A DNA stretch of 64,000 nucleotides from Prochlorococcus marinus str. MIT 9211 (GTDB lineage Bacteria; Cyanobacteriota; Cyanobacteriia; PCC-6307; Cyanobiaceae), in assembly GCF_000018585.1 (NCBI RefSeq), contig NC_009976.1, positions 863,982 through 927,981 of the forward strand, read 5' to 3'. Position numbers and translations under genes: made by a program. Position 1 is the stretch's first letter, and every line of letters begins with the position of its first letter. Under the pieces are notes generated by a model. It was not told the origin of the DNA and searched no databases. It saw only the letters and a program-made list of their open reading frames with translations. Positions 1 to 64,000 of the stretch are shown piece by piece.

Positions 1-1
1 T

Positions 2-304
2 GTCGTACTACAAGAACATGACCTAAGACTTATAAGATCAGCTGTAACACTAACTGTTTCTGGTGAATTAGAAGAACCAGAGCCTGAAGAGCTAGAGGAA
101 AAAGATTTCGATGATGAATCAGAAACTTACGAATTGCTAGTTAGTTTTAAGGTAGAAGAAGAAGAATACGGGCTATACATTCCACTAGACCCATTTTTTG
201 TAGTTGGTAAACTTGAAGATGGTCAAGCTACTGTGGTAGAAGGGGATGAGTTTGATAAAATTCAGCCATTAATTGAAAGTGAGCTAGAAGAAAGAGATAA
301 CTAA
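2..304 (+). CDS. DUF3727-type protein, C-terminal part (cut by window edge)
   Basis: An open frame runs from the left edge to a TAA stop and gives about 100 residues; the start lies outside the window. It is strongly acidic, with two Glu/Asp-rich stretches around a short beta-rich core containing YGLYIPLDPFFVVGKL. This resembles the C-terminal part of the cyanobacterial DUF3727 (DUF1292-like) proteins, whose function is unknown. It ends 4 bp before the YqeG-type phosphatase gene and is probably cotranscribed with it. The family call is from memory of the core pattern and moderately sure; the reading frame itself is clear. Confidence 0.75.
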   Translation, partial: VVLQEHDLRLIRSAVTLTVSGELEEPEPEELEEKDFDDESETYELLVSFKVEEEEYGLYIPLDPFFVVGKLEDGQATVVEGDEFDKIQPLIESELEERDN

Positions 305-308
305 TAAT

Positions 309-818
309 ATGGTTAATTATTGGCCAAAGCCAAACTGGAATTCTGAAATTATTATTACTAGGATCTCCCCAAAGGAAATTTCCGATAGAGACATAAAGGT
401 ACTTCTACTAGATGTAGATGGAACTCTTATAGGAGGGAAGGAGACTAAGATAGATCAATCAGTAATAGACTGGGTTGATGAAGCAAAAAAATACTTTCAC
501 TTACATCTTGTAAGCAATAACCCTTCTAAAGAAAGAATTAAAACTATTGCACAACAAATTGATATTGACTTTACTTATGGAGCACTAAAGCCTAGACGGT
601 CATCTATACTCAAAGTAATAAAGAATTTAGAAGTCACAAGAAGAAGTATAGGTATAGTAGGAGACAGACTGTTTACAGATATTCTCGCTGGAAACCGACT
701 TGGAATCTATACAATACTTGTAAAGCCGATGGGCAATAAAGGTGAGATGTCTAAAGATACTAATTTACAAAATTTAGAAATGAAAATTGCAAAGGTATTT
801 GGTAAAATAATATCATGA
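309..818 (+). CDS. YqeG-family HAD IIIA-type phosphatase
   Basis: A 169-residue haloacid-dehalogenase-type hydrolase. The nucleophile motif DVDGT is at about residues 35-39, a VSNN motif II follows near residue 70, and the acidic motif [11 protein letters not shown] lies near residues 118-128. Length and layout fit the YqeG/PGP1-like family; plant and yeast relatives dephosphorylate phosphatidylglycerophosphate, but the cyanobacterial substrate is not settled. The stop overlaps the proB start by 4 bases (ATGA), which suggests translational coupling. The ATG start follows the upstream gene by 4 bp. Confidence 0.85.
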
Positions 819-1909
819 CACTCTGGGTATTAAAGATAGGGACAAGTTTACTTAGAGGAACAGAAAAGCTATCGACAAAAAAAATAATCCATAACTATTG
901 TTCCTGTATAGCAGAATCTAAAGCCAGAGGTGATCAACACATAATTGTATCCAGTGGAGCCGTTGGTCTGGGATGTATTCAACTTGGCTTTAAAGATCGT
1001 CCTAATAACATTAATGATCTACAGGCTGCTGCGTCTGTTGGCCAAGTACACCTTATGGACTTATATCAAGAATATATGGCAACTTTTGGGTACAAAGTGG
1101 CTCAAATCTTAATAACCCGTTCGGACTTTAGCTCACGTAATTGTTATAGGAATGCCTCAATGACTCTAAAAAGACTTTTAGATTGGGGAGTACTTCCAAT
1201 AGTCAATGAAAATGACGCAATAGCTAATGAGGAATTACTATATGGGGATAATGATACATTATCTGCGCTTGTTTCTACAGCCATTAATGCTGATCAATTA
1301 GTTCTATTAACCGACATAGATCGTCTTTATTCAACAGACCCAAAAGTTAGTAATGAAGCAAAGCCAATAACAGATGTTCTTAATCCAAACCAATTAAAAG
1401 ATATTGAATCGACCATTCAAAAGCCAACTAATTGGGGTACTGGAGGAATAAAGACAAAACTTGTTGCAGCAAGAATAGCCACTGAAAGTGGTATAAAAGT
1501 TCATCTTGCAGACGGAAGAAAACCAGAAACATTATCTAATATTCTTCAGGGCTCTAGAGGTGGGACGGTATTTCACCCAAGTCCAAAACCTATAGGAAAT
1601 AGAAAAAGCTGGCTGGCACATGCTTTAGATCCAGCGGGAGCTATAGAAGTCGATGAAGGTGCATGTAAAGCAATCCAAAATAATGGAGCATCACTTCTTC
1701 TTGTAGGAATAAGGCAAATACATGGTGAGTTTACTGCCAACCAACCAGTCAAACTAATTAACTCAAAAGGGAAAGAGTTGGCTAGAGGTATTAGTTCATT
1801 AAGTAGTGATTCTCTAGGAAATTCAATTAATAATCCAACAAATAATAAGAATTCACCTGTTGTCATTCATAGAGATGTCCTAGTTTTGACAAGCGACCTC
1901 TTCACGTAG
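815..1909 (+). CDS. proB: Glutamate 5-kinase
   Basis: ProB phosphorylates L-glutamate to gamma-glutamyl phosphate, the first committed step of proline synthesis, and is usually feedback-inhibited by proline. The 364-residue protein has the full two-domain form. An N-terminal amino-acid-kinase fold carries KIGTSLLRG near the start, SSGAVGLG near residue 49, a VNENDA motif and a GDND motif near residue 143. A C-terminal PUA domain of about 90 residues follows from about residue 275. The ATG overlaps the stop of the phosphatase gene. proA is not in the window. Confidence 0.95.
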
Positions 1910-1941
1910 AAATTCTAGTCAAATCTTTCATACGAAAAACC

Positions 1942-2985
1942 ATGCAATTCAGCCAATTAATTGACTTCCTGAAAATTGGAGAAGCACATATTCAAGATTT
2001 TAATTTTGGAGATGACCCGGAAATAACTAAAGCATCTTCAATAGATATTGCTAATCCAGATGAAATTAGCTTTTTAGAGAATGATAGTTATCTATTAAGT
2101 CACATGAGTTCAACAAATGCTTCTGCTTTATTGCTTCCTAACAATAATCAATTGATAGATATAGCTAATTCCAGGGGGATTGCCTGGGCATCATTCAGAG
2201 ATCCAAAATTAGCCTTTGCAGAAACATTAGAGTATCTTCATCCTCAATCACAGCCTCTTATAGGAATTCATAAAACTGCAGTCATTGGAAAAAATGTGAA
2301 GATTGGGAAGGAAGTCTCAATTGGAGCAAATGTAACAGTTGGTGATTACTGTCAAATAGGAGAAGGAACAGTTATTAGTCCTGGGGTTGTCATTTACAAC
2401 AATGTACAGATAGGAATCAGGGGTGAATTACATGCAAACGCTGTAATCCATGAAAATACAAATATCGGCAATAATTGTACTGTTCAATCAAATGCTGTTA
2501 TTGGATCAGAAGGCTTTGGGTTTATCCCAAGCAAAAATGGCTGGAGAAAAATGCCACAAATAGGAATTGTTGTTATTGAAGATAATGTGGAGGTTGGAGC
2601 AGGATCCACAATAGATAGACCATCTGTTGGCGAAACAAGAATTGGTTCAGGTACGAAAATTGATAACCTTGTTCAAATTGGCCATGGTGTCGTAACAGGA
2701 AGAAATTGCGCTATGGCAGCTCAAGTAGGAATTGCAGGAGGAGCCTCATTAGGAGATGGAGTAATTCTTGCTGGACAGGTTGGTGTAGGAAATCGTGTAT
2801 CCATTGGGGACGGTGTTATAGCGAGTTCAAAATGTGGTGTTCATGCAGATGTATCTCCTGGTGAGGTCATAAGTGGCTTCCCAGCCATGCCAAATAAGCT
2901 ATGGCTGAGATGTTCAGCAAATTTCAAAAAACTCCCTGAAATTGCTAAATCAATAAGGGATCTGACAAAATCACATAGAGGTTAA
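1942..2985 (+). CDS. lpxD: UDP-3-O-acyl-glucosamine N-acyltransferase
   Basis: LpxD adds the second hydroxy-acyl chain to UDP-3-O-acylglucosamine in lipid A synthesis. The 347-residue protein has an N-terminal uridine-binding domain of about 100 residues. It is followed by a long left-handed beta-helix of hexapeptide repeats (patterns such as [20 protein letters not shown]) and a short C-terminal helix. The catalytic-His-type segment QIGHGV and the conserved GSEGFGF motif are visible. It starts 32 bp after proB on the same strand. Its presence with lptB and LptF/G-like genes later in the window fits an LPS-bearing outer membrane. Confidence 0.93.
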
Positions 2986-3021
2986 TCTCTTAGAAATTAT
3001 TTACCTTACTGATCCTTAAAG

Positions 3022-4104
3022 ATGAAAACATACAATGTTGTTTTATTACCAGGCGACGGAATAGGTCCAGAAATAATGGATGTGGCAACAAAAACAATAG
3101 ATTATGTAGCTCAGAAATATAACTTTGGAATTGAATATGAACAAAAACTAATAGGTGGTTCAGCTATAGATAAATATAATGATCCGTTGCCAGAAGAAAC
3201 TTTAAAAGCCTGTAAGAGCAGTGACGCTGTCTTACTTTCAGCAATAGGCAGCCCAAAATATGATGCTCTACCCAGAGAAAAAAGGCCTGAGTCTGGTTTA
3301 CTTAATTTAAGATCAGGTCTAGGATTATTTGCAAATATTAGGCCAGTAAAAGTCTGGCCAGCACTAATTAGTGAAAGTTCTCTAAAGCAGGAGATAGTCC
3401 AAAATGTTGATCTTGTTGTGGTAAGAGAACTAACAGGCGGCATCTACTTTGGGCAACCAAAAGGAAGATTACAAAGTGAGAATGGTGAGAGAGCTTTTAA
3501 TACTATGACCTACTCAACAATGGAAATAGATAGGATTGCCAGAGTTGCATTTGAACTTGCTACCGATAGAAAAAAGAAACTATGTTCTATAGATAAAGCC
3601 AATGTTTTAGATGTAAGCCAATTATGGAGAGAAAGAGTAATAGAACTAAGCTACAACTTTCCAAAAGTTGAATTAAATCATTTATATGTAGACAATGCAG
3701 CAATGCAACTTATAAGACAACCAGACCAATTTGATGTAATTCTAACTGGCAATCTGTTTGGAGATATTATTAGTGATGAAGCAGCTATGTTGACTGGTTC
3801 AATTGGAATGCTTCCTTCCGCATCATTACGACTTGAAGGTCCTGGACTTTTTGAACCAGTTCATGGATCAGCTCCAGATATAGCAAATAAGGATATCGCC
3901 AACCCAATGGCCATGGTCCTTTCAGCAGCAATGATGTTAAGGGTTGGTCTAAAAGAGAACAACGCAGCTGATGACCTAGAGAATGCGATAGATAAGGTCC
4001 TTAAAGATGGTTATAGAACATCAGATCTTATGACTAATGGCAAAAAGGTGCTTGGATGCAGGGAAATGGGGGAGCAAATTCTTATGAGTCTTGCAGCTGC
4101 ATAA
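3022..4104 (+). CDS. leuB: 3-isopropylmalate dehydrogenase
   Basis: LeuB oxidatively decarboxylates 3-isopropylmalate with NAD+ in leucine biosynthesis. The 360-residue protein begins with the family signature LLPGDGIGPEI. It carries the substrate-binding arginines in the RPESGLLNLRSGLGLFANIRP region, the RELTGGIYFG motif, and the metal/NAD signature NLFGDIISDEAAMLTGSIG at about residues 240-258. Length is normal for the family. It lies between lpxD (36 bp upstream) and the phosphoribulokinase gene on the same strand; no shared pathway links these neighbours. Confidence 0.96.
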   Translation: MKTYNVVLLPGDGIGPEIMDVATKTIDYVAQKYNFGIEYEQKLIGGSAIDKYNDPLPEETLKACKSSDAVLLSAIGSPKYDALPREKRPESGLLNLRSGLGLFANIRPVKVWPALISESSLKQEIVQNVDLVVVRELTGGIYFGQPKGRLQSENGERAFNTMTYSTMEIDRIARVAFELATDRKKKLCSIDKANVLDVSQLWRERVIELSYNFPKVELNHLYVDNAAMQLIRQPDQFDVILTGNLFGDIISDEAAMLTGSIGMLPSASLRLEGPGLFEPVHGSAPDIANKDIANPMAMVLSAAMMLRVGLKENNAADDLENAIDKVLKDGYRTSDLMTNGKKVLGCREMGEQILMSLAAA

Positions 4105-4189
4105 ATAACAAGATCAATAACTGTCTAATAAAAATAATCAGAGTGACAGACGACCTGCGAAAATTATTAAGTAAATCTCTTTAGCGTCG

Positions 4190-5092
4190 ATGTCGAAGCG
4201 TCACCCAGTAGTAGCTGTAACTGGTTCATCAGGAGCTGGAACAAGCACAGTCAAAAGAGCCTTCGAGCATATCTTCGCTCGTGAGGAAATAGTACCTGCA
4301 GTTGTGGAAGGGGATAGTTATCACCGCTTTGAAAGGAACCCTATGAAACAAGCGATGGCAGATGCGCTTGCAAAAGGAGAGAACTTTTCTCATTTTGGAC
4401 CTGAGGCAAACTTGTTTGACAAACTGGAAGAATTATTCAAGGAATATGGTCAAACAGGAGGTGGGAAAAAAAGATATTACCTTCACAGCCAAGAAGAAGC
4501 CGATGAACACAATGCCAGACTAGGGACTGAACTAAGTCCAGGGCAATTTACGCCATGGGAAGAGATCCCAACGGGAACTGATGTACTCTTCTACGAGGGT
4601 CTACATGGTGGTGTAGTTGGAGATGGTTATGACGTTGCATCCCTCGCTGATCTTCTGGTTGGAGTAGTACCTATTACAAACTTAGAATGGATACAAAAAA
4701 TACATAGAGATAACGCAGAAAGAGGTTACTCAGCAGAAACAATTGTTGATACTATTCTAAGAAGAATGCCAGATTATATAAATCATATTTGCCCACAATT
4801 TAGCCGTACAGATATTAACTTCCAACGTGTACCAACGATAGATACATCTAACCCTTTTATTTGCAGAAATATCCCAACTCCAGATGAGAGTTTTGTAATA
4901 ATACATTTCAGAAAAGGAGCTAGAGAAAAATGGGGTATAGATTTTCAATATCTACTTGGAATGATTAATGAATCATTCATGTCAAGTCCTACAAGCATTG
5001 TAGTCAATGGAGGGAAAATGGGTTTTGCAATGGAATTAATACTTACACCTATAATTCACAGAATGATAGAAGAAAAAAGCAAAGCAAAATAA
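4190..5092 (+). CDS. prk: Phosphoribulokinase, class I (proteobacterial) type
   Basis: Phosphorylates ribulose 5-phosphate with ATP to give ribulose 1,5-bisphosphate, the RuBisCO substrate. The 300-residue sequence has a P-loop GSSGAGTST (residues 12-20), Asp42 in VVEGDSYHR (the catalytic Asp position in the Rhodobacter enzyme), HFGPEANLF near 68-76, a Walker-B-like DVLFYEGLHG near 131-140 and RRMPDYINHICPQF near 191-204. This pattern is the octameric class I type of proteobacteria. The plant and beta-cyanobacterial class II enzymes carry a redox-active Cys pair near the P-loop; here the only cysteines are Cys201 and Cys225. A uridine-kinase-like activity is less likely because the class I signatures are close throughout. 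Confidence 0.9.
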   Translation: MSKRHPVVAVTGSSGAGTSTVKRAFEHIFAREEIVPAVVEGDSYHRFERNPMKQAMADALAKGENFSHFGPEANLFDKLEELFKEYGQTGGGKKRYYLHSQEEADEHNARLGTELSPGQFTPWEEIPTGTDVLFYEGLHGGVVGDGYDVASLADLLVGVVPITNLEWIQKIHRDNAERGYSAETIVDTILRRMPDYINHICPQFSRTDINFQRVPTIDTSNPFICRNIPTPDESFVIIHFRKGAREKWGIDFQYLLGMINESFMSSPTSIVVNGGKMGFAMELILTPIIHRMIEEKSKAK

Positions 5093-5184
5093 CGAATAAA
5101 TATTTGATTAATGGTAAAGTCGAAATTTTAAAACGCAAAGATGTAAGATAATCAAAATATATTTAATCAAAGAAGCTTACTATT

Positions 5185-6057
5185 GTGTCTTTATTTGATT
5201 GGTTTGCAGCTAGAAGAAAAGACCAGTTTGTTGGGAAGGTCATCCAAGAGGCAGAGGAAGCAGATGGCCTATGGGGCAAATGCCCGGAATGCAGTCAAGT
5301 TGTTTATAGGAAAGACCTCCTAGAGAATGCAAATGTATGCAGTAATTGCGGTCACCATAATCGAATAAATAGTGACGAACGCATTAAGCTAATAGCGGAT
5401 CAAAATAGCTTCAAAAGTACAGACAAACATCTAAGTCCTGTAGATCCACTTGGTTTTAAAGACAGAAGAGCATATGCAGATCGATTAAGAGAAAGTCAGT
5501 CAAGTACAGGAATGAAAGATGGTGTGACTACAGGTGTATGCCAAGTAGAGCAAATTCCTTTGGCACTTGCCGTTATGGATTTCCGTTTTATGGGTGGATC
5601 TATGGGATCTGTAGTTGGTGAAAAAATCACCAGGCTTATCGAGAAAGCAACTAATCAAAAGCTTCCATTATTAATTGTCTGCGCTTCTGGAGGGGCACGA
5701 ATGCAAGAAGGGATGCTAAGCCTAATGCAGATGGCAAAGATCTCAGGGGCCTTAGAAAGGCATCGAGAAGCTGAATTGCTATATATGCCTCTACTTACTC
5801 ATCCAACAACAGGTGGAGTAACAGCAAGTTTTGCTATGCTTGGAGATTTAATCCTTGCAGAACCTAAAGCATTAATAGGTTTCGCTGGAAGAAGAGTAAT
5901 TGAGCAAACTCTTAGAGAAAAGTTACCTGATAATTTTCAAACAGCAGAATATCTGCTTGACCATGGATTTGTTGACAAGATAATACCTCGCACCCAGTTA
6001 AAGAAAACATTAGGAGTTCTACTTAGGCTTCATGGCTATAGAGAAAAGAGAAAGTAA
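5185..6057 (+). CDS. accD: Acetyl-CoA carboxylase carboxyltransferase subunit beta
   Basis: AccD pairs with AccA to transfer carboxyl from carboxybiotin to acetyl-CoA, forming malonyl-CoA for fatty-acid synthesis. The 290-residue protein has an N-terminal zinc ribbon with Cys33, Cys36, Cys52 and Cys55, then the crotonase-like carboxyltransferase fold. [11 protein letters not shown] and [12 protein letters not shown] supply the oxyanion-hole loops. The start is GTG; no ATG lies nearby in frame and the N-terminus [11 protein letters not shown] is typical of the family. It follows prk by 92 bp and precedes a small secreted orphan by 10 bp. Confidence 0.96.
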
Positions 6058-6067
6058 AAGCTTCTAG

Positions 6068-6466
6068 ATGAATAATTTAGTCAAGAGAATACTTTCTCCC
6101 TTCCTAATACCATGTCTATTAGCATTGTTTATTTTTAATTTAAATGTAGTCAAAGTAAAAGCGATAAGTCCAGACTGGGTAGAAGTGGAAAGCGCTAAAA
6201 ACGGAAGACAATGGTGGGACAGCCTAAGTATCAAGGAAGATCACCAAGGTTATATATCTGTAAATACTAAATATTTACCAGCTGAGGATGATAACAATAA
6301 TAAGTTAAGAGAGATATATTACACTATGTCTATAGATTGTTCAAGAAAAAGATATAAGGATATTGTTATAGATGGGATAAGGCAAGAAAAAACTTATTGG
6401 AAAGAATCAATTTATGATCGTCTTACACAAAGTATAATAGAGGAATCATGCAATAAATTCGGTTAG
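6068..6466 (+). CDS. Small secreted or membrane-anchored orphan protein
   Basis: I do not recognise a family. The 132-residue product has a basic N-terminus and one hydrophobic stretch (about residues 10-32). An Ala-rich end (VKVKA) could be a signal-peptidase site before ISPDWVEV. The mature part has two cysteines, in SIDCSRKRY and near the C-terminus in EESCNKFG, which could form a disulfide in the periplasm or thylakoid lumen. The pattern of a Trp-rich head and a substrate-like Cys pair recalls small picocyanobacterial secreted proteins of unknown role. It sits 10 bp after accD and 3 bp before the oxidoreductase gene, so it is probably in the same transcript. Confidence 0.75.
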   Translation: MNNLVKRILSPFLIPCLLALFIFNLNVVKVKAISPDWVEVESAKNGRQWWDSLSIKEDHQGYISVNTKYLPAEDDNNNKLREIYYTMSIDCSRKRYKDIVIDGIRQEKTYWKESIYDRLTQSIIEESCNKFG

Positions 6467-6469
6467 AAA

Positions 6470-7591
6470 ATGATTATAGAAGAATCCACGAAGAATAAGA
6501 TTAAGGTTGCAATTGCTGGCTTAGGGTTTGGTGAGAAAGTTCACTTAAAGGCTTTAAATGAAAGTGATTTAATGCTGCCAGTTGCGCTATGGCACCCTAG
6601 GCTTGATCGCTTAACTATTGCAAGCGAACAGTATGGTATCCCAGGCTACACTGATTGGGATTTACTTCTTGAAGATAAAAATATAGAAGCAATAATAATT
6701 GCAACACCACCCGAGCCACGCTATGGGCTGGCTATCAAAGCTCTAAATGCTGGTAAACATTTGTTTTTAGAAAAGCCAATAGCACTAAACAGTTCACAGA
6801 TAATAAACCTTCAAAAATTAGCTATATCTAAAGGACTTACTGTTGCTGTTGACTTTGAATATAGGGCAGTACCACATTTCCAACAAGCAAAAGAACTCCT
6901 TTCTAACAATACAATAGGAACACCCTGGCTTATAAAATTAGATTGGTTAATGGGTAGTCGAGCAAACAAGAAAAGAGAGTGGAATTGGTATTCAGAAAGA
7001 GAAAAAGGAGGAGGTGTAATTGGAGCCCTAGGAACACATGCTTTTGACATTCTTCATTGGTTCTTTGGGCCAACGACGTCTGTAACCAGTCTATTATCAA
7101 CATCTATAAAAGAGAGGCCAGCTAGCAATAGTTCTGAACTAAAACCTGTAACTAGCGAGGATATCTGTCTTGCTCAGTTGCAACTCAAATCTAATTCTAT
7201 TCAGTCCATAATTCCTGCACAAGTAACTCTGTCAGCAGTTTCTAAAGAAGGAAGAGGGTTTTGGCTAGAAGTTTACGGAAGCGAAGGGACACTAATACTT
7301 GGCAGTGACAATCAGAAAGACTACGTTCATGGTTTTGGCCTCTGGTTATCAAACAATGAAACGAAACTCCAATCAGTCCAACCTAAAAAAAAGTTCTGCT
7401 TTTCGAAAACATGGGATGATGGGCGTATAGCACCAGTTAAAAGGATACATGACCGGTGGTGTGAAAGTATTAAAATGAAAACTCCAGTTATACCAGGCCT
7501 TATGGAAGGACTAGAGAGCCAAAAAGTATGTGACAAGATAATAGAATCCAACCTAAATTCTATTGATATGAGTATGAATAGCCTGATCTAA
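6470..7591 (+). CDS. Gfo/Idh/MocA-family NAD(P)-dependent oxidoreductase
   Basis: A 373-residue two-domain sugar dehydrogenase-like protein. The N-terminal Rossmann fold carries VAIAGLGFGEKVH. The lysine-proline signature EKP lies in LFLEKPIAL near residue 105. The C-terminal alpha/beta domain contains the HAFD(I)LHW segment that places the catalytic His. Substrates of this family are sugars, inositols or bilins; biliverdin reductase is a distant member, but nothing here identifies the substrate. Downstream is the long non-coding region before fba, so this is likely the end of the accD transcript. The family is sure, the function is not. Confidence 0.85.
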   Translation: MIIEESTKNKIKVAIAGLGFGEKVHLKALNESDLMLPVALWHPRLDRLTIASEQYGIPGYTDWDLLLEDKNIEAIIIATPPEPRYGLAIKALNAGKHLFLEKPIALNSSQIINLQKLAISKGLTVAVDFEYRAVPHFQQAKELLSNNTIGTPWLIKLDWLMGSRANKKREWNWYSEREKGGGVIGALGTHAFDILHWFFGPTTSVTSLLSTSIKERPASNSSELKPVTSEDICLAQLQLKSNSIQSIIPAQVTLSAVSKEGRGFWLEVYGSEGTLILGSDNQKDYVHGFGLWLSNNETKLQSVQPKKKFCFSKTWDDGRIAPVKRIHDRWCESIKMKTPVIPGLMEGLESQKVCDKIIESNLNSIDMSMNSLI

Positions 7592-8192
7592 TAATTATTT
7601 GACAGGGTTAGATTGCTTTCCAATAAGATCAGATTTTGCTTAAGAATCAAATACTAAAGAAAATTATTTCATTTGAGGTTCAGATTATACAAACTTAGTC
7701 TGTACTTAAGAAGTTGAAAATAGAATAGTAAGATAACATGAGTTCCTGACTATAATCCCTAATTTTTTTATTGGTTTGGTTAGTATTGAAAAAAATTCTT
7801 TCTAACTAAATTTTTAAAAAAGTTTGGTAGAAAGGCGAGGGATGGCAAGTTGATTATTCATATGAAAGTGCTTTAAGGCACTAATTTCTTAAAAATTAGG
7901 CAGAAGTTCATAAAAGGTGCAAAAAAGGGTTCTTATCTCCAGGTCAAAAGGCAGTTCAAAACCATCAGAATAGCTTTGCCAAAAAGGATCTCACCTTCGT
8001 CTCGTGAGGAATTATTTTGAGACGAATATAAAGATCTGCGAATTCAGAACACTTATTAAAGATAACTTTTGCAGCTAAGAACGATCTTTATTTATTTAAT
8101 GCGTGACATTTCCTACCTTTATCTTCTAAAGTCCTGGTCAATTTGACCTTGGCTGATTCCAGGCAGGGTCTATATCTGAACATTTAATCAAA
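7592..8192 (+). other. 601-bp gene-free region upstream of fba (possible leader or small RNA)
   Basis: This is the longest gap in the window and I see no credible coding frame in it on either strand. It contains a perfect TATAAT at 7751-7756, two small stem-loops (7867-7882, stem AGTGC/GCACT; 7881-7899, stem CTAATTT/AAATTAG), an 8-bp stem at 7996-8026, and an inverted repeat GGTCAA/TTGACC at 8136-8148 inside a wider CCTGG/CCAGG pair (8133-8162). Many gaps here are under 100 bp, so the length and clustering of structure suggest a long 5' leader for fba or an independent non-coding RNA. No known RNA family was recognised. Confidence 0.5.
7996..8026 (+). other. Stem-loop in the fba upstream region
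   Basis: TTCGTCTC (7996-8003) pairs perfectly with GAGACGAA (8019-8026) around a 15-base loop. No T-run follows on the plus strand, so it is not a classical terminator for the upstream gene. It may be part of a structured leader or small RNA in front of fba. Confidence 0.5.
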
Positions 8193-9266
8193 ATGGCTCT
8201 CGTTCCACTAAGACTTCTTCTTGATCATGCAGCCGAAAACGGCTATGGAATACCCGCTTTCAATGTGAACAACCTTGAACAAGTTCAGGCGATTATGGAA
8301 GCTGCATCAGAAACTGACAGCCCTGTAATTTTGCAAGCATCTCGTGGAGCAAGAAGTTATGCAGGGGAGATATTTCTCCGACATCTAATTATCGCTGCAA
8401 CAGAGACTTATCCAAATATTCCAGTAGTAATGCATCAAGACCATGGGAATGAGCCATCAACTTGTTACTCAGCTGCAATAAATGGTTTCACATCAGTGAT
8501 GATGGATGGCTCCTTAGAAGCAGATGCAAAAACACCAGCAAGTTATGACTACAACGTACAAGTAACAAAGACTGTAGTTGATTTTGCCCACTCAGTTGGA
8601 GTCAGTGTTGAGGGTGAGCTTGGATGCCTTGGATCATTAGAAACTGGAAAAGGTGAGGCTGAGGATGGCCATGGTTTTGAAGGTGAGCTATCAAAAGATA
8701 TGTTGCTTACAGACCCAGCGGAGGCTGCTGATTTTGTTCAAAAAACCAAAGTTGATGCTCTGGCTATAGCTATTGGAACAAGCCATGGAGCATACAAATT
8801 CACAAGAAAGCCAACAGGTGAAGTATTAGCAATTAGCAGAATTGCTGAAATACATAAAGCTCTTCCAAACACTCATCTAGTGATGCATGGCTCTAGTTCA
8901 GTGCCTCAAGAATGGCTAGATATGATAAACAAATTTGGAGGGGCAATTCCTGAAACATATGGAGTACCAGTAGAAGAAATTCAAGAGGGTATACGCAATG
9001 GTGTAAGAAAAGTGAATATTGATACTGATAATAGGTTGGCTTTTACTGCAGCTGTAAGAGAGGCTGCGGCTGCAGATCCAACTAATTTTGACCCAAGACA
9101 CTTCAACAAGCCAGCACGTAAATACATGAAACAAGTTTGCCTTGACCGCTATCAACAATTCTGGTGTGCAGGTCACGCAAGCAAAATCAAGCAACAAAGC
9201 ACCAATTACTATGCTGACCTTTATGGGAAAGGAGCATTAGAGCCAAAAACATCAGTAACTGCCTAA
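8193..9266 (+). CDS. fba: Fructose-bisphosphate aldolase, class II (Calvin-cycle subtype)
   Basis: Zinc-dependent aldolase that condenses DHAP with glyceraldehyde 3-phosphate (and with erythrose 4-phosphate in the Calvin cycle), or cleaves FBP in glycolysis. The 357-residue protein has metal-ligand His motifs [15 protein letters not shown] and LVMHGSSS. The [13 protein letters not shown] segment supplies the catalytic-loop residues. Length and the C-terminal [15 protein letters not shown] segment fit the CbbA/FbaA type. It is preceded by an unusually long non-coding region, which suggests its own promoter, and followed by a symmetrical hairpin shared with convergent purQ. Confidence 0.96.
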
Positions 9267-9275
9267 TAGAGAAAA

Positions 9276-9309
9276 TAGTGAGGGGCTGACTGCTTCAGTC
9301 TCTTCACTA
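9276..9309. terminator. Bidirectional terminator-like hairpin between fba and purQ
   Basis: TAGTGA (9276-9281) pairs with TCACTA (9304-9309), and an inner GACTG/CAGTC stem closes a CTT loop. The element lies between the convergent ends of fba and purQ. It could stop transcription from either side, although neither side has a strong U-tract. Confidence 0.55.
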
Positions 9310-9338
9310 AGAAATAAATGCCATTGATAAAATAAGTA

Positions 9339-9995
9339 CTAGCTAGAAATCAAGTTCTGTAAAATTCTGGCTCCATCAATACAGCCAAGAACAGGGTCTG
9401 TTGCTCTTTCAGGATGTGGCATCATTCCTAAAACATTACCTTTTTTATTGGTAATACCAGCTATGTCATTTATTGAACCATTAGGGTTCTCTTTATAGCG
9501 AATAGCAATCGAATCTTCATCCTCTAGTTTTTTTATTTCATCCTGGCTGCAATGGTAACGGCCTTCTCCATGAGCTATAGGAAGTCTAATATTTTCACCA
9601 AGTTGGTATTTCGCAAACCAATCAGTCCTATGACTTGAAATCGATAAGTCAATAGAATTACATATAAAATGAAGGTTTTGATTCCTAGTTAATGCTCCAG
9701 GTAATATTCCAAGTTCAGTGAGTATTTGAAAGCCATTGCATATCCCTAATACTTTTCCTCCATTATCTACAAATTCAAGTAGGGACTCAAGAATAGGAGC
9801 AAAGCGGGCAATTGCTCCACATCTTAGATAATCACCATAACTGAAGCCTCCAGGAAGAACAATTGCGTCAAGGTGACTCAAGTCTCTTGTCTCATGCCAA
9901 AGGAAAGTTGTTGGTATGCCGAGGCATTCCTCTGTAGCCCATTTAACATCACGATCACAATTTGATCCTGGAAAAACGACAATGCCAATAGTCAT
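9339..9995 (-). CDS. purQ: Phosphoribosylformylglycinamidine synthase, glutaminase subunit
   Basis: PurQ releases ammonia from glutamine for the PurLQS complex, which makes FGAM in purine synthesis. The 218-residue class I amidotransferase shows the nucleophile elbow GICNGFQIL (Cys near residue 86), [11 protein letters not shown], and the catalytic His-Glu pair in MMPHPERA near the C-terminus. Its start overlaps the purS stop by 4 bases (ATGA), so the two subunits are probably translationally coupled. The large PurL subunit is not in this window. Confidence 0.96.
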
Positions 9996-10273
9996 AAGTT
10001 CTTGCCAGGTATGGAAGGATCTATTTGATTAAGATCAAAGCTCCAATTTTCTATTACAGGGTTCGCCAGTAGCCTATCGCTAATAGTTTCAACAGTATTT
10101 CTAGCTTCCTCTTCAGAAGGTGCAGAAATATTCAGCTCAATCGCTTTACCTATTCTTATACTTGTAATCCCTTGAAGGCCAAGCCTTGTTGCTGCAGACT
10201 TAGCAGCTTCTCCTGCTGGGTCTAAGACTGAGGGTCGTAGGCTAACAAATACCTTTGCTTGAAAGTTCGGCAC
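9992..10273 (-). CDS. purS: Phosphoribosylformylglycinamidine synthase subunit PurS
   Basis: A 93-residue small subunit that bridges PurL and PurQ and helps channel ammonia. The sequence has the typical PurS pattern: a beta-strand start ([18 protein letters not shown]), a long helix with [16 protein letters not shown], and a C-terminal [16 protein letters not shown] segment. The start is GTG at the upstream end; no ATG is available nearby. It overlaps purQ by 4 bases. Confidence 0.94.
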
Positions 10274-10377
10274 TTACTGAAAATAAAAAAGTAATTTATG
10301 GATTCCCAAATTTTCTTGTGGGAGTCATTGATAAAGATAGGTCTTCAGTTTGTTTTATCAATAAAATGAAGTTTTAT

Positions 10378-10554
10378 CTAACGATCGTCTTCTACAAGAC
10401 CCCTTCCTAGGCAAGGTAGACAAGTGTGATAGCAATTCGGACTGGTTTTCATATAACCATTACCACCACAATTTGAGCAGGTAATCCAGTTAAGAGTTGA
10501 ACTATTTTCCAAGTTTTCGGAAATTTCTTTGGTTTTAGCTATAGAAAGGTTCAA
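10378..10554 (-). CDS. Small CXXCXGXG (DnaJ-type) zinc-finger protein
   Basis: A 58-residue frame with no in-frame ATG at its head. The most upstream start is TTG, directly after an in-frame TAA. It encodes two zinc-finger half-motifs, CSNCGGNG (Cys26, Cys29) and CLPCLGRG (Cys45, Cys48), separated by about 15 residues, plus Cys41. This is the pattern of the DnaJ central domain, found in many tiny cyanobacterial and plastid proteins. A structural or chaperone-like zinc site is likely; a specific role cannot be given. A later TTG in frame is an alternative start. No strong Shine-Dalgarno motif is visible. The motif regularity supports a real gene. Confidence 0.6.
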   Translation of the reverse strand: MNLSIAKTKEISENLENSSTLNWITCSNCGGNGYMKTSPNCYHTCLPCLGRGLVEDDR

Positions 10555-10671
10555 TTAGGAGAATCCAGAGAGAGCTAAATGAAAAATAATTTTCTTATAA
10601 AGGTTCACAGGTTTTGAAAGTTTATGCAAGCAAAAAGTAATATAAATTCCAATTTTTGTTTAAAAGAGGAG

Positions 10672-11706
10672 CTATTGAGAAAGGCTTTTAGTAAAAGAGT
10701 CTTCTATTCCATCCTTGAGGCTTAAAACGACAATATCTATTCCAGACTGTTTAGGTTGCCATGATTGACTAGGAGCTTTCTCAAACCAACTATCAAATCT
10801 TGATCCAACCATTTGAACTTGTAGAGGAAGGATTTTACCTTTAACCCAGATACGCCCTTTTAATCTCAAAATTTGAAATTCAGAAACTAATGGAGCTATT
10901 TTTTCCTGAAAAATAGAGATATCAATGTCTGTTTCTAACCTAATATGATTACTAAAAACATCAAGATGCGAGTGATCATCATGATTATTTTTATTATCAA
11001 AGAAATTCGGGAGGGAATCAGAATTTCTAATCCCAAGAATAATTGAAGGATCTATCTGACCATTACTGATAGGTAAAATGGGAGTACCATCTCGTACCTT
11101 TTTTAAAGTTTCTAATCTAATACTTTCTAAAGTATTCTTTGACAAGAGATCTGATCGAGAAAGCAAAACCAAATCGGCAACTTTAAGTTGGTCTTCGTAC
11201 AATTCGTTAACAGGAGTTAAATGATCAATACTGTCATCTGCATCACGCTGTTTTTGCAAAGCAAGTAAGTCACTTACCGGGGATCCAAAAGACAATGCTT
11301 CTGAGTCCACCATTGTTACAAGGCCATTTACGAATAATCTTGTACGAATTTCTGGCCAGTCGAGTGCTTGAAGCAATGGCTTTGGCAACGCAAGACCACT
11401 AGTTTCGACAATAATTCCATCTAAACTATCTGACTTTGAAAGCAATGCCTCCATTGTGGGCAAAAAATCTTCTTGAACAGTGCAACATAAACATCCGTTA
11501 TTAAGTTCAACAAGACGTTCCTGAATTTCATCTTCTGGGCAAATCCCACAACTTTTAATGAGATCACCGTCAAGGCCAACACTTCCAAACTCATTAATTA
11601 TGAAAGCAAGTCTTAAATTACTATTTCGCAAAAGATAGCGTAATAAAGTCGTTTTACCTGAACCTAAGAAGCCAGTAACAACTGTTACAGGGAGACGTTT
11701 TGACAT
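10672..11706 (-). CDS. CobW/YjiA-family (G3E) metallochaperone GTPase
   Basis: A 344-residue GTPase starting at the ATG in front of SKRLPVT; a TTG 27 bases upstream would overlap the preceding gene. Walker A GFLGSGKTT is at residues 12-20 and the family metal motif CLCC lies at residues 72-75, with a further Cys pair CGIC at 53-56. A His-rich loop (HDDHSH) lies before the C-terminal CobW_C domain. Members deliver zinc, cobalt or other metals to client enzymes. The His cluster favours a zinc-type COG0523 chaperone over cobalamin synthesis, but this is inference; no Zur-type operator was recognised upstream. Confidence 0.88.
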   Translation of the reverse strand: MSKRLPVTVVTGFLGSGKTTLLRYLLRNSNLRLAFIINEFGSVGLDGDLIKSCGICPEDEIQERLVELNNGCLCCTVQEDFLPTMEALLSKSDSLDGIIVETSGLALPKPLLQALDWPEIRTRLFVNGLVTMVDSEALSFGSPVSDLLALQKQRDADDSIDHLTPVNELYEDQLKVADLVLLSRSDLLSKNTLESIRLETLKKVRDGTPILPISNGQIDPSIILGIRNSDSLPNFFDNKNNHDDHSHLDVFSNHIRLETDIDISIFQEKIAPLVSEFQILRLKGRIWVKGKILPLQVQMVGSRFDSWFEKAPSQSWQPKQSGIDIVVLSLKDGIEDSFTKSLSQ

Positions 11707-11726
11707 AACAGATGATCTAGTACTTA

Positions 11727-12236
11727 TTAGCAACCAAGACTATATTCAGTATCTATGCCTGTATTTGAGTTTGTACCACTCGCGATAGAGCAAAGTTGCT
11801 TTTGTTGTATCCGACTTAAGACCGCATCAGTAAAATCGGCTCCATCAATCTTTGTATTAACGAAAGTACTTTCCATTAAAAGAGCATTTGTCAAATTTGC
11901 ATCTGATAAGTCGGTGTTTTCAAAGTTAGTTGCATAAGCAAGGGAATCATGCATATCTGCCCCATTAAATTGAGCGTTAGTCAAATTACTGTTATTAAAT
12001 ACTGCTCCACTGAGGTCACTATCCTTGAAATTAATCCCACGAAGATCAAATTTCACAAATTCCCGTCCACTTAGGTCTTGAGCGTGCATGTCTTGACTAA
12101 TATTTAAATCATCCTGATTTCGAATTTCAGGTGGTCGTTTTGCCCATACCAATTGACCTGAGATAAAAAAGCTCATAAACAAAAAGACAACAACAAAGGT
12201 TTTGAAAAGACGTAAAAGCATTTTTTTTATTGGCAT
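11727..12236 (-). CDS. Secreted pentapeptide-repeat protein (probably lumenal or periplasmic)
   Basis: The ATG used gives 169 residues beginning MPIKKML; a GTG six codons upstream is possible. A basic start and a hydrophobic helix of about 20 residues end at LVWA before KRPPEIR, which fits a cleavable signal peptide. Residues about 55-140 form pentapeptide repeats of the A(D/N)Lxx type (for example LRGINFKDSDLSGAVFNNSN), predicting a right-handed quadrilateral beta-helix. The C-terminus has two cysteines. Such proteins are common in the thylakoid lumen; their function is mostly unknown. Confidence 0.85.
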   Translation of the reverse strand: MPIKKMLLRLFKTFVVVFLFMSFFISGQLVWAKRPPEIRNQDDLNISQDMHAQDLSGREFVKFDLRGINFKDSDLSGAVFNNSNLTNAQFNGADMHDSLAYATNFENTDLSDANLTNALLMESTFVNTKIDGADFTDAVLSRIQQKQLCSIASGTNSNTGIDTEYSLGC

Positions 12237-12304
12237 AGAAGATAAATAGAGCACAAAGCTAGTAGTTTATTTATTCACGTTATTGCAAATAAGCACAAAA
12301 GATC

Positions 12305-12922
12305 ATGTCAATGACACTACGTGTAGTTATCCCTCCACACCCTTTGATAAGTCATTGGTTGTCAATTCTAAGGATCGAATCAACACCTCCTCCTATCTAC
12401 GCAGCGGGTTTAGCGCAGATTGGCAAATGGTTGAGCTACGAAGCAATAAGAGACTGGATACCATACAAAAAAGAAAAAATTATTACAAAGAGAGGGCAAA
12501 CTGAAGGCTTGCTCGTTGATCAGGCCATTCCAATTTATGTGTTGCCAAATATGCCCGGAGGTTTTGAGCTTTGGCAGGGCGCAAGGGAACTGATCCCAAA
12601 TTCGACCTTATGCATAGGAAAAATTCCAAATTCTATAGAAAATACTGCAGGCGTAATTCTCTATTGGGATCAAATTTGTACTGGGAAAAGCCTATTGGCA
12701 AACTTAAAGTTAGTTAAAGAGCAAGGAATACAGCAAGTACAGATAAGAGTTATTACTGCTGTAGCCTCAAGTCAAGGTCTTAAAGATATTGGAGAGTTAT
12801 TCCCTGAACTCACAATATATGCAGCTTGTATTGATCCTGAGATAACAGAAACAAATGAATTGGTTCCTGGAATTGGCAATCCACTGGAGCGACTTAATAC
12901 ACGAATGACAGAGCAGCATTAG
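12305..12922 (+). CDS. Uracil phosphoribosyltransferase-like protein, divergent active site
   Basis: The 205-residue protein follows the UPRTase fold from end to end. It starts RVVIPPHPLISHW, has the YEAIRDW segment, and ends with IYAACIDPEI and VPGIGNPLERLNTR. Authentic UPRTase converts uracil and PRPP to UMP and carries a PRPP loop of the type DPMLATGGS and a uracil loop GLGDAGDR. Here the aligned stretches read WDQICTGKS (residues 121-129) and PGIGNPLER (188-196), so several catalytic positions are changed. It may have altered or lost activity. Start: ATG at 12305; a second ATG two codons later is equally possible. Confidence 0.75.
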   Translation: MSMTLRVVIPPHPLISHWLSILRIESTPPPIYAAGLAQIGKWLSYEAIRDWIPYKKEKIITKRGQTEGLLVDQAIPIYVLPNMPGGFELWQGARELIPNSTLCIGKIPNSIENTAGVILYWDQICTGKSLLANLKLVKEQGIQQVQIRVITAVASSQGLKDIGELFPELTIYAACIDPEITETNELVPGIGNPLERLNTRMTEQH

Positions 12923-12933
12923 ACTGTTCATAG

Positions 12934-13245
12934 ATGACATTTATTATGAATCGATATCGAGAGTCAACATCAAGCACCTTGGGGTCCTTGATAAGTGGAG
13001 CTGTACTAGGAGCAGCAGGACTTGCTTTATGGCTTTTCTCAGAAGCAGATAGACGACAACAAGCAAGAAAGCAGAAAGCAATGCTCTATGCCCCTCGAAT
13101 TCAAGATGGTTCTGAAGCGTTAGATAGTTCCTCCTCCAACCTAGGAACAAACAGAAATGAAAACCTTGAGAAAAGAGTGGAACAATTAAATACAGCTATA
13201 GCTGATGTTCGAAGACAACTAGAAGAGCTTGGAGAGCAAGAATAA
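12934..13245 (+). CDS. Small membrane-anchored coiled-coil protein, unknown function
   Basis: A 103-residue product not matched to a named family. One glycine/alanine-rich transmembrane helix (SLISGAVLGAAGLALWLF) near residues 18-36 is followed by a basic segment (RRQQARKQK) that predicts the cytoplasmic side. A Ser-rich linker and a C-terminal amphipathic heptad region (LEKRVEQLNTAIADVRRQLEEL) suggest a short coiled coil. The ATG at 12946 (MNRYRES) is an equally good start. It lies 11 bp after the UPRT-like gene and 41 bp before ilvD, and is likely cotranscribed. Confidence 0.75.
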   Translation: MTFIMNRYRESTSSTLGSLISGAVLGAAGLALWLFSEADRRQQARKQKAMLYAPRIQDGSEALDSSSSNLGTNRNENLEKRVEQLNTAIADVRRQLEELGEQE

Positions 13246-13286
13246 AAGGCTTAATAAAATATAAGTAACAGAAAATCAAAACAATT

Positions 13287-14957
13287 ATGCTTCGATCCAG
13301 TGCAATCACCCAAGGAATTCAGAGATCACCAAATAGGGCTATGCTCCGAGCGGTTGGATTTAATGATAATGATTTTAACAAGCCAATAATTGGTATTGCT
13401 AATGGGTACAGCACAATTACACCATGCAATGTTGGATTAAATAACCTAGCCCTACACGCAGAAGCCTCAACAAAAGTATCAGGCGCTATGCCACAAATGT
13501 TTGGCACAATAACTGTTAGCGATGGAATATCTATGGGGACCGAAGGGATGAAATATTCACTAGTTTCAAGAGAGGTTATAGCCGATTCAATAGAGACAGC
13601 ATGTAATGCTCAAAGCATGGACGGTGTTCTTGCAATAGGAGGATGTGATAAAAATATGCCTGGAGCCATGATTGCCATGGCAAGAATGAATATACCCGCA
13701 ATTTTCGTGTATGGAGGGACAATTAAACCAGGGAAATTAGACGGTTGTGATTTAACAGTAGTAAGTGCATTTGAAGCCGTTGGGCAATTAACAAGTGGAA
13801 AGATTACTGAAGATAAACTTATTGCTGTAGAAAAGAATTGTATTCCTGGAGCAGGAAGTTGTGGAGGAATGTTCACAGCTAATACCATGTCCGCAGCAAT
13901 AGAAACGCTCGGATTAAGCTTGCCTTATAGCTCAACAATGGCTGCTGAAGATAAGGAAAAAATAGAGAGTGCTGAGCGTAGTGCCAAAGTCCTGGTAGAT
14001 GCAATTGAAAAAAATATACGTCCTTTAGACCTCCTAACCAAGAAATCATTTGAAAATGCTATTGCCGTAGTCATGGCTGTTGGCGGGTCGACAAATGCCG
14101 TATTACATTTATTAGCTATTGCTAGGTCATCAGGAGTGGACTTATGCATAGATGATTTTGAAAGAATTCGACAGAAGGTACCTGTGATTTGTGATTTAAA
14201 GCCAAGTGGCAAATATGTCACTGTAGATCTACATAAAGCTGGTGGAATACCTCAGGTAATGAAGCTGCTTTTAGATGCGGGCTTATTACATGGTGATTGT
14301 TTAACTATTGAAGGTATAACTATCGATGAGTCCTTAAAAAATATCCCTTCAGAGCCACCAGCGAACCAAAATGTGATATCTCCAATCACAAAGCCAATAT
14401 ATAAAAAAGGACATCTAGCAATCTTAAAAGGAAATCTCGCAACCGAAGGATGCGTAGCCAAAATAAGTGGGATTAGGACCCCAGTGTTGAAAGGTCCAGC
14501 AAAAGTATTTGAAAGTGAAGAAGACTGTCTCGACGCAATCTTAAAAGAACAGATACAAGAAGGAGATGTAATAGTTATTAGAAACGAAGGCCCTGTAGGA
14601 GGACCCGGAATGAGAGAAATGTTAGCACCAACCTCTGCCATAGTTGGACAAGGCCTAGGGGATAAGGTTGCTCTAATAACAGATGGACGTTTTAGCGGTG
14701 GTACTTATGGTTTGGTAGTGGGACATATAGCACCAGAAGCATCAGTGGGAGGGAATATAGCCCTAGTCAAAGAAGGTGACATGATTACTGTTGACGCGCA
14801 CAAAAAGTTGATTCAATTGGAAGTAGATGAAAAGGAGCTCTCAAAAAGGAGGACTTTATGGGAAAAACCAGAAGTTAAATATAAGACTGGAATACTAGGT
14901 AAATATGCGCGTTTAGTTAGCAGTTCAAGCAAGGGTGCTGTAACTGATCAACCATGA
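13287..14957 (+). CDS. ilvD: Dihydroxy-acid dehydratase
   Basis: IlvD dehydrates dihydroxy-acids to the 2-oxo acids in valine, leucine and isoleucine synthesis and uses an iron-sulfur cluster. The 556-residue protein contains the cluster and metal signatures [14 protein letters not shown] and [12 protein letters not shown], a first Cys in TPCNVGLNN, and the C-terminal [19 protein letters not shown] block. Length is normal. It is convergent with an orphan gene 2 bp downstream, leaving no room for a long terminator. Confidence 0.97.
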
Positions 14958-14959
14958 TA

Positions 14960-15367
14960 TTAATGGTTTTCATCTGGTATTAGGAGAGATCTAACTCTCC
15001 TTACAAAAGCCTCGAATGATGCACTATAAGATGGAGCATCACACTGCTTACCAGTCCCAGCGTCCATCCAAACAGAATGTTGACCATGCCAAAGGATAGG
15101 TCTTTGTTCGTAATAACTCCAAGCCAAAGTAATGCTTAAATCAAGACCACTTTTAAAAATTTCTAAATCAATATCTTCTTCTGGCACGCGTTCTCCTTCT
15201 ATATTTCGATTTTCTATATGTAAAATTAAATCAATAGAAGACGAGTTACCGTTGTTGGTATTAGACGATTTGTCAACAACAGAATGTCTCCAAGGAATTA
15301 GGCAAAGATCAGCAGCCTTGGCTACCTGGTTCAGCAAATTATGAGTAGAGGTATCAGTTGTAGACAT
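14960..15367 (-). CDS. Conserved-looking soluble protein of unknown function
   Basis: A 135-residue product that I cannot place in a family. It is acidic to neutral with no signal or membrane segment. An aromatic-rich stretch (WSYYEQRPILWHGQHSVWMD) lies in the C-terminal half and the tail is RRVRSLL. The ATG lies inside the 3' end of the CIA30 gene, overlapping by 14 bases on the same strand, which suggests translational coupling. The reading is supported by this operon position and by normal codon use. Confidence 0.7.
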   Translation of the reverse strand: MSTTDTSTHNLLNQVAKAADLCLIPWRHSVVDKSSNTNNGNSSSIDLILHIENRNIEGERVPEEDIDLEIFKSGLDLSITLAWSYYEQRPILWHGQHSVWMDAGTGKQCDAPSYSASFEAFVRRVRSLLIPDENH

Positions 15368-15851
15368 TTAATGATCGCAAAAGGATTCTAAAAGGACCGG
15401 GCATAAAAGTATTGTTCTGCTTACCAGGCATACCAAATTTTGAATATAATAACTGTAGTTGATTAATCGCATCAGTTCGAAACTTCGGATTATAAGACAA
15501 AGGTTCTGACCTAAAAGTAGGCTGGAAATTGTGAAAGGGAATATTAATTCGTGTAGTACCAGACTTTTTCGTTTTAACCTCGGCGACCCATCTAATACGG
15601 TCAAAAAACAAAGAAGAGGCATGAAGAAAGCTGTCGTTACAATTTACTGCAAATTTAAGGGTCTGACCCTCTGCATCAATTTCAATCTGAATGCCTTCAT
15701 ACATAGACAAGTCAATAGGTTTAAATAGAATTCTAGACCTACAACTTACAAAGCCTCCATTTTCCTCTACTAGGCAACCTTTTACTAAAAGACCATCCGG
15801 AGTTGAGCTACATGACGCGTCGCTCATACCCCCCATGATAGTGTCATTCAA
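15354..15851 (-). CDS. CIA30-family (complex I intermediate-associated) protein; start uncertain
   Basis: The 165-residue frame opens with the CIA30/NDUFAF1 signature NDTIMGGMSDA and continues with GGFVSCRS, so it belongs to that galactose-binding-like fold. In cyanobacteria and plants such proteins are linked to assembly factors or to unknown lumenal or stromal roles. The first recognised start codon is TTG at 15849-15851, but the conserved family residues EWTPL lie just upstream in the same open frame, which runs back to a TGA at about 15952 without an ATG, GTG or other TTG. The true start may be a rare codon (ATT or ATA) upstream. It overlaps the next gene by 14 bases. Confidence 0.8.
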   Translation of the reverse strand: MNDTIMGGMSDASCSSTPDGLLVKGCLVEENGGFVSCRSRILFKPIDLSMYEGIQIEIDAEGQTLKFAVNCNDSFLHASSLFFDRIRWVAEVKTKKSGTTRINIPFHNFQPTFRSEPLSYNPKFRTDAINQLQLLYSKFGMPGKQNNTFMPGPFRILLRSLNVYN

Positions 15852-15975
15852 AGGAGTCCATTCTTTAAATGGAAATGTTTCTGATATTGAGATTATTGAA
15901 ATAACAGAAAGCTCTTTCCCTACCTTAGACGAGCAGGTGGAATCATCACAAGAGAGTAGTCATAAAAGATGTAAT

Positions 15976-16689
15976 TTAAATCTGTGTAGCTGCATCAGCA
16001 TCAGCAAGGACGAGTATTTCAGAATTTGGTTGAACCAGCTTTGCGGGAGTTCTAGAGGGTAGTTCAGTTGGGTCAACTAATCGTTTAAGGGCAATTTGCT
16101 TAGATTGACCAGTGACCAAGAACACAACCTTGTTAGCTGCACAGAGAACAGGTGCCGTTAGGGTAATGCGCCTTCTAGCATTGCCTACAGAAACTGCAGT
16201 AAATAATTTTTTTTCAGCTAAGGCTTGAGAACCGGGGAATAAGGAAGCTGTATGACCATCCTCTCCAAGTCCAAGTAAAATCAAGTCGAAAACTGGTGGA
16301 TTACCTTGGCAAATTGTTTTAATAATCTTGATAAAAGCTAAAGAGCTCTCCTCAGGTGTTTGATATTCAAGAGTTGGAACTGGATAAAATGATGCGTTGC
16401 AGCCTGGTTGACTAGCAAGAAGCGTACGTCGAATCATAAGAGCATTGCTAGATTCATCATCAGATCCTACCCAACGTTCATCGCCCAAGAAAACATCTAC
16501 TCTGTCCCAAGGGATAGGTTCACGTCCTAGCAGAGTATAAGCTTTAGCTGGAGTTGACCCTCCTGAAAGTGCTATTTGACAACGTTCTTTGTGAGTGAGA
16601 GTAGAACGTATATGGTTGCAGATAAGTTGGCTTGCAAGTTGAGCAGCTTGATCTTTATTCTCTGCAATATCAATTTTGTAACTAGCCAT
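15976..16689 (-). CDS. pgl: 6-phosphogluconolactonase
   Basis: Hydrolyses 6-phosphogluconolactone to 6-phosphogluconate in the oxidative pentose phosphate pathway. The 237-residue DevB-type protein shows LSGGSTPAKAY, DVFLGDERWV and LGLGEDGHTASLFPG, the catalytic and phosphate-binding motifs of the glucosamine-6-phosphate isomerase fold. It lies 9 bp after gnd, so two successive pathway enzymes are adjacent. Confidence 0.94.
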   Translation of the reverse strand: MASYKIDIAENKDQAAQLASQLICNHIRSTLTHKERCQIALSGGSTPAKAYTLLGREPIPWDRVDVFLGDERWVGSDDESSNALMIRRTLLASQPGCNASFYPVPTLEYQTPEESSLAFIKIIKTICQGNPPVFDLILLGLGEDGHTASLFPGSQALAEKKLFTAVSVGNARRRITLTAPVLCAANKVVFLVTGQSKQIALKRLVDPTELPSRTPAKLVQPNSEILVLADADAATQI

Positions 16690-16698
16690 TGGGTCTAA

Positions 16699-18117
16699 TT
16701 AATTCAACCATTCTGTATGGAAAAAACCCTCCTTATCTGTCCGTTCATAAGTATGAGAGCCGAAACAATCACGCATAGCCTGAACTAGGTTTTGAGGCAA
16801 GCGCGAAGTTCGATAGCTATTTATATAATCGAGTGTGCTACTAAAGCAAGGTACTGGTATACCTGCCTGTGATGCATATGAGACCACCTTTGCCAATCCA
16901 GCAATTCGTTTGTCAACTTGATTGAGGAACCAGGAATCTAATAAAAGGTTTTTTAATTGAGGATCTTTTTGAAAAGCATTTTGTATATGAACTAGAAGCC
17001 TGGAACGGATGATGCAACCACCTTTCCATATCTGAGCTATCGAAGGCATATGTAGGTCATAATTATATTCATGGGAAGCTATGCGCATTATCTCCATACC
17101 CTGTGCATAGCTAGCAATTGTTGACAATACTACTGCATCCATTATTGGAGACATCCCATCTGAAGGAGTGCCAAGTTCATAACTCCCAATTAAAGGTTCT
17201 TTTAGTAAAGTCGATGCATATACTCTTTGAGATTTAAGAGAACTCATCACTCGTGCATTTAGTGATGCATAAATTGTAGGAACGGAAGCACCTAACTCCA
17301 AAGCACTAATTACAGTCCAGAGTCCTGTACCTTTCTGCCCTGCTTTATCCATGATTTTTTCTACAAGATCCGTGCCGTCAACTGAATCTTTAGTGCGAAG
17401 ACAAGTTTCAGTAATTTCAACAAGATAAGAGGACAGTTCTTCTGTGCTATTCCAATATGCAAAGACGTCAGCCATCTGATCACCTGTCATTCCACACATT
17501 CTTTTCATTAAGTCATATGACTCAGCGAGTATCTGCTCGATACCATATTCAATTCCGTTGTGGACTGTTTTGACAAAATGTCCTGAACCACCAGGGCCTA
17601 TGTAGCTAACACAAGGGCCATCATCAACCTGTGCTGCCATTTTAGTTAGCAATTGCTCTACTGATTCATAGGAAGATTTTGTTCCTCCAGGCATCATGCT
17701 TGGCCCTTCTAAAGCTCCTTTTGCCCCTCCGGAAACACCCATTCCTATATAGCCAAAGCTCTTACTTTCTAATTCTTCCACTCGTCTTTCTGTGTCTGAG
17801 AAAAGTGCGTTACCACCATCTATTAGTAGGTCACCTTCCTCAAGATAAGGAGATATTTGACTTATCACAGCATCAGTAGCAGGGCCAGCCTTAACCATCA
17901 TCAATATTCTTCTAGGGCGCTCTAATTTATTTACTAATTCCTTAAGATCTTTTGCTCCTGATATCGACTTTCCTAATCCACGACCGAGCAAGAAAGACTC
18001 TGTTTTGGAGTAAGTGCGGTTATAAACCACACTAGAGAAACCATTCCTTTCAGCATTAAGTACGAGATTTTCTCCCATAACGCCAAGACCAACTAAACCA
18101 AAATGAGCCTTGGACAT
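16699..18117 (-). CDS. gnd: 6-phosphogluconate dehydrogenase (decarboxylating)
   Basis: Oxidises 6-phosphogluconate to ribulose 5-phosphate, CO2 and NADPH, the main dark NADPH source in cyanobacteria. The 472-residue protein has the dinucleotide motif GLGVMGENL at the N-terminus, the substrate motif GVSGGAKGALEGPSMMPGG near residues 127-145, and the KTVHNGIEYG helix with the catalytic Lys. Length fits the long-chain form. It is followed by pgl 9 bp downstream and preceded by glgC across a 161-bp gap. Confidence 0.96.
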   Translation of the reverse strand: MSKAHFGLVGLGVMGENLVLNAERNGFSSVVYNRTYSKTESFLLGRGLGKSISGAKDLKELVNKLERPRRILMMVKAGPATDAVISQISPYLEEGDLLIDGGNALFSDTERRVEELESKSFGYIGMGVSGGAKGALEGPSMMPGGTKSSYESVEQLLTKMAAQVDDGPCVSYIGPGGSGHFVKTVHNGIEYGIEQILAESYDLMKRMCGMTGDQMADVFAYWNSTEELSSYLVEITETCLRTKDSVDGTDLVEKIMDKAGQKGTGLWTVISALELGASVPTIYASLNARVMSSLKSQRVYASTLLKEPLIGSYELGTPSDGMSPIMDAVVLSTIASYAQGMEIMRIASHEYNYDLHMPSIAQIWKGGCIIRSRLLVHIQNAFQKDPQLKNLLLDSWFLNQVDKRIAGLAKVVSYASQAGIPVPCFSSTLDYINSYRTSRLPQNLVQAMRDCFGSHTYERTDKEGFFHTEWLN

Positions 18118-18278
18118 GAATAAGAGATTTTTTTACTTTGAATAGTGTGACCAATGCAATGAGAATCTGCTGGTTATTCTTGGTAAATGTCAGGAATGAA
18201 CCATCCATCTGTAAATACAAAAATGAATAAAGCCTCCCAAATTAAATAAATCGAGCTGATATACCCAAAAAACAATCT

Positions 18279-19574
18279 TCAAATTATTGTTCCATCAGAG
18301 ATGGTTGCATTCTTTACTACAACAACAATGCCATTACGTATATAGAAACCTTCTTCAGGGCGATCTGCTTCTTCTACATTATCTTTATTGACAATGGCAA
18401 CATTCTCACCAATACGGGCGTTTTTATCAAGAATTGCTCTTTTTACAGTAGTTCCTTGACCGACTCCCAGAGGTATTCCCCCACCAGATCTTAGGGCAAT
18501 TCTCTCTTCTCCTGATTCGTAAAAATCGGAACCCATAACTAGGGTATCTTGAAGTACAACATCACTTTCTATTCGACTTCTGACGCCCAATACACAATGA
18601 TGAATGCTACAAGCCTTTAAAATGGATCCTTCACCAACAATAGAGTCAGTTATCTGTGCATCTACCAATTTTGATGGAGGCAAATATCTAGCTCTTGTAT
18701 AAATAGGAAATTTTTCATCATAAAAGCTAAAAGGGGGCTTTGGCTGTTGAGTAAGTGCAAGATTTGACTCAAAGAATGCGCCAATAGTTCCTATATCCTC
18801 CCAATAATCATCGAAGACATAACTCTTCAATACATCTCCACGGTTAAGAGCTTCGGGTATAACTTCCTTGCCAAAGTCTTTATAATTCGGATGTTTGTTT
18901 AGAAGATCAAAAAGAGTAGCTCTACTAAAAACATATATCCCCATAGATGCTAAGTATGGCCTTTCTTTAGCGCTTTGAGCAGTTAGACCAAACCTAGATG
19001 TATCTACAGCCATAGCCTTAAGGGAATCACCTGTTGGTTTTTCTCTAAATTCTTTAATATTCCCTTCTCCATCTGTTCTCATTAAACCAAATGCTTCAGC
19101 TTGGCTAGAGTCAACAGGAAGTGCGGCTACAGTAAGATCTGCACCTGTAGTTCGGTGATGATTAACAAATTGACTGTAATCCATTCTATATAGCTGGTCT
19201 CCAGAAAGGATCAAGTATTCATCAACATCCCATTCCTGAAAGATCCATTGATATTTTCTTACTGCATCAGCAGTGCCTTCGAACCAAGAAGGACTTTCTG
19301 GGGTTTGTTGTGCTGCAAGTACTTCTACAAAACCTTGGGCGAATGGTGAGCTTAGATTATATGTCTGAGAAATATGCCTATTAAGTGAAGCGCTATTGAA
19401 CTGAGTTAATACATACATCTTGTGAATGTTTGAATTAATGCAGTTGCTGATGGGTATATCGATCAAGCGATACTTACCTGCTAGCGGAACAGCAGGCTTT
19501 GCCCTCATTTTTGTTAATGGATAAAGGCGTGACCCTTTACCTCCACCAAGGATAATGGCCAGGACACGCTTCAT
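18279..19574 (-). CDS. glgC: Glucose-1-phosphate adenylyltransferase
   Basis: Makes ADP-glucose for glycogen synthesis; in cyanobacteria it is activated by 3-phosphoglycerate and inhibited by phosphate. The 431-residue protein starts at the ATG before [10 protein letters not shown] (a TTG three codons upstream is less likely). It shows the nucleotidyl-transfer loop [12 protein letters not shown], the FWEGTADAV-like segment ([14 protein letters not shown]), catalytic DYxxF-type residues (MDYSQFV), the glucose-1-phosphate site REKP, and a C-terminal left-handed beta-helix. It sits between hemA and gnd, both on the same strand. Confidence 0.95.
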
Positions 19575-19696
19575 TACGACCAAATAGAATGCGTTTGTAG
19601 TGCAAACCTAATGGAAGATGGTCCTCTAAAACCATAAAGGGAGACAGTCCAAAAAGTCATCTCACTAGCAGAGGAAAAAACAACAAAAAATAAGTC

Positions 19697-21004
19697 CTAT
19701 TCGGACTCCGAAACACCTAATTCAAAAAGGGTTTCAATAACTTCTAACGATATTTTCCTGTTAGAACTTGTTTGAGGGGCCCGAAGGTTCGTTACAGGGG
19801 TGTGGAGAATCTTATTTATTATGCCTTTACTTAATGCCTCAACTACTTTCCTTTCCCTAGCTGAAAAATCGGGACCCATTCTACTGAGAGCTTTTTGAAG
19901 TTCTTCCTTACGTACAGACTCTAGTGAGGACCTTAAAAGGTTAATAGTAGGAACAGCCTCAAGACTTGCCCACCATTCTAGGAAGATTCTTCCTTCTTCA
20001 TCTACTAGAGCTTCAGCTTCTAGGGCGATTTGCTGTCTAGCTTCTTGGTTTCTTGAAACAACTTCCTGTAGATCATCTACATCGTGAGCTTCAAATCCTG
20101 TAAGGCCTTTAACATCAGAGGATATGTTTCTTGGAACACCAATATCTATCAAACGAAGGGTTTCATCTCTTACAACTTCTTTTAAACGAGCGGCATCTAT
20201 TATTGGATTCTCAGCTGCAGTACTTGTAAAGATTAAGGTTGAGTTTCTTAGTGATTCATCAAGATCATCCAGTAATTGACAATGAATATCTACATCAGGA
20301 AAGTCTAAGGCTAAGGCCTCCGCGCGCTGAAATGTCCTATTAATAAGCTTTAGTTTTGAACAACCTTTTGATTGCAAATGTTGTATTAAAAGTCGACTCA
20401 TTCTTCCAGCTCCAACTATTGAGACCTTTTCTCTCTCCAAGCTCATTAATTCGTCCTTCCCTTCTGACTGTCCTAATTTCAATTGGGCAAGTTCTACTGC
20501 TGCAGAGCTTATAGAAACAGCACCTGTACCAAGATTGGTCTCGCTGCGAACTCTTTTGCCTGTACTGACAGCTTGAGTAAGTAATCTATTGAGGATTGGT
20601 CCCATCGAGTGATTCTCTTGTCCAAGCCGAACCATCTTTTTGACCTGAGAAAGGATTTGACCTTCTCCTAAGACAAGGCTATCTAAGCCTCCAGCGACTC
20701 TCATCACATGTTTAACTGCTTCGGCCTGGTCATAAGAGAACAAATGAGGGTCTAATTCATCAATTCCTAATCCTGAGTGTTTGCAAAGGAAATCCTTAAT
20801 TGCCTTAACTCCATTATCAGAATTTTTGACAAATGAATATATCTCTAGTCTGTTGCAAGTACTAAGAATAGATACCTCAATAATCTGGTCGTTTGTATTT
20901 AATGTATTAAAAGCTGAAGGTATATTGTCATCAGAAATGCTTAACTTTTCACGGACTTCAACTGGTGCTGTCCGATGACTAAGACCGACAACAGCAATGT
21001 TCAT
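19697..21004 (-). CDS. hemA: Glutamyl-tRNA reductase
   Basis: HemA reduces glutamyl-tRNA(Glu) to glutamate-1-semialdehyde, the rate-limiting entry to heme and chlorophyll. The 435-residue protein has SHRTAPVEVRE, the catalytic Cys50 in STCNRLEIY, LGEGQILSQV, an NADPH-binding segment IVGAGRMSRLL, and a C-terminal dimerisation domain. It lies 29 bp downstream of glpX on the same strand; that arrangement joins tetrapyrrole synthesis to carbon-metabolism genes. Confidence 0.97.
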   Translation of the reverse strand: MNIAVVGLSHRTAPVEVREKLSISDDNIPSAFNTLNTNDQIIEVSILSTCNRLEIYSFVKNSDNGVKAIKDFLCKHSGLGIDELDPHLFSYDQAEAVKHVMRVAGGLDSLVLGEGQILSQVKKMVRLGQENHSMGPILNRLLTQAVSTGKRVRSETNLGTGAVSISSAAVELAQLKLGQSEGKDELMSLEREKVSIVGAGRMSRLLIQHLQSKGCSKLKLINRTFQRAEALALDFPDVDIHCQLLDDLDESLRNSTLIFTSTAAENPIIDAARLKEVVRDETLRLIDIGVPRNISSDVKGLTGFEAHDVDDLQEVVSRNQEARQQIALEAEALVDEEGRIFLEWWASLEAVPTINLLRSSLESVRKEELQKALSRMGPDFSARERKVVEALSKGIINKILHTPVTNLRAPQTSSNRKISLEVIETLFELGVSESE

Positions 21005-21033
21005 AAAGCAATTACCAAATAATTAAGAGCGGA

Positions 21034-22038
21034 TCAGTTCAAAGCAATGCTTTTAGCACCATCTTTGATGAATACTGAGTTTGTAAATCTGGCAGTATTA
21101 TCAAGGGTACTTATTACAAGGCTACTAGTTCGAGTGCAATCATTTTCAAACTTAACGCCATGAAAAAGCAAACCGTCAGTAATTCCACTTCCAGCAAAAA
21201 CAACATTTTCACCTGAAGCCAATTCGTTTGCTTCATAAATTTTGTCTATATCGGTTATACCCATCTCATTTAAACGTTCAATATTGCCTTCTTTTGTATA
21301 GTCTGCCCATTCACTTGTCATAGCTATAGCTGGATCATATACAAGTTGTCCTTGGAAATGCCCTCCAAGTGCTCTCATGGCAGCAGCTGAGATTACACCC
21401 TCTGGTGCAGCTCCTATACCCATAAGGCAATGAGTACCTGTACCAGCGAATCCACAAGCGATTGCAGCCTGAACATCACCATCAGAAATGGGCTGAACTC
21501 TTGCACCAGTTGAACGTATTTCAGAGATAAGTTCCTTATGTCTTGCACGATCCATTACAACAATTGTTAATTCTTCAGCTTTCAAACCAAGGCATTCAGA
21601 GAGTATTTTGATGTTTTCTGTCGCAGAATTCCTGATATCAACCTTTCCTCTTGCCGCTGGAGGAGCAGCAAGTTTCTTCATATAAAAGTCTGGAGCATTA
21701 AAGAGTCCTCCTCTATCTGAGGCAGCCAATACAGCCATTGAGCCTCTCTGATTATTTGCACATAGATTAGTTCCTTCACAAGGGTCAACAGCAAAATCAA
21801 CTCCAGGGCCACTTCCACTCCCGACTTCTTCTCCTATATAAAGCATGGGGGCTTCGTCCCTTTCGCCCTCTCCAATAACAATTCGACCTTGCATTTGGAT
21901 TTGTCCCATGCGGTTGCGCATTGCTTCGACAGCTGCTGCATCTGCCTCGTCCTTTTGACCCAAGCCGGTAAGCCGAGCAGATGCTATGGCTGCCTGTTCA
22001 ACAACCTCGAGAATTTCTTGAATTAATGTGCGATCCAC
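21034..22038 (-). CDS. glpX: Class II fructose-1,6-/sedoheptulose-1,7-bisphosphatase
   Basis: A dual-function Calvin-cycle phosphatase in cyanobacteria, acting on both FBP and SBP. The 334-residue GlpX-type protein shows [18 protein letters not shown], the metal-binding DPCEGTN segment and the VMDRARH and GDVQAAIA motifs. GTG is the start codon. It is divergent from rpe across 202 bp, so two Calvin or pentose-phosphate genes may share a control region, although no operator was recognised. Confidence 0.95.
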
Positions 22039-22240
22039 TGGTAAAACAATGCAGGTAGGAATTTTGCTTAAAGAACCTAGAGTGGACTAGCAAAAGAGAT
22101 CAAAAATATGACCTTAAATTTTGCATGTGCCAAATAATTTCTAGGTGGTAGGCGGGGACAACTTTATCAGTGGAGGTACATCATTCAATAAAATGACTTG
22201 AATTAATAGAATCTAAAAGAAATATCTAAGTTCGATAAAA

Positions 22241-22906
22241 ATGAAATCCCTTGCAATAGCGCCTTCCATTCTTTCAGCTGACTTTTCACGCTTAGGAGAA
22301 GAAGTCAAGGCAGTTGATGAAGCAGGTGCAGACTGGATACATGTAGATGTGATGGACGGACGTTTCGTCCCAAACATCACTATTGGCCCTTTGATAGTCG
22401 AAGCTCTTAGACCTGTTACAAAAAAACCATTAGATGTGCATTTAATGATCGTTGAACCCGAAAAATATGTTGCAGATTTTGCCAAAGCAGGTGCAGATCA
22501 TATCTACGTACAAGTTGAAACATGTCAACATTTGCATAGGAACCTTGCTCAGATAAAGGACCTTGGGAAAAAAGCAGGGGCTGTACTCAACCCTGGGACA
22601 AAAATCGATACTCTCGAATATTGCTTGGAACTCTGTGATTTAGTTTTAATAATGAGTGTTAACCCAGGATTTGGAGGTCAGAGCTTTATAGAGAATCAAG
22701 TTGACAAAATCAGGGATTTGAGAACTATCTGCCAAGAGAGAGGACTCGACCCTTGGATAGAAGTAGATGGAGGTATTAAAGCTGGCAATGCTTGGAAAGT
22801 TATCGAAGCAGGCGCAAATGCAATAGTTAGCGGCTCAGGCATTTTCAATCAGCCAGACTATGCTCAAGCGATAAAAGGTATAAGAGAAAGTAAGCGGCCA
22901 CAATGA
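22241..22906 (+). CDS. rpe: Ribulose-phosphate 3-epimerase
   Basis: Interconverts xylulose 5-phosphate and ribulose 5-phosphate in the Calvin and pentose phosphate cycles. The 221-residue TIM barrel has [12 protein letters not shown], the metal and catalytic motifs [12 protein letters not shown] and DVHLMI, the loop [12 protein letters not shown], and the catalytic Asp in EVDGGIK. It is divergent from glpX and convergent with ccsA; the AT-rich palindrome TAAGTTA/TAACTTA at 22943-22958 overlaps the ccsA stop. Confidence 0.96.
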
Positions 22907-22950
22907 ATTAATTAAATATACAAACCTAGGCTAAAAAAAGAGTAAGTTAT

Positions 22951-23886
22951 TTAACTTAAAAACCATCCATAGCTATGAAGGCCTACCCCCAATAAGTTTA
23001 CACCTATATAACAAATAACAATTATAAGAAAGCCAAAGGTAGCAATCATAGCAGGCTTTCTGCCTTGCCAACCTCTAGTAATGCGAGCATGAAGATATGC
23101 AGCATAAACTAACCATGATATTAGCGCCCAGGTTTCTTTGGGATCCCAACTCCACCAAGATCCCCATGCTTCGTTTGCCCATACGGCTCCGCTAACCAAT
23201 CCTAAAGTTAATAATAAAAATCCAACTGTTATTGTCTGGTAGCTAAGATTATCTAAATTTTCTTCATTACTAAATAATTGTTGGAGACTGCGAGAATTTA
23301 CATAGCCAGACTTAGTTGAATTACTAGTTCTATAAGCTCCAATTCCTAATGAAGAGCCTCGAATTTGTAGCTCATTAGAATTAGATAATATAAGTACTGC
23401 AAGTGACAATAGTGATCCCAATAATAATGCAGAGTAACTACACATGATTACACTTACATGCATAACCAACCAACTTGACCTTAAAGCCGGGACAAGAGGT
23501 CCGGCAATTTGTAGTTCTCCCGGCAAGGCAAAACTTGCAAAAGAAATTGTTAGTAAGGAAAAAGGAGTTAAAATTGCTGGTATTATTGGATTTAAGTATC
23601 TTCGCTCAATAATTAATTGAACCAATGTAGACGTCCATGTCAAAAAGCATAGTGATTCATAGAGATTGCTAACTGGGAAATGTCCAGACAAGAACCATCT
23701 CGTACATAATTGAAAAGCAAGAACAAGATTAGCAACACCTATTAAAAGTCTTACTAGGCTTGAATTTGAATTACTACTAAGTGACCAAAATGAAAAAGGA
23801 AGAGAAACCAGAATTAGTACAAAGGCTAGGAAAGCCATTAATAAAACTGGGTCACCTAAATTAGAGAAATGTGAAAGGAATATCAT
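22951..23886 (-). CDS. ccsA: Cytochrome c biogenesis protein CcsA (system II)
   Basis: CcsA works with Ccs1/CcsB to carry heme across the membrane and attach it to c-type cytochromes on the lumenal side. The 311-residue protein has about eight transmembrane helices and the tryptophan-rich heme-handling motif [18 protein letters not shown] near residues 236-253. Conserved histidines lie in [17 protein letters not shown] and VGLHSYGWF. The matching Ccs1 partner is not in the window. A 32-bp gap separates it from the permease gene upstream. Confidence 0.93.
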
Positions 23887-23918
23887 AAGAATCTTTGCAT
23901 CTTAAAAAATCAATTTAT

Positions 23919-25124
23919 TCAACTTGCTTTTTTAAGTAAAAAAGCGCCGCCTGCTAAGGAAAGAAAAACTGGAGTCCAAGCGGCAAAGAATGGAGTTAAG
24001 GCACCGCTAACACCTAATGAGCTAAAACTAAAACTCAGAACATAATATATAAGAATCAAGAACACGCTTACCCCAAAGCCTTGGCTCCTACTTGTCGTTG
24101 TACTTGGTTTCGCTCCTAGAGTACTACCTATCAACCCGAAAACTATACAAGCCATTGGCAGGGTAAATTTCTCTTGAATACGCACTCTCATTCTCCTAGC
24201 TTCTTTAATATTTCCACTCTTCAGATATAATTGTTCAGCTTTTAAAGCTTCTGAGACAGTCATATCATTTGCATCTTTGGGTATTGATCCTATTTTTATT
24301 GGCCCTGTACCCAATGGATATGAATAACTTTGGAACTTAGTTGTAGTGGTATTTCCTGTTGGAGAAAGTGTCAACATCATTCCATCAATAAAATCCCAAA
24401 TGCCTTTTGATTCATTCCATAAGGCTTTATTAGCAACAATCATTTGGGTATAACCTTTCTTAGAAAAATCAAGCAGGGTTAACTTTGAGATCTTATTCTT
24501 ATCAATTTTTCCTGCGTAAAATAAATGTGTAAGACTCTTTCTTTTCTTTTCATCCTTAAGGCCATCAATACGGCCTTTGCGTGAAAAAATAATATCTTCA
24601 CCTATTTGATTAGATATGGCTTTGCCCAGTGAATTTTGTAAAATATATTCTGAATTACGATTAGATATAGGAACAATACTATTATTGAAGATAAAAGTTA
24701 TTGATGTTATTAACAGTGCCAGAGCCATTGCTGGAGCAATCATGCGCTTTGTTGATACTCCAAGACTTCTAAGGGCTTTTAACTCACTATTAGATGAAAG
24801 TCTGCTATAGGCCAATAAAGTTGCCATAAGCATAGCCATTGGGAAAGACAACACAAGAAATCCTGGTATTCTTAGCAGAAAAACTTGAATTGCAATATTA
24901 AATGGCAACCCAGATTCAACTATTTGCCTTACCAGATCAAACATCACGCCTACAGAAAGGGAAACAACTGTAAAGGCAGATATTGCAAATAATAAGGGGG
25001 GTATTAATTCACCTAAAAGCCATCGATCTAACAATGGAAGTTTTCGCCATTGCTTAACAAAAGGCTTAATAAGATAAGGCCAATAGTTATTTATTCTAGA
25101 GATTGGCTTATTAAAATAGCTCAA
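23919..25124 (-). CDS. LptF/LptG-family permease (LPS transport)
   Basis: The 401-residue protein matches the YjgP/YjgQ (LptF/G) family. Three N-terminal membrane helices include LDRWLLGELIPPLLFAIS, followed by a large extracytoplasmic beta-jellyroll domain (about residues 130-300) and three C-terminal helices. It would extract LPS from the inner membrane with the LptB ATPase and pass it to LptC/LptA. The best start is TTG at 25122-25124, overlapping the lptB stop by 4 bases; no ATG is close. Only one LptF/G-type gene is present here, as is typical of cyanobacteria. LptF and LptG cannot be told apart from this sequence. Confidence 0.88.
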   Translation of the reverse strand: MSYFNKPISRINNYWPYLIKPFVKQWRKLPLLDRWLLGELIPPLLFAISAFTVVSLSVGVMFDLVRQIVESGLPFNIAIQVFLLRIPGFLVLSFPMAMLMATLLAYSRLSSNSELKALRSLGVSTKRMIAPAMALALLITSITFIFNNSIVPISNRNSEYILQNSLGKAISNQIGEDIIFSRKGRIDGLKDEKKRKSLTHLFYAGKIDKNKISKLTLLDFSKKGYTQMIVANKALWNESKGIWDFIDGMMLTLSPTGNTTTTKFQSYSYPLGTGPIKIGSIPKDANDMTVSEALKAEQLYLKSGNIKEARRMRVRIQEKFTLPMACIVFGLIGSTLGAKPSTTTSRSQGFGVSVFLILIYYVLSFSFSSLGVSGALTPFFAAWTPVFLSLAGGAFLLKKAS

Positions 25125-25849
25125 AGCTTAAATTTTTCTCCTAGGTAATGACGTCTAACTAATGAGTTATTAGATACTTCAGACGAAGACCCTGATGCCA
25201 ATATTTTACCTTCACTAAGTATGTATGAGCGATCAGTGATTGCCAAAGTCTCCCGAACATTATGGTCAGTAATAAGAATTCCCATACCTCGTGACTTTAT
25301 GTTTTCGATAAGGATTTGTAAATCAACTACTGCCATAGGGTCTACACCAGCGAATGGTTCGTCGAGGAGTAAATACTTAGGTCCCTTAGGTCCCAATGCT
25401 ACAGCTCTAGCAACTTCGCATCGTCGTCGTTCTCCTCCTGACAACTGATAACCTCGACGATGAAGAAATCCAGATAAATTAAACTCTTCAATAATCTTTT
25501 CTCTACGAATACGCGATAAAGAAGTGCTCATTCCAGCTTGTGATAGCGCTATATCGAGGTTTTCATGAACAGTAAGCTGCCTGAAAATGCTTGCCTCCTG
25601 AGGCAAATAACCTACTCCAAGCTTTGCTCTAGAAGGCATAGATAATTGGGTCACTTTTTTGCCTTCTAAAAAGACCTGACCAAAGTCCGGACGAAGAAAT
25701 CCAATAATCAAATTAAAGCTAGTGGTTTTCCCTGCGCCGTTAGGCCCTAATAGCCCTACTACCTCCCCTGGAGTAACTTCTAAAGAGATATTATTAACTA
25801 CCTTTCTTCCTGAAATTGATCTTGAAACATCCTTCAGCTGTAGGCTCAT
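25121..25849 (-). CDS. lptB: LPS export ABC transporter ATP-binding protein LptB
   Basis: The 242-residue ABC ATPase shows Walker A GPNGAGKTT, the Q-loop QEASIFRQLTV, signature LSGGERRR, Walker B LLLDEPFAGVDP and an H-loop TDHNVRE. This is the typical LptB arrangement, and the following permease gene overlaps it by 4 bases, which supports the LptB(FG) assignment over a generic ATPase. Confidence 0.93.
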   Translation of the reverse strand: MSLQLKDVSRSISGRKVVNNISLEVTPGEVVGLLGPNGAGKTTSFNLIIGFLRPDFGQVFLEGKKVTQLSMPSRAKLGVGYLPQEASIFRQLTVHENLDIALSQAGMSTSLSRIRREKIIEEFNLSGFLHRRGYQLSGGERRRCEVARAVALGPKGPKYLLLDEPFAGVDPMAVVDLQILIENIKSRGMGILITDHNVRETLAITDRSYILSEGKILASGSSSEVSNNSLVRRHYLGEKFKL

Positions 25850-25897
25850 AATTGATTAACTGATGACGTCTAATTGATGAGGTTATTCATTTAATAA

Positions 25898-26311
25898 TTA
25901 TAAACTTAAATCTGTCTTTGATGAGTCTTTGTGAGACTTTCTGTAAATCACTGGAATAGAAACTTTATCTGGATTATCTTCTGACTGGAGAAGCCTTAAT
26001 CTAGACTCTACAATAATACAAAGTCTATTAATATCTAAATCGAAATCTGGAAGGCCTAGCCTTTTTAATCTTCCTAAACCTTCACCATATAAAATTGTTG
26101 CACCCTTATGATTACCTCTAGTTAAATGTAGTTGTGCGACTGCAATCTGTAGGATCCCTTGAAGAGTTACTCTCTCCATACCATTACTTTCATGCCAAAG
26201 TTCTTCTAAAAGATCGTGTGCAGAGTACCAATCTTGAGAATTAAAGAGACTAATAGCATCATCAAAACGCTTATCTTTACTAAAAATATGTTCAGTGTTT
26301 ATATCAATCAT
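25898..26311 (-). CDS. DUF309-domain protein
   Basis: A 137-residue mainly helical protein with the DUF309 signature WYSAHDLLEELWHESNG followed by LQGILQIAVAQLHL and a Gly-rich turn. The conserved HDxxExxW and later helix suggest a metal- or ligand-binding helical bundle, but no function is established. It starts 2 bp after the typA stop. Confidence 0.85.
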   Translation of the reverse strand: MIDINTEHIFSKDKRFDDAISLFNSQDWYSAHDLLEELWHESNGMERVTLQGILQIAVAQLHLTRGNHKGATILYGEGLGRLKRLGLPDFDLDINRLCIIVESRLRLLQSEDNPDKVSIPVIYRKSHKDSSKTDLSL

Positions 26312-26313
26312 AT

Positions 26314-28113
26314 TTACTTACTTCTTCTTTTCATTACTTTTTTCCTAAGTCGTATAGAGTCTGGTGTTACTTCAAGCATTTCTTCTGGTCCAATGTACTC
26401 CAAGGCTCTTTCTAAATTCATATCAATAGGTGATTGAAGAGTATCAAGTTCATCGGCTCCTGCTGACCGCATGTTTGTCAATTGCTTAGTCTTACAAATA
26501 TTAATCTCTAGATCCTGAGGTCTATTATTCTCTCCAATTATCATTCCTTTATACACTTTTGTTCCAGGTGAAATAAAGTATTGACCTCGATCTTCGGCAT
26601 TCTTTAAAGCATAGAAAGTAGAAACACCTTCTTCAAAAGAAATCAAGACTCCATTTCTTCTAGATTCAAATTCACCTATCATTGGTCGATATTCATAGAA
26701 TGAATGGCTCATAATTCCTTCTCCTCTTGTTGCTCTTATAAATTCTCCTCTGAAACCAATTAAGCCTCTAGAAGGAACTACAAACTCCAACTGAGTTCTT
26801 CCATCATTACTATTGAACATATTTTGCATCTCCCCTTTTCGTTCGCCCAGCCTTTCTATGCAAATACCAACAGATTCCTCTGGTACATCTAACACAAGAG
26901 TCTCAAAAGGTTCACAAGTTAATTCATCAATATCTCTGAAAATAACCTGTGGCTGAGAGACCTGAAACTCGTAACCTTCTCTCCTCATTGTTTCTATTAA
27001 AATACCTAAATGCAACTCACCTCTACCACATACTGCAAAGCTATCTGGGGTATCTGTATCCTCAACTCTGAGTGCAACATTTGTAAGTAGTTCTTTGTAA
27101 AGTCTTTCTCTTAATTGTCTACTTGTTACAAACTTACCTTCTTTCCCTGCGAATGGAGAATCATTAACAACGAAAGTCATCTGCAATGTAGGCTCATCAA
27201 CCTTGATTAAAGGGAGGGCTTTGGGCTCGTCAGGGCAAGCTATCGTTTCCCCAATATTTACATCTGGAAATCCTGCAATTGCAACAATATCTCCTGCAAT
27301 AGCCTCTTCTTTCTCAATTCGTTGTAAGCCCTCAAATCCAAGTAATTTAGATATTCTGCCATGTTTTATAGATCCATCCTCCTTAATTAAGCTTGCTTTT
27401 TGACCACTTCTTATATAGCCATTATGAACTCTTCCAATAATAATTCGTCCTAAAAAATCTGAATAGTCAAGAGTAGTTATTTGAAGCTGAAGTGGTTTGT
27501 CTTTATCTCCCACAGGGGGGGGGACATGTCTAATTATTGAATCAAACAGAGGAATCATATTGTCACTTTTAGTTTGCATATCCGGCTTTGCAAATCCTCC
27601 CAAACCACTTCCAAAGAGATAAGGGAAATCACACTGGTCATCATCAGCCCCTAATTCAATGAAAAGGTCTAAAACTTTATCAACAGCTATCTCAGGATCA
27701 ACTCTTGGGCGATCAATCTTATTAACAAACACAATTGGTCTCAATCCTTTTTCGAGTGCTTTTTTGAGAACAAATCGCGTTTGCGGCATAGGTCCTTCAT
27801 TGGCGTCAACAATCAATAAGCAACCATCTACCATTCCAAGAACCCTTTCAACTTCTCCTCCAAAATCAGCATGACCTGGTGTGTCGACAATATTTATTCG
27901 GGTGTCCTTAAATGTAATTGCAGTATTTTTGGAAAGTATGGTTATTCCCCGTTCACGTTCTAAATCATTTGAATCCATTACACAGGTCGGTACAGCCTCG
28001 TTGTCGCGAAAAATCCCCGATTGAGATAGGAGTGCGTCGACAAGAGTTGTCTTACCATGATCTACGTGGGCAATAATTGCAATATTGCGAATCGATTGAC
28101 TTTTTGAATTCAT
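26314..28113 (-). CDS. typA: Ribosome-associated GTPase TypA/BipA
   Basis: The 599-residue translational GTPase has all G motifs: [10 protein letters not shown] (G1), RGITI (G2), [14 protein letters not shown] (G3) and NKIDR (G4), then EF-G-like domains II, III and V and the BipA-specific C-terminal domain. It binds the 70S ribosome and is needed for 50S assembly and stress adaptation. Length is normal. It starts a likely typA-DUF309 transcript. Confidence 0.96.
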
Positions 28114-28190
28114 TTTAAAAGCCTAAAAAGAATTAAAAGAAAGGCCTAGTGCGAAACAATATCTCAAAGTGGGTAACTTAAGAAAAAGTT

Positions 28191-28937
28191 CTAATCAATA
28201 TTGGAAATCTCTGAAAATAATTGCTGATTGGCTTTCTTAAACTGTTCAAGAGCCTCAACAGTACCTTCAAATCTCCAATGCCAAGGTTCATAACTTACTT
28301 TTTGGGAATTTCCTTTTGGGAAAGAAAGTATGAAGTGATATCTAGCTGCATTTTCTTGTAGCCATCTAAAGGCTGGTGTTTGCTCAAATTCAACTTCAAA
28401 ATCTGTATATCTCATAGTGGCATCCCCAATATCAATTGCATAGCCAGTACTGTGCTCTGAATACCCTGGAGGAGCTGATACTCTGGCTCTTTCAACCGCG
28501 ACTTGATTTCTCAAAGACTTATTGTCATAAAATATTTCTTTCTGAAGGTCTATAGATCTGTATCCACTTAAAAAAATGAGGTATATTCCATCCCTTTCAG
28601 CGGCTGCTCTCATATTCAGTAAAGCAGTATATGTATCTTTATGGACTTGTAGACCTGGATAAATTGTCCTCAAGTCTTCGCTAATTGCCTCAGGGTAAGG
28701 ATAATGACCAAGCAGTCGATCGTCGTCTATCTGACGCTCAAGCCCTATTTGCTTATAAAAATAATCTCTTATAGATAAAAGGTTAGTTCCAAAAAATAAT
28801 GTGAAGGTACCAACTAACAAAAATGTTGTAAAAACAATTTTTCTAGTAATTAAATCATTAGTCCTGACAGCCTTAGATCTTTGTGCGAGTGGAATCTCGT
28901 CAAAGTTTTTATTTCGAGCTGGTTGTGCCCGAGTCAC
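28191..28937 (-). CDS. D-alanyl-D-alanine carboxypeptidase, VanY/M15B type
   Basis: The 248-residue protein has an N-terminal transmembrane anchor (about residues 34-53) and a periplasmic M15 zinc-peptidase domain. The motifs SEHSTGYAIDIGD (zinc His and Asp) and YEPWHWRFEG (catalytic Glu-x-x-His) are complete. It trims the terminal D-Ala from peptidoglycan stem peptides. GTG is the start codon. The N-terminal cytoplasmic piece is basic. Confidence 0.88.
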   Translation of the reverse strand: MTRAQPARNKNFDEIPLAQRSKAVRTNDLITRKIVFTTFLLVGTFTLFFGTNLLSIRDYFYKQIGLERQIDDDRLLGHYPYPEAISEDLRTIYPGLQVHKDTYTALLNMRAAAERDGIYLIFLSGYRSIDLQKEIFYDNKSLRNQVAVERARVSAPPGYSEHSTGYAIDIGDATMRYTDFEVEFEQTPAFRWLQENAARYHFILSFPKGNSQKVSYEPWHWRFEGTVEALEQFKKANQQLFSEISNID

Positions 28938-29047
28938 AATTAAAAGAAAAATTCATGTTTCGATCGTAACGGTCTTGACCATTAGATGGCGCGCAAATCC
29001 AAATACAGATGTAAGTTTTAAATAAGATTCAAACTTTAATTCAAAAG

Positions 29048-30397
29048 ATGTTGAGGATAGCAGTTATCGGTGGTGGGCCAAGTGGTTCCTGTGCAGCAGA
29101 AATTCTTGCAAAGGCAGGGATTAAGACATGGATATTTGAACGAAAATTGGACAACGCCAAACCATGTGGAGGAGCAATCCCTTTATGCATGGTTTCAGAG
29201 TTTGACTTGCCTGATTCAATTATTGACAGGAAGGTTAGAAATATGAGGATGATTTCACCCTCTAATAGAGAAGTTAATATAAGCTTAGATAAGGTCTATG
29301 GCGAAAATGATAATGAATATATAGGCATGTGCCGAAGGGAAGTAATGGATGCCTTTATGAGGAATCGTGCAGCTGATCTTGGAGCGACCTTAATAAATGG
29401 GTTGGTCACTAAAATAGAGACAGGAACTAACAAACAAGGACCATATACCCTTTCATATTCTGATTTTTCTAATGGCGAGACAACCGGAGAAAACAAAAAA
29501 TTAGAAGTAGATCTAATAATTGGTGCAGATGGGGCCAATAGTCGAGTAGCCAAGGCGATGGATGCTGGTGACTACAATGTTGCAATCGCCTTTCAAGAAC
29601 GTATAAAGCTCCCCAAAAAAGAAATGGGATATTACGAAGATTTAGCTGAAATGTACGTTGGTACGGATGTATCTCCAGACTTCTATGGATGGGTTTTCCC
29701 TAAATATGACCATGTAGCAGTAGGGACAGGAACAATGCAAAAGAATCAGTCGTTAATAAAAAGTCTTCAAGAGGGTGTAAGGCAAAGAGCACAAAAAAGG
29801 CTAGTTAATGGGGAAGTCATTAAAGTTGAAGCTCACCCAATACCAGAGCACCCTCGCCCAAGAAGAGTCGTTGGAAGGATGGCTCTAGTTGGAGATGCAG
29901 CTGGTTATGTAACCAAAAGTTCTGGGGAGGGAATTTATTTTGCAGCTAAAAGTGGGCGAATGTGTGCAGAAGAAATAGTAGAAGCTAGTAAAAATGGAGC
30001 CAAGATACCAACAGAACAAGATCTAAAAAAATATCTTAAAAAGTGGGATAAAAAATACGGAACTACTTATAAGGTTCTTGAAATACTTCAAAATATTTTT
30101 TATTCAAATGATGGAGCAAGAGAAGCTTTTGTAGAAATGTGTGATGACATGGACGTACAAAGATTAACTTTTGACAGCTATCTTTATAAGACCGTTGTAG
30201 CAATGAAGCCTTGGCAGCAATTAAAACTAACATTCCTTACACTTGGCTCAGTTCTACGGGGAAGAGCGTTAGCACCTAAATCGTATAAGCCAGTTGCAAG
30301 CGCTGTTAGAGATGAAGAAGAGGTTAAAAAGATGCTTGCAGTTAGCACAATTAAAGGGGGAATAAAAGTCAAAAACACCCCTCAGAAAGTCAGTTAA
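29048..30397 (+). CDS. chlP: Geranylgeranyl diphosphate/chlorophyll reductase
   Basis: ChlP reduces geranylgeranyl groups on chlorophyll or GGPP to phytyl, with NADPH or ferredoxin as donor. The 449-residue flavoprotein has the FAD motif GGGPSGSCAAE near the start, KPCGGAIP, the WVFPKYDHVAVGTG segment, and the second FAD motif LVGDAAGYVTKSSGEGI near residue 281. Length fits the plant and cyanobacterial group. It is divergent from the VanY-like gene and convergent with glyS, with only a 10-bp gap. Confidence 0.96.
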   Translation: MLRIAVIGGGPSGSCAAEILAKAGIKTWIFERKLDNAKPCGGAIPLCMVSEFDLPDSIIDRKVRNMRMISPSNREVNISLDKVYGENDNEYIGMCRREVMDAFMRNRAADLGATLINGLVTKIETGTNKQGPYTLSYSDFSNGETTGENKKLEVDLIIGADGANSRVAKAMDAGDYNVAIAFQERIKLPKKEMGYYEDLAEMYVGTDVSPDFYGWVFPKYDHVAVGTGTMQKNQSLIKSLQEGVRQRAQKRLVNGEVIKVEAHPIPEHPRPRRVVGRMALVGDAAGYVTKSSGEGIYFAAKSGRMCAEEIVEASKNGAKIPTEQDLKKYLKKWDKKYGTTYKVLEILQNIFYSNDGAREAFVEMCDDMDVQRLTFDSYLYKTVVAMKPWQQLKLTFLTLGSVLRGRALAPKSYKPVASAVRDEEEVKKMLAVSTIKGGIKVKNTPQKVS

Positions 30398-30407
30398 AAT
30401 AACTGGT

Positions 30408-32570
30408 TTAATTTATTAAGTCGAAATCTGCAAGTTCGTTAGCTTGATTTCTCAATATCGACAAAAGATTTAACCTGTTATTTCTAAGAGGTATATTTTC
30501 TGTCATAACAAGTACGCTTTGTTCACCATCAAAGAAATTAGATAAGCTCTGTTTACCATCTTTAAGGCCAGTAGCCAGTTGCTCATAACGAGTACTAGAT
30601 GTACATATTGCAAAAGGTTCAAGTTTATTAACTACATCTAGCATCTCTGATTCACTATTTTTCTCAAACAAAGAAGTGTCAACTACATCAGAAGCACTAA
30701 GAATATCAAGAGGGAGTGTGCCTTTATCAGCTAAACGTTTAGCTCGAGTAACCACAAATTGTACACCACTTAAATCACCAGTACTTCGTAAATTTGTCAA
30801 GACTTTTGCTCTAACCAAAATGTCATTAGGATCGCGTAGTAGACGTTCGATTGAGATCGACTCTCCTGCTATAGCTTGAACTATATCGGAATCTACTCCT
30901 GATTCTTCCAAAAGGCTAATAATTCTCAAACGGAAAAAACTAGTTAATTCATTTAGAAGCTGATGACTGTTGAAATTAAAGTTTGGGAATAATTCTCTCC
31001 AATAACTAACTGAAAGATTAAGCATTTGATATACATCTAGAGAGATGGATTTATTCCATAAAATCTGCAAAACACCATTAGCTGATCTCCTTAATGCATA
31101 AGGGTCAGAAGAACCAGTAGGGCGCTCTCCTTTAGCAAAAATGCTAACAAGAAGCTCTAGCTTATCAAGAATGGCCAGTAGAGATCCAATATGTGATTGA
31201 GGAAGATCATCATTAGAACTCCGCGGCATGTAATGCTCAAGGACTGATAATGCAACATCCCTAGGCTCACCTTCTGAAAGAAGATATTTTCCGCCTATTA
31301 AACCTTGCAGCTCTGGGAACTCTCCTACCATTTGGCTAACAAGGTCATGCTTACAAAGTTGTGCTGCTCGTGTTAGATGAAGAGAGTCACTTTTACTAAT
31401 ATTTAAGATGGTACTTAACTTATTACTAAGCCATACAATCCTTTCAACGCGGTCATAAAGTGAGCCTAGCCCACTAGCGAAGGTAACTCTCTTAAGTTGA
31501 TCATTTCGTTGAATACTAGGAATTGATAAATCAAGATCAATAAAGAACCTTGCATCGGCAAAACGTGCTTTTAGGACTCTTTCATTACCTTGGCGAATTG
31601 TATTTTCCCCGGCTGACAAACCATTAGAAATACATAAAAAAGATGGATGCAATATCTTCTCTGAAACTAATGCTAGAGGGTCTATTTCTATATTCTTCAA
31701 ATAGAGGGGTATATATCTCTGATGAACCTTCATTACTGTAGTTAAAACTTCCGGAGGAAGTCTTAAAAAAGATTCACTAAAGCTACATTTTACTAAAGAA
31801 GGGAATTCTACAATGTCTGTTAACTCATTCAATAGATCTAAAGAAAGGTCAGGGTTAGCCTTAAGTTCATTTGAAGCATTTTGTATCAGAGAATTAATAA
31901 GCTTCTGCCTTTCTTCTCTAACAACTAAGACTCCAACACTTCTTAAAAGTTCTAAATATTTATTAGGAGAACTAATAGTTACGGGTTGATCGAAGAGGCG
32001 GTGAGGTCTAGAAATATTGTCTGAAATAATTAGTGGATCAGTTCCTATAAGGGTTATAGGTAGTTTCTCTGAGTCGAGCAAGCATACAATCCATCTAATG
32101 GGTCGGGAGAATCTGGTTTCTCCACTTCCCCACCTCATGAATCTATTTCCTTGCACTCTGTTTACCCATGAAGGGACTAAATCAACTAAAAGTTGAGAGG
32201 CAGGGAGACCCTTCTCAAGAATTTTCGCATAAACAAAAGCTCCTTTAGAAGTTTCCCTAACTTCTAAATCCTCTGGAAGGATCTGATATTTCTTTGCGAA
32301 TCCAATAGCAGCTTGCGAGGGAACCCCATTTATAAAGGCTTGTGTCGAAGGCGGCCCTTTCCTGTCTTCAGAAAAATCTTCTGCTCTATCTAGCAGATCA
32401 GAAATTATTAAGGAGATCCTTCTTGGAGTACTTGTACAAATAACACGTCCATGGGAAAGTCTTTTCTGAGCCAGATCATTTACCACTATTTCATGAAGTT
32501 GAGAAGGCGCCAACCTGGCAAACTCAGGTGGCATCTCCTCTGTTCCAATCTCAAGCAAAAAAGTGGACAC
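30408..32570 (-). CDS. glyS: Glycyl-tRNA synthetase beta subunit
   Basis: The 720-residue beta subunit of the bacterial alpha2beta2 glycyl-tRNA synthetase, providing tRNA recognition. It starts with the family hallmark LLEIGTEEMPPEFA, has RFMRWGSGETRFSRPIRWIV and SDPYALRRSANGVLQIL, and an anticodon-binding-like C-terminus. The start codon is GTG. The alpha subunit (glyQ) is not in the window. Confidence 0.96.
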   Translation of the reverse strand: MSTFLLEIGTEEMPPEFARLAPSQLHEIVVNDLAQKRLSHGRVICTSTPRRISLIISDLLDRAEDFSEDRKGPPSTQAFINGVPSQAAIGFAKKYQILPEDLEVRETSKGAFVYAKILEKGLPASQLLVDLVPSWVNRVQGNRFMRWGSGETRFSRPIRWIVCLLDSEKLPITLIGTDPLIISDNISRPHRLFDQPVTISSPNKYLELLRSVGVLVVREERQKLINSLIQNASNELKANPDLSLDLLNELTDIVEFPSLVKCSFSESFLRLPPEVLTTVMKVHQRYIPLYLKNIEIDPLALVSEKILHPSFLCISNGLSAGENTIRQGNERVLKARFADARFFIDLDLSIPSIQRNDQLKRVTFASGLGSLYDRVERIVWLSNKLSTILNISKSDSLHLTRAAQLCKHDLVSQMVGEFPELQGLIGGKYLLSEGEPRDVALSVLEHYMPRSSNDDLPQSHIGSLLAILDKLELLVSIFAKGERPTGSSDPYALRRSANGVLQILWNKSISLDVYQMLNLSVSYWRELFPNFNFNSHQLLNELTSFFRLRIISLLEESGVDSDIVQAIAGESISIERLLRDPNDILVRAKVLTNLRSTGDLSGVQFVVTRAKRLADKGTLPLDILSASDVVDTSLFEKNSESEMLDVVNKLEPFAICTSSTRYEQLATGLKDGKQSLSNFFDGEQSVLVMTENIPLRNNRLNLLSILRNQANELADFDLIN

Positions 32571-32661
32571 AGAGAAAAGAAGTAGATAGATATCACACTT
32601 TATTGAACAATGAGTTAAAAAAGTATGATTGTTCTAGCTAAGGTGTTTAAAAAAGTATTTC

Positions 32662-34458
32662 GTGACTAAAGAAGCACTAAGTTTGCCTGATATCGACGAT
32701 TCGCCTCTCTCTCCTTGTGTTGCCAATGGTCAAGACAGAACTAAATTTGAACAATTCAAAGCAGATAGTGATTACTTAAAAGAGCCCCTTAGAACAGAAT
32801 TACAAAACAATAGTGATCATTTCAGTAACGATGCTGTACAACTTTTAAAGTTCCATGGAAGTTATCAGCAGGACAATAGAGATACCAGGCAAAAAGGAGT
32901 TGAGAAAGACTGGCAAATGATGCTGAGGCTAAGGAGCCCAGGCGGGCATATACCTCCGGAATTATTTGTGGCATTAGACCATCTTTCAGATCAGCTAGGC
33001 AATGGAACTCTACGAGCAACAACACGACAAGCATTCCAAATGCATGGGATTAAGAAAGAAAGCCTAAAAACTGTGATCGAAACAATTATTAGATCAATGG
33101 GTTCAACACTTGCGGCTTGCGGTGATATAAACAGAAATGTAATGGCCCCAGCAGCGCCCTTTACATATGGTGACTACCCAGTTGCGCGACGTTTAGCAAA
33201 TCAAATTGCAGATGTACTTAGCCCCTCATACGCTGAGAAAACTTATCTCGAGCTTTGGGTTGACGGAGATATAAGCTATAAAATAAGCCCTTCTAATGAA
33301 GTTAAAAAAGTAAGAAAGAATCAATATAAGGAAGGTGTCTATAGTGGAGACATTAAAGAACCACTATACGGATCAACTTATTTACCTAGAAAATTTAAAT
33401 GTGCAGTTACAGTTCCTGGTGATAATTCGGTTGACTTACTAACTCAAGACATTGGTTTGGTTGTTTTTACTAATGCGAAAAATAAACTTATAGGCTGCAA
33501 TGTTTACGTTGGCGGAGGAATGGGGCGTACACATAATAACGAAGAGACTTTTGCAAGATCTGCTGAACCAATTGGTTTCGTATCTGCAGAATATGTGCTC
33601 GAGTTGGTTCAATCTATTCTTGCTCTCCAAAGAGACTATGGTGACAGGAAGGTAAGAAGACATGCGAGAATGAAGTATCTAATTAATGACAAAGGCATTG
33701 AGTGGTTTATTGACAAACTAAAAAATAATTACTTCAAGTACCCTATAAAAAGTTTAAGGAAAGAACCAACCTCTAAATTACTTGATTATCTTGGTTGGCA
33801 TAAACAATCTCATGATCTATATTTTGTAGGCATACCTCTTTTATCAGGTAGACTTAGTGGAGAGTATAAAAAAGCCATTTGTAAACTTGTTAATAAATTT
33901 AAATTAGATATTCAGCTAACACCTAATCAAGATCTACTACTCTGCAATATTGGAAGTTATCAAAGGTCATCTATTAAAAAGGAATTAAGCAATATTGGTA
34001 TTATTAAACCTGATTCACCTGAACCTATTCAAAGGCATGCGTTAGCCTGCCCTGCTCTACCACTTTGTGGTTTAGCTGTTACAGAAGCTGAGCGAATCCT
34101 GCCAGAAATTTTAGATCGTATAAACACCCAGCTTTCTGACCTGAGGATTCAAAAGACGTTGCTATTTCGTATGACAGGTTGTCCAAATGGATGCGCCAGG
34201 CCATACATGGCGGAACTAGCTTTGGTAGGTAGTGGCTTAGATCAATATCAACTATGGCTTGGTGGTAGTCCGAACTTGCAAAGGCTTGCGAAGCCTTTTA
34301 TTCAAAGGATGCCTTTGACATCACTAGAAGAAACACTTAAGCCTCTCTTTATTAGTTGGAAGAATTCTAAAAAAGAAATTAGTTTCGGTGACCATATGAA
34401 TGAACTAGGAGATCAAAATATAATGGAGTTACTATCACTAAAAGACAAGGAGCCATAA
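32662..34458 (+). CDS. sir: Ferredoxin-sulfite reductase
   Basis: Reduces sulfite to sulfide with six electrons from ferredoxin, using siroheme and a [4Fe-4S] cluster. The 598-residue protein has the two duplicated ferrite-like reductase halves. The cluster Cys are in CPALPLCGLAVTEAERILPE and TGCPNGCARPYMAE. RATTRQAFQMHG and the Arg/Lys sirohaem-binding residues are near residues 112-123. The GTG start and normal length are accepted. Its 3' end overlaps the convergent dipeptidase gene by 46 bases. Confidence 0.94.
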   Translation: MTKEALSLPDIDDSPLSPCVANGQDRTKFEQFKADSDYLKEPLRTELQNNSDHFSNDAVQLLKFHGSYQQDNRDTRQKGVEKDWQMMLRLRSPGGHIPPELFVALDHLSDQLGNGTLRATTRQAFQMHGIKKESLKTVIETIIRSMGSTLAACGDINRNVMAPAAPFTYGDYPVARRLANQIADVLSPSYAEKTYLELWVDGDISYKISPSNEVKKVRKNQYKEGVYSGDIKEPLYGSTYLPRKFKCAVTVPGDNSVDLLTQDIGLVVFTNAKNKLIGCNVYVGGGMGRTHNNEETFARSAEPIGFVSAEYVLELVQSILALQRDYGDRKVRRHARMKYLINDKGIEWFIDKLKNNYFKYPIKSLRKEPTSKLLDYLGWHKQSHDLYFVGIPLLSGRLSGEYKKAICKLVNKFKLDIQLTPNQDLLLCNIGSYQRSSIKKELSNIGIIKPDSPEPIQRHALACPALPLCGLAVTEAERILPEILDRINTQLSDLRIQKTLLFRMTGCPNGCARPYMAELALVGSGLDQYQLWLGGSPNLQRLAKPFIQRMPLTSLEETLKPLFISWKNSKKEISFGDHMNELGDQNIMELLSLKDKEP

Positions 34459-35201
34459 AAGGCATTTGCTGAATTATTTTTCCATGCCCATAGTTGATCT
34501 CCATAACTAAAATGCCACCATTCATTTGGATGCTGTACAAAACCAGCGCTGCTCATCATCTCGTGCAATAAAAGTCTTCTGGAATGCCAAGTTGCTGAGA
34601 TAGAATTAGGGTTAGTCTTCGCTGATTGTGAATAGTGATTAGGCATTGAAATGTCTCCAATCTCATCAATAGCCCCACCCATGTCAATAGGAAGACCATT
34701 AGAGGTAGCTAATGTGATATCAATTGCTGCGCCAGTGCTATGTGGGGGTGGTGTTAATGGATTAGTACTTGGTGGTGCCCAAAACTTTTGAACTTGATCA
34801 ACTATTTCTTGATATTTCGATGAATAATTACTATCTGAAAAAGAAATTGCTTGGTTAAGACATTCTCTTTGAATCGAATATTCAACCATAAATTTTTGTA
34901 CAGCCAATGGTCTCCAGGCGTCAAAAATAGCAAGTTGAAGCTCAGAATTGGTATTTTTTAGAAGATCTTGGGCTAAAAATAACCTATCAATAACCTTGGA
35001 CCTCAGTCTCCACGGAGAGGATCCGTTAGCGTAAGGAGCACCTAAAGAAAGATATGGATGAGGCTCTAAACGCAATAATCTAAATGGTATTTCTACCAGA
35101 GGATCTTTAGAGGCAGAGATAGGTATCTGATGCCAAGGTCTTAGCACTAAATTAACTTCCCTAGATGAAGACTTTCCACAAAATACATAGTTTTTCCACA
35201 A
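34413..35201 (-). CDS. D-Ala-D-Ala dipeptidase (VanX/M15D type)
   Basis: A 262-residue zinc peptidase with the M15D signatures: HSTGAAIDITLA (His and Asp ligands), the Arg in AIFDAWRP, and EWWHFSYGDQLWAW (catalytic Glu and zinc His). No signal peptide is visible, so it is probably cytoplasmic and recycles or degrades D-Ala-D-Ala. The ATG at 35201 is used; an in-frame GTG 18 codons later, before LRPWHQI, may be the true start. Its last 46 bases overlap the end of sir on the other strand. Confidence 0.88.
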   Translation of the reverse strand: MWKNYVFCGKSSSREVNLVLRPWHQIPISASKDPLVEIPFRLLRLEPHPYLSLGAPYANGSSPWRLRSKVIDRLFLAQDLLKNTNSELQLAIFDAWRPLAVQKFMVEYSIQRECLNQAISFSDSNYSSKYQEIVDQVQKFWAPPSTNPLTPPPHSTGAAIDITLATSNGLPIDMGGAIDEIGDISMPNHYSQSAKTNPNSISATWHSRRLLLHEMMSSAGFVQHPNEWWHFSYGDQLWAWKNNSANAFYGSLSFSDSNSIIF

Positions 35202-35431
35202 ATGTAATCTCGCTTTACTAAAAACGAAACCCTATAAATAGCTGTAGATATAAATAATTATATGATATGAGCCTAGAATTATATAGTAAATCTAGGTTTC
35301 AATCGAATAATTTTCAATACTAAAACCCTTGCAATTCCAAGCACTATCAAATTTGGAAGGAGTTAAAACATAAAATCACTAGATCAAACATAAATGTAAA
35401 AGCGAAGAATAAAAAAGTCCAAAGATACCAA

Positions 35432-35479
35432 CCACAAAAAGTTGGATGCACGAGTCGCATATGAGACTCGTTGTTGTGG
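35432..35479. other. Two-part stem-loop after recG
   Basis: CCACAA (35432-35437) pairs with TTGTGG (35474-35479), and inside it ACGAGTC (35450-35456) pairs with GACTCGT (35465-35471) around an 8-base loop. It lies 9 bp beyond the recG stop. On the minus strand the inner stem is followed a few bases later by a run of five T, so it may terminate recG transcription. Apart from a weak 6-bp repeat (CCTAGA/TCTAGG, 35272-35296), I see nothing else in the 286-bp gap. Confidence 0.5.
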
Positions 35480-35487
35480 AAAAACAA

Positions 35488-37935
35488 TTAATTTAGTTGA
35501 GAGTTGCCAAGAAACCGTTTCCAGTGTAAATCCAAGTTATCTTTTAATAGTTTGTATGAATTAAGTTCAGGGTCACTGTTAAGGATATAAAGAGCCTCCT
35601 TACGGGCTAATTCAAGTACATGAGAATCATTTACCAAGTTAGCCAATGCAAAATCAGGAAGACCAGACTGTCTAGTTCCTAATACTTGACCAGGACCACG
35701 CATACGAAGATCAATTTCAGAGATCTCAAATCCATCAGTTGAACCAACTAAATATTCTAATTTTTTTCTTGAATCGCTATTTTTGCCAGAATCAATAAGA
35801 ATACATTCAGAAAAGCTTGCCCCTCGCCCGACACGACCACGTAGTTGATGTAACTGTGCGAGACCAAACCGATCTGCATGGTCTATAACCATTAGTGTAG
35901 CGTTTGGAACATCTACACCAACTTCTATAACAGTTGTTGATACAAGAATATCTACTTCACCAGAAACAAAACTATTTATAGTGGAATTTTTATCTAGGCT
36001 TGACATGCGACCATGCAAGAGACCCACATTAAACTCTTGGAAAAGATCATTGGACAGTTCATGGTAGACGTCAACAGCTGACCTTAATTCAATTTTCTCT
36101 GATTCCTCAACTAGAGGAAGGACAAAATATACTTGGTGCCTTTTTTTTATATGTGCCCTTATAAGGTCAAAAACCTTGTTCCGTTGAGAGAATTGGAGCA
36201 TACTTGTTTTAATCTTTTCCCTACCTGGTGGCATTTCATTGATCTGACTTACATCTAAATCACCATGTATTGATAGGGCAAGTGTTCTGGGGATTGGTGT
36301 CGCGGTCATCGTTAATAGATGAGGTTGAAGCCCCTTCCTTAATAACAAATCACGTTGATACACTCCAAAACGGTGTTGCTCATCAACAACAACCAACCCT
36401 AGCCTAGAGAATGATACTGAGTCTTCGATTAAAGCATGAGTACCTACGATTATATTGACACCACCGGTAGAAAGGTCATCTAATATTTGCTTGCGTCGAG
36501 AGTTGGGAGTTGACCCAGTAATTAAGTCAACTGTTACATGAAGTTGAGGGAGCCACTTACAGAGATTCTTGTAGTGCTGTTGCGCCAAAACCTCAGTAGG
36601 TGCCATTAATGCTCCTTGCCAACCAGAATCTACTGCATAAAGTAATGCAGCTATAGCTACTACTGTTTTTCCACTACCAACATCGCCTTGAAGTAGCCTT
36701 GCCATGGGTTCAGAGGATTCGAGATCTGACTCAATTTCATGGAGCACTCTTTTCTGCTCATTGGTAAAACTAAAAGGCAGTAAAGAATAAAATTGTGAAG
36801 TTAAACTATTAATCTGATTGACCTTTTTTAATTGCGGGGCGGGCTTTTTTCTAAAAAGATTTCTCTTGCGTAAAAGAGCTAATTGAAGACAGAGGAATTC
36901 GTCAAATACTATTCTTCTTCTAGCAGCATTTAGGGATTCCAAATTATTAGGCTGGTGAATTTGATTCATTGCATTTTGAATAGACATCAAAGAGTGATGA
37001 CTAATTCTTTCTTGAGGGAGAGGATCTTTCCAGAAAGCAGCAAAGGGCAACACTAAATCAAAAACTCTTCTAATTCGTACTGCTGTAAGCCCCTCTGTAA
37101 GTGGATAAATAGGAATTAATCTACCAATACTCTTTGACTTTATAGAAGTGCCTTGATTCTCTAAAACCTCAATTATAGGATCTATAAAACATTTACCATA
37201 AGATCCCTCTTTAACTAGACCGCTCACAGCAACTGTTGACCCAGTAGGATATTGGCTAACCTGTTTCATTAAGTAACCCCGATTACTAAATCTACGCCCT
37301 GCAAAAAACTTAGTTAATTTAATTCGTCCTGTAGAATCCTGAATAAGCAATTCCAAAACTGAAAGGTTTGGGTTCCGAGGACTAGTAAAATAGTTTGTTC
37401 GTCGAATTGAAGCAACAATAGTTGCCGTTTCACCAGCTTCCAAAGAAGAAATTCGTTTTAATTGAGAATAATCAACATAATCACGAGGGTAGTGTACTAA
37501 TAAATCCCGTATAGTAAAAATTCCCAGGCTGGCTAACAATTCAATTGTTTTGGACCCAATTCCCTTTACCGTTGAAAGTGTTGAGTCTAAAGAGGGTGTA
37601 GAGTCTTTAACATTAATTTCTACGTTGGAATAGTCTTTTTGATTTGGTAATCTCAGTTTTGGAGGCTTTATAGTTGTTGGAGGGTCAAATACCTTTGAGA
37701 GACTATAGAGTGCCTTTCTTGTATCTATTACTAGCCTGCGTCTGGCTGATTCAGGGCTAGAATCATAAGCTTCAAAACCTTCTGATAAAGATATCAAAAA
37801 ATCTATTTTTTCTTTTGGTAGATGTTTTGAATCTAATGAAATGAGCTCTCGTGCTACAAAAGTATTAAATCGTTCTTTTCTTCCATGAATATTACGGAAG
37901 CCATTCTCAGACTCTAATGTCAAGGCCTGCTGCAA
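35488..37935 (-). CDS. recG: ATP-dependent DNA helicase RecG
   Basis: RecG unwinds branched DNA and reverses stalled replication forks. The 815-residue frame has an N-terminal cyanobacteria-type extension, a wedge/OB domain near residues 120-300, and the helicase motifs LLQGDVGSGKTVVA, DEQHRFG, TATPIPRTLA and QLRGRVGRG. The assigned start is TTG; the conserved-looking residues upstream (KWIRS before LQQAL) are in the same frame with no ATG, so the start is uncertain. It lies 38 bp after an orphan gene. Confidence 0.94.
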   Translation of the reverse strand: MQQALTLESENGFRNIHGRKERFNTFVARELISLDSKHLPKEKIDFLISLSEGFEAYDSSPESARRRLVIDTRKALYSLSKVFDPPTTIKPPKLRLPNQKDYSNVEINVKDSTPSLDSTLSTVKGIGSKTIELLASLGIFTIRDLLVHYPRDYVDYSQLKRISSLEAGETATIVASIRRTNYFTSPRNPNLSVLELLIQDSTGRIKLTKFFAGRRFSNRGYLMKQVSQYPTGSTVAVSGLVKEGSYGKCFIDPIIEVLENQGTSIKSKSIGRLIPIYPLTEGLTAVRIRRVFDLVLPFAAFWKDPLPQERISHHSLMSIQNAMNQIHQPNNLESLNAARRRIVFDEFLCLQLALLRKRNLFRKKPAPQLKKVNQINSLTSQFYSLLPFSFTNEQKRVLHEIESDLESSEPMARLLQGDVGSGKTVVAIAALLYAVDSGWQGALMAPTEVLAQQHYKNLCKWLPQLHVTVDLITGSTPNSRRKQILDDLSTGGVNIIVGTHALIEDSVSFSRLGLVVVDEQHRFGVYQRDLLLRKGLQPHLLTMTATPIPRTLALSIHGDLDVSQINEMPPGREKIKTSMLQFSQRNKVFDLIRAHIKKRHQVYFVLPLVEESEKIELRSAVDVYHELSNDLFQEFNVGLLHGRMSSLDKNSTINSFVSGEVDILVSTTVIEVGVDVPNATLMVIDHADRFGLAQLHQLRGRVGRGASFSECILIDSGKNSDSRKKLEYLVGSTDGFEISEIDLRMRGPGQVLGTRQSGLPDFALANLVNDSHVLELARKEALYILNSDPELNSYKLLKDNLDLHWKRFLGNSQLN

Positions 37936-37973
37936 TGACCTTATCCATTTAAGAACTTGATCAGAGATAAAGT

Positions 37974-39197
37974 CTATGGTTCCTTAATTTGATTAAGGGA
38001 TCTAGGCTGGTTTGATTTTTGCCACCAATTTTCTCTGACCTCATTAACCAATGAACGTTTAGACCAATAACGTTGTTGTTTCACCATTTTCGTTAATCTG
38101 ACAAGTTCATTTGTGAAACTATCTCTACATTTTCTTAATTTAAAATGGTCAAATTCAAGTTCCGATGGACGAATAAAAATACATTGAATATCTACTATTG
38201 TATCTAAAGAATTGTCCTGTATTGGCAACCTAAGTCTCAGAATATTAGAAGGAGAATGAAGAGACTGAATTTGGCCAGCAAGAACACCTTCTAAAAGTGT
38301 TATAGGAACAAAACTATTAATCAAGCCAATTCTCAATAGTTCAATGTTTATTGCGTGTGAAAGATTTTTTAATCTTGTTGTTAGTGCTGAGTCAATAGAA
38401 TTAATCCAATAAAATAGGTCTTCCGCTGTTTCTGGAAGTAAAATATTAGTATTTAAAATCTCTGTATCTAATAATGGTGTTTCCCGAGAATCTGGTTCAA
38501 CAATGTTTTGGGTGGATGGTTTAATGGATGAGATAGCATCGCCTGCCATAGAGAATATTGATTTTAAGAAATCGATATTAGTCTTTGGATTTTCTGAAGT
38601 AACTGGAGCTTTTTGATAACTTAGATCATCTATATTTGTATCTACCGTCTCCTTGTCATTCTCTACTTTGGGGTCAAAAGCCAAATGAATTGAAGTACCA
38701 AGAGGTGATGTAGCTTTCTGGTCATTCCAGCGCTCTATATTTAATTGCTCATTAATTGGAAGTGAAAGACCTAGTTCAATAGAATCTGAACAATCACCTG
38801 TCCGTGGATTATTTCTATAGTTAGGGCCTATGTTGGTAGACAACTGGTCTTTAATCGTCTCCAGATAGTTATTGTTCTCTAGTTCTAGACTTTTGGCGAA
38901 ATCAGACAATTGCTCAATGGTTAATAGAGAAATAATGTTAGAAACGATTTCGTCAATCTTTTGCTGGAATGACTCCTGTAATTCCTTTGAGGGAAGGGTT
39001 GTAATTTCATTAGATCCTGAAGTAACTATTTCAAGAACAGCCTCTCTAACCACATTTGATAATATATTTCTAAGAATTTGCAAATAAAGAGCGTAAAGGC
39101 GGTAAATAGTAGGTCTTAAAGCTAATGTTTTTTGACGTAGTAATCCTAATTGTTCAAAGGGGTCAAGGTTAGCCACTCGATTACGATTTATATTCAA
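37974..39197 (-). CDS. Uncharacterised 407-residue cyanobacterial-type protein
   Basis: I do not recognise a firm domain. The N-terminal 140 residues are predicted helical (LGLLRQKTLALRPTIYRLYALYLQILRNIL). A polar, low-complexity middle with many Asp, Asn and Ser follows, then a C-terminal domain of about 160 residues containing DLFYWINSIDSALTTRLKNLSHAINIEL and ending in a Trp-rich basic patch (QRYWSKRSLVNEVRENWWQK). The position between tsf and recG, 2 bp after tsf, suggests it belongs to the rpsB-tsf transcript. TTG is the only early start codon; a GTG is eight codons in. Confidence 0.75.
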   Translation of the reverse strand: MNINRNRVANLDPFEQLGLLRQKTLALRPTIYRLYALYLQILRNILSNVVREAVLEIVTSGSNEITTLPSKELQESFQQKIDEIVSNIISLLTIEQLSDFAKSLELENNNYLETIKDQLSTNIGPNYRNNPRTGDCSDSIELGLSLPINEQLNIERWNDQKATSPLGTSIHLAFDPKVENDKETVDTNIDDLSYQKAPVTSENPKTNIDFLKSIFSMAGDAISSIKPSTQNIVEPDSRETPLLDTEILNTNILLPETAEDLFYWINSIDSALTTRLKNLSHAINIELLRIGLINSFVPITLLEGVLAGQIQSLHSPSNILRLRLPIQDNSLDTIVDIQCIFIRPSELEFDHFKLRKCRDSFTNELVRLTKMVKQQRYWSKRSLVNEVRENWWQKSNQPRSLNQIKEP

Positions 39198-39199
39198 AA

Positions 39200-39856
39200 C
39201 TATTTTGAGGATATAGAAGCAACCTCTGCAGCAAAATCTGATTGGTCAGTTTCAATTCCTTCTCCTAGGGTATATCTTGTAAAGCGTCGGATTCTTAAAT
39301 TTTCACCAATCTGACCAGCAACTTGCTTAACGAGTTGCTCTACAGTGATTGAAGTATCACGAATAAAAGGTTGCTCTATTAAAGCTAGTTCTTTTAGCCT
39401 CTTAGAAATTCTACCAGCTACAATCTTTTCCTTAATTTGATCAGGCTTGCCAGACAGATCATCACGGCCCATCTCTATTGACTTTTCCTTATCCGAAACT
39501 TCAACAGGAATATCGTCAACAGCTACAAATTCAACATTTGGGCACGCTGCAATTTGCATTGAGATATCTCTAAGCAGACCTTGAAACAATTCTCCTCTTG
39601 CGACAAAGTCAGTCTCACAATTTAGCTCTAGCAAAACACCAACTCTTGAACCTGTATGGATATAACTGCCTATAGCACCTTCAGCTGCAACTCGGCCGGA
39701 TTTCTTCTCTGCGCTAGAAATACCTTTTTGTCTCAACCATTCAACAGCTTTCTCCATATCAGCATCCGATTCGACTAAAGCCTTTTTGCAATCCATCATT
39801 CCAGCACCAGTCTTGTCACGAAGTTCCTTAACTAATTTTGCTGTTATGTCAGGCAT
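39200..39856 (-). CDS. tsf: Elongation factor Ts
   Basis: EF-Ts exchanges GDP on EF-Tu. The 218-residue protein has the UBA-like N-terminus with the signature [16 protein letters not shown], the core motif [12 protein letters not shown] and a C-terminal helical part. It is the short, single-domain-core version seen in cyanobacteria and plastids. It follows rpsB by 99 bp, as in most bacteria, so rpsB-tsf is a likely operon; a GTAGCA/TGCTAC stem lies at the rpsB stop (39929-39956). Confidence 0.96.
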
Positions 39857-39955
39857 TGTTTTTTAAAAGAATGATGAATGAATTAAAGGGGAAGTTGACG
39901 ACCTTAATATTTTAGAAAGCAGGCTTATGTAGCAGAAGATTTTATCTAAATGCTA

Positions 39956-40672
39956 CTACTTTAGTCTTTGCCCACCTCTATGCTCATTGGAGCCATGACG
40001 TCCTTCATTTATAGCGTCTGCCAATCGGCCAAGAATGAGTTGAACTGATCTGACAGCATCATCATTACAAGGAATAGGAACTTCACAAAGGTCTGGGTCG
40101 CAATTTGTATCAAGCATTGACACCAAAGGGATATCTAGTTTACGAGCTTCTAAAACAGCGTTTGTTTCTCTTCTCTGATCAACAAGAACAACAACGTCAG
40201 GCAAGCGTTTCATCCCTTTTAAGCCTCCTAGATATTTCTGGAGTCGTTCAAGTTCATGTCTCAAGACAGAAGCTTCTTTTTTAGGCCTCATTGCAATTGC
40301 GCCACTAGATTCCATTCTTTCCAGGTCTTTTAGCCTGTCTATACGTGCTTTCATGGTGGTCCAATTAGTGAGCATTCCCCCTAGCCATCGCTGGTTTACA
40401 TAAGAAGCTCCACATCTATTAGCTTCTAGTGCTACAACCTCTGATGCTTGTTTTTTTGTCCCTACAAAAAGAAATCTCTTACCACTTTTGGCAGCATTCC
40501 TTGTCCATTTATAAGCACTGTTCATACAAACAGCAGTTTTTACGAGATCAATGATGTGAACCCCATTTCTCGCACAATAAATGTAACGAGACATTTTAGG
40601 GTTCCATCTTCTTGTCTGGTGACCAAAGTGAGCACCAGCTTCCATCATCTCTGAAAGAGTTACGACAGCCAT
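39956..40672 (-). CDS. rpsB: 30S ribosomal protein S2
   Basis: The 238-residue S2 protein shows [19 protein letters not shown], the coiled-coil insertion near residues 100-150, and the C-terminal signature [26 protein letters not shown]. It is essential for late 30S assembly and mRNA binding near the exit site. The ATG is preceded by an AT-rich stretch with no good Shine-Dalgarno motif within 15 bases; instead, the leader contains the predicted pseudoknot listed separately. Confidence 0.97.
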
Positions 40673-40679
40673 TTTTAAA

Positions 40680-40765
40680 GTTTCGGGTTGGCCTCCACCT
40701 GACAGGGATACATTATGCTGAACTGAAGAGTCAGATCAACCTAGATCACCCGAAACAGTCAGGTG
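40680..40765 (-). promoter_or_regulatory. Predicted RNA pseudoknot in the rpsB leader
   Basis: Four segments alternate in the order A-B-A'-B'. On the plus strand they are GTTTCGGGT (40680-40688), CACCTGAC (40696-40703), ACCCGAAAC (40748-40756) and GTCAGGTG (40758-40765). In the rpsB mRNA this gives stem 1 (8 bp, CACCUGAC/GUCAGGUG) and stem 2 (9 bp, GUUUCGGGU/ACCCGAAAC), which interlock as an H-type pseudoknot. The last strand covers positions -16 to -8 before the AUG, where a Shine-Dalgarno site would sit. In E. coli, S2 represses rpsB-tsf through a structured leader; the same kind of feedback here is an inference. Confidence 0.7.
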
Positions 40766-40807
40766 TGCGGAGTTTATGTACTTGGGTAATCTATCAAAAA
40801 GGTTGAA

Positions 40808-41740
40808 TCAATGCAGCCCTTGAGAATATGCTTCACGATAAATTGCTCTGACACCTATTAAATTAAGAGGCAAGCGTAAGATCTCCATGGCTAATCCTGG
40901 ATAGCCTTTCCTAATCAAGTATTGAAGTAAAGGTTTTAAGTTGGTGGTGTTAATTAACCCAAATAGTGTAAGAGTTTCCCAAATAAATCTGTGAAACAAA
41001 GTGAATTGAATTATAAAACGAACTCTTCTAGAGGGATGCTTTCGAAAAAACACCAATGCCATCTTTGCTCGTTCATGTTCTATTCGAATTAAACTTGGAA
41101 TCTGGTCAATACTTAATGCTTTATGCCAATGATAACCAACAGCCTTAGGACATTTGACCAATTCAACATTCATCCTTCGAAGCCTTTCTCCCAGCTCAAG
41201 ATCTTCCCAACCATAGAGTTTAAAAGCAGGGTCAAATAATCCTGCCGCTTCTAGAACATTCTTATCTATGGCAACATTACCAGTAGCAAAATAGGCAAAA
41301 GAAATATCACGTAGTTTGTGAGGTTCTGAAGTAGGATATTCAAAATTAGAAGTATTAATAACTGCCCCGTAAGTAAAGCAGAAACGATCACCTCTCTTAT
41401 TCCATGTATTGATAAGGCTGCGCGAATGAGAATCAATGAAAGATTCAGTCACAACCAAATCGCTATCTATAAAAATAATCACATCACCAAGCGAATTCTC
41501 TACACCTTTATTCCTACCTTGTCCAGGGCCAGCATGCAGTTGCTCTAGTAATTTCAAATGAGGAAACTTGGTTAAATTCCCCCTAAGCCAAGATGATGTT
41601 CCGTCTGTAGAGCCATCATCAACCAATACGACCTCATAACCTTTTATATCAGAGGAAAATACTTGATTCTCAAGTGCTATTAAGCACTTCTGAAGTATGG
41701 GGAGGCGATTATATGTAGGTATAACAACACTTATAAACAT
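40808..41740 (-). CDS. Family 2 glycosyltransferase
   Basis: The 310-residue GT-A-fold enzyme has an N-terminal nucleotide-sugar motif VVIPTYNR and DDGSTDGTSSW, a DxD-type FIDSD near residue 95, and a C-terminal acceptor region with GWEDLELGERL, the extended ED motif of inverting GT2 transferases. No transmembrane helix is clear. It probably makes a cell-surface polysaccharide or glycolipid. It precedes rpsB on the same strand by 135 bp; most of that gap holds the pseudoknot leader, so it is unlikely to be functionally tied to rpsB. Confidence 0.88.
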   Translation of the reverse strand: MFISVVIPTYNRLPILQKCLIALENQVFSSDIKGYEVVLVDDGSTDGTSSWLRGNLTKFPHLKLLEQLHAGPGQGRNKGVENSLGDVIIFIDSDLVVTESFIDSHSRSLINTWNKRGDRFCFTYGAVINTSNFEYPTSEPHKLRDISFAYFATGNVAIDKNVLEAAGLFDPAFKLYGWEDLELGERLRRMNVELVKCPKAVGYHWHKALSIDQIPSLIRIEHERAKMALVFFRKHPSRRVRFIIQFTLFHRFIWETLTLFGLINTTNLKPLLQYLIRKGYPGLAMEILRLPLNLIGVRAIYREAYSQGLH

Positions 41741-41832
41741 CCTAAATATGGAAGAAATTAAGGCCGAGAAATATCTCTTGTCTATTAAGTTAACGCATAT
41801 ATAGCAATTAATTTAAAATCGATGCGATCTAG

Positions 41833-41982
41833 TCAGTCTGCAGCACCGCCATTATTTGCTGTGCCTGTGACTCCATTACCTGCTCCTTCACCAGGGGAGC
41901 GAAGCTTACGTTTTTTAAATTTTCTGGCATAAGCACGATTCCTCTCCTGCTTTTCTTTCTTGAGATTTCTTCGTTTAGACAT
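41833..41982 (-). CDS. Small basic protein (49 residues), unknown function
   Basis: The frame begins at an ATG with a very basic N-terminus (MSKRRNLKKEKQERNRAYAR), continues with KFKKRKLRSP, and ends in a Gly/Asn/Ala-rich tail. Basic, helix-forming start plus flexible tail suggest a nucleic-acid-binding or ribosome-associated peptide, but no family was recognised. It lies alone in the 268-bp gap between the glycosyltransferase and the exporter operon. The balanced start-to-stop frame and strong charge pattern support a real gene. Confidence 0.65.
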   Translation of the reverse strand: MSKRRNLKKEKQERNRAYARKFKKRKLRSPGEGAGNGVTGTANNGGAAD

Positions 41983-42008
41983 TTTTAAAATGTAATTATC
42001 TTTCTACC

Positions 42009-42764
42009 CTACTCAAGAAAGTGCAACAACCTACCATCTTCCATCTTTAAGAGACGATCTGCTACATCAAGTATTCGAGGGTCATGTGTAACCATCAATA
42101 CTGCACATGATTGCTCTAATGCCAAACGCTTAAGAAGAGACACAATTTCCCTTCCAGTGGCACTATCAAGAGCAGCCGTTGGCTCGTCGGCCAATAAAAG
42201 TTTAGGTCTAGCAGCTAAAGCCCTTGCTATAGCAACTCTTTGTTTCTGTCCACCTGACAAATCATGAGGAAGTTTGCTCATATGTTCTTGCAAACCAACT
42301 TCCTCTAACCATTGTCTTGCTTGAGCTCTACGTTCTTCATAAGTAAAACTGGCTAATAAGTCAGAACCAATTTGAACATTTTGTTCAGCGGTAAGACATC
42401 TAAGAAGATTATGCCCTTGAAAGATCATCCCGATATTTCGCCTCAATCTCTGACGAGTTTTCCTAGAGGAATTACGCAGCTGATGACCTAGAACCTTCAA
42501 GTCACCATGCTGAATATTTCTTAAGGCTCCAATAAGAGTAAGAAGGGTTGTCTTTCCACAGCCTGAGGGACCTGTGAGTAGAACAACTTCACCAGGTGAT
42601 ATTTCGAGAGAGATTGAGTGCAAAACTTGCTTTTTCATCGATCCATTACCGAACCAATGGGACAAATCTTTTATTTGTACAGTTAAAGGAATCGCTGATT
42701 TATGTTTTAGTTGAGCCAATGCTAGAAGACCAAAGAATTTAAAAGATCTCTGCAGGGTCTGCAT
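42009..42764 (-). CDS. devA: DevA-type ABC transporter ATP-binding protein
   Basis: The 251-residue ATPase has Walker A GPSGCGKTT, signature LSGGQKQR, Walker B LLADEPTAALD and an H-loop VTHDPR, in the MacB/LolD-like export family. It follows devC with a 26-base overlap and shows the DevA head VQIKDLSHWFG. With devB and devC it would form the DevBCA exporter, known in Nabaena-type cyanobacteria (Anabaena) for glycolipid export with a TolC partner. In a unicellular cell the cargo must differ. Confidence 0.88.
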   Translation of the reverse strand: MQTLQRSFKFFGLLALAQLKHKSAIPLTVQIKDLSHWFGNGSMKKQVLHSISLEISPGEVVLLTGPSGCGKTTLLTLIGALRNIQHGDLKVLGHQLRNSSRKTRQRLRRNIGMIFQGHNLLRCLTAEQNVQIGSDLLASFTYEERRAQARQWLEEVGLQEHMSKLPHDLSGGQKQRVAIARALAARPKLLLADEPTAALDSATGREIVSLLKRLALEQSCAVLMVTHDPRILDVADRLLKMEDGRLLHFLE

Positions 42765-43911
42765 CTACTAAGCGACGCATTGCCAACATTGCGGAGGACA
42801 TACACATGAGCAGGATCAAGATAAATACAGTTAATGCTCTTTGAGAGTCCATAGCTACTGGAAGTTTTGTAGAGGTTCTTACCAATGCATACAAACATTG
42901 CCCAGAAATATAAGCTGGTACATAACCCATAACAGCAAGTAACATTCCTTCCCGAGCGACAACCCCCAAAAGAGTTTTTAATCGATAACCCATTGCCATT
43001 AACGTTGCATATTCAGGCAAATGATCACTTACATCGCTATAGAGAATTTGATAAACAATTACACATCCAACAACAAATCCCATAGCTGCGCCTAGGGTAA
43101 AAATAAATCCAATTGAAGTACTTGTTCGCCAATAATTCTTCTCAAATTCGATAAAATCATTTTTAGTGAGAACACGAACATCCTTAGGCAAGCTAGCTGT
43201 TAAGGATCTGACTACCATTTCTTGGGCGGCTCCAGGCCTAAGACGAATTAAACCTATTTCTATACTTCCAGAAGGGGTACTCGGTAACAAATGTAAGAAA
43301 GTCTCTCTGCTGGTAATTAAATTGCCATCGGCACCAAATGAAGGCCCAAGGCTAACCAAACCAGCTACACGAACTCTCTTACCAGCAACTTCTGTTTCAA
43401 TTTTTTTTCCTTCTAAAAACCACTTAGATATAGGTCCAAATTCATTCCTAGAAAGGACATCAAACAAAACTCTTCCTTTGCTATTTAGCAATGGTGCTTT
43501 CGAAGAGAAGCCAGAATCTAAAAGAAGCGGATCATTTGGTTCGAAACCTAAAGCTAAAATAGATCTTGTAGATAAAGTTTCTGGATTACGCCAAAGAAGA
43601 AAGTTCCAATTAACGGGAGTTGTACCAATAACGTCTTTATGAGCCATTGATTGTATAAGTCGTCTGCGGGGGAAACCACTCATACTTATCGAACTCATTG
43701 ACCTAGGACTCATTAGGACTAAATCTGCATCAAACAATCTGTGAACAGTGACACTTGCATCAAACAATCCATCACGAAACCCTAGTTGCATAAACATAAG
43801 AATGCCAGCAAAACATATTCCTGCTAAGGCAACTAATAATCGAATTGGTTGCCGAGTAAGAAGTAACCATGCCAAGGGTATACGACGTTTTTGTAAGAAT
43901 CTAAATTTCAC
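42739..43911 (-). CDS. devC: DevC-type ABC transporter permease
   Basis: The 390-residue membrane protein has one N-terminal helix (LLVALAGICFAGILMFMQLGFRDGLFDAS), a large periplasmic loop of about 220 residues, and three C-terminal helices ending in LAMRRLVDADPAEIF, the FtsX/MacB-like topology of DevC. GTG at 43909-43911 is the start and shares one base with the devB stop. It works with DevB and DevA. Confidence 0.9.
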   Translation of the reverse strand: MKFRFLQKRRIPLAWLLLTRQPIRLLVALAGICFAGILMFMQLGFRDGLFDASVTVHRLFDADLVLMSPRSMSSISMSGFPRRRLIQSMAHKDVIGTTPVNWNFLLWRNPETLSTRSILALGFEPNDPLLLDSGFSSKAPLLNSKGRVLFDVLSRNEFGPISKWFLEGKKIETEVAGKRVRVAGLVSLGPSFGADGNLITSRETFLHLLPSTPSGSIEIGLIRLRPGAAQEMVVRSLTASLPKDVRVLTKNDFIEFEKNYWRTSTSIGFIFTLGAAMGFVVGCVIVYQILYSDVSDHLPEYATLMAMGYRLKTLLGVVAREGMLLAVMGYVPAYISGQCLYALVRTSTKLPVAMDSQRALTVFILILLMCMSSAMLAMRRLVDADPAEIF

Positions 43912-44930
43912 TATGGGATAAATCTTGCAATAACCTTCATTCCAGTAAAACGAGTTACTTGGTCAGAAGATGTAGGTTGAAGACTAATTCTTACTTCTAT
44001 AACTCTTGCATCAGCATCACCAGTTGGATCCGTTGACAAAACCATACGTTGACGTACCTGAGGACTGATATGGGTAACTTTCCCCAAAAGTGTTCCATCA
44101 AAACCTCCATTCTCACTAATTATTGATACATTCTGACCAAGCCTCACCCTATTAATATCCGACTCATAAACCTCAATAAGAGCTTCCATCAGGTGATTAG
44201 ATGCAACTTCAAGTACCCCTTCATTCCCTGGCCGTTCTCCTGGTCGGGCATTAATTCTCAGGACAACCCCATCTATAGGACTTTTCAGTTGTGTATAGCC
44301 AAGGTCAATTTCTAGGCCTTTTATTTCTGCAATAATCTCATTCCGTTTGCCTTCTAAAATATTAAGTTGGTCTAGCTTTTCTTCAAAAATAGAAAATGCA
44401 GAAGCTCCTTCACGAGAAGTTTCCTTATATCTATCAACTTCTCTTTTCTGAAAGGAGATGTTACTCAGTAGAGTTTGTAAACGCGCTTTACTAACTTCAA
44501 GATCAGCTTCCAATCGTGGTCGATTATCAAAAATTGCTAGTACTTGGCCTTTGTCAATCTGATCTCCCTCATTGATAAGCAATTTAGAAATCCTGGGAGT
44601 ACCACCAAAACCACTTACAGGCGCAGCGAGTACTCGTGAATCACCAAATGGTACGAGTTGGCCTAAAGCAGCTACTCCTTCTATGGGTCTTTCTGCTTCA
44701 GCCAATGGAATGTCATTTATAGGTGAGTCAGCCTTTTTACTAATAAACAGTAAGCCCGTTAGGGATATGATTCCTATGCTAGAGAAAAGTACCCATTTCG
44801 ATTTTACTAATTTAGGTAGTCGTCGGGACAATTGAACAGAACCATGTCTATATATTCGTCTGCCCAATGAGGACTGAACGTCTTCGCTAGAACTTGCCGA
44901 GTTTTGTCGTTGCGTTTTTGTTGAAGACAA
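43911..44930 (-). CDS. devB: DevB-type membrane fusion protein (HlyD family)
   Basis: The 339-residue periplasmic adaptor has a polar N-terminus of about 45 residues, a membrane anchor (WVLFSSIGIISLTGLLFIS), the lipoyl halves with INEGDQIDKGQVLAIFDN and LKSPIDGVVLRIN, a short coiled-coil hairpin and a beta-barrel end. It would link DevCA to an outer-membrane TolC channel. The start is TTG at 44930 with GAGAGG about ten bases before it; if correct, it overlaps pcyA by 124 bases on the same strand. A TTG near residue 34 would reduce the overlap to about 25 bases. Confidence 0.88.
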   Translation of the reverse strand: MSSTKTQRQNSASSSEDVQSSLGRRIYRHGSVQLSRRLPKLVKSKWVLFSSIGIISLTGLLFISKKADSPINDIPLAEAERPIEGVAALGQLVPFGDSRVLAAPVSGFGGTPRISKLLINEGDQIDKGQVLAIFDNRPRLEADLEVSKARLQTLLSNISFQKREVDRYKETSREGASAFSIFEEKLDQLNILEGKRNEIIAEIKGLEIDLGYTQLKSPIDGVVLRINARPGERPGNEGVLEVASNHLMEALIEVYESDINRVRLGQNVSIISENGGFDGTLLGKVTHISPQVRQRMVLSTDPTGDADARVIEVRISLQPTSSDQVTRFTGMKVIARFIP

Positions 44931-45508
44931 TAGAATTGCTGCCTCTCATATCTTTCAATCGTAAGAGGTGAATCAAGCGAATCTGGGGTAGAAGATATAG
45001 AACACGTAATAAGAACGTTTAAAAAGCCATCAACTAAATCTAAGAACAAGGAGTCTTCAGACCTAGCATTTGGCTTTATAAACTGAACATATGAAGAGAA
45101 TATATTCCCCCATTCAGGCAATTTTCTTGGATTCGTGAAAGAAGGAATTCTTAATTCTCTTAATTTAAGATCTATTGCAGTCGGAAGGGCCTTACCAACA
45201 GGAGATAAATCAACAATGGCAGCTGTCACTCCTTCCATGCCAGCAACGATATCTACGCCAAAAATTGGCAAGTCAAAGGTAGGGTCTGGGAAGAAAACAC
45301 AATGAAGGATTTCCAAAGATGACCCTAACATCGCAATCTCTAAATGAATCTTCCTAAAACCTCTAGATTGATGAAATTCATTAACTATAAAAAGGTCATC
45401 TCCAGCAAGTGTTCCATAGATATTCTGTAATTTTGGATCTAAATCCAAAGTTCTTAAACCGACCAGGCACTTCCTACGATGCCTGATTCGATCTCTCACT
45501 GACTCCAA
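44807..45508 (-). CDS. pcyA: Phycocyanobilin:ferredoxin oxidoreductase
   Basis: PcyA reduces biliverdin IXalpha to phycocyanobilin with ferredoxin as donor. The catalytic residues align: Glu in KIHLEIAM, His twelve residues later in EILHCVFFPDP, and Asp in FGVDIVAG, the Glu76/His88/Asp105 set of the Synechocystis enzyme. The start is uncertain: TTG at 45508 gives 233 residues of normal length. The first ATG, at 45637, would add a hydrophobic head unlike other PcyA proteins and overlap the divergent peptidase start. Its 3' end overlaps devB. Confidence 0.88.
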   Translation of the reverse strand: MESVRDRIRHRRKCLVGLRTLDLDPKLQNIYGTLAGDDLFIVNEFHQSRGFRKIHLEIAMLGSSLEILHCVFFPDPTFDLPIFGVDIVAGMEGVTAAIVDLSPVGKALPTAIDLKLRELRIPSFTNPRKLPEWGNIFSSYVQFIKPNARSEDSLFLDLVDGFLNVLITCSISSTPDSLDSPLTIERYERQQFYCLQQKRNDKTRQVLAKTFSPHWADEYIDMVLFNCPDDYLN

Positions 45509-45606
45509 AAGAGGGTCCAGAGCAAAAAAGGTATATAAACAAGTAAACAACAATATGCGAAAAAGGTTCAGAATGGAACTTAGAAGAGAAACACTGGAGA
45601 GCTCGA

Positions 45607-46860
45607 TTGCAAGACCTGAAGATAAATCGATTGGCACTTAGAAGTGGTGCGGAATGTATTTCAACATCAATGCCAGAATCTGCACTTACCTGCATTGACC
45701 TTTGGTGCAAGGCCGGAAGTTCCTTTGAAGACAGTGACGAGAAAGGAATGGCTCATTTTCTTGAACATATGATTTTCAAAGGAAGCAGCAAGTTACGAGA
45801 AGGTGAATTTGATTTAAAGATTGAAGCCCTTGGCGGCAGCAGTAATGCTGCGACAGGTTTTGATGACGTACATTTTTATGTATTAGTACCTTCAGAAGGT
45901 GTCGAGCAAGCAATTAAGTTATTAATCGAACTTGTCCTATGTCCAAGCATTATGAAAAATGCATATTCATTGGAGCGTGAAGTTGTACTCGAAGAAATAG
46001 CTCAACAAAGTGATCAACCTGACGAGAAAGTGTTTCAGATGGTTCTGGAAGGTTGTTGGAGCAACCATCCATATGGGAAATCAATTCTAGGCAATGCATC
46101 AAGCCTTAACGCATCGACTCCGAATCGAATGAAGTTGTTCCATCAAAGGCTATATAAACCAGAGAATTGTGTCCTATCAATCGCTGGGAAGTCCCCGAGA
46201 AATTTATTAAAAATATTGAGCGAAGGTGAACTTGGCAAACAAGTTGATAAATCAAATCCCAACAATTCAAAACCAAACTCAAAAAAACTCAACTTTAATA
46301 TTGGTCGAAAGATAGTAGAGGTTAAAAGACTTGAGTCAGCGAGATTAGTTATGGCATGGCCAGTACCTCCTGCTTCTGAACAGTTCATAATAATGGGGTA
46401 TGACATAGCGACTACTCTTCTAGGAGAAGGTAGACGTAGTAGACTTGTTAATAATTTGCGAGAGGAACAACAAATAGTCGAATCAATTGAAATGGACCTA
46501 ACTGCACTTGAACAGGGAGGCCTTGTATTGCTAGAAGCGTGTTGCATAGAAAAAAATCTCAACAAAGTAGAAGATTCGATTAATCAAATTCTCATAGAAA
46601 GTATTAATAGTCCTCCTAGCGAACGAGAAACAAAACGTGCCAAAGAATTAGTTAGAAATGGATTTTGCTTCAGCCTTGAACATCCAGCACAGGTTGCAGC
46701 AATTACAGGTACACAAACACTTTGGAACCGTCATCAGCCACTGCTTGAACCTTTAAAGGATATAGATGGCTGGTCAAGTTCTATGATCCAAGAAGAAATA
46801 TTTAGTTGTTTGCAGCCAAGCCAATGCTTCACTTTAATTGCAAAACCTCTTAGTAGTTGA
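45607..46860 (+). CDS. M16-family zinc peptidase, catalytic subunit
   Basis: The 417-residue protein has the inverted zinc motif HFLEH at residues 50-54, and the third ligand region REVVLEEIAQQSD near residue 130, so it should be active. The start is TTG with GGAG seven bases upstream. The zinc-metalloprotease family includes mitochondrial processing peptidase beta subunits and PqqF-like enzymes, often acting on short peptides. It is followed almost directly by a second M16 gene, so the two form a heterodimer-like pair. It is divergent from pcyA. Confidence 0.9.
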   Translation: MQDLKINRLALRSGAECISTSMPESALTCIDLWCKAGSSFEDSDEKGMAHFLEHMIFKGSSKLREGEFDLKIEALGGSSNAATGFDDVHFYVLVPSEGVEQAIKLLIELVLCPSIMKNAYSLEREVVLEEIAQQSDQPDEKVFQMVLEGCWSNHPYGKSILGNASSLNASTPNRMKLFHQRLYKPENCVLSIAGKSPRNLLKILSEGELGKQVDKSNPNNSKPNSKKLNFNIGRKIVEVKRLESARLVMAWPVPPASEQFIIMGYDIATTLLGEGRRSRLVNNLREEQQIVESIEMDLTALEQGGLVLLEACCIEKNLNKVEDSINQILIESINSPPSERETKRAKELVRNGFCFSLEHPAQVAAITGTQTLWNRHQPLLEPLKDIDGWSSSMIQEEIFSCLQPSQCFTLIAKPLSS

Positions 46861-46862
46861 TA

Positions 46863-48113
46863 ATGCAAAAGCTAAGAATAGTTCTAGATCCCAGGGATAC
46901 AGCGGGTATAATGTCGGCAAAATTATGGATTAAAGAAGGTAGTAGAGCAGACCCTAAAAACAAGCAGGGTCTTCATTATCTTTTAGGTTCACTTCTTAGT
47001 AGGGGTTGTGGCCCCTACAACCGAATAGAGATTGCTGATCTAATAGAGGGGTGCGGAGCTGCCTTACGTTGCGACACCTTTGAAGATGGTATATTGCTCA
47101 GTCTTAAATGTACAGAAAGAGATCAATCAAAGCTATTACCATTATTTGTGTGGATGGTTACAGCGCCACATATAGCATCAGATCAAATGAGTTTAGAACG
47201 TGAGCTATCTATACAACTACTACAAAGACAAAAAGAAAGCGCCTTTCATGTAGCCTTTGATTGTTGGAGGAGAATTATTTATCGCAAGTCCCCTTATGAA
47301 CATGATCCATTAGGAACCCTTGCTGGTATTGCTGCTATTGGGGAGGATGATCTAAAAAACTTATCAACTAAATTGTCTATAAGAGAACAGGTATTAGTAA
47401 TCTCTGGTAGCTTCCCTAAGAAAATTGAATCAGATATTAAAAGCTTGTTCTCGTTTACTTCCTCTAGCCTGAAAGATAGTGACGTGAATATTACTTCAGA
47501 AGGAAGTAAAGAATTTAAGGTTGACAATCATAAGCAAAGGCTGATACTTCGACACCAAGAGACAAGCCAGGTAATATTAATTTTAGGGCAAAAGACTATT
47601 AGCCACTCTCATCAAGATGACTTGGTCTTAAGACTACTGAGTTGTCATTTGGGTTCTGGTATGTCCAGTCTACTATTTAAAAAGTTTAGAGAGCAATATG
47701 CATTGGCATACGAAACTGGGGTTTACCATCCAATTAGAGAATATGAAGCACCTTTTGCAATTCATGTGGCAACTACTCAAGAGAAGGCATTGCATTCTTT
47801 ACGTCTCCTCAAAAAATGCTGGGAAATACAATTGGAACAAAAGATATCAGAAGAAGAGTTATTCTTAGCCAGAGCAAAGTTTAAAGGTAATGTTGCCCAT
47901 AACTTGCAGACAGTTAGTCAAAGAGCCGAAAGGAAAGCCCAGCTGTTAAGTTTTGGTATGAGCGATAACTATGACAATGAATGCTTCAAAAGAGTTGATA
48001 CAATTTCTGCAGAAGAGATACAAACCACTGCAATAAGATATCTCAGTAATCCATTGTTAAGCTTATGCGGACCAAAGAAAACACTTGACATATTGGCAAG
48101 TCATTGGTGTTAG
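46863..48113 (+). CDS. M16-family peptidase-like protein without the zinc motif
   Basis: The 416-residue partner starts at ATG two bases after the upstream stop (a TTG six bases earlier is possible). The position of HXXEH reads HYLLG, so the zinc ligands are missing. The C-terminal half keeps the R...Y pair in FREQYALAYE that binds substrate in the active partner of M16 heterodimers. It is therefore likely the non-catalytic subunit, as with mitochondrial alpha subunits and bacterial pairs. Confidence 0.88.
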   Translation: MQKLRIVLDPRDTAGIMSAKLWIKEGSRADPKNKQGLHYLLGSLLSRGCGPYNRIEIADLIEGCGAALRCDTFEDGILLSLKCTERDQSKLLPLFVWMVTAPHIASDQMSLERELSIQLLQRQKESAFHVAFDCWRRIIYRKSPYEHDPLGTLAGIAAIGEDDLKNLSTKLSIREQVLVISGSFPKKIESDIKSLFSFTSSSLKDSDVNITSEGSKEFKVDNHKQRLILRHQETSQVILILGQKTISHSHQDDLVLRLLSCHLGSGMSSLLFKKFREQYALAYETGVYHPIREYEAPFAIHVATTQEKALHSLRLLKKCWEIQLEQKISEEELFLARAKFKGNVAHNLQTVSQRAERKAQLLSFGMSDNYDNECFKRVDTISAEEIQTTAIRYLSNPLLSLCGPKKTLDILASHWC

Positions 48114-48120
48114 AGAAAAG

Positions 48121-48342
48121 TTATTCACTTACTGATCGGCGAGAAAGGTTATCACTAGCAATTAAAAAAGTACCTCGCCTAAACCTTACTTCAAAATAAT
48201 CAAGCGGTCTTACGCCAACAACTTCTCCAAGTTCATCTACTCCTACCAAGTCGGCCGGTCTAAGCATCGGCATAGGGTCAGTTGTTTTAAGGTATGGCAA
48301 AGGAACTCTTAAAAAGACCTTATCGCCAATGGAGATATTCAT
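48121..48342 (-). CDS. ndhS: NAD(P)H dehydrogenase subunit S
   Basis: The 73-residue protein has the DUF3148/NdhS pattern: an SH3-like beta-barrel with VFLRVPLPYLKTTDPMPMLRP and an acidic-turn VGVRPLDYFEVRFRRGTFLI. NdhS forms part of the ferredoxin-docking site of the photosynthetic NDH-1 complex on the thylakoid. It lies alone on the minus strand between the M16 pair and bioY. Confidence 0.78.
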   Translation of the reverse strand: MNISIGDKVFLRVPLPYLKTTDPMPMLRPADLVGVDELGEVVGVRPLDYFEVRFRRGTFLIASDNLSRRSVSE

Positions 48343-48494
48343 AAAAAAATACTACTCGACTCGACAAGGGGCTCAAACAATATTAACCAGAAATAATCCA
48401 AATAGTAGCCTTCAAAAAAGTCTAATTAAGTAGAATGATATTACTAGCGAAGAGGCGTTAACTAGTGCAGGATATAATTACATAGGAGCTAAAC

Positions 48495-49067
48495 GTGAAA
48501 GAGCTGAATACATTGATTGCTACATTAGCAAGTCTAATGACAATAATAATTGCTACGTTGACTCCTTCTGCAATATTACTTCCAAGGATAGAGCTTCCTC
48601 CAAAGGTTCATGAGCTTCCTAGCACTTGGCAAGTACCGGCCCTACTAATATGCGCATTGGTAACCGGGCCAAAAGCAGGACTAGTCTCAGCAGTTGCATA
48701 TTTAACTATCGGTCTTTTTTATTTTCCTATATTTCATGGTGGTGGTAGTACTGGGTATTTGCTTACACCTGACATGGGATATCTACTAGGCTTCGTACCA
48801 GCAGTATGGGTAATTGGTGTCCTCAGTGAGACAAAGGGTAAAAGCTCGGTTGTTTATTTAACGCTCTATGCCATTATTGGATTACTAATCATCCACTTAA
48901 TAGGCATCAGCAACATCTTACTAGGTGCATTAAGTTCTAGATGGACTACAGATTTTATAGAACTAATTTATATCTATACTATTGCAACGCTGCCATCACA
49001 ACTTCTCCTTTGCCCAGGTGTTGCAATTATCTCTAAGTTTCTCAGGCTTGTATTATTAACCAAATGA
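48495..49067 (+). CDS. bioY: Biotin transporter BioY (ECF S component)
   Basis: The 190-residue membrane protein has about six helices and the BioY signature region GGGSTGYLLTPDMGYLLGFVPAVWVIG near residues 76-102. BioY binds biotin and works alone or with EcfAT energising subunits, which are not visible here. The GTG start has GGAG in the leader (ATAGGAGC), eight bases upstream. Its stop overlaps the lspA start (ATGA). Confidence 0.9.
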   Translation: MKELNTLIATLASLMTIIIATLTPSAILLPRIELPPKVHELPSTWQVPALLICALVTGPKAGLVSAVAYLTIGLFYFPIFHGGGSTGYLLTPDMGYLLGFVPAVWVIGVLSETKGKSSVVYLTLYAIIGLLIIHLIGISNILLGALSSRWTTDFIELIYIYTIATLPSQLLLCPGVAIISKFLRLVLLTK

Positions 49068-49540
49068 AAAGGTCATTAAATAGAAGAAAATATACTATTA
49101 TTATAGTAAGCCTAATAATTATTTTTATAGATCAGATATCTAAGTATATAGTGCTAGATTTTATGCAAAAGAGTGATCCTATAGTTTTAATTCCGGGGTT
49201 TTTACAACTAAATCTCATAAGAAACTATGGAGCAGCATTCAGTCTATTTAACAACCAATCAACATTCCTAGCATTTGTAAGCCTTATAGTCTCTCTATTA
49301 ATAATTAGTTATGTAATTATTAAACCGACTATTAAAAGATTTCAAGGGATAGGTTTAGCATTCCTTTTAGGAGGAACATTAGGCAATGGCTTAGACAGAT
49401 GGATACTAGGTTATGTAAATGACTTTCTTGAATTATTATTCATCCAATTTCCAGTTTTCAACTTTGCAGACATCTCAATTAATATAGGAGTAATCTGTAT
49501 AATCCTTAGCAATCATTCCAAGCCTAAGTTTCATCCCTAA
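49064..49540 (+). CDS. lspA: Lipoprotein signal peptidase (signal peptidase II)
   Basis: The 158-residue protein has four transmembrane helices and the aspartic-protease motifs: IRNYGAAFSLF, the catalytic Asp in GGTLGNGLDR near residue 110, and the second Asp in VFNFADISIN near residue 138. It cleaves prolipoprotein signal peptides in the plasma membrane. It overlaps bioY by four bases. Confidence 0.94.
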   Translation: MKRSLNRRKYTIIIVSLIIIFIDQISKYIVLDFMQKSDPIVLIPGFLQLNLIRNYGAAFSLFNNQSTFLAFVSLIVSLLIISYVIIKPTIKRFQGIGLAFLLGGTLGNGLDRWILGYVNDFLELLFIQFPVFNFADISINIGVICIILSNHSKPKFHP

Positions 49541-49600
49541 CTACTATGAAGGTTAACCAGACTAATATTACTAACGCTAACCAAAATAATTTCATGGGAT

Positions 49601-51151
49601 ATGCATAACCACAGTAAACAGCCTCTAATTTTGATAGCAGCAATATGTTTAATCTTGATTTTCTCAGGACTAATAGCTGCTCTTGTTCGCTTAATTAATA
49701 TTCCAGCAATACTTCTTACATTATTAATATTATGCTATTTCATCTATCAAAAACGTTGGAATTGGTTAAGGCGTTTCTTTCTTAAAAGAATTTTAATTCA
49801 TTATAAAAATAATTATCGCCGTTTCTCTCCGAAAAGCAGTAGGCAAGCTGCAAGACGAAGCCTTGAAAGTATTGATCGACTAATTGATCGCATTCATAAC
49901 AATGTTTCGGCAGAAGCATTAAAACAACGTAGAGCCTCTGTAGAGCAAGAATTAGTAAGAGGAGACATCACAGTGGTTCTATTTGGAACTGGCTCTAGTG
50001 GAAAAACTACTCTCATAAGAGCACTCCTTAAAGAAATTGTTGGGGAGGTATCAGCAACTATGGGGACAACAAAAACAAGTCATACATATAGATTGCGACT
50101 AAAGGGGCTTGAAAGAGGTATTCAGATAATAGATACACCAGGCATTCTTGAAACTGGCGAAGAAGGTAATAAAAGAGAAAAAGAATCTTTTTTAAAAGCA
50201 AGCCGTGCTGATCTAATAATCGTTGTTGTGGATACTGACCTAAGATCCATCGAAATGAAGCTTATAGCCACACTTGCTAAAGGGGGAAAAAGGTTATTGC
50301 TCGTACTGAACAAATGCGACCTTCGTGGTGAAGAAGAAATTCGTAGACTTTTATTAACTCTAAGAAGACATACAAAAGACTTGATCAATCCTGAAGATGT
50401 AATAGCCACTTCAGCATCTCCACAGTCGATACCAGTTCCAGGTGGTTACCCTCTACAACCACTCCCCGAGATTGATGGATTAATTAGGCAAGTGGCAAGG
50501 ATTCTCCATGAAGAAGGAGAGGAGCTTATCGCCAGTAATATACTTTTGCAATGTAAAAATCTTGGGGATTCTGGGAGAAAACTTCTAACAAATCAACGCA
50601 AGATAGCAGCGAAAAATTGTGTAGAACGCTATGCATGGATAAGCAGTGGAGTTGTTGCAATAACACCTCTACCGGGTGTTGACATGATTGGGGCCGCTGC
50701 TGTTAATGGTCAAATGGTTATGGAAATAGCGCGAAACTATGGGCTTAAGCTAACCCGAAAAAGGTCTCAAGAACTAGCACTTTCAGTTGGCAGAACTCTT
50801 GCAGGGCTAGGAATAGTAAAAGGTGGGATGTCCATAATAAGTAATTCGCTAAGCCTAACCCTTCCAACAATAGTTATTGGGAAGGTCGTTCAGGGTATTA
50901 CTGCTGCTTGGCTCACAAAAGTAGCTGGCGAGAGCTTTATTACCTACTTCAGTCAAGATCAAGACTGGGGAGATGGTGGCATACAAGAAGTTGTCCAACG
51001 CCATTATAATTTATATAGGAGGGAATCTAGCCTAAAAAGTTTTATACAGACAGCACTAGATAGAGTAGTCGAACCATTGAAAGAGGAGCGCAGAAGAGAG
51101 CTCCCTCCACACCTAAAGCTTCGGGAGGAGGAGGAAGTAGAGGACCTCTAA
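49601..51151 (+). CDS. Membrane-associated GTPase with a DUF697 (YcjF-like) domain
   Basis: The 516-residue protein has two N-terminal transmembrane helices (residues about 8-48) and a basic linker. The Era-like GTPase domain has GTGSSGKTTL near residue 127, DTPGILETG and NKCDLRG. A C-terminal DUF697 region with CVERYAWISSGVVAITPLPGVD and two hydrophobic helices follows. Related proteins are found across cyanobacteria and in plastids; the exact role is unknown. Its last 110 bases overlap an opposite-strand gene. Confidence 0.86.
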   Translation: MHNHSKQPLILIAAICLILIFSGLIAALVRLINIPAILLTLLILCYFIYQKRWNWLRRFFLKRILIHYKNNYRRFSPKSSRQAARRSLESIDRLIDRIHNNVSAEALKQRRASVEQELVRGDITVVLFGTGSSGKTTLIRALLKEIVGEVSATMGTTKTSHTYRLRLKGLERGIQIIDTPGILETGEEGNKREKESFLKASRADLIIVVVDTDLRSIEMKLIATLAKGGKRLLLVLNKCDLRGEEEIRRLLLTLRRHTKDLINPEDVIATSASPQSIPVPGGYPLQPLPEIDGLIRQVARILHEEGEELIASNILLQCKNLGDSGRKLLTNQRKIAAKNCVERYAWISSGVVAITPLPGVDMIGAAAVNGQMVMEIARNYGLKLTRKRSQELALSVGRTLAGLGIVKGGMSIISNSLSLTLPTIVIGKVVQGITAAWLTKVAGESFITYFSQDQDWGDGGIQEVVQRHYNLYRRESSLKSFIQTALDRVVEPLKEERRRELPPHLKLREEEEVEDL

Positions 51152-51254
51152 GGTCGAGTATTGTTATAAGTATCAAATAAAGTATACCTAATGATATTGA
51201 GACAATGCCAGTGATCATTGCAACAATTTTACCTCGCTGATCTTGATCATCCAT
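51042..51254 (-). CDS. Small one-helix membrane protein
   Basis: The 70-residue frame has a polar head (MDDQDQRGK), one hydrophobic helix (IVAMITGIVSISLGILYLILITIL), and a proline-rich tail (LLPPPPEALG). This looks like a picocyanobacterial membrane peptide. Its last 110 bases lie antisense to the end of the GTPase gene, so only the N-terminal half is free of overlap. It precedes the decarboxylase gene on the same strand by 8 bp downstream of it. The N-terminal composition favours a real gene; the tail could be shorter. Confidence 0.55.
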   Translation of the reverse strand: MDDQDQRGKIVAMITGIVSISLGILYLILITILDLRGPLLPPPPEALGVEGALFCAPLSMVRLLYLVLSV

Positions 51255-51262
51255 AGGAAATA

Positions 51263-52666
51263 CTATATCGACTGATTTAAAAGATTAGACAACTGGTCTA
51301 AGTGACTATTTTGTGTATGAGGGTTGCCCATAACAGCTTTTAGATAATATCGATCATTTAATAGTGGTCGTGAGAGCATAAATTTATTATCCATCAATAA
51401 TTGCCTGGTACTCAAAGCCCATTCAGCTGCTTGTTCTTTTGTGATTGCACTAGGTGTTAATGCAATTAAGTGCAATGGGCCAGTAATAATCTCAAAGATA
51501 TCCGAGTTGATTCTGTTTTTGAAATACGTTTTTCTTTCAATGGAATTCACTAGGAGTGCTTGAATACCAGAGTGTCCTAGTTGACGCAAACCAAGCCATA
51601 ACTTCAGGATCTCAGCAGGTCTTGTTCCTTGCATTCCCATTTCTCCTCCATTCATAGTCGATCCCCAAGATGGTTCAATGTAAGGAAACCCTATTGAGAA
51701 GCAGGAAGAAAGGTGATTAGTATTGGCTACAAGTAACAAAGAGGATGTTTTCGTAATCCCAAGAAGTTTCTGAGGATTCATAGTTATTGAGTCTGCACGT
51801 GACAAACCTGGAACAACAGACTTTGTTTCCTCAGCTAGAGAGAAGACTCCTCCAATTGAGGCATCAACGTGAAGCCACAATCCTTCAGAAAAGCAAAAGT
51901 CTGAAATATCATCAATAGGATCAACGGCACCACGTATGGTGGTTCCGGCAGTAGCTACAACACAAAAGCATTTATGGCCAAGAAACTTTAATTTTGCAAT
52001 CTGCTCGTTCAAAGAATTAATGGAAAGTCGCCCAGAATTATCAGCAGAAACTTTATAAATCGCTTCAGCAGGCAGGCCCATGATTTTAATTGCCCTGTAA
52101 ATAGATACATGCGCTTCTTCGCTAACAAGAATTACTGCATTTGGATCTGTTGAGAGGCCAGAATGATGGCGAGCCAACACAAGCGCCATAAGATTGCTTA
52201 AACTTCCACCACTTGCTGCCACTCCTCCTGAACCAGTCTTCATACCAATTTTTTGGGCAATCCATCTACACAAATTATTTTCTAATCTAGAAAGACTGGG
52301 GGATAGCTCTTCTGCTAAAAGGTTATTATTTAGACCGGCGCAAATTAAGTCTCCTACAATTGATGCACTTAAAGGAGGCGGGTCAAGATGAGCTAATGAG
52401 CCTGGGTGGGAAGGCTGAAAAGAGCCATTCATGATTAAATCCAGGTCTTTCAACAAATCCTTCCTGGATAAACCAGCGAATTTAGGACCTACTTCGGGCA
52501 AATCATTGATTGAAGGCAAAGGACCAGTTTCTTCTGCCTTGGAAAACCAATCGCAAAGTTTTAAACAAGCCTCCTCAAGGAATGCCTGAAAATTATCATC
52601 AAATTGATCTGGAGATGGAAAAAGCTCCAAGGTTGGATCTTGACTTATATCCCTTTTACCGATCAA
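51263..52666 (-). CDS. Group II PLP-dependent decarboxylase
   Basis: A 467-residue fold-type I enzyme of the glutamate/tyrosine/diaminobutyrate decarboxylase family. The active-site segment LWLHVDASIGG holds the Asp that contacts the pyridine ring, and the Schiff-base Lys is in MNPQKLLGITKTSS; most relatives have DPHK(W). ASGGSLSNLMAL binds the phosphate. The substrate is not clear: aspartate (to beta-alanine), diaminobutyrate or an aromatic amino acid are possible. The start is TTG, right after an in-frame stop two codons upstream. Confidence 0.85.
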   Translation of the reverse strand: MIGKRDISQDPTLELFPSPDQFDDNFQAFLEEACLKLCDWFSKAEETGPLPSINDLPEVGPKFAGLSRKDLLKDLDLIMNGSFQPSHPGSLAHLDPPPLSASIVGDLICAGLNNNLLAEELSPSLSRLENNLCRWIAQKIGMKTGSGGVAASGGSLSNLMALVLARHHSGLSTDPNAVILVSEEAHVSIYRAIKIMGLPAEAIYKVSADNSGRLSINSLNEQIAKLKFLGHKCFCVVATAGTTIRGAVDPIDDISDFCFSEGLWLHVDASIGGVFSLAEETKSVVPGLSRADSITMNPQKLLGITKTSSLLLVANTNHLSSCFSIGFPYIEPSWGSTMNGGEMGMQGTRPAEILKLWLGLRQLGHSGIQALLVNSIERKTYFKNRINSDIFEIITGPLHLIALTPSAITKEQAAEWALSTRQLLMDNKFMLSRPLLNDRYYLKAVMGNPHTQNSHLDQLSNLLNQSI

Positions 52667-52733
52667 GAGTTAAACAAGTTCAAATGTCCATTCTCCATCC
52701 CAAGTGGTTATAAGCAATGTATGTTTACTAATT

Positions 52734-53231
52734 ATGCGAATAGCTAAACCTATTGAACTAAACGAAATAAAAACAAGAGAATGGATGAGAAGGCTTTTAA
52801 ACAGGGCAAATGAACTAGGTAAGGAAGACGAAGTGCCGGTAATAGCAATGATCCTCGACAACAAAGGACATTGTATAGGTCATGGAAGAAACACACGAAA
52901 CACTGAGCGTGACCCATTGGGGCACGCTGAATTAGTTGCTCTTCGCCAAGCAAAATGGCTGAAAAAGGATTGGAGATTTAATGATTGCACAATTATTGTC
53001 ACCCTTGAGCCATGTCAAATGTGCGCTGGGGCACTTATACAGGCAAGGATGGGAAAGGTTATCTTTGGAGCGCCAGATACTAAAAGAGGAGGTTTGGGAG
53101 GGAGCATAGATCTATCAATTCACAAAAGTGCTCATCACAAAATGATTGTTCATGGTGGGGTAATGAAATACGAAGCACAAGAACTAATACGTAAGTGGTT
53201 TAGTCAAAGACGTAGAAAACGGTATGGTTAA
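52734..53231 (+). CDS. tadA: tRNA-specific adenosine-34 deaminase
   Basis: TadA converts A34 to inosine in tRNA-Arg(ACG). The 165-residue zinc deaminase has the HAE motif in DPLGHAELVAL, PCQMCAGAL with two zinc Cys, and the C-terminal RKWFSQRRRKR. The ATG at 52734 (MRIAKPIE) was chosen; a GTG ten codons earlier is less likely. Its end overlaps the convergent aminotransferase by 4 bases. Confidence 0.94.
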   Translation: MRIAKPIELNEIKTREWMRRLLNRANELGKEDEVPVIAMILDNKGHCIGHGRNTRNTERDPLGHAELVALRQAKWLKKDWRFNDCTIIVTLEPCQMCAGALIQARMGKVIFGAPDTKRGGLGGSIDLSIHKSAHHKMIVHGGVMKYEAQELIRKWFSQRRRKRYG

Positions 53232-54400
53232 GACTTAAATTTTGGTAATTCAGAATCAAAAATTTCAAGAATTTTTTCTACATTTTCAACCTTAGAGTTG
53301 TATCCCATTAAACCTATTCGCCATACATTGCCAGCCAAGCTACCTAAGCCACCTCCAATTTCAATGCCAAAATTATTTAAAAGGTGACTCGTAAAGGCTT
53401 TGCCATCTACTCCTGATGGAATACGAACTGTTGTGAGAGTTGCTAGACGAATATCTTTGTCGACATGTAATTCTAAACCTAAGTCCTCTAATCCATTCCA
53501 AAGAGATTCTGCATTAGTTCTATGCCTAGCCCATGAATTTTCTAAACCTTCTTCATGAATTAATCTTAGAGCTTCACGCATACCAAAATTCATATTCACA
53601 GGAGCTGTGTGGTGATAGACCCTGTCACTACCCCAATATTTATTCAAAAGAGAAATATCTAAATACCAGTTTGGGACCTTGTCTGATCGCCTATTCAACT
53701 TAGCCTCGGCCCTTTCATTAATAGTAAAAGGTCCTAGTCCTGGAGGGCAACTTAAACCTTTCTGACTACAGCTATAAGCTAAATCAACTTTCCACTCGTC
53801 AAGGAATAGTGGAACGCCGCCTAAGGAAGTAACAGTATCTAAAAGGAGTAGGCAGTCATACTTTCTACAAAGGTCTCCAATACCTTCCATAGGCTGGCAA
53901 ACACCTGTAGAAGTTTCTGCATGAACCAAGGCAAAAACAGAAGGCCTGTGCTCGATCAATGCAGCTTCTATTTCATCAAGAGTAAATGCCTCCCCCCAAT
54001 CCTTCTCTATTGTTTTGACATTTGCTCTATACCTACCTGCCATATCAGCCAATCTATTACCAAAATATCCCTTAATGCCAATTAAGACGGTGTCGCCCTC
54101 CTCAACGACATTAGCTATTGTTGCTTCCATAGCTGCACTCCCGGTACCACTCATTGGAAGTGTTAAACGATTCTTTGTTTGCCAGCAATACCTCAGTAAT
54201 GACTGAACCTCAGCCATTAGGTTGATGTAAAAAGGATCTAAATGTCCTACAGGCTGAAGGGAAATGGCCTTGAGAACGGAAGGATTTGAATTTGATGGGC
54301 CTGGTCCAAGCAGAAGCCTTTCAGGCACATTGATTTGTGCTACAGAAGAGGCAAGAGAATTATCTACTGAAGGAATGGCTTTTGCAGTCGTCAAGACCAA
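53228..54400 (-). CDS. Serine/alanine-glyoxylate aminotransferase (class V)
   Basis: The 390-residue class V aminotransferase has LLGPGPSNSNP, HAETSTGVCQP, LDTVTSLGGVPLFLDEW and the PLP lysine in SCSQKGLSCPPGLGPF. Such enzymes transfer an amino group from serine or alanine to glyoxylate in photorespiration. The start is TTG with no nearby ATG; a second TTG two codons later is possible. It is divergent from glnA across 227 bp. Confidence 0.92.
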   Translation of the reverse strand: MVLTTAKAIPSVDNSLASSVAQINVPERLLLGPGPSNSNPSVLKAISLQPVGHLDPFYINLMAEVQSLLRYCWQTKNRLTLPMSGTGSAAMEATIANVVEEGDTVLIGIKGYFGNRLADMAGRYRANVKTIEKDWGEAFTLDEIEAALIEHRPSVFALVHAETSTGVCQPMEGIGDLCRKYDCLLLLDTVTSLGGVPLFLDEWKVDLAYSCSQKGLSCPPGLGPFTINERAEAKLNRRSDKVPNWYLDISLLNKYWGSDRVYHHTAPVNMNFGMREALRLIHEEGLENSWARHRTNAESLWNGLEDLGLELHVDKDIRLATLTTVRIPSGVDGKAFTSHLLNNFGIEIGGGLGSLAGNVWRIGLMGYNSKVENVEKILEIFDSELPKFKS

Positions 54401-54559
54401 AACAGCTTATTTAATATATGAGCCTAAACACCTAAAGGTAAGGTCGTGAAATTTCTTTTAGGTATTGCAATGGAGATAAATTATTAGAGGGCTAAAAAGG
54501 CCGTAAAACAAAAAAAACTTGAGGCTAGAAGAACTTTTATAGGGAGAGTGTCTTAAAAA

Positions 54560-54573
54560 GTACTTGTTGATAC
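54560..54573 (+). promoter_or_regulatory. NtcA-binding site upstream of glnA
   Basis: GTACTTGTTGATAC matches the NtcA consensus GTA-N8-TAC exactly. Its centre is 41.5 bp upstream of a predicted start at about 54608, the position of a class II activator site. NtcA activates glnA when 2-oxoglutarate is high, so the gene would be induced by nitrogen limitation. Confidence 0.85.
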
Positions 54574-54595
54574 AAAAACAGATCCAAACGCTAAT

Positions 54596-54601
54596 TAATT
54601 T
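54596..54601 (+). promoter_or_regulatory. glnA promoter -10 box
   Basis: TAATTT lies 22 bases downstream of the NtcA box and about 7 bases before the predicted transcription start, the usual layout of an NtcA-activated sigma-70-type promoter (no -35 box needed). The leader would be about 20 bases. An overlapping TAATTA at 54592-54597 is an alternative. Confidence 0.6.
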
Positions 54602-54627
54602 CATATTTATAAGCCTAAAAACGTTCC

Positions 54628-56049
54628 ATGAGCAAAAAACCCAGAGAAGTTCTCAGTCAGATCAAAGACGAAGGCATTGAACTAATTGACCTCAAATTCA
54701 CTGACATACATGGCAAATGGCAGCATTTGACAGTAACAGCTGACATGGTGGATGAAGAAGCATTTAAAAGTGGACTTGCTTTTGATGGTTCCTCAATCAG
54801 GGGCTGGAAAGCAATCAATGAATCGGATATGGCAATGGTGCCTGATGCAAGCACTGCTTGGATAGACCCTTTTTATCGTCACAAAACACTTAGTCTCATA
54901 TGTTCTATACAAGAGCCCAGAAGTGGAGAACCTTATGCCAGATGCCCTAGAGCATTGGCACAAAAAGCACTTTCATATTTGTCATCAACTGGCTTGGCTG
55001 ATGCGGCGTTCTTCGGACCAGAAATTGAATTTTTCCTCTTTGATGATGTTCGTTATAACTCCAGCGAAGGTAATTCTTTCTATAGCGTAGATACGATTGA
55101 AGCTCCTTGGAATACAGCTAGAGAAGAAGAAGGAGGCAACTTAGCTTACAAAATCCAATATAAAGAAGGGTACTTCCCAGTATCTCCTAATGATACGGCT
55201 CAAGATATAAGGTCTGAGATGCTTCTATTGATGGGTCAACTTGGAATTCCAATTGAAAAACATCACCATGAAGTTGCTGGGCCTGGACAACATGAGTTGG
55301 GCATGAAATTTGCTTCGCTAATAAATGCTGCTGACAACGTAATGACCTATAAATATGTTGTAAGAAACGTAGCAAAGAAGTATGGAAAGACTGCGACTTT
55401 TATGCCTAAGCCAGTTTGGAATGACAATGGTACTGGAATGCATGTGCATCAAAGTTTATGGAAAAATGGTCAGCCTCTATTTTATGGTGAGGGGACATAT
55501 GCAAATTTATCTCAAACTGCAAAATGGTATATAGGGGGGATACTTAAACATGCTCCTTCATTTTTAGCCTTTACAAACCCAACTACTAATAGTTACAAGA
55601 GGTTAGTCCCAGGATTCGAAGCACCAGTGAATTTGGTTTACTCCCAAGGGAATAGATCGGCAGCTGTTCGTATTCCCCTAACTGGTCCAAGTCCAAAAGC
55701 AAAAAGGCTTGAATTCAGGTCTGGAGATGCTCTTGCTAATCCTTATTTAGCATTTAGTGCAATGATGATGGCTGGTATAGATGGTATAAAAAATCAAATA
55801 GATCCAGGCGATGGAGTAGACGTTGACCTTTTTGAACTACCTTCAGAGCAACTTTCAAAAATATCAACAGTTCCATCTTCGTTAAACGACGCTCTTGATG
55901 CCCTCAAGGCAGATAATAGTTACCTAACAGAAGGAGGCGTATTTGATTCAGACTTTATAGATAATTTCATCGAATTAAAGTACGAAGAAGTCCAGCAATT
56001 AAGACAAAGGCCTCATCCACATGAGTTCTTTATGTATTATGATGCATAA
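54628..56049 (+). CDS. glnA: Glutamine synthetase, type I
   Basis: GlnA fixes ammonium onto glutamate, the central nitrogen-assimilation step. The 473-residue GSI dodecamer subunit has DGSSIRGW near residue 53, [12 protein letters not shown], the ATP-binding [19 protein letters not shown], the NRSAAVRIP segment and the tail [11 protein letters not shown]. Its length is normal for bacterial type I. An NtcA site and -10 box lie upstream and a strong terminator downstream. Confidence 0.97.
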
Positions 56050-56098
56050 TAATTGAAGAATAATTTAAAAGATGTGTAAAGGCTTTAAATTAAACGGA

Positions 56099-56133
56099 GG
56101 GTTTATAGATATTAATCTATAAACCCTTTATTT
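56099..56133 (+). terminator. Rho-independent terminator after glnA
   Basis: A perfect 12-bp stem, GGGTTTATAGAT/ATCTATAAACCC (56099-56110 and 56115-56126), with the 4-base loop ATTA, is followed by a T-rich tail. It is the clearest terminator in the window and should end the glnA transcript as a single-gene unit. Confidence 0.9.
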
Positions 56134-56165
56134 ATTATTTAAGAGAAGCTACAAAGATAGAGTCT

Positions 56166-56510
56166 ATGAACAAATTCAATAAAAGGGTTAATAAGTTTAG
56201 TTTACTTTTAAAATTTACATTAATAATAATACCATTATTTTTTATATCAACTAATCTAATTAGAATTAGAAAAGAAAATATTATAGAAAGAGAAGTAATG
56301 GATAGGTTTATAGAATTTAATCTATCTCTAGAAAAAATTGAAAACTATATAGAAACTGAAGACTGGCCTAATACCTGCAAAGAAGCAGTTAAGGCTAGTT
56401 ATTTGATCAAAGAAAATTATCTCGTTTTTAAAAAGAAAGAGCCTTACTACGATTGGAAGGAAATACAAAACCTGCTAGAGGTTATCCCAAGGAAATTTTG
56501 TAAAAGTTGA
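56166..56510 (+). CDS. Small AT-rich membrane-anchored protein, unknown function
   Basis: A 114-residue product with a basic start, one hydrophobic helix (about residues 12-31, LLLKFTLIIIPLFFISTNLI), then a charged helical part with two cysteines (NTCKEAV and RKFCKS). No known family was recognised; the codon use is more AT-rich than in neighbouring genes (many AAA, ATA and TTA codons). It lies after the glnA terminator and just before the methyltransferase gene on the same strand. Confidence 0.65.
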   Translation: MNKFNKRVNKFSLLLKFTLIIIPLFFISTNLIRIRKENIIEREVMDRFIEFNLSLEKIENYIETEDWPNTCKEAVKASYLIKENYLVFKKKEPYYDWKEIQNLLEVIPRKFCKS

Positions 56511-56591
56511 GTTATGCAATTTACAAGAATTGTCAACTTCTGCTAAAACACAAAGTCCATTCCCTCAGAAAAGAAACATCTGAGTGGATAA

Positions 56592-57668
56592 GTGCATTAT
56601 AACCAATTCATGGCAGAGCAAAACCTTACAAAGCTTGCATACCAGACCCTCCAACAAGGCAAAAGCATTGCTGGCTTAGCCCATAAAGGCCTAAGCACAA
56701 AGCTTATGGAGTTATTCGCTCCAGAAGCACTCCCAAGAGGTTCAGATATTGGCAAAGAGCTCCTAGAGGACCTTCGTACCTCAATGATGGAGTTAGAACA
56801 AATTGACTGGCAAGAAGCTGAAGCTGGAATATATCCAAAATCGCTACTATTTGAAGCCCCATGGATTGAATGGTTTACCAAATACCCACTGGTATGGCTA
56901 GACATGCCTTCTATTTGGGAAAGGAGAAGAGAAAGAAAAATCAGAGACTTACCTAAAAATATAAAAGAAGAAATTTATCCAGATTATTACTTACAGAATT
57001 TTCATCACCAAACCGATGGCTATTTAAGTGATCATTCAGCTGAGATCTATGATATTCAAGTTGAGATTCTCTTCAATGGAACAGCCGATTCAATGAGGAG
57101 GAGAGTCGTATCGCCAATAAAAAGAAGTCTGGCCAGATTTATGAATCAGGGAGACAGGAATTTAAAAGTGCTTGATGTAGCAACAGGGACAGGAAGGACT
57201 ATTCAGCAATTAAGAGTTGCCTTACCAAATGTTGATTTTTACGGACTAGATCTATCTGGAGCTTACCTCAAAAAAGCCAGCAAGTATTTAAATAATAGGA
57301 ACGGTGAGATGGTTCAATTAGTTAAAGGAAATGCAGAAAATATGTCATTTGAAGATAATAAGTTTAATGCAATATCATGTGTATTTCTATTCCATGAACT
57401 CCCTAGAGTTGCTAGGCAGAATGTTATAAATGAATGTTTTAGAATATTAAAACCAGGAGGAAAGTTTGTTATAGCAGACTCTATTCAAATGAGTGATTCT
57501 CCTCAATTTATACCCGTAATGGAAAATTTCAGAACATTTTTCCATGAGCCATATTATTTAGATTATGTAAAAGACGATATAGAGGAAAGGCTTACATCAT
57601 CTGGCTTTACTAATATCGAAGGTAAGTCACACTTTATGACAAGAGTCTGGGTGGCAGAAAAAACATAA
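56592..57668 (+). CDS. Class I SAM-dependent methyltransferase
   Basis: The 358-residue protein has an N-terminal helical region of about 150 residues with FAPEALPRGSDIGKELLEDL and a Rossmann methyltransferase domain with VLDVATGTGRTIQQL near residue 195, FYGLDLSG, and the acidic turn KGNAENMSF. The substrate is unknown; the order resembles quinone-, fatty-acid- or tetrapyrrole-modifying enzymes of cyanobacteria. The GTG at 56592 is used here; ATG at 56610 (MAEQNLT) is a good alternative. Confidence 0.82.
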   Translation: MHYNQFMAEQNLTKLAYQTLQQGKSIAGLAHKGLSTKLMELFAPEALPRGSDIGKELLEDLRTSMMELEQIDWQEAEAGIYPKSLLFEAPWIEWFTKYPLVWLDMPSIWERRRERKIRDLPKNIKEEIYPDYYLQNFHHQTDGYLSDHSAEIYDIQVEILFNGTADSMRRRVVSPIKRSLARFMNQGDRNLKVLDVATGTGRTIQQLRVALPNVDFYGLDLSGAYLKKASKYLNNRNGEMVQLVKGNAENMSFEDNKFNAISCVFLFHELPRVARQNVINECFRILKPGGKFVIADSIQMSDSPQFIPVMENFRTFFHEPYYLDYVKDDIEERLTSSGFTNIEGKSHFMTRVWVAEKT

Positions 57669-57701
57669 TTCAGAGTTATTCTAGATATATTTGATAAAGA
57701 T

Positions 57702-59678
57702 TTAGTTCCTTAATTTATCTAGAACACTTCGGTCTTCAAGAGTACTAGTATCACCACTAATGTCATTGCCTGCTGCTAAAGATCTAAGTATTCGTCTCAT
57801 AATTTTACCGCTTCTAGTCTTTGGTAAGGCGTCACTAAAACGAATTTCATCAGGTTTAGCTATAGCTCCAATTTCATTGCCTACATGATTCCGCAAGTCA
57901 TTAATGAGATGGTCACTTGCAGAAGAAGTACCCTCAAGAGTAACAAAAGCCACAACGGACTCCCCCTTAAGATCATCCGGCCTTCCAACAACAGCAGCTT
58001 CAGAAACAGCTGGGTGACTAACCAAAGCAGATTCTATTTCCATAGTTCCAAGCCTATGCCCAGAAACATTTATTACATCATCAACTCTTCCCATTACCCA
58101 AAAATATCCATCCGAATCCCTTCTCGCTCCATCGCCTGCAAAGTAGATGAGATTGCCGCCGGTAGGTCTTAAATATTCCCAATAACTTTCTCTAAATCGT
58201 TTTTCATTTCCGTGAACTGTTCTCATCATTCCAGGCCAAGGCTTTCTTATTACTAAATATCCTCCCTCTCCGGTTGGAACAGTCTCACCATTTGCATTAA
58301 CAACATCTGCTTCGATACCAGGTAATGGAAAAGTTGCTGAGCCTGGCTTTGTAGGGGTGGCTCCAGGCAAAGGACTTATCATTACACCTCCAGTTTCCGT
58401 TTGCCACCAAGTATCTATAACCGGGCAACGGTTACCTCCAATAACTTCGCGATACCACATCCAAGCTTCAGGGTTAATAGGTTCGCCTACAGTTCCTAAC
58501 AACCTCAAACTATTCATATTGTACTTATCAGGAAGAGAACGCCCATTCTTCATAAATGCTCTAATAGCAGTTGGAGCTGTATAAAAGATCGAAACCTTAT
58601 GTTTTTCTATTACTTCCCAAAATGCTCCAGGATTTGAAGGACGTGGAACACCCTCATACATAACACTTGTAGCCCCATTGGAAAGTGGTCCATAAACGAT
58701 ATAGCTATGGCCTGTTATCCAACCAACGTCTGCTGTACACCAATAAATATCATCATCTCGTATATCAAAGATCCATTGAAAAGTAAGGTGAGCCCATAAG
58801 TTATAGCCAGCTGTGGTATGAACAACTCCTTTAGGTTTTCCCGTTGATCCTGATGTATATAAAACAAAAAGCCTATCTTCACTATCCATATGTTCCGCAG
58901 AGCAAAAATCGCTTTGGGAAGGTACAAGATCATGCCACCAATGATCTCTTCCCGTTTGCATGTCTATTGATTCATTCGTACGTTGAACGACTAAAACAGA
59001 TTTAACACTTGGGCATGCGTTATTAGCTAAGGCCAAATCAACAGCAGATTTAAGCTCGATAACCTTGTCTTTTCTGTATCCCCCATCTGCTGTAATGACA
59101 GCTTTAGCTTCACCATCAATCAAGCGATCACGTAATGCTTCAGAAGAAAATCCACCAAAAACAACTGAGTGAGGTGCTCCAATACGAGCACAAGCCAACA
59201 TAGCGATAGCCGCTTCAGGAACCATTGGCATATAAAGAGCAACCAAGTCTCCTTTCCCTAAACCAAGATCTTTTAATGCATTTGCGGCTCGACAAACCTC
59301 TTGATGTAGTTGTTTATAAGTAAAGCGTCTTATTTCTCCAGGCTCTCCCTCCCAAATAATCGCTTCTTTATCTCCATTACCATTCTGAATCTGACGATCT
59401 AAGCAATTAAAAGAAATATTTGTTTTGCCACCAGAAAACCATTTTGCAAAAGGTGGATTAGACCAATCAAGGACTTGATTAAATGGTTCGAACCAATGCA
59501 ACTCCTTACGAGCAGCTTCCCCCCAAAATTTTTCAGGGTCTTCTCTAGCTTGATCTACCATCATCTTGTACTGAGACAAACTGCTTATTCTTGCCTCATC
59601 TGCAACGTCAGGTGATGGGTCAAATACTCTCTCTTCATTAAGGACCGACTCAATTGATTCGGACGGATCGGAAGACAT
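57702..59678 (-). CDS. acs: Acetyl-CoA synthetase (AMP-forming)
   Basis: Activates acetate to acetyl-CoA through acetyl-AMP. The 658-residue enzyme has the ANL motif [16 protein letters not shown] near residue 271, [10 protein letters not shown] near residue 418, the hinge region [13 protein letters not shown], and the C-terminal acetylatable lysine in TRSGKIMRR. Length is normal. A 191-bp gap before the polyprenyl synthase contains no feature I can support. Confidence 0.96.
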
Positions 59679-59869
59679 AACAAAAAAGACTGATTACTTG
59701 CATTCAAGCCACTCAAGGGTTATTAGAAAAGCTAGTGATACGGTTATTAAAAGAATTCCAAATATCCTATGTAATAGTTTTAAGTCTAACTTTTAAATAT
59801 TCTCAAGTTAAAATCTCGCTACAAAATAAATATAGTACTTCTAATTACAGAACAAAAACAAAGTCTAAA

Positions 59870-60841
59870 TTAATACAGTCGACTTAAAACAAAATTTGGC
59901 AATTCTAATAGAGCTTGTTGAGAAGGTGAATCAGGTAGCCAATTAAGTGCCTCATGAGATTCTTTGGCTAAGCTCTCTGCTAAATGTCTAGATCTTGCAA
60001 TTGCTTTAGAATTTCTAACAATTTCTAATGCATTTTCAAGGTCGCCTTGAGAAGAAAATTCCCTAACAATAAGTGCTTCAAGCGATGGGTTTTCTTCTAT
60101 AGCATAAAAAACGGGCGCAGTTATATACCCACTTGCCATATCACTGGCGGCTGGTTTCCCTAGTTGTTTATCATTGCCAGTAAAGTCTAAAATATCATCA
60201 ACAACCTGAAAGGCTAGTCCTAATTGTTTCCCAAAATGATATAAAGAATTCAATTTTTCTTTAGGTAGATCATTTAATACACCAACAGCCTGAGAGCTAT
60301 TGGCTATTAAAGAAGCTGTTTTACAATAACTTTTCTCAAGATAAGTAGAGAAGGATTGGCCAGCATCAAATCTATAAAGTCCTTGTTTGATTTCTCCATC
60401 AGCTAGATCCATAATTACTCTACTAAGCAATTTGACAACATCCAGATTATTTAGATTTGCCAAATGCCAACTGGCTTGCGCAAATAGGAAATCTCCAGCC
60501 AGAACAGCAACACGATGATTAAACCGGCTGTGGACAGTAGGTACTCCACGTCGTGTTGAAGCTTCATCAACAACATCATCATGAACTAAAGAGGCTGTAT
60601 GTATCATTTCTGTTATTTCGGCCAATCTGCGGTGCCTAGAAGAAAGTTCTCCATCGACTGACAAAGCGCGAGAGAGTAATAGGACAATCCCGGGTCTTAT
60701 ACGTTTACCACCCGCACTAAATAAATGTTCCGCTGCAGCCTGAAGAATCGGATGGCCAGCACCTATCAGGCTACGTAGATCTGTGAGCAGATGCTCTAGG
60801 TCTATTTCAACAGGTTGAAGGAGTTCAGTTACAGTGGCCAT
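59870..60841 (-). CDS. sds: Polyprenyl (solanesyl-type) diphosphate synthase
   Basis: The 323-residue trans-prenyltransferase makes the long side chain of plastoquinone. It shows GGKRIRPGIVLLLSRA, the first Asp-rich motif in LVHDDVVDEASTRRG, and the second in FQVVDDILDF. The ATG at 60841 (MATVTELLQ) fits the family; the frame extends 62 codons upstream into murI without the conserved core. It is 22 bp after murI on the same strand. Chain length cannot be fixed from the sequence. Confidence 0.9.
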   Translation of the reverse strand: MATVTELLQPVEIDLEHLLTDLRSLIGAGHPILQAAAEHLFSAGGKRIRPGIVLLLSRALSVDGELSSRHRRLAEITEMIHTASLVHDDVVDEASTRRGVPTVHSRFNHRVAVLAGDFLFAQASWHLANLNNLDVVKLLSRVIMDLADGEIKQGLYRFDAGQSFSTYLEKSYCKTASLIANSSQAVGVLNDLPKEKLNSLYHFGKQLGLAFQVVDDILDFTGNDKQLGKPAASDMASGYITAPVFYAIEENPSLEALIVREFSSQGDLENALEIVRNSKAIARSRHLAESLAKESHEALNWLPDSPSQQALLELPNFVLSRLY

Positions 60842-60863
60842 ATAAATCCTCGCTATAAAGATA

Positions 60864-61667
60864 TTAGAAGACGCACGCGTTTTTTCGTACAGAAACCAAT
60901 TCAACTTGAGGGTGGATACCCAACCAGCGGGATATTCTCGATGCAAAACCTTCAGAGTCAGATGTTGCACAGAAACGGACATTACAAAAGGTTGGGATCG
61001 ATTTCTCAACAAAAGATTGATATCCAATCAAATCATCTAGTTTCTGGGATAACCCAATAGAGGGATCTATTAATCTCACGTGCTTGGGCAATAATTCCTG
61101 CAATCTACTTTTCAGCAAAGGATAGTGACTACATCCAAGTATTATTGCTTCGACATTGGAGTCAATTAGAGGTTTCAGATAGTTCTTCGCAACTATCTGA
61201 AATTCATTACTGTTAATTTGACCAGTCTCAATAAGAGGGACAAATGCTGGGCAAGCTTGTTCTATGACAAAAGCATTAGGATTTGAAGCCATGATAACTT
61301 TGGTATAAGCCCTTGACTCCGTAGTAGAAGGAGTAGCTAATACGCCAATTCGTGACTCAAAAACGAGATCTCCAACAGAATCTATAAGACCAACAACTGG
61401 AACTGAAGAGTATTGCTTAACAATTTTAATAGCCAAAGAATCGGTGGTATTACAAGCTACAGCTAGAACCGAAATATTTTGCATATTCAACCATTCCACA
61501 AGCCCAAGAGCAATCGTTTGGATTTCTAGCGGACTCTTAACTCCATAAGGAATTCTTGCTGTATCTGCTAGATAAACAGCAGATAAATCTCCATGACGGT
61601 ACAAGACATTTTTCAAAACGGTAAGGCCACCAACACCGCTATCAAAAATTCCCAATAGCGGTTTCAC
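60864..61667 (-). CDS. murI: Glutamate racemase
   Basis: Makes D-glutamate for peptidoglycan. The 267-residue protein has the FDSGVGGLTV start, the two catalytic cysteines in VACNTTDSLA (near residue 71) and LGCSHYPLL (near residue 180). GTG is the start codon, overlapping the amidase stop by one base (TAGTGA). With the amidase this is a small cell-wall cluster. Confidence 0.95.
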   Translation of the reverse strand: MKPLLGIFDSGVGGLTVLKNVLYRHGDLSAVYLADTARIPYGVKSPLEIQTIALGLVEWLNMQNISVLAVACNTTDSLAIKIVKQYSSVPVVGLIDSVGDLVFESRIGVLATPSTTESRAYTKVIMASNPNAFVIEQACPAFVPLIETGQINSNEFQIVAKNYLKPLIDSNVEAIILGCSHYPLLKSRLQELLPKHVRLIDPSIGLSQKLDDLIGYQSFVEKSIPTFCNVRFCATSDSEGFASRISRWLGIHPQVELVSVRKNACVF

Positions 61668-62755
61668 TAATCCTCCTTCAGATAATTGAGTATGCCTTTG
61701 GATATAGCAAAAGCAACCTTTTTGCGATGATCTGCTTGCGAAAGGCTTTGTGAATCTGCTCTTCCAGTAACAAAACCAATCTCAACCAAAGCAGCAGGCA
61801 TATTTGTACGTCTAATTACAAAAAACCTACCCTTTCTAACTCCTCGGTCAGGTGACCGTGGAGCAGCTTTAAGAATCTCATTCTGAATGTTTTTAGCAAG
61901 ACTAAAGCCTCTAGATCCAGAAAAATAGTATGTTTCAAGGCCATTTATATGCTTTTTAAAACCTCTAGAAGCATTGGCATGAATACTTACAAATGCATCT
62001 GCTCTTAATCTATTTGCCATGTTTACACGTGGTGGAAGATCCAGATCAATATCTCTTTTCCTAGTTAAAACGACCTTGACTCCTCTCTTGGTAAGAAAAC
62101 TTGCAACATGATGAGAAACTTCTAAAACAACTTCTGACTCCCTAAGGCCACCAATCCCTATTGCTCCAGAATCAGGTCCGCCATGGCCCGGATCAATGAC
62201 CACTAAAAAACGATTCTTAGGAACAGTGGGAAGATTGGAAAAATGTATATTTTTATAAGAGGAATTTGCAGGATACTTTCTAGGTTCATTAACAGCAGTC
62301 CTATGAATGCTTCCCTCGCCAATATTTTTAAGACCTCTAGTAGGTAAACCTGGTAATCGCATCTCCCATTTGTCAGGAGCGATGCCTTTTAGTCTTAATT
62401 GATAAGGATTCAGATCAACATAAGGGTTAAATTCAACAACGAACCTCGTAATTCCATCCATTGGTTTACCAAGTCTTATCTCCTTAATTGGTCCACTTCC
62501 TAGGAGTGTTCTAGGTCGTAATAATTCTCCTGGAAAATCTACCCAAACCCTTTCTCCTCTTCCGTTACTTGAGGATTGAAAAAAAGCTTTTAACTTGGCG
62601 TTTTTGGACGTACGGAATAACAAAACACCTTCATCTCTTATAAGCCATGCTGCCAATGCACTTGCAGCATTGGATGGAAGCGAAAGGAAAATAGAGCTAA
62701 CAAAGACTCCAGTAAAAACAAGAAAATTAAGTGGCTTTGAATACTGAAGATTCAT
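61667..62755 (-). CDS. N-acetylmuramoyl-L-alanine amidase (AmiC type)
   Basis: Cleaves the amide bond between MurNAc and stem peptides, mainly during cell separation. The 362-residue protein has a signal peptide (LNFLVFTGVFVSSIFLSLPS...), an AMIN-like domain in residues about 35-150, and an Amidase_3 domain with VIDPGHGGPDSGAIG (zinc His and Asp), SIHANAS (His), LRESEV (Glu) and LVEIGFVTG. ATG at 62753-62755 overlaps the nitrilase stop (TGATG). Confidence 0.92.
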   Translation of the reverse strand: MNLQYSKPLNFLVFTGVFVSSIFLSLPSNAASALAAWLIRDEGVLLFRTSKNAKLKAFFQSSSNGRGERVWVDFPGELLRPRTLLGSGPIKEIRLGKPMDGITRFVVEFNPYVDLNPYQLRLKGIAPDKWEMRLPGLPTRGLKNIGEGSIHRTAVNEPRKYPANSSYKNIHFSNLPTVPKNRFLVVIDPGHGGPDSGAIGIGGLRESEVVLEVSHHVASFLTKRGVKVVLTRKRDIDLDLPPRVNMANRLRADAFVSIHANASRGFKKHINGLETYYFSGSRGFSLAKNIQNEILKAAPRSPDRGVRKGRFFVIRRTNMPAALVEIGFVTGRADSQSLSQADHRKKVAFAISKGILNYLKED

Positions 62756-63579
62756 CAACTAAATAATTCTTGCTTCCTGTGCTTGATACTAGGCATTTGT
62801 TCACGAATACTTTTAACTCTTGAATTATCTACAGGCGCAATAGCAGCTCCTTCCTGTACTCCAGCATCTGCAAGGACTGTTCCCCAAGGATCAATAATCA
62901 TAGCGTGACCATGACTTTGTCTGCGCCGATAATGTTCACCAGTTTGGGCTGGTGCTACGACATAAGCTGTATTCTCTATAGCCCTTGCCTGAAGTAATAC
63001 TTGCCAATGATCTTTTCCAGTAAATGCTGTAAATGCTGCTGGAATCATTAATAGTTCAGCACCATTATCAACAAGGTGTCTGTACAATTCTGGGAATCTA
63101 ACGTCATAGCAAATAGATAAACCTACTCGGCATAAACCAGGAACATCTATAACTGATGGAAGTAGGTTACCAGAAACAATAGTTTCTGATTCCCTGTATT
63201 TATTCCCATCTGGAAGATCAACATCAAATAGATGAATCTTGTCATATCTACCAAGTAGTTGACCATCCCGACCAACAAGCTCAGATCTGTTCAGAGTCCT
63301 CTTGCCATCTTCTGCAGGGACAGGGTATCCACCTCCTAAAAGAACAATTTGATATCTCCTCGCCATGGTTACCAAAAAACGACTGCTCTTTTCAGCTAAC
63401 TCTGATGCCATTTCAAGACGGTCTTCATCATTTCCAATAAAGGCAAAATTCTCTGGCAAACCAACTAAATCTGCTCCTCTTCGAGCCGCAATCTCTATTT
63501 GCTCCTCTGCAGCAGATAAATTTGCCTCAACATTTGAGGTGCTAGTTAATTGCAATGCAGCCGACAAAAAGTCCGTCAA
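62755..63579 (-). CDS. Nitrilase-family carbon-nitrogen hydrolase (Nit1-like)
   Basis: The 274-residue protein has the catalytic triad of the family: Glu in GLPENFAF near residue 43, Lys in RYDKIHLFDVD near residue 115, and Cys in LSICYDVRFPELYR near residue 155. Plain Nit1-type enzymes repair deaminated glutathione or hydrolyse omega-amides. The start is TTG; no ATG is close. It lies 26 bp after the ComB-like gene and overlaps the amidase start by one base. Confidence 0.9.
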   Translation of the reverse strand: MTDFLSAALQLTSTSNVEANLSAAEEQIEIAARRGADLVGLPENFAFIGNDEDRLEMASELAEKSSRFLVTMARRYQIVLLGGGYPVPAEDGKRTLNRSELVGRDGQLLGRYDKIHLFDVDLPDGNKYRESETIVSGNLLPSVIDVPGLCRVGLSICYDVRFPELYRHLVDNGAELLMIPAAFTAFTGKDHWQVLLQARAIENTAYVVAPAQTGEHYRRRQSHGHAMIIDPWGTVLADAGVQEGAAIAPVDNSRVKSIREQMPSIKHRKQELFS

Positions 63580-63605
63580 AATGTTAAAACCAAATAGTTG
63601 GATCC

Positions 63606-64000
63606 TCAGAATGAACGTAGAACACCAAGTTCTTTCTGAATAGGGACAACACTCAGTTTATCGAGCGCTGAACAACAAACAAAATCATCATCATGATTTC
63701 CAAGCCCCTCAAGCCTTTTACCATGAGTTGCTTTACGTAAACAACCTACTAGGTCATCCTTCCAAAAGTGCCACAGAGCCATTGCTGAGTTCAATTCATC
63801 ATTAACAACTTGAATAGATCCTGGTTTTTTTTCCAATAAGTATGAAACAAGTGATCCTGCTGCCAATGAATCTTCTAATGAATAAGAACCTTCCCAACCA
63901 CTACCTAGGATAAAAACTTCATCTGGATGATCAACTAACAACCTATCTCCGACAGCACTGCGATTAATTAATGACATCGCGTATAAACTTTCTGCATCTT
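63606..64000 (-). CDS. ComB-like (2-phosphosulfolactate phosphatase) protein, C-terminal part
   Basis: The frame is open to the right edge of the window, so the N-terminus is missing; an internal ATG at 63977 is probably not the start. The visible 131 residues carry NRSAVGDRLL and the strong signature SGWEGSYSLEDSLAAG, both typical of ComB. ComB hydrolyses 2-phosphosulfolactate in coenzyme M synthesis in archaea; the role in cyanobacteria is unclear. Confidence 0.8.
   Translation of the reverse strand, partial: DAESLYAMSLINRSAVGDRLLVDHPDEVFILGSGWEGSYSLEDSLAAGSLVSYLLEKKPGSIQVVNDELNSAMALWHFWKDDLVGCLRKATHGKRLEGLGNHDDDFVCCSALDKLSVVPIQKELGVLRSF

Follow-up and report, generated by a model that had tools for sequence, protein, structure and literature searches.

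The question raised by this locus is whether two interlocked inverted repeats in front of rpsB form an RNA pseudoknot and, if they do, how this RNA is related to the leader that controls the same operon in E. coli. The window, which is the whole stretch of 64,000 nt of Prochlorococcus marinus str. MIT 9211 DNA that was analysed, comes from a single-contig genome of 1,688,963 bases, and the S2 protein of this genome has its nearest matches in Prochlorococcus. The operon lies on the minus strand and consists of rpsB (39956-40672; ribosomal protein uS2, 238 aa, 304.7 bits with Pfam Ribosomal_S2), whose ATG is at 40672-40670, followed by tsf as the second gene (39200-39856; elongation factor Ts, 218 aa, assigned from the ORF and its sequence). 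The gene upstream of the leader, which is glycosyltransferase-like in appearance, has its stop at 40808, and the intergenic leader of rpsB is therefore 135 nt long (40673-40807).

Stems and predicted transcription start of the rpsB leader

The inverted-repeat search found exactly two perfect inverted repeats in this leader, 40680-40688/40748-40756 (9 nt) and 40696-40703/40758-40765 (8 nt), and their order is alternating, just as the preliminary description had it. In the RNA, which is read from the minus strand, the strands follow one another 5' to 3' as CACCUGAC, GUUUCGGGU, GUCAGGUG, and ACCCGAAAC, and then come UUUAAAA and the AUG. From the repeat search and covariation, CACCUGAC (40758-40765) and GUCAGGUG (40696-40703) are the 5' and 3' strands of a stem P1 of 8 bp (40765-40758/40703-40696), and, from the repeat search and covariation counts, GUUUCGGGU (40748-40756, J2-3) and ACCCGAAAC (40680-40688) form a pseudoknot helix of 9 bp (40756-40748/40688-40680). 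The last strand, said earlier to end 8 bases before the AUG, is indeed close to it but by our count the distance is 7 nt. The minimum-free-energy fold places a hairpin, P3, at 40717-40740 on the minus strand, whose sequence and length vary between species in the alignment. Just 5' of P1 is a conserved CGCA (40766-40769, minus strand), in which C6 and A7 are invariant and G5 is nearly so in the 63-row alignment, and which is CACA in E. coli.

When the leader was shuffled 5000 times with its dinucleotide composition kept, alternating perfect stems of at least 8 and 8 bp arose 4 times. In the 64-kb window, 9 of 4258 overlapping 135-nt tiles have such stems, and four of these nine tiles contain the rpsB leader element itself. 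Such rarity is not decisive alone; it is conservation that decides. Thermodynamic folding of the leader was unremarkable (z -1.95), and minimum-free-energy folding gave an alternative nested fold in which GGGUG of the pseudoknot strand pairs with UAUCC. This alternative would suit a transcription attenuator, in which the leader would form either the pseudoknot or a terminator. However, there is no terminator-like site in the rpsB leader, and neither other cyanobacteria nor E. coli have kept the GGGUG/UAUCC pairing, and we consider an attenuator very improbable. It was also observed that in picocyanobacteria a CC located 5' of the P1 3' strand, in the UAUCCC stretch at 40702-40710, is nearly invariant and could pair with the GGG of the pseudoknot strand; this pairing is not kept outside picocyanobacteria.

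The start of the transcript was predicted from an extended -10 element, TGATAGATT (TG-A-TAGATT), at 40788-40796 on the minus strand. The pattern TGnTAnnnT occurs 28-33 nt before P1 in 81 of 81 picocyanobacterial leaders as against 1.8% of control stretches. By its spacing this conserved element puts the predicted start near 40781 (40779-40782, minus strand), so that the RNA leader is probably about 109 nt long and the length of 135 given in the preliminary description holds for the intergenic stretch. The predicted start sits upstream of all four stem strands, and a start inside the leader, downstream of the 5' strands, is not supported, given that the extended -10 element lies upstream of these strands in all 81 leaders. 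A weak promoter-like match within the leader (40739-40712) falls in the variable loop. There is a further 7-bp inverted repeat, TCAACCT/AGGTTGA, at 40800-40806 and 40736-40742, which is probably absent from the RNA because it spans the predicted transcription start.

Conservation and covariation of P1 and the pseudoknot

When 80 rpsB loci of Prochlorococcus, marine Synechococcus, Vulcanococcus, and their kin were retrieved, the whole element was present in all 77 loci that had unambiguous anchors. Among the other three, one has the element together with a second TGGAGGC upstream (L044) and two end at a contig edge (L045 and L066). The conserved 3' block was present in all 82 picocyanobacterial rpsB leaders with enough sequence, and the end of the pseudoknot strand was 6-13 nt from the AUG across the picocyanobacterial leaders. 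A covariance model built from picocyanobacteria alone, R2, gave one strong match in the genome of the window, before rpsB, with 95.4 bits, and all its other matches there had E above 1. One family member, G237, matched neither the model nor an S2 protein and is uninformative.

In 63 aligned leaders, 99.1% of the cells for the 17 pairs were standard pairs, and when the partner was slid by 1-3 columns this was 27-50%. In P1, four pairs showed two-sided changes, with 46 such cells as against 18.5 in shuffles (0 of 500 shuffles), and one P1 pair was A-U in 23, C-G in 14, U-A in 11, and U-G in 10 of the 63 leaders. The cells of the pseudoknot were paired in 100% of these picocyanobacteria, but eight of its nine pairs were invariant and the sole varying pair changed from U-A to U-G. 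Since the strands hardly vary in picocyanobacteria, the covariation of the pseudoknot rests on a few distant sequences.

To go beyond picocyanobacteria, we identified rpsB in 116 genomes of the phylum and inspected another 42 leaders, L085-L126, from Cyanobacteriia. These leaders have the same layout with another P1 (CAUCCAGG/CCUGGAUG), and P1 occurs in many covarying forms, for example CAUUUAGG/CCUAAAUG and CAUCUAAG/CUUAGAUG. Their pseudoknot is UUCGGGU/ACCCGAA. Pseudoknot pairs were counted outward from GGGU/ACCC core anchors because a MAFFT alignment made across phyla from sequence alone placed AACCC one column apart in different groups. The first pair beyond the core was C-G, G-C (E. coli), or U-A (L119) and was paired in 37 of 37 distinct cases, a level that 2 of 2000 shuffles reached. 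The second, U-A, U-G, or A-U (L123), was paired in 35 of the 37 (92 of 2000 shuffles), and pairs 4 and 5 outward were not clearly above chance outside picocyanobacteria. These counts indicate that the common core of the pseudoknot is 6-7 bp and that extension to the full 9 bp is a trait of picocyanobacteria; the length of the helix is 9 bp in all picocyanobacteria and mostly 6-8 bp elsewhere. Thus, when both stems were checked for covariation, as had been proposed for this leader, P1 passed clearly and the pseudoknot core passed more weakly, its compensatory changes being few (L119, L123, and E. coli). That the repeats arose by chance, or act at the level of DNA with no RNA function, could be argued from the alternating 8/8 repeats found elsewhere in the window, but E. 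coli and all relatives with adequate coverage have kept the element, with compensatory changes in P1, and this covariation refutes it and leaves it a negligible probability.

Distant members of the phylum have mostly other leader types. In five of them (L127, L129, L130, L132, and L147) CACACGCC...GGCGGAGG resembles a diverged P1 with, at most, a short pseudoknot, little or none of which is visible. In nine others, of family f23 and near kin (L133, L135, L136, L138-L140, L143, L146, and L151), the leaders share another conserved block, UAGCCCGUAGUACAAUA or close to it, which precedes a clear Shine-Dalgarno sequence, AAGGAGAAAA; this is possibly another type of S2 leader.

Homology with the E. 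coli leader and the published rpsB motif

The preliminary description took the element to be one of separate sequence from that of E. coli, and this did not hold. R2, although built from picocyanobacteria alone, matches the E. coli rpsB leader (L082) at 275-365 with 21.7 bits, the next match in that locus being 5.5 bits, and this match overlaps the annotated t44/tff RNA. The Rfam model t44 matches the same place (L082, 261-347). In the reverse search with t44 (RF00127) the best cyanobacterial matches were again rpsB leaders, those of G280 (25.7 bits), which is also matched by R2, and G293 (24 bits), both below the threshold. At the gathering threshold (44 bits) or at E 10 there was no RF00127 match in the window, and none of 20 relatives was above the cut-off. 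In the alignment of the two elements, sequence and structure agree as CACAC-P1-GUGGAGGC-ANAACCC. The E. coli leader, which is the S2 operator, has CACAC, a P1 (CACGUAUC/GAUACGUG) paired at 8 of 8 positions, GUGGAGGC, and AUAACCCC, with GGGGU in the loop; it reads CACACACGUAUC...GAUACGUGGAGGCAUAACCCC with CCGGGGU in the loop and then has its own Shine-Dalgarno sequence. The differences are that E. coli has a longer inner hairpin, a pseudoknot of five pairs, and a Shine-Dalgarno sequence (GAGG) between the pseudoknot and the AUG.

The accessible text of Meyer et al. (2009, BMC Genomics 10:268, PMC2704228) describes an rpsB motif that has P1, P2, and P3, with J2-3 and the 3' extension that follows P1 pairing as a pseudoknot, and that occurs in Cyanobacteria, where P2 is absent or very short. 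In the leader studied here the element lies directly upstream of rpsB in the rpsB-tsf operon, P1 covaries in picocyanobacteria and across Cyanobacteriia, P3 is variable, P2 is missing or very short, and the J2-3 strand pairs with the 3' extension. The difference is in the pseudoknot, for which that text gives five pairs in most groups and which has 9 bp in the leader of the window. Going by this text, the element belongs to the known rpsB motif as one of its cyanobacterial members; the motif was already published in 2009, pseudoknot and cyanobacterial members included, and this is why the claim of a separate sequence was wrong. Two lineage details, namely, the 9-bp pseudoknot of picocyanobacteria and the lack of a Shine-Dalgarno sequence beside the AUG, do not appear in the accessible text of that paper, and our literature search turned up no experiments on the cyanobacterial element. 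In outline the leader also resembles the S15 leader pseudoknots (rpsO; E. coli and mycobacteria), in which a pseudoknot close to the start codon likewise lets a ribosomal protein repress the mRNA that encodes it (PMC10931766), but there the protein, the sequence, and the fold are different and no homology is claimed.

Shine-Dalgarno sequences and the proposed S2 feedback

In none of the 82 picocyanobacterial leaders do the 18 nt that precede the rpsB AUG contain GGAG, GAGG, AGGA, or AAGG. One of these tetramers is present in 41 of 41 leaders from other Cyanobacteriia and in E. coli, closely after the pseudoknot strand. The earlier statement that no Shine-Dalgarno motif is visible is thus correct for these 18 nt, but a conserved GGAGG is present in the linker at 40692-40696 (minus strand), 19 nt upstream of the AUG, in 82 of 82 picocyanobacteria. 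The loss of the Shine-Dalgarno sequence is not a speciality of rpsB, and we rejected that idea. It is missing from tsf in 69 of 69 picocyanobacteria as against a presence in 16 of 24 others, and in the window, where the gene set was all ATG ORFs of at least 150 aa with start positions assigned mechanically, 2 of 51 genes had a Shine-Dalgarno-like tetramer compared to 18% of random 18-mers of the window. Hence the absence is a lineage trait, and such tetramers are apparently avoided upstream of the start codons in the window. GGAGG itself was also rejected as a Shine-Dalgarno sequence, being 19 nt from the AUG and conserved where another one exists: GGAGG or GAAGG is in the linker of 41 of 41 other Cyanobacteriia and, in E. 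coli, is found beside a separate downstream Shine-Dalgarno sequence. Most likely it is structural or protein-binding.

These observations bear on whether the pseudoknot recruits ribosomes instead of repressing translation, with the fold and the GGAGG about 19 nt upstream helping the 30S subunit to load, S1 binding the pseudoknot, and the S2 feedback having been lost. Pseudoknots can be high-affinity targets of S1 (PMC10931766), and an activating role would fit leaders that all keep GGAGG and all lack a Shine-Dalgarno sequence near the AUG. However, conservation of the linker motif is just as high in relatives and E. coli, where separate Shine-Dalgarno sequences exist, and tsf and most genes of the window have neither a Shine-Dalgarno sequence nor such an element. 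We therefore hold a recruiting pseudoknot to be unlikely, though less so than an attenuator.

The reading that we prefer, with a probability of roughly 0.87, is that this is a cyanobacterial rpsB-motif member, an S2 leader with P1, a variable P3, and a pseudoknot, that is homologous to the E. coli leader and, by analogy with E. coli, would serve S2 autoregulation. The pseudoknot of the preliminary description is thus conserved and covarying, and the leader is, most simply and very probably, the S2 autoregulatory site. In E. coli, S2 represses rpsB-tsf with S1 as helper, as reviewed in 2024 (PMC10931766). By the same scheme, free S2, helped by S1, would bind the fold once it is in excess over the supply of 30S particles, and binding would stop the translation of rpsB and of tsf along with it. 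Because the pseudoknot strand ends 7 nt from the AUG, which is within the ribosome footprint, the simplest effect of a stabilised pseudoknot would be to block the 30S subunit directly. Direct blocking can only be proposed, since the S2 operator of E. coli does not include the ribosome-binding site (PMC10931766). It is possible, though we consider it doubtful, that the picocyanobacterial leader is a derived variant in which the Shine-Dalgarno sequence beside the AUG was lost, the pseudoknot was lengthened to 9 bp against the start codon, and control is by direct blocking of a Shine-Dalgarno-free start and not by the remote mechanism of E. coli.

As t44, the sole Rfam model that we found for this element, misses the cyanobacterial members, it is unannotated in these genomes, and a broader covariance model than t44 would mend this. 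The retention of GGAGG in genomes poor in Shine-Dalgarno sequences suggests that it serves in binding or in the structure. The RNA used for S2 feedback in E. coli has been kept, still recognisable in sequence, by the ocean's most abundant photosynthetic cells, and it persists here in a genome from which Shine-Dalgarno sequences have almost disappeared.
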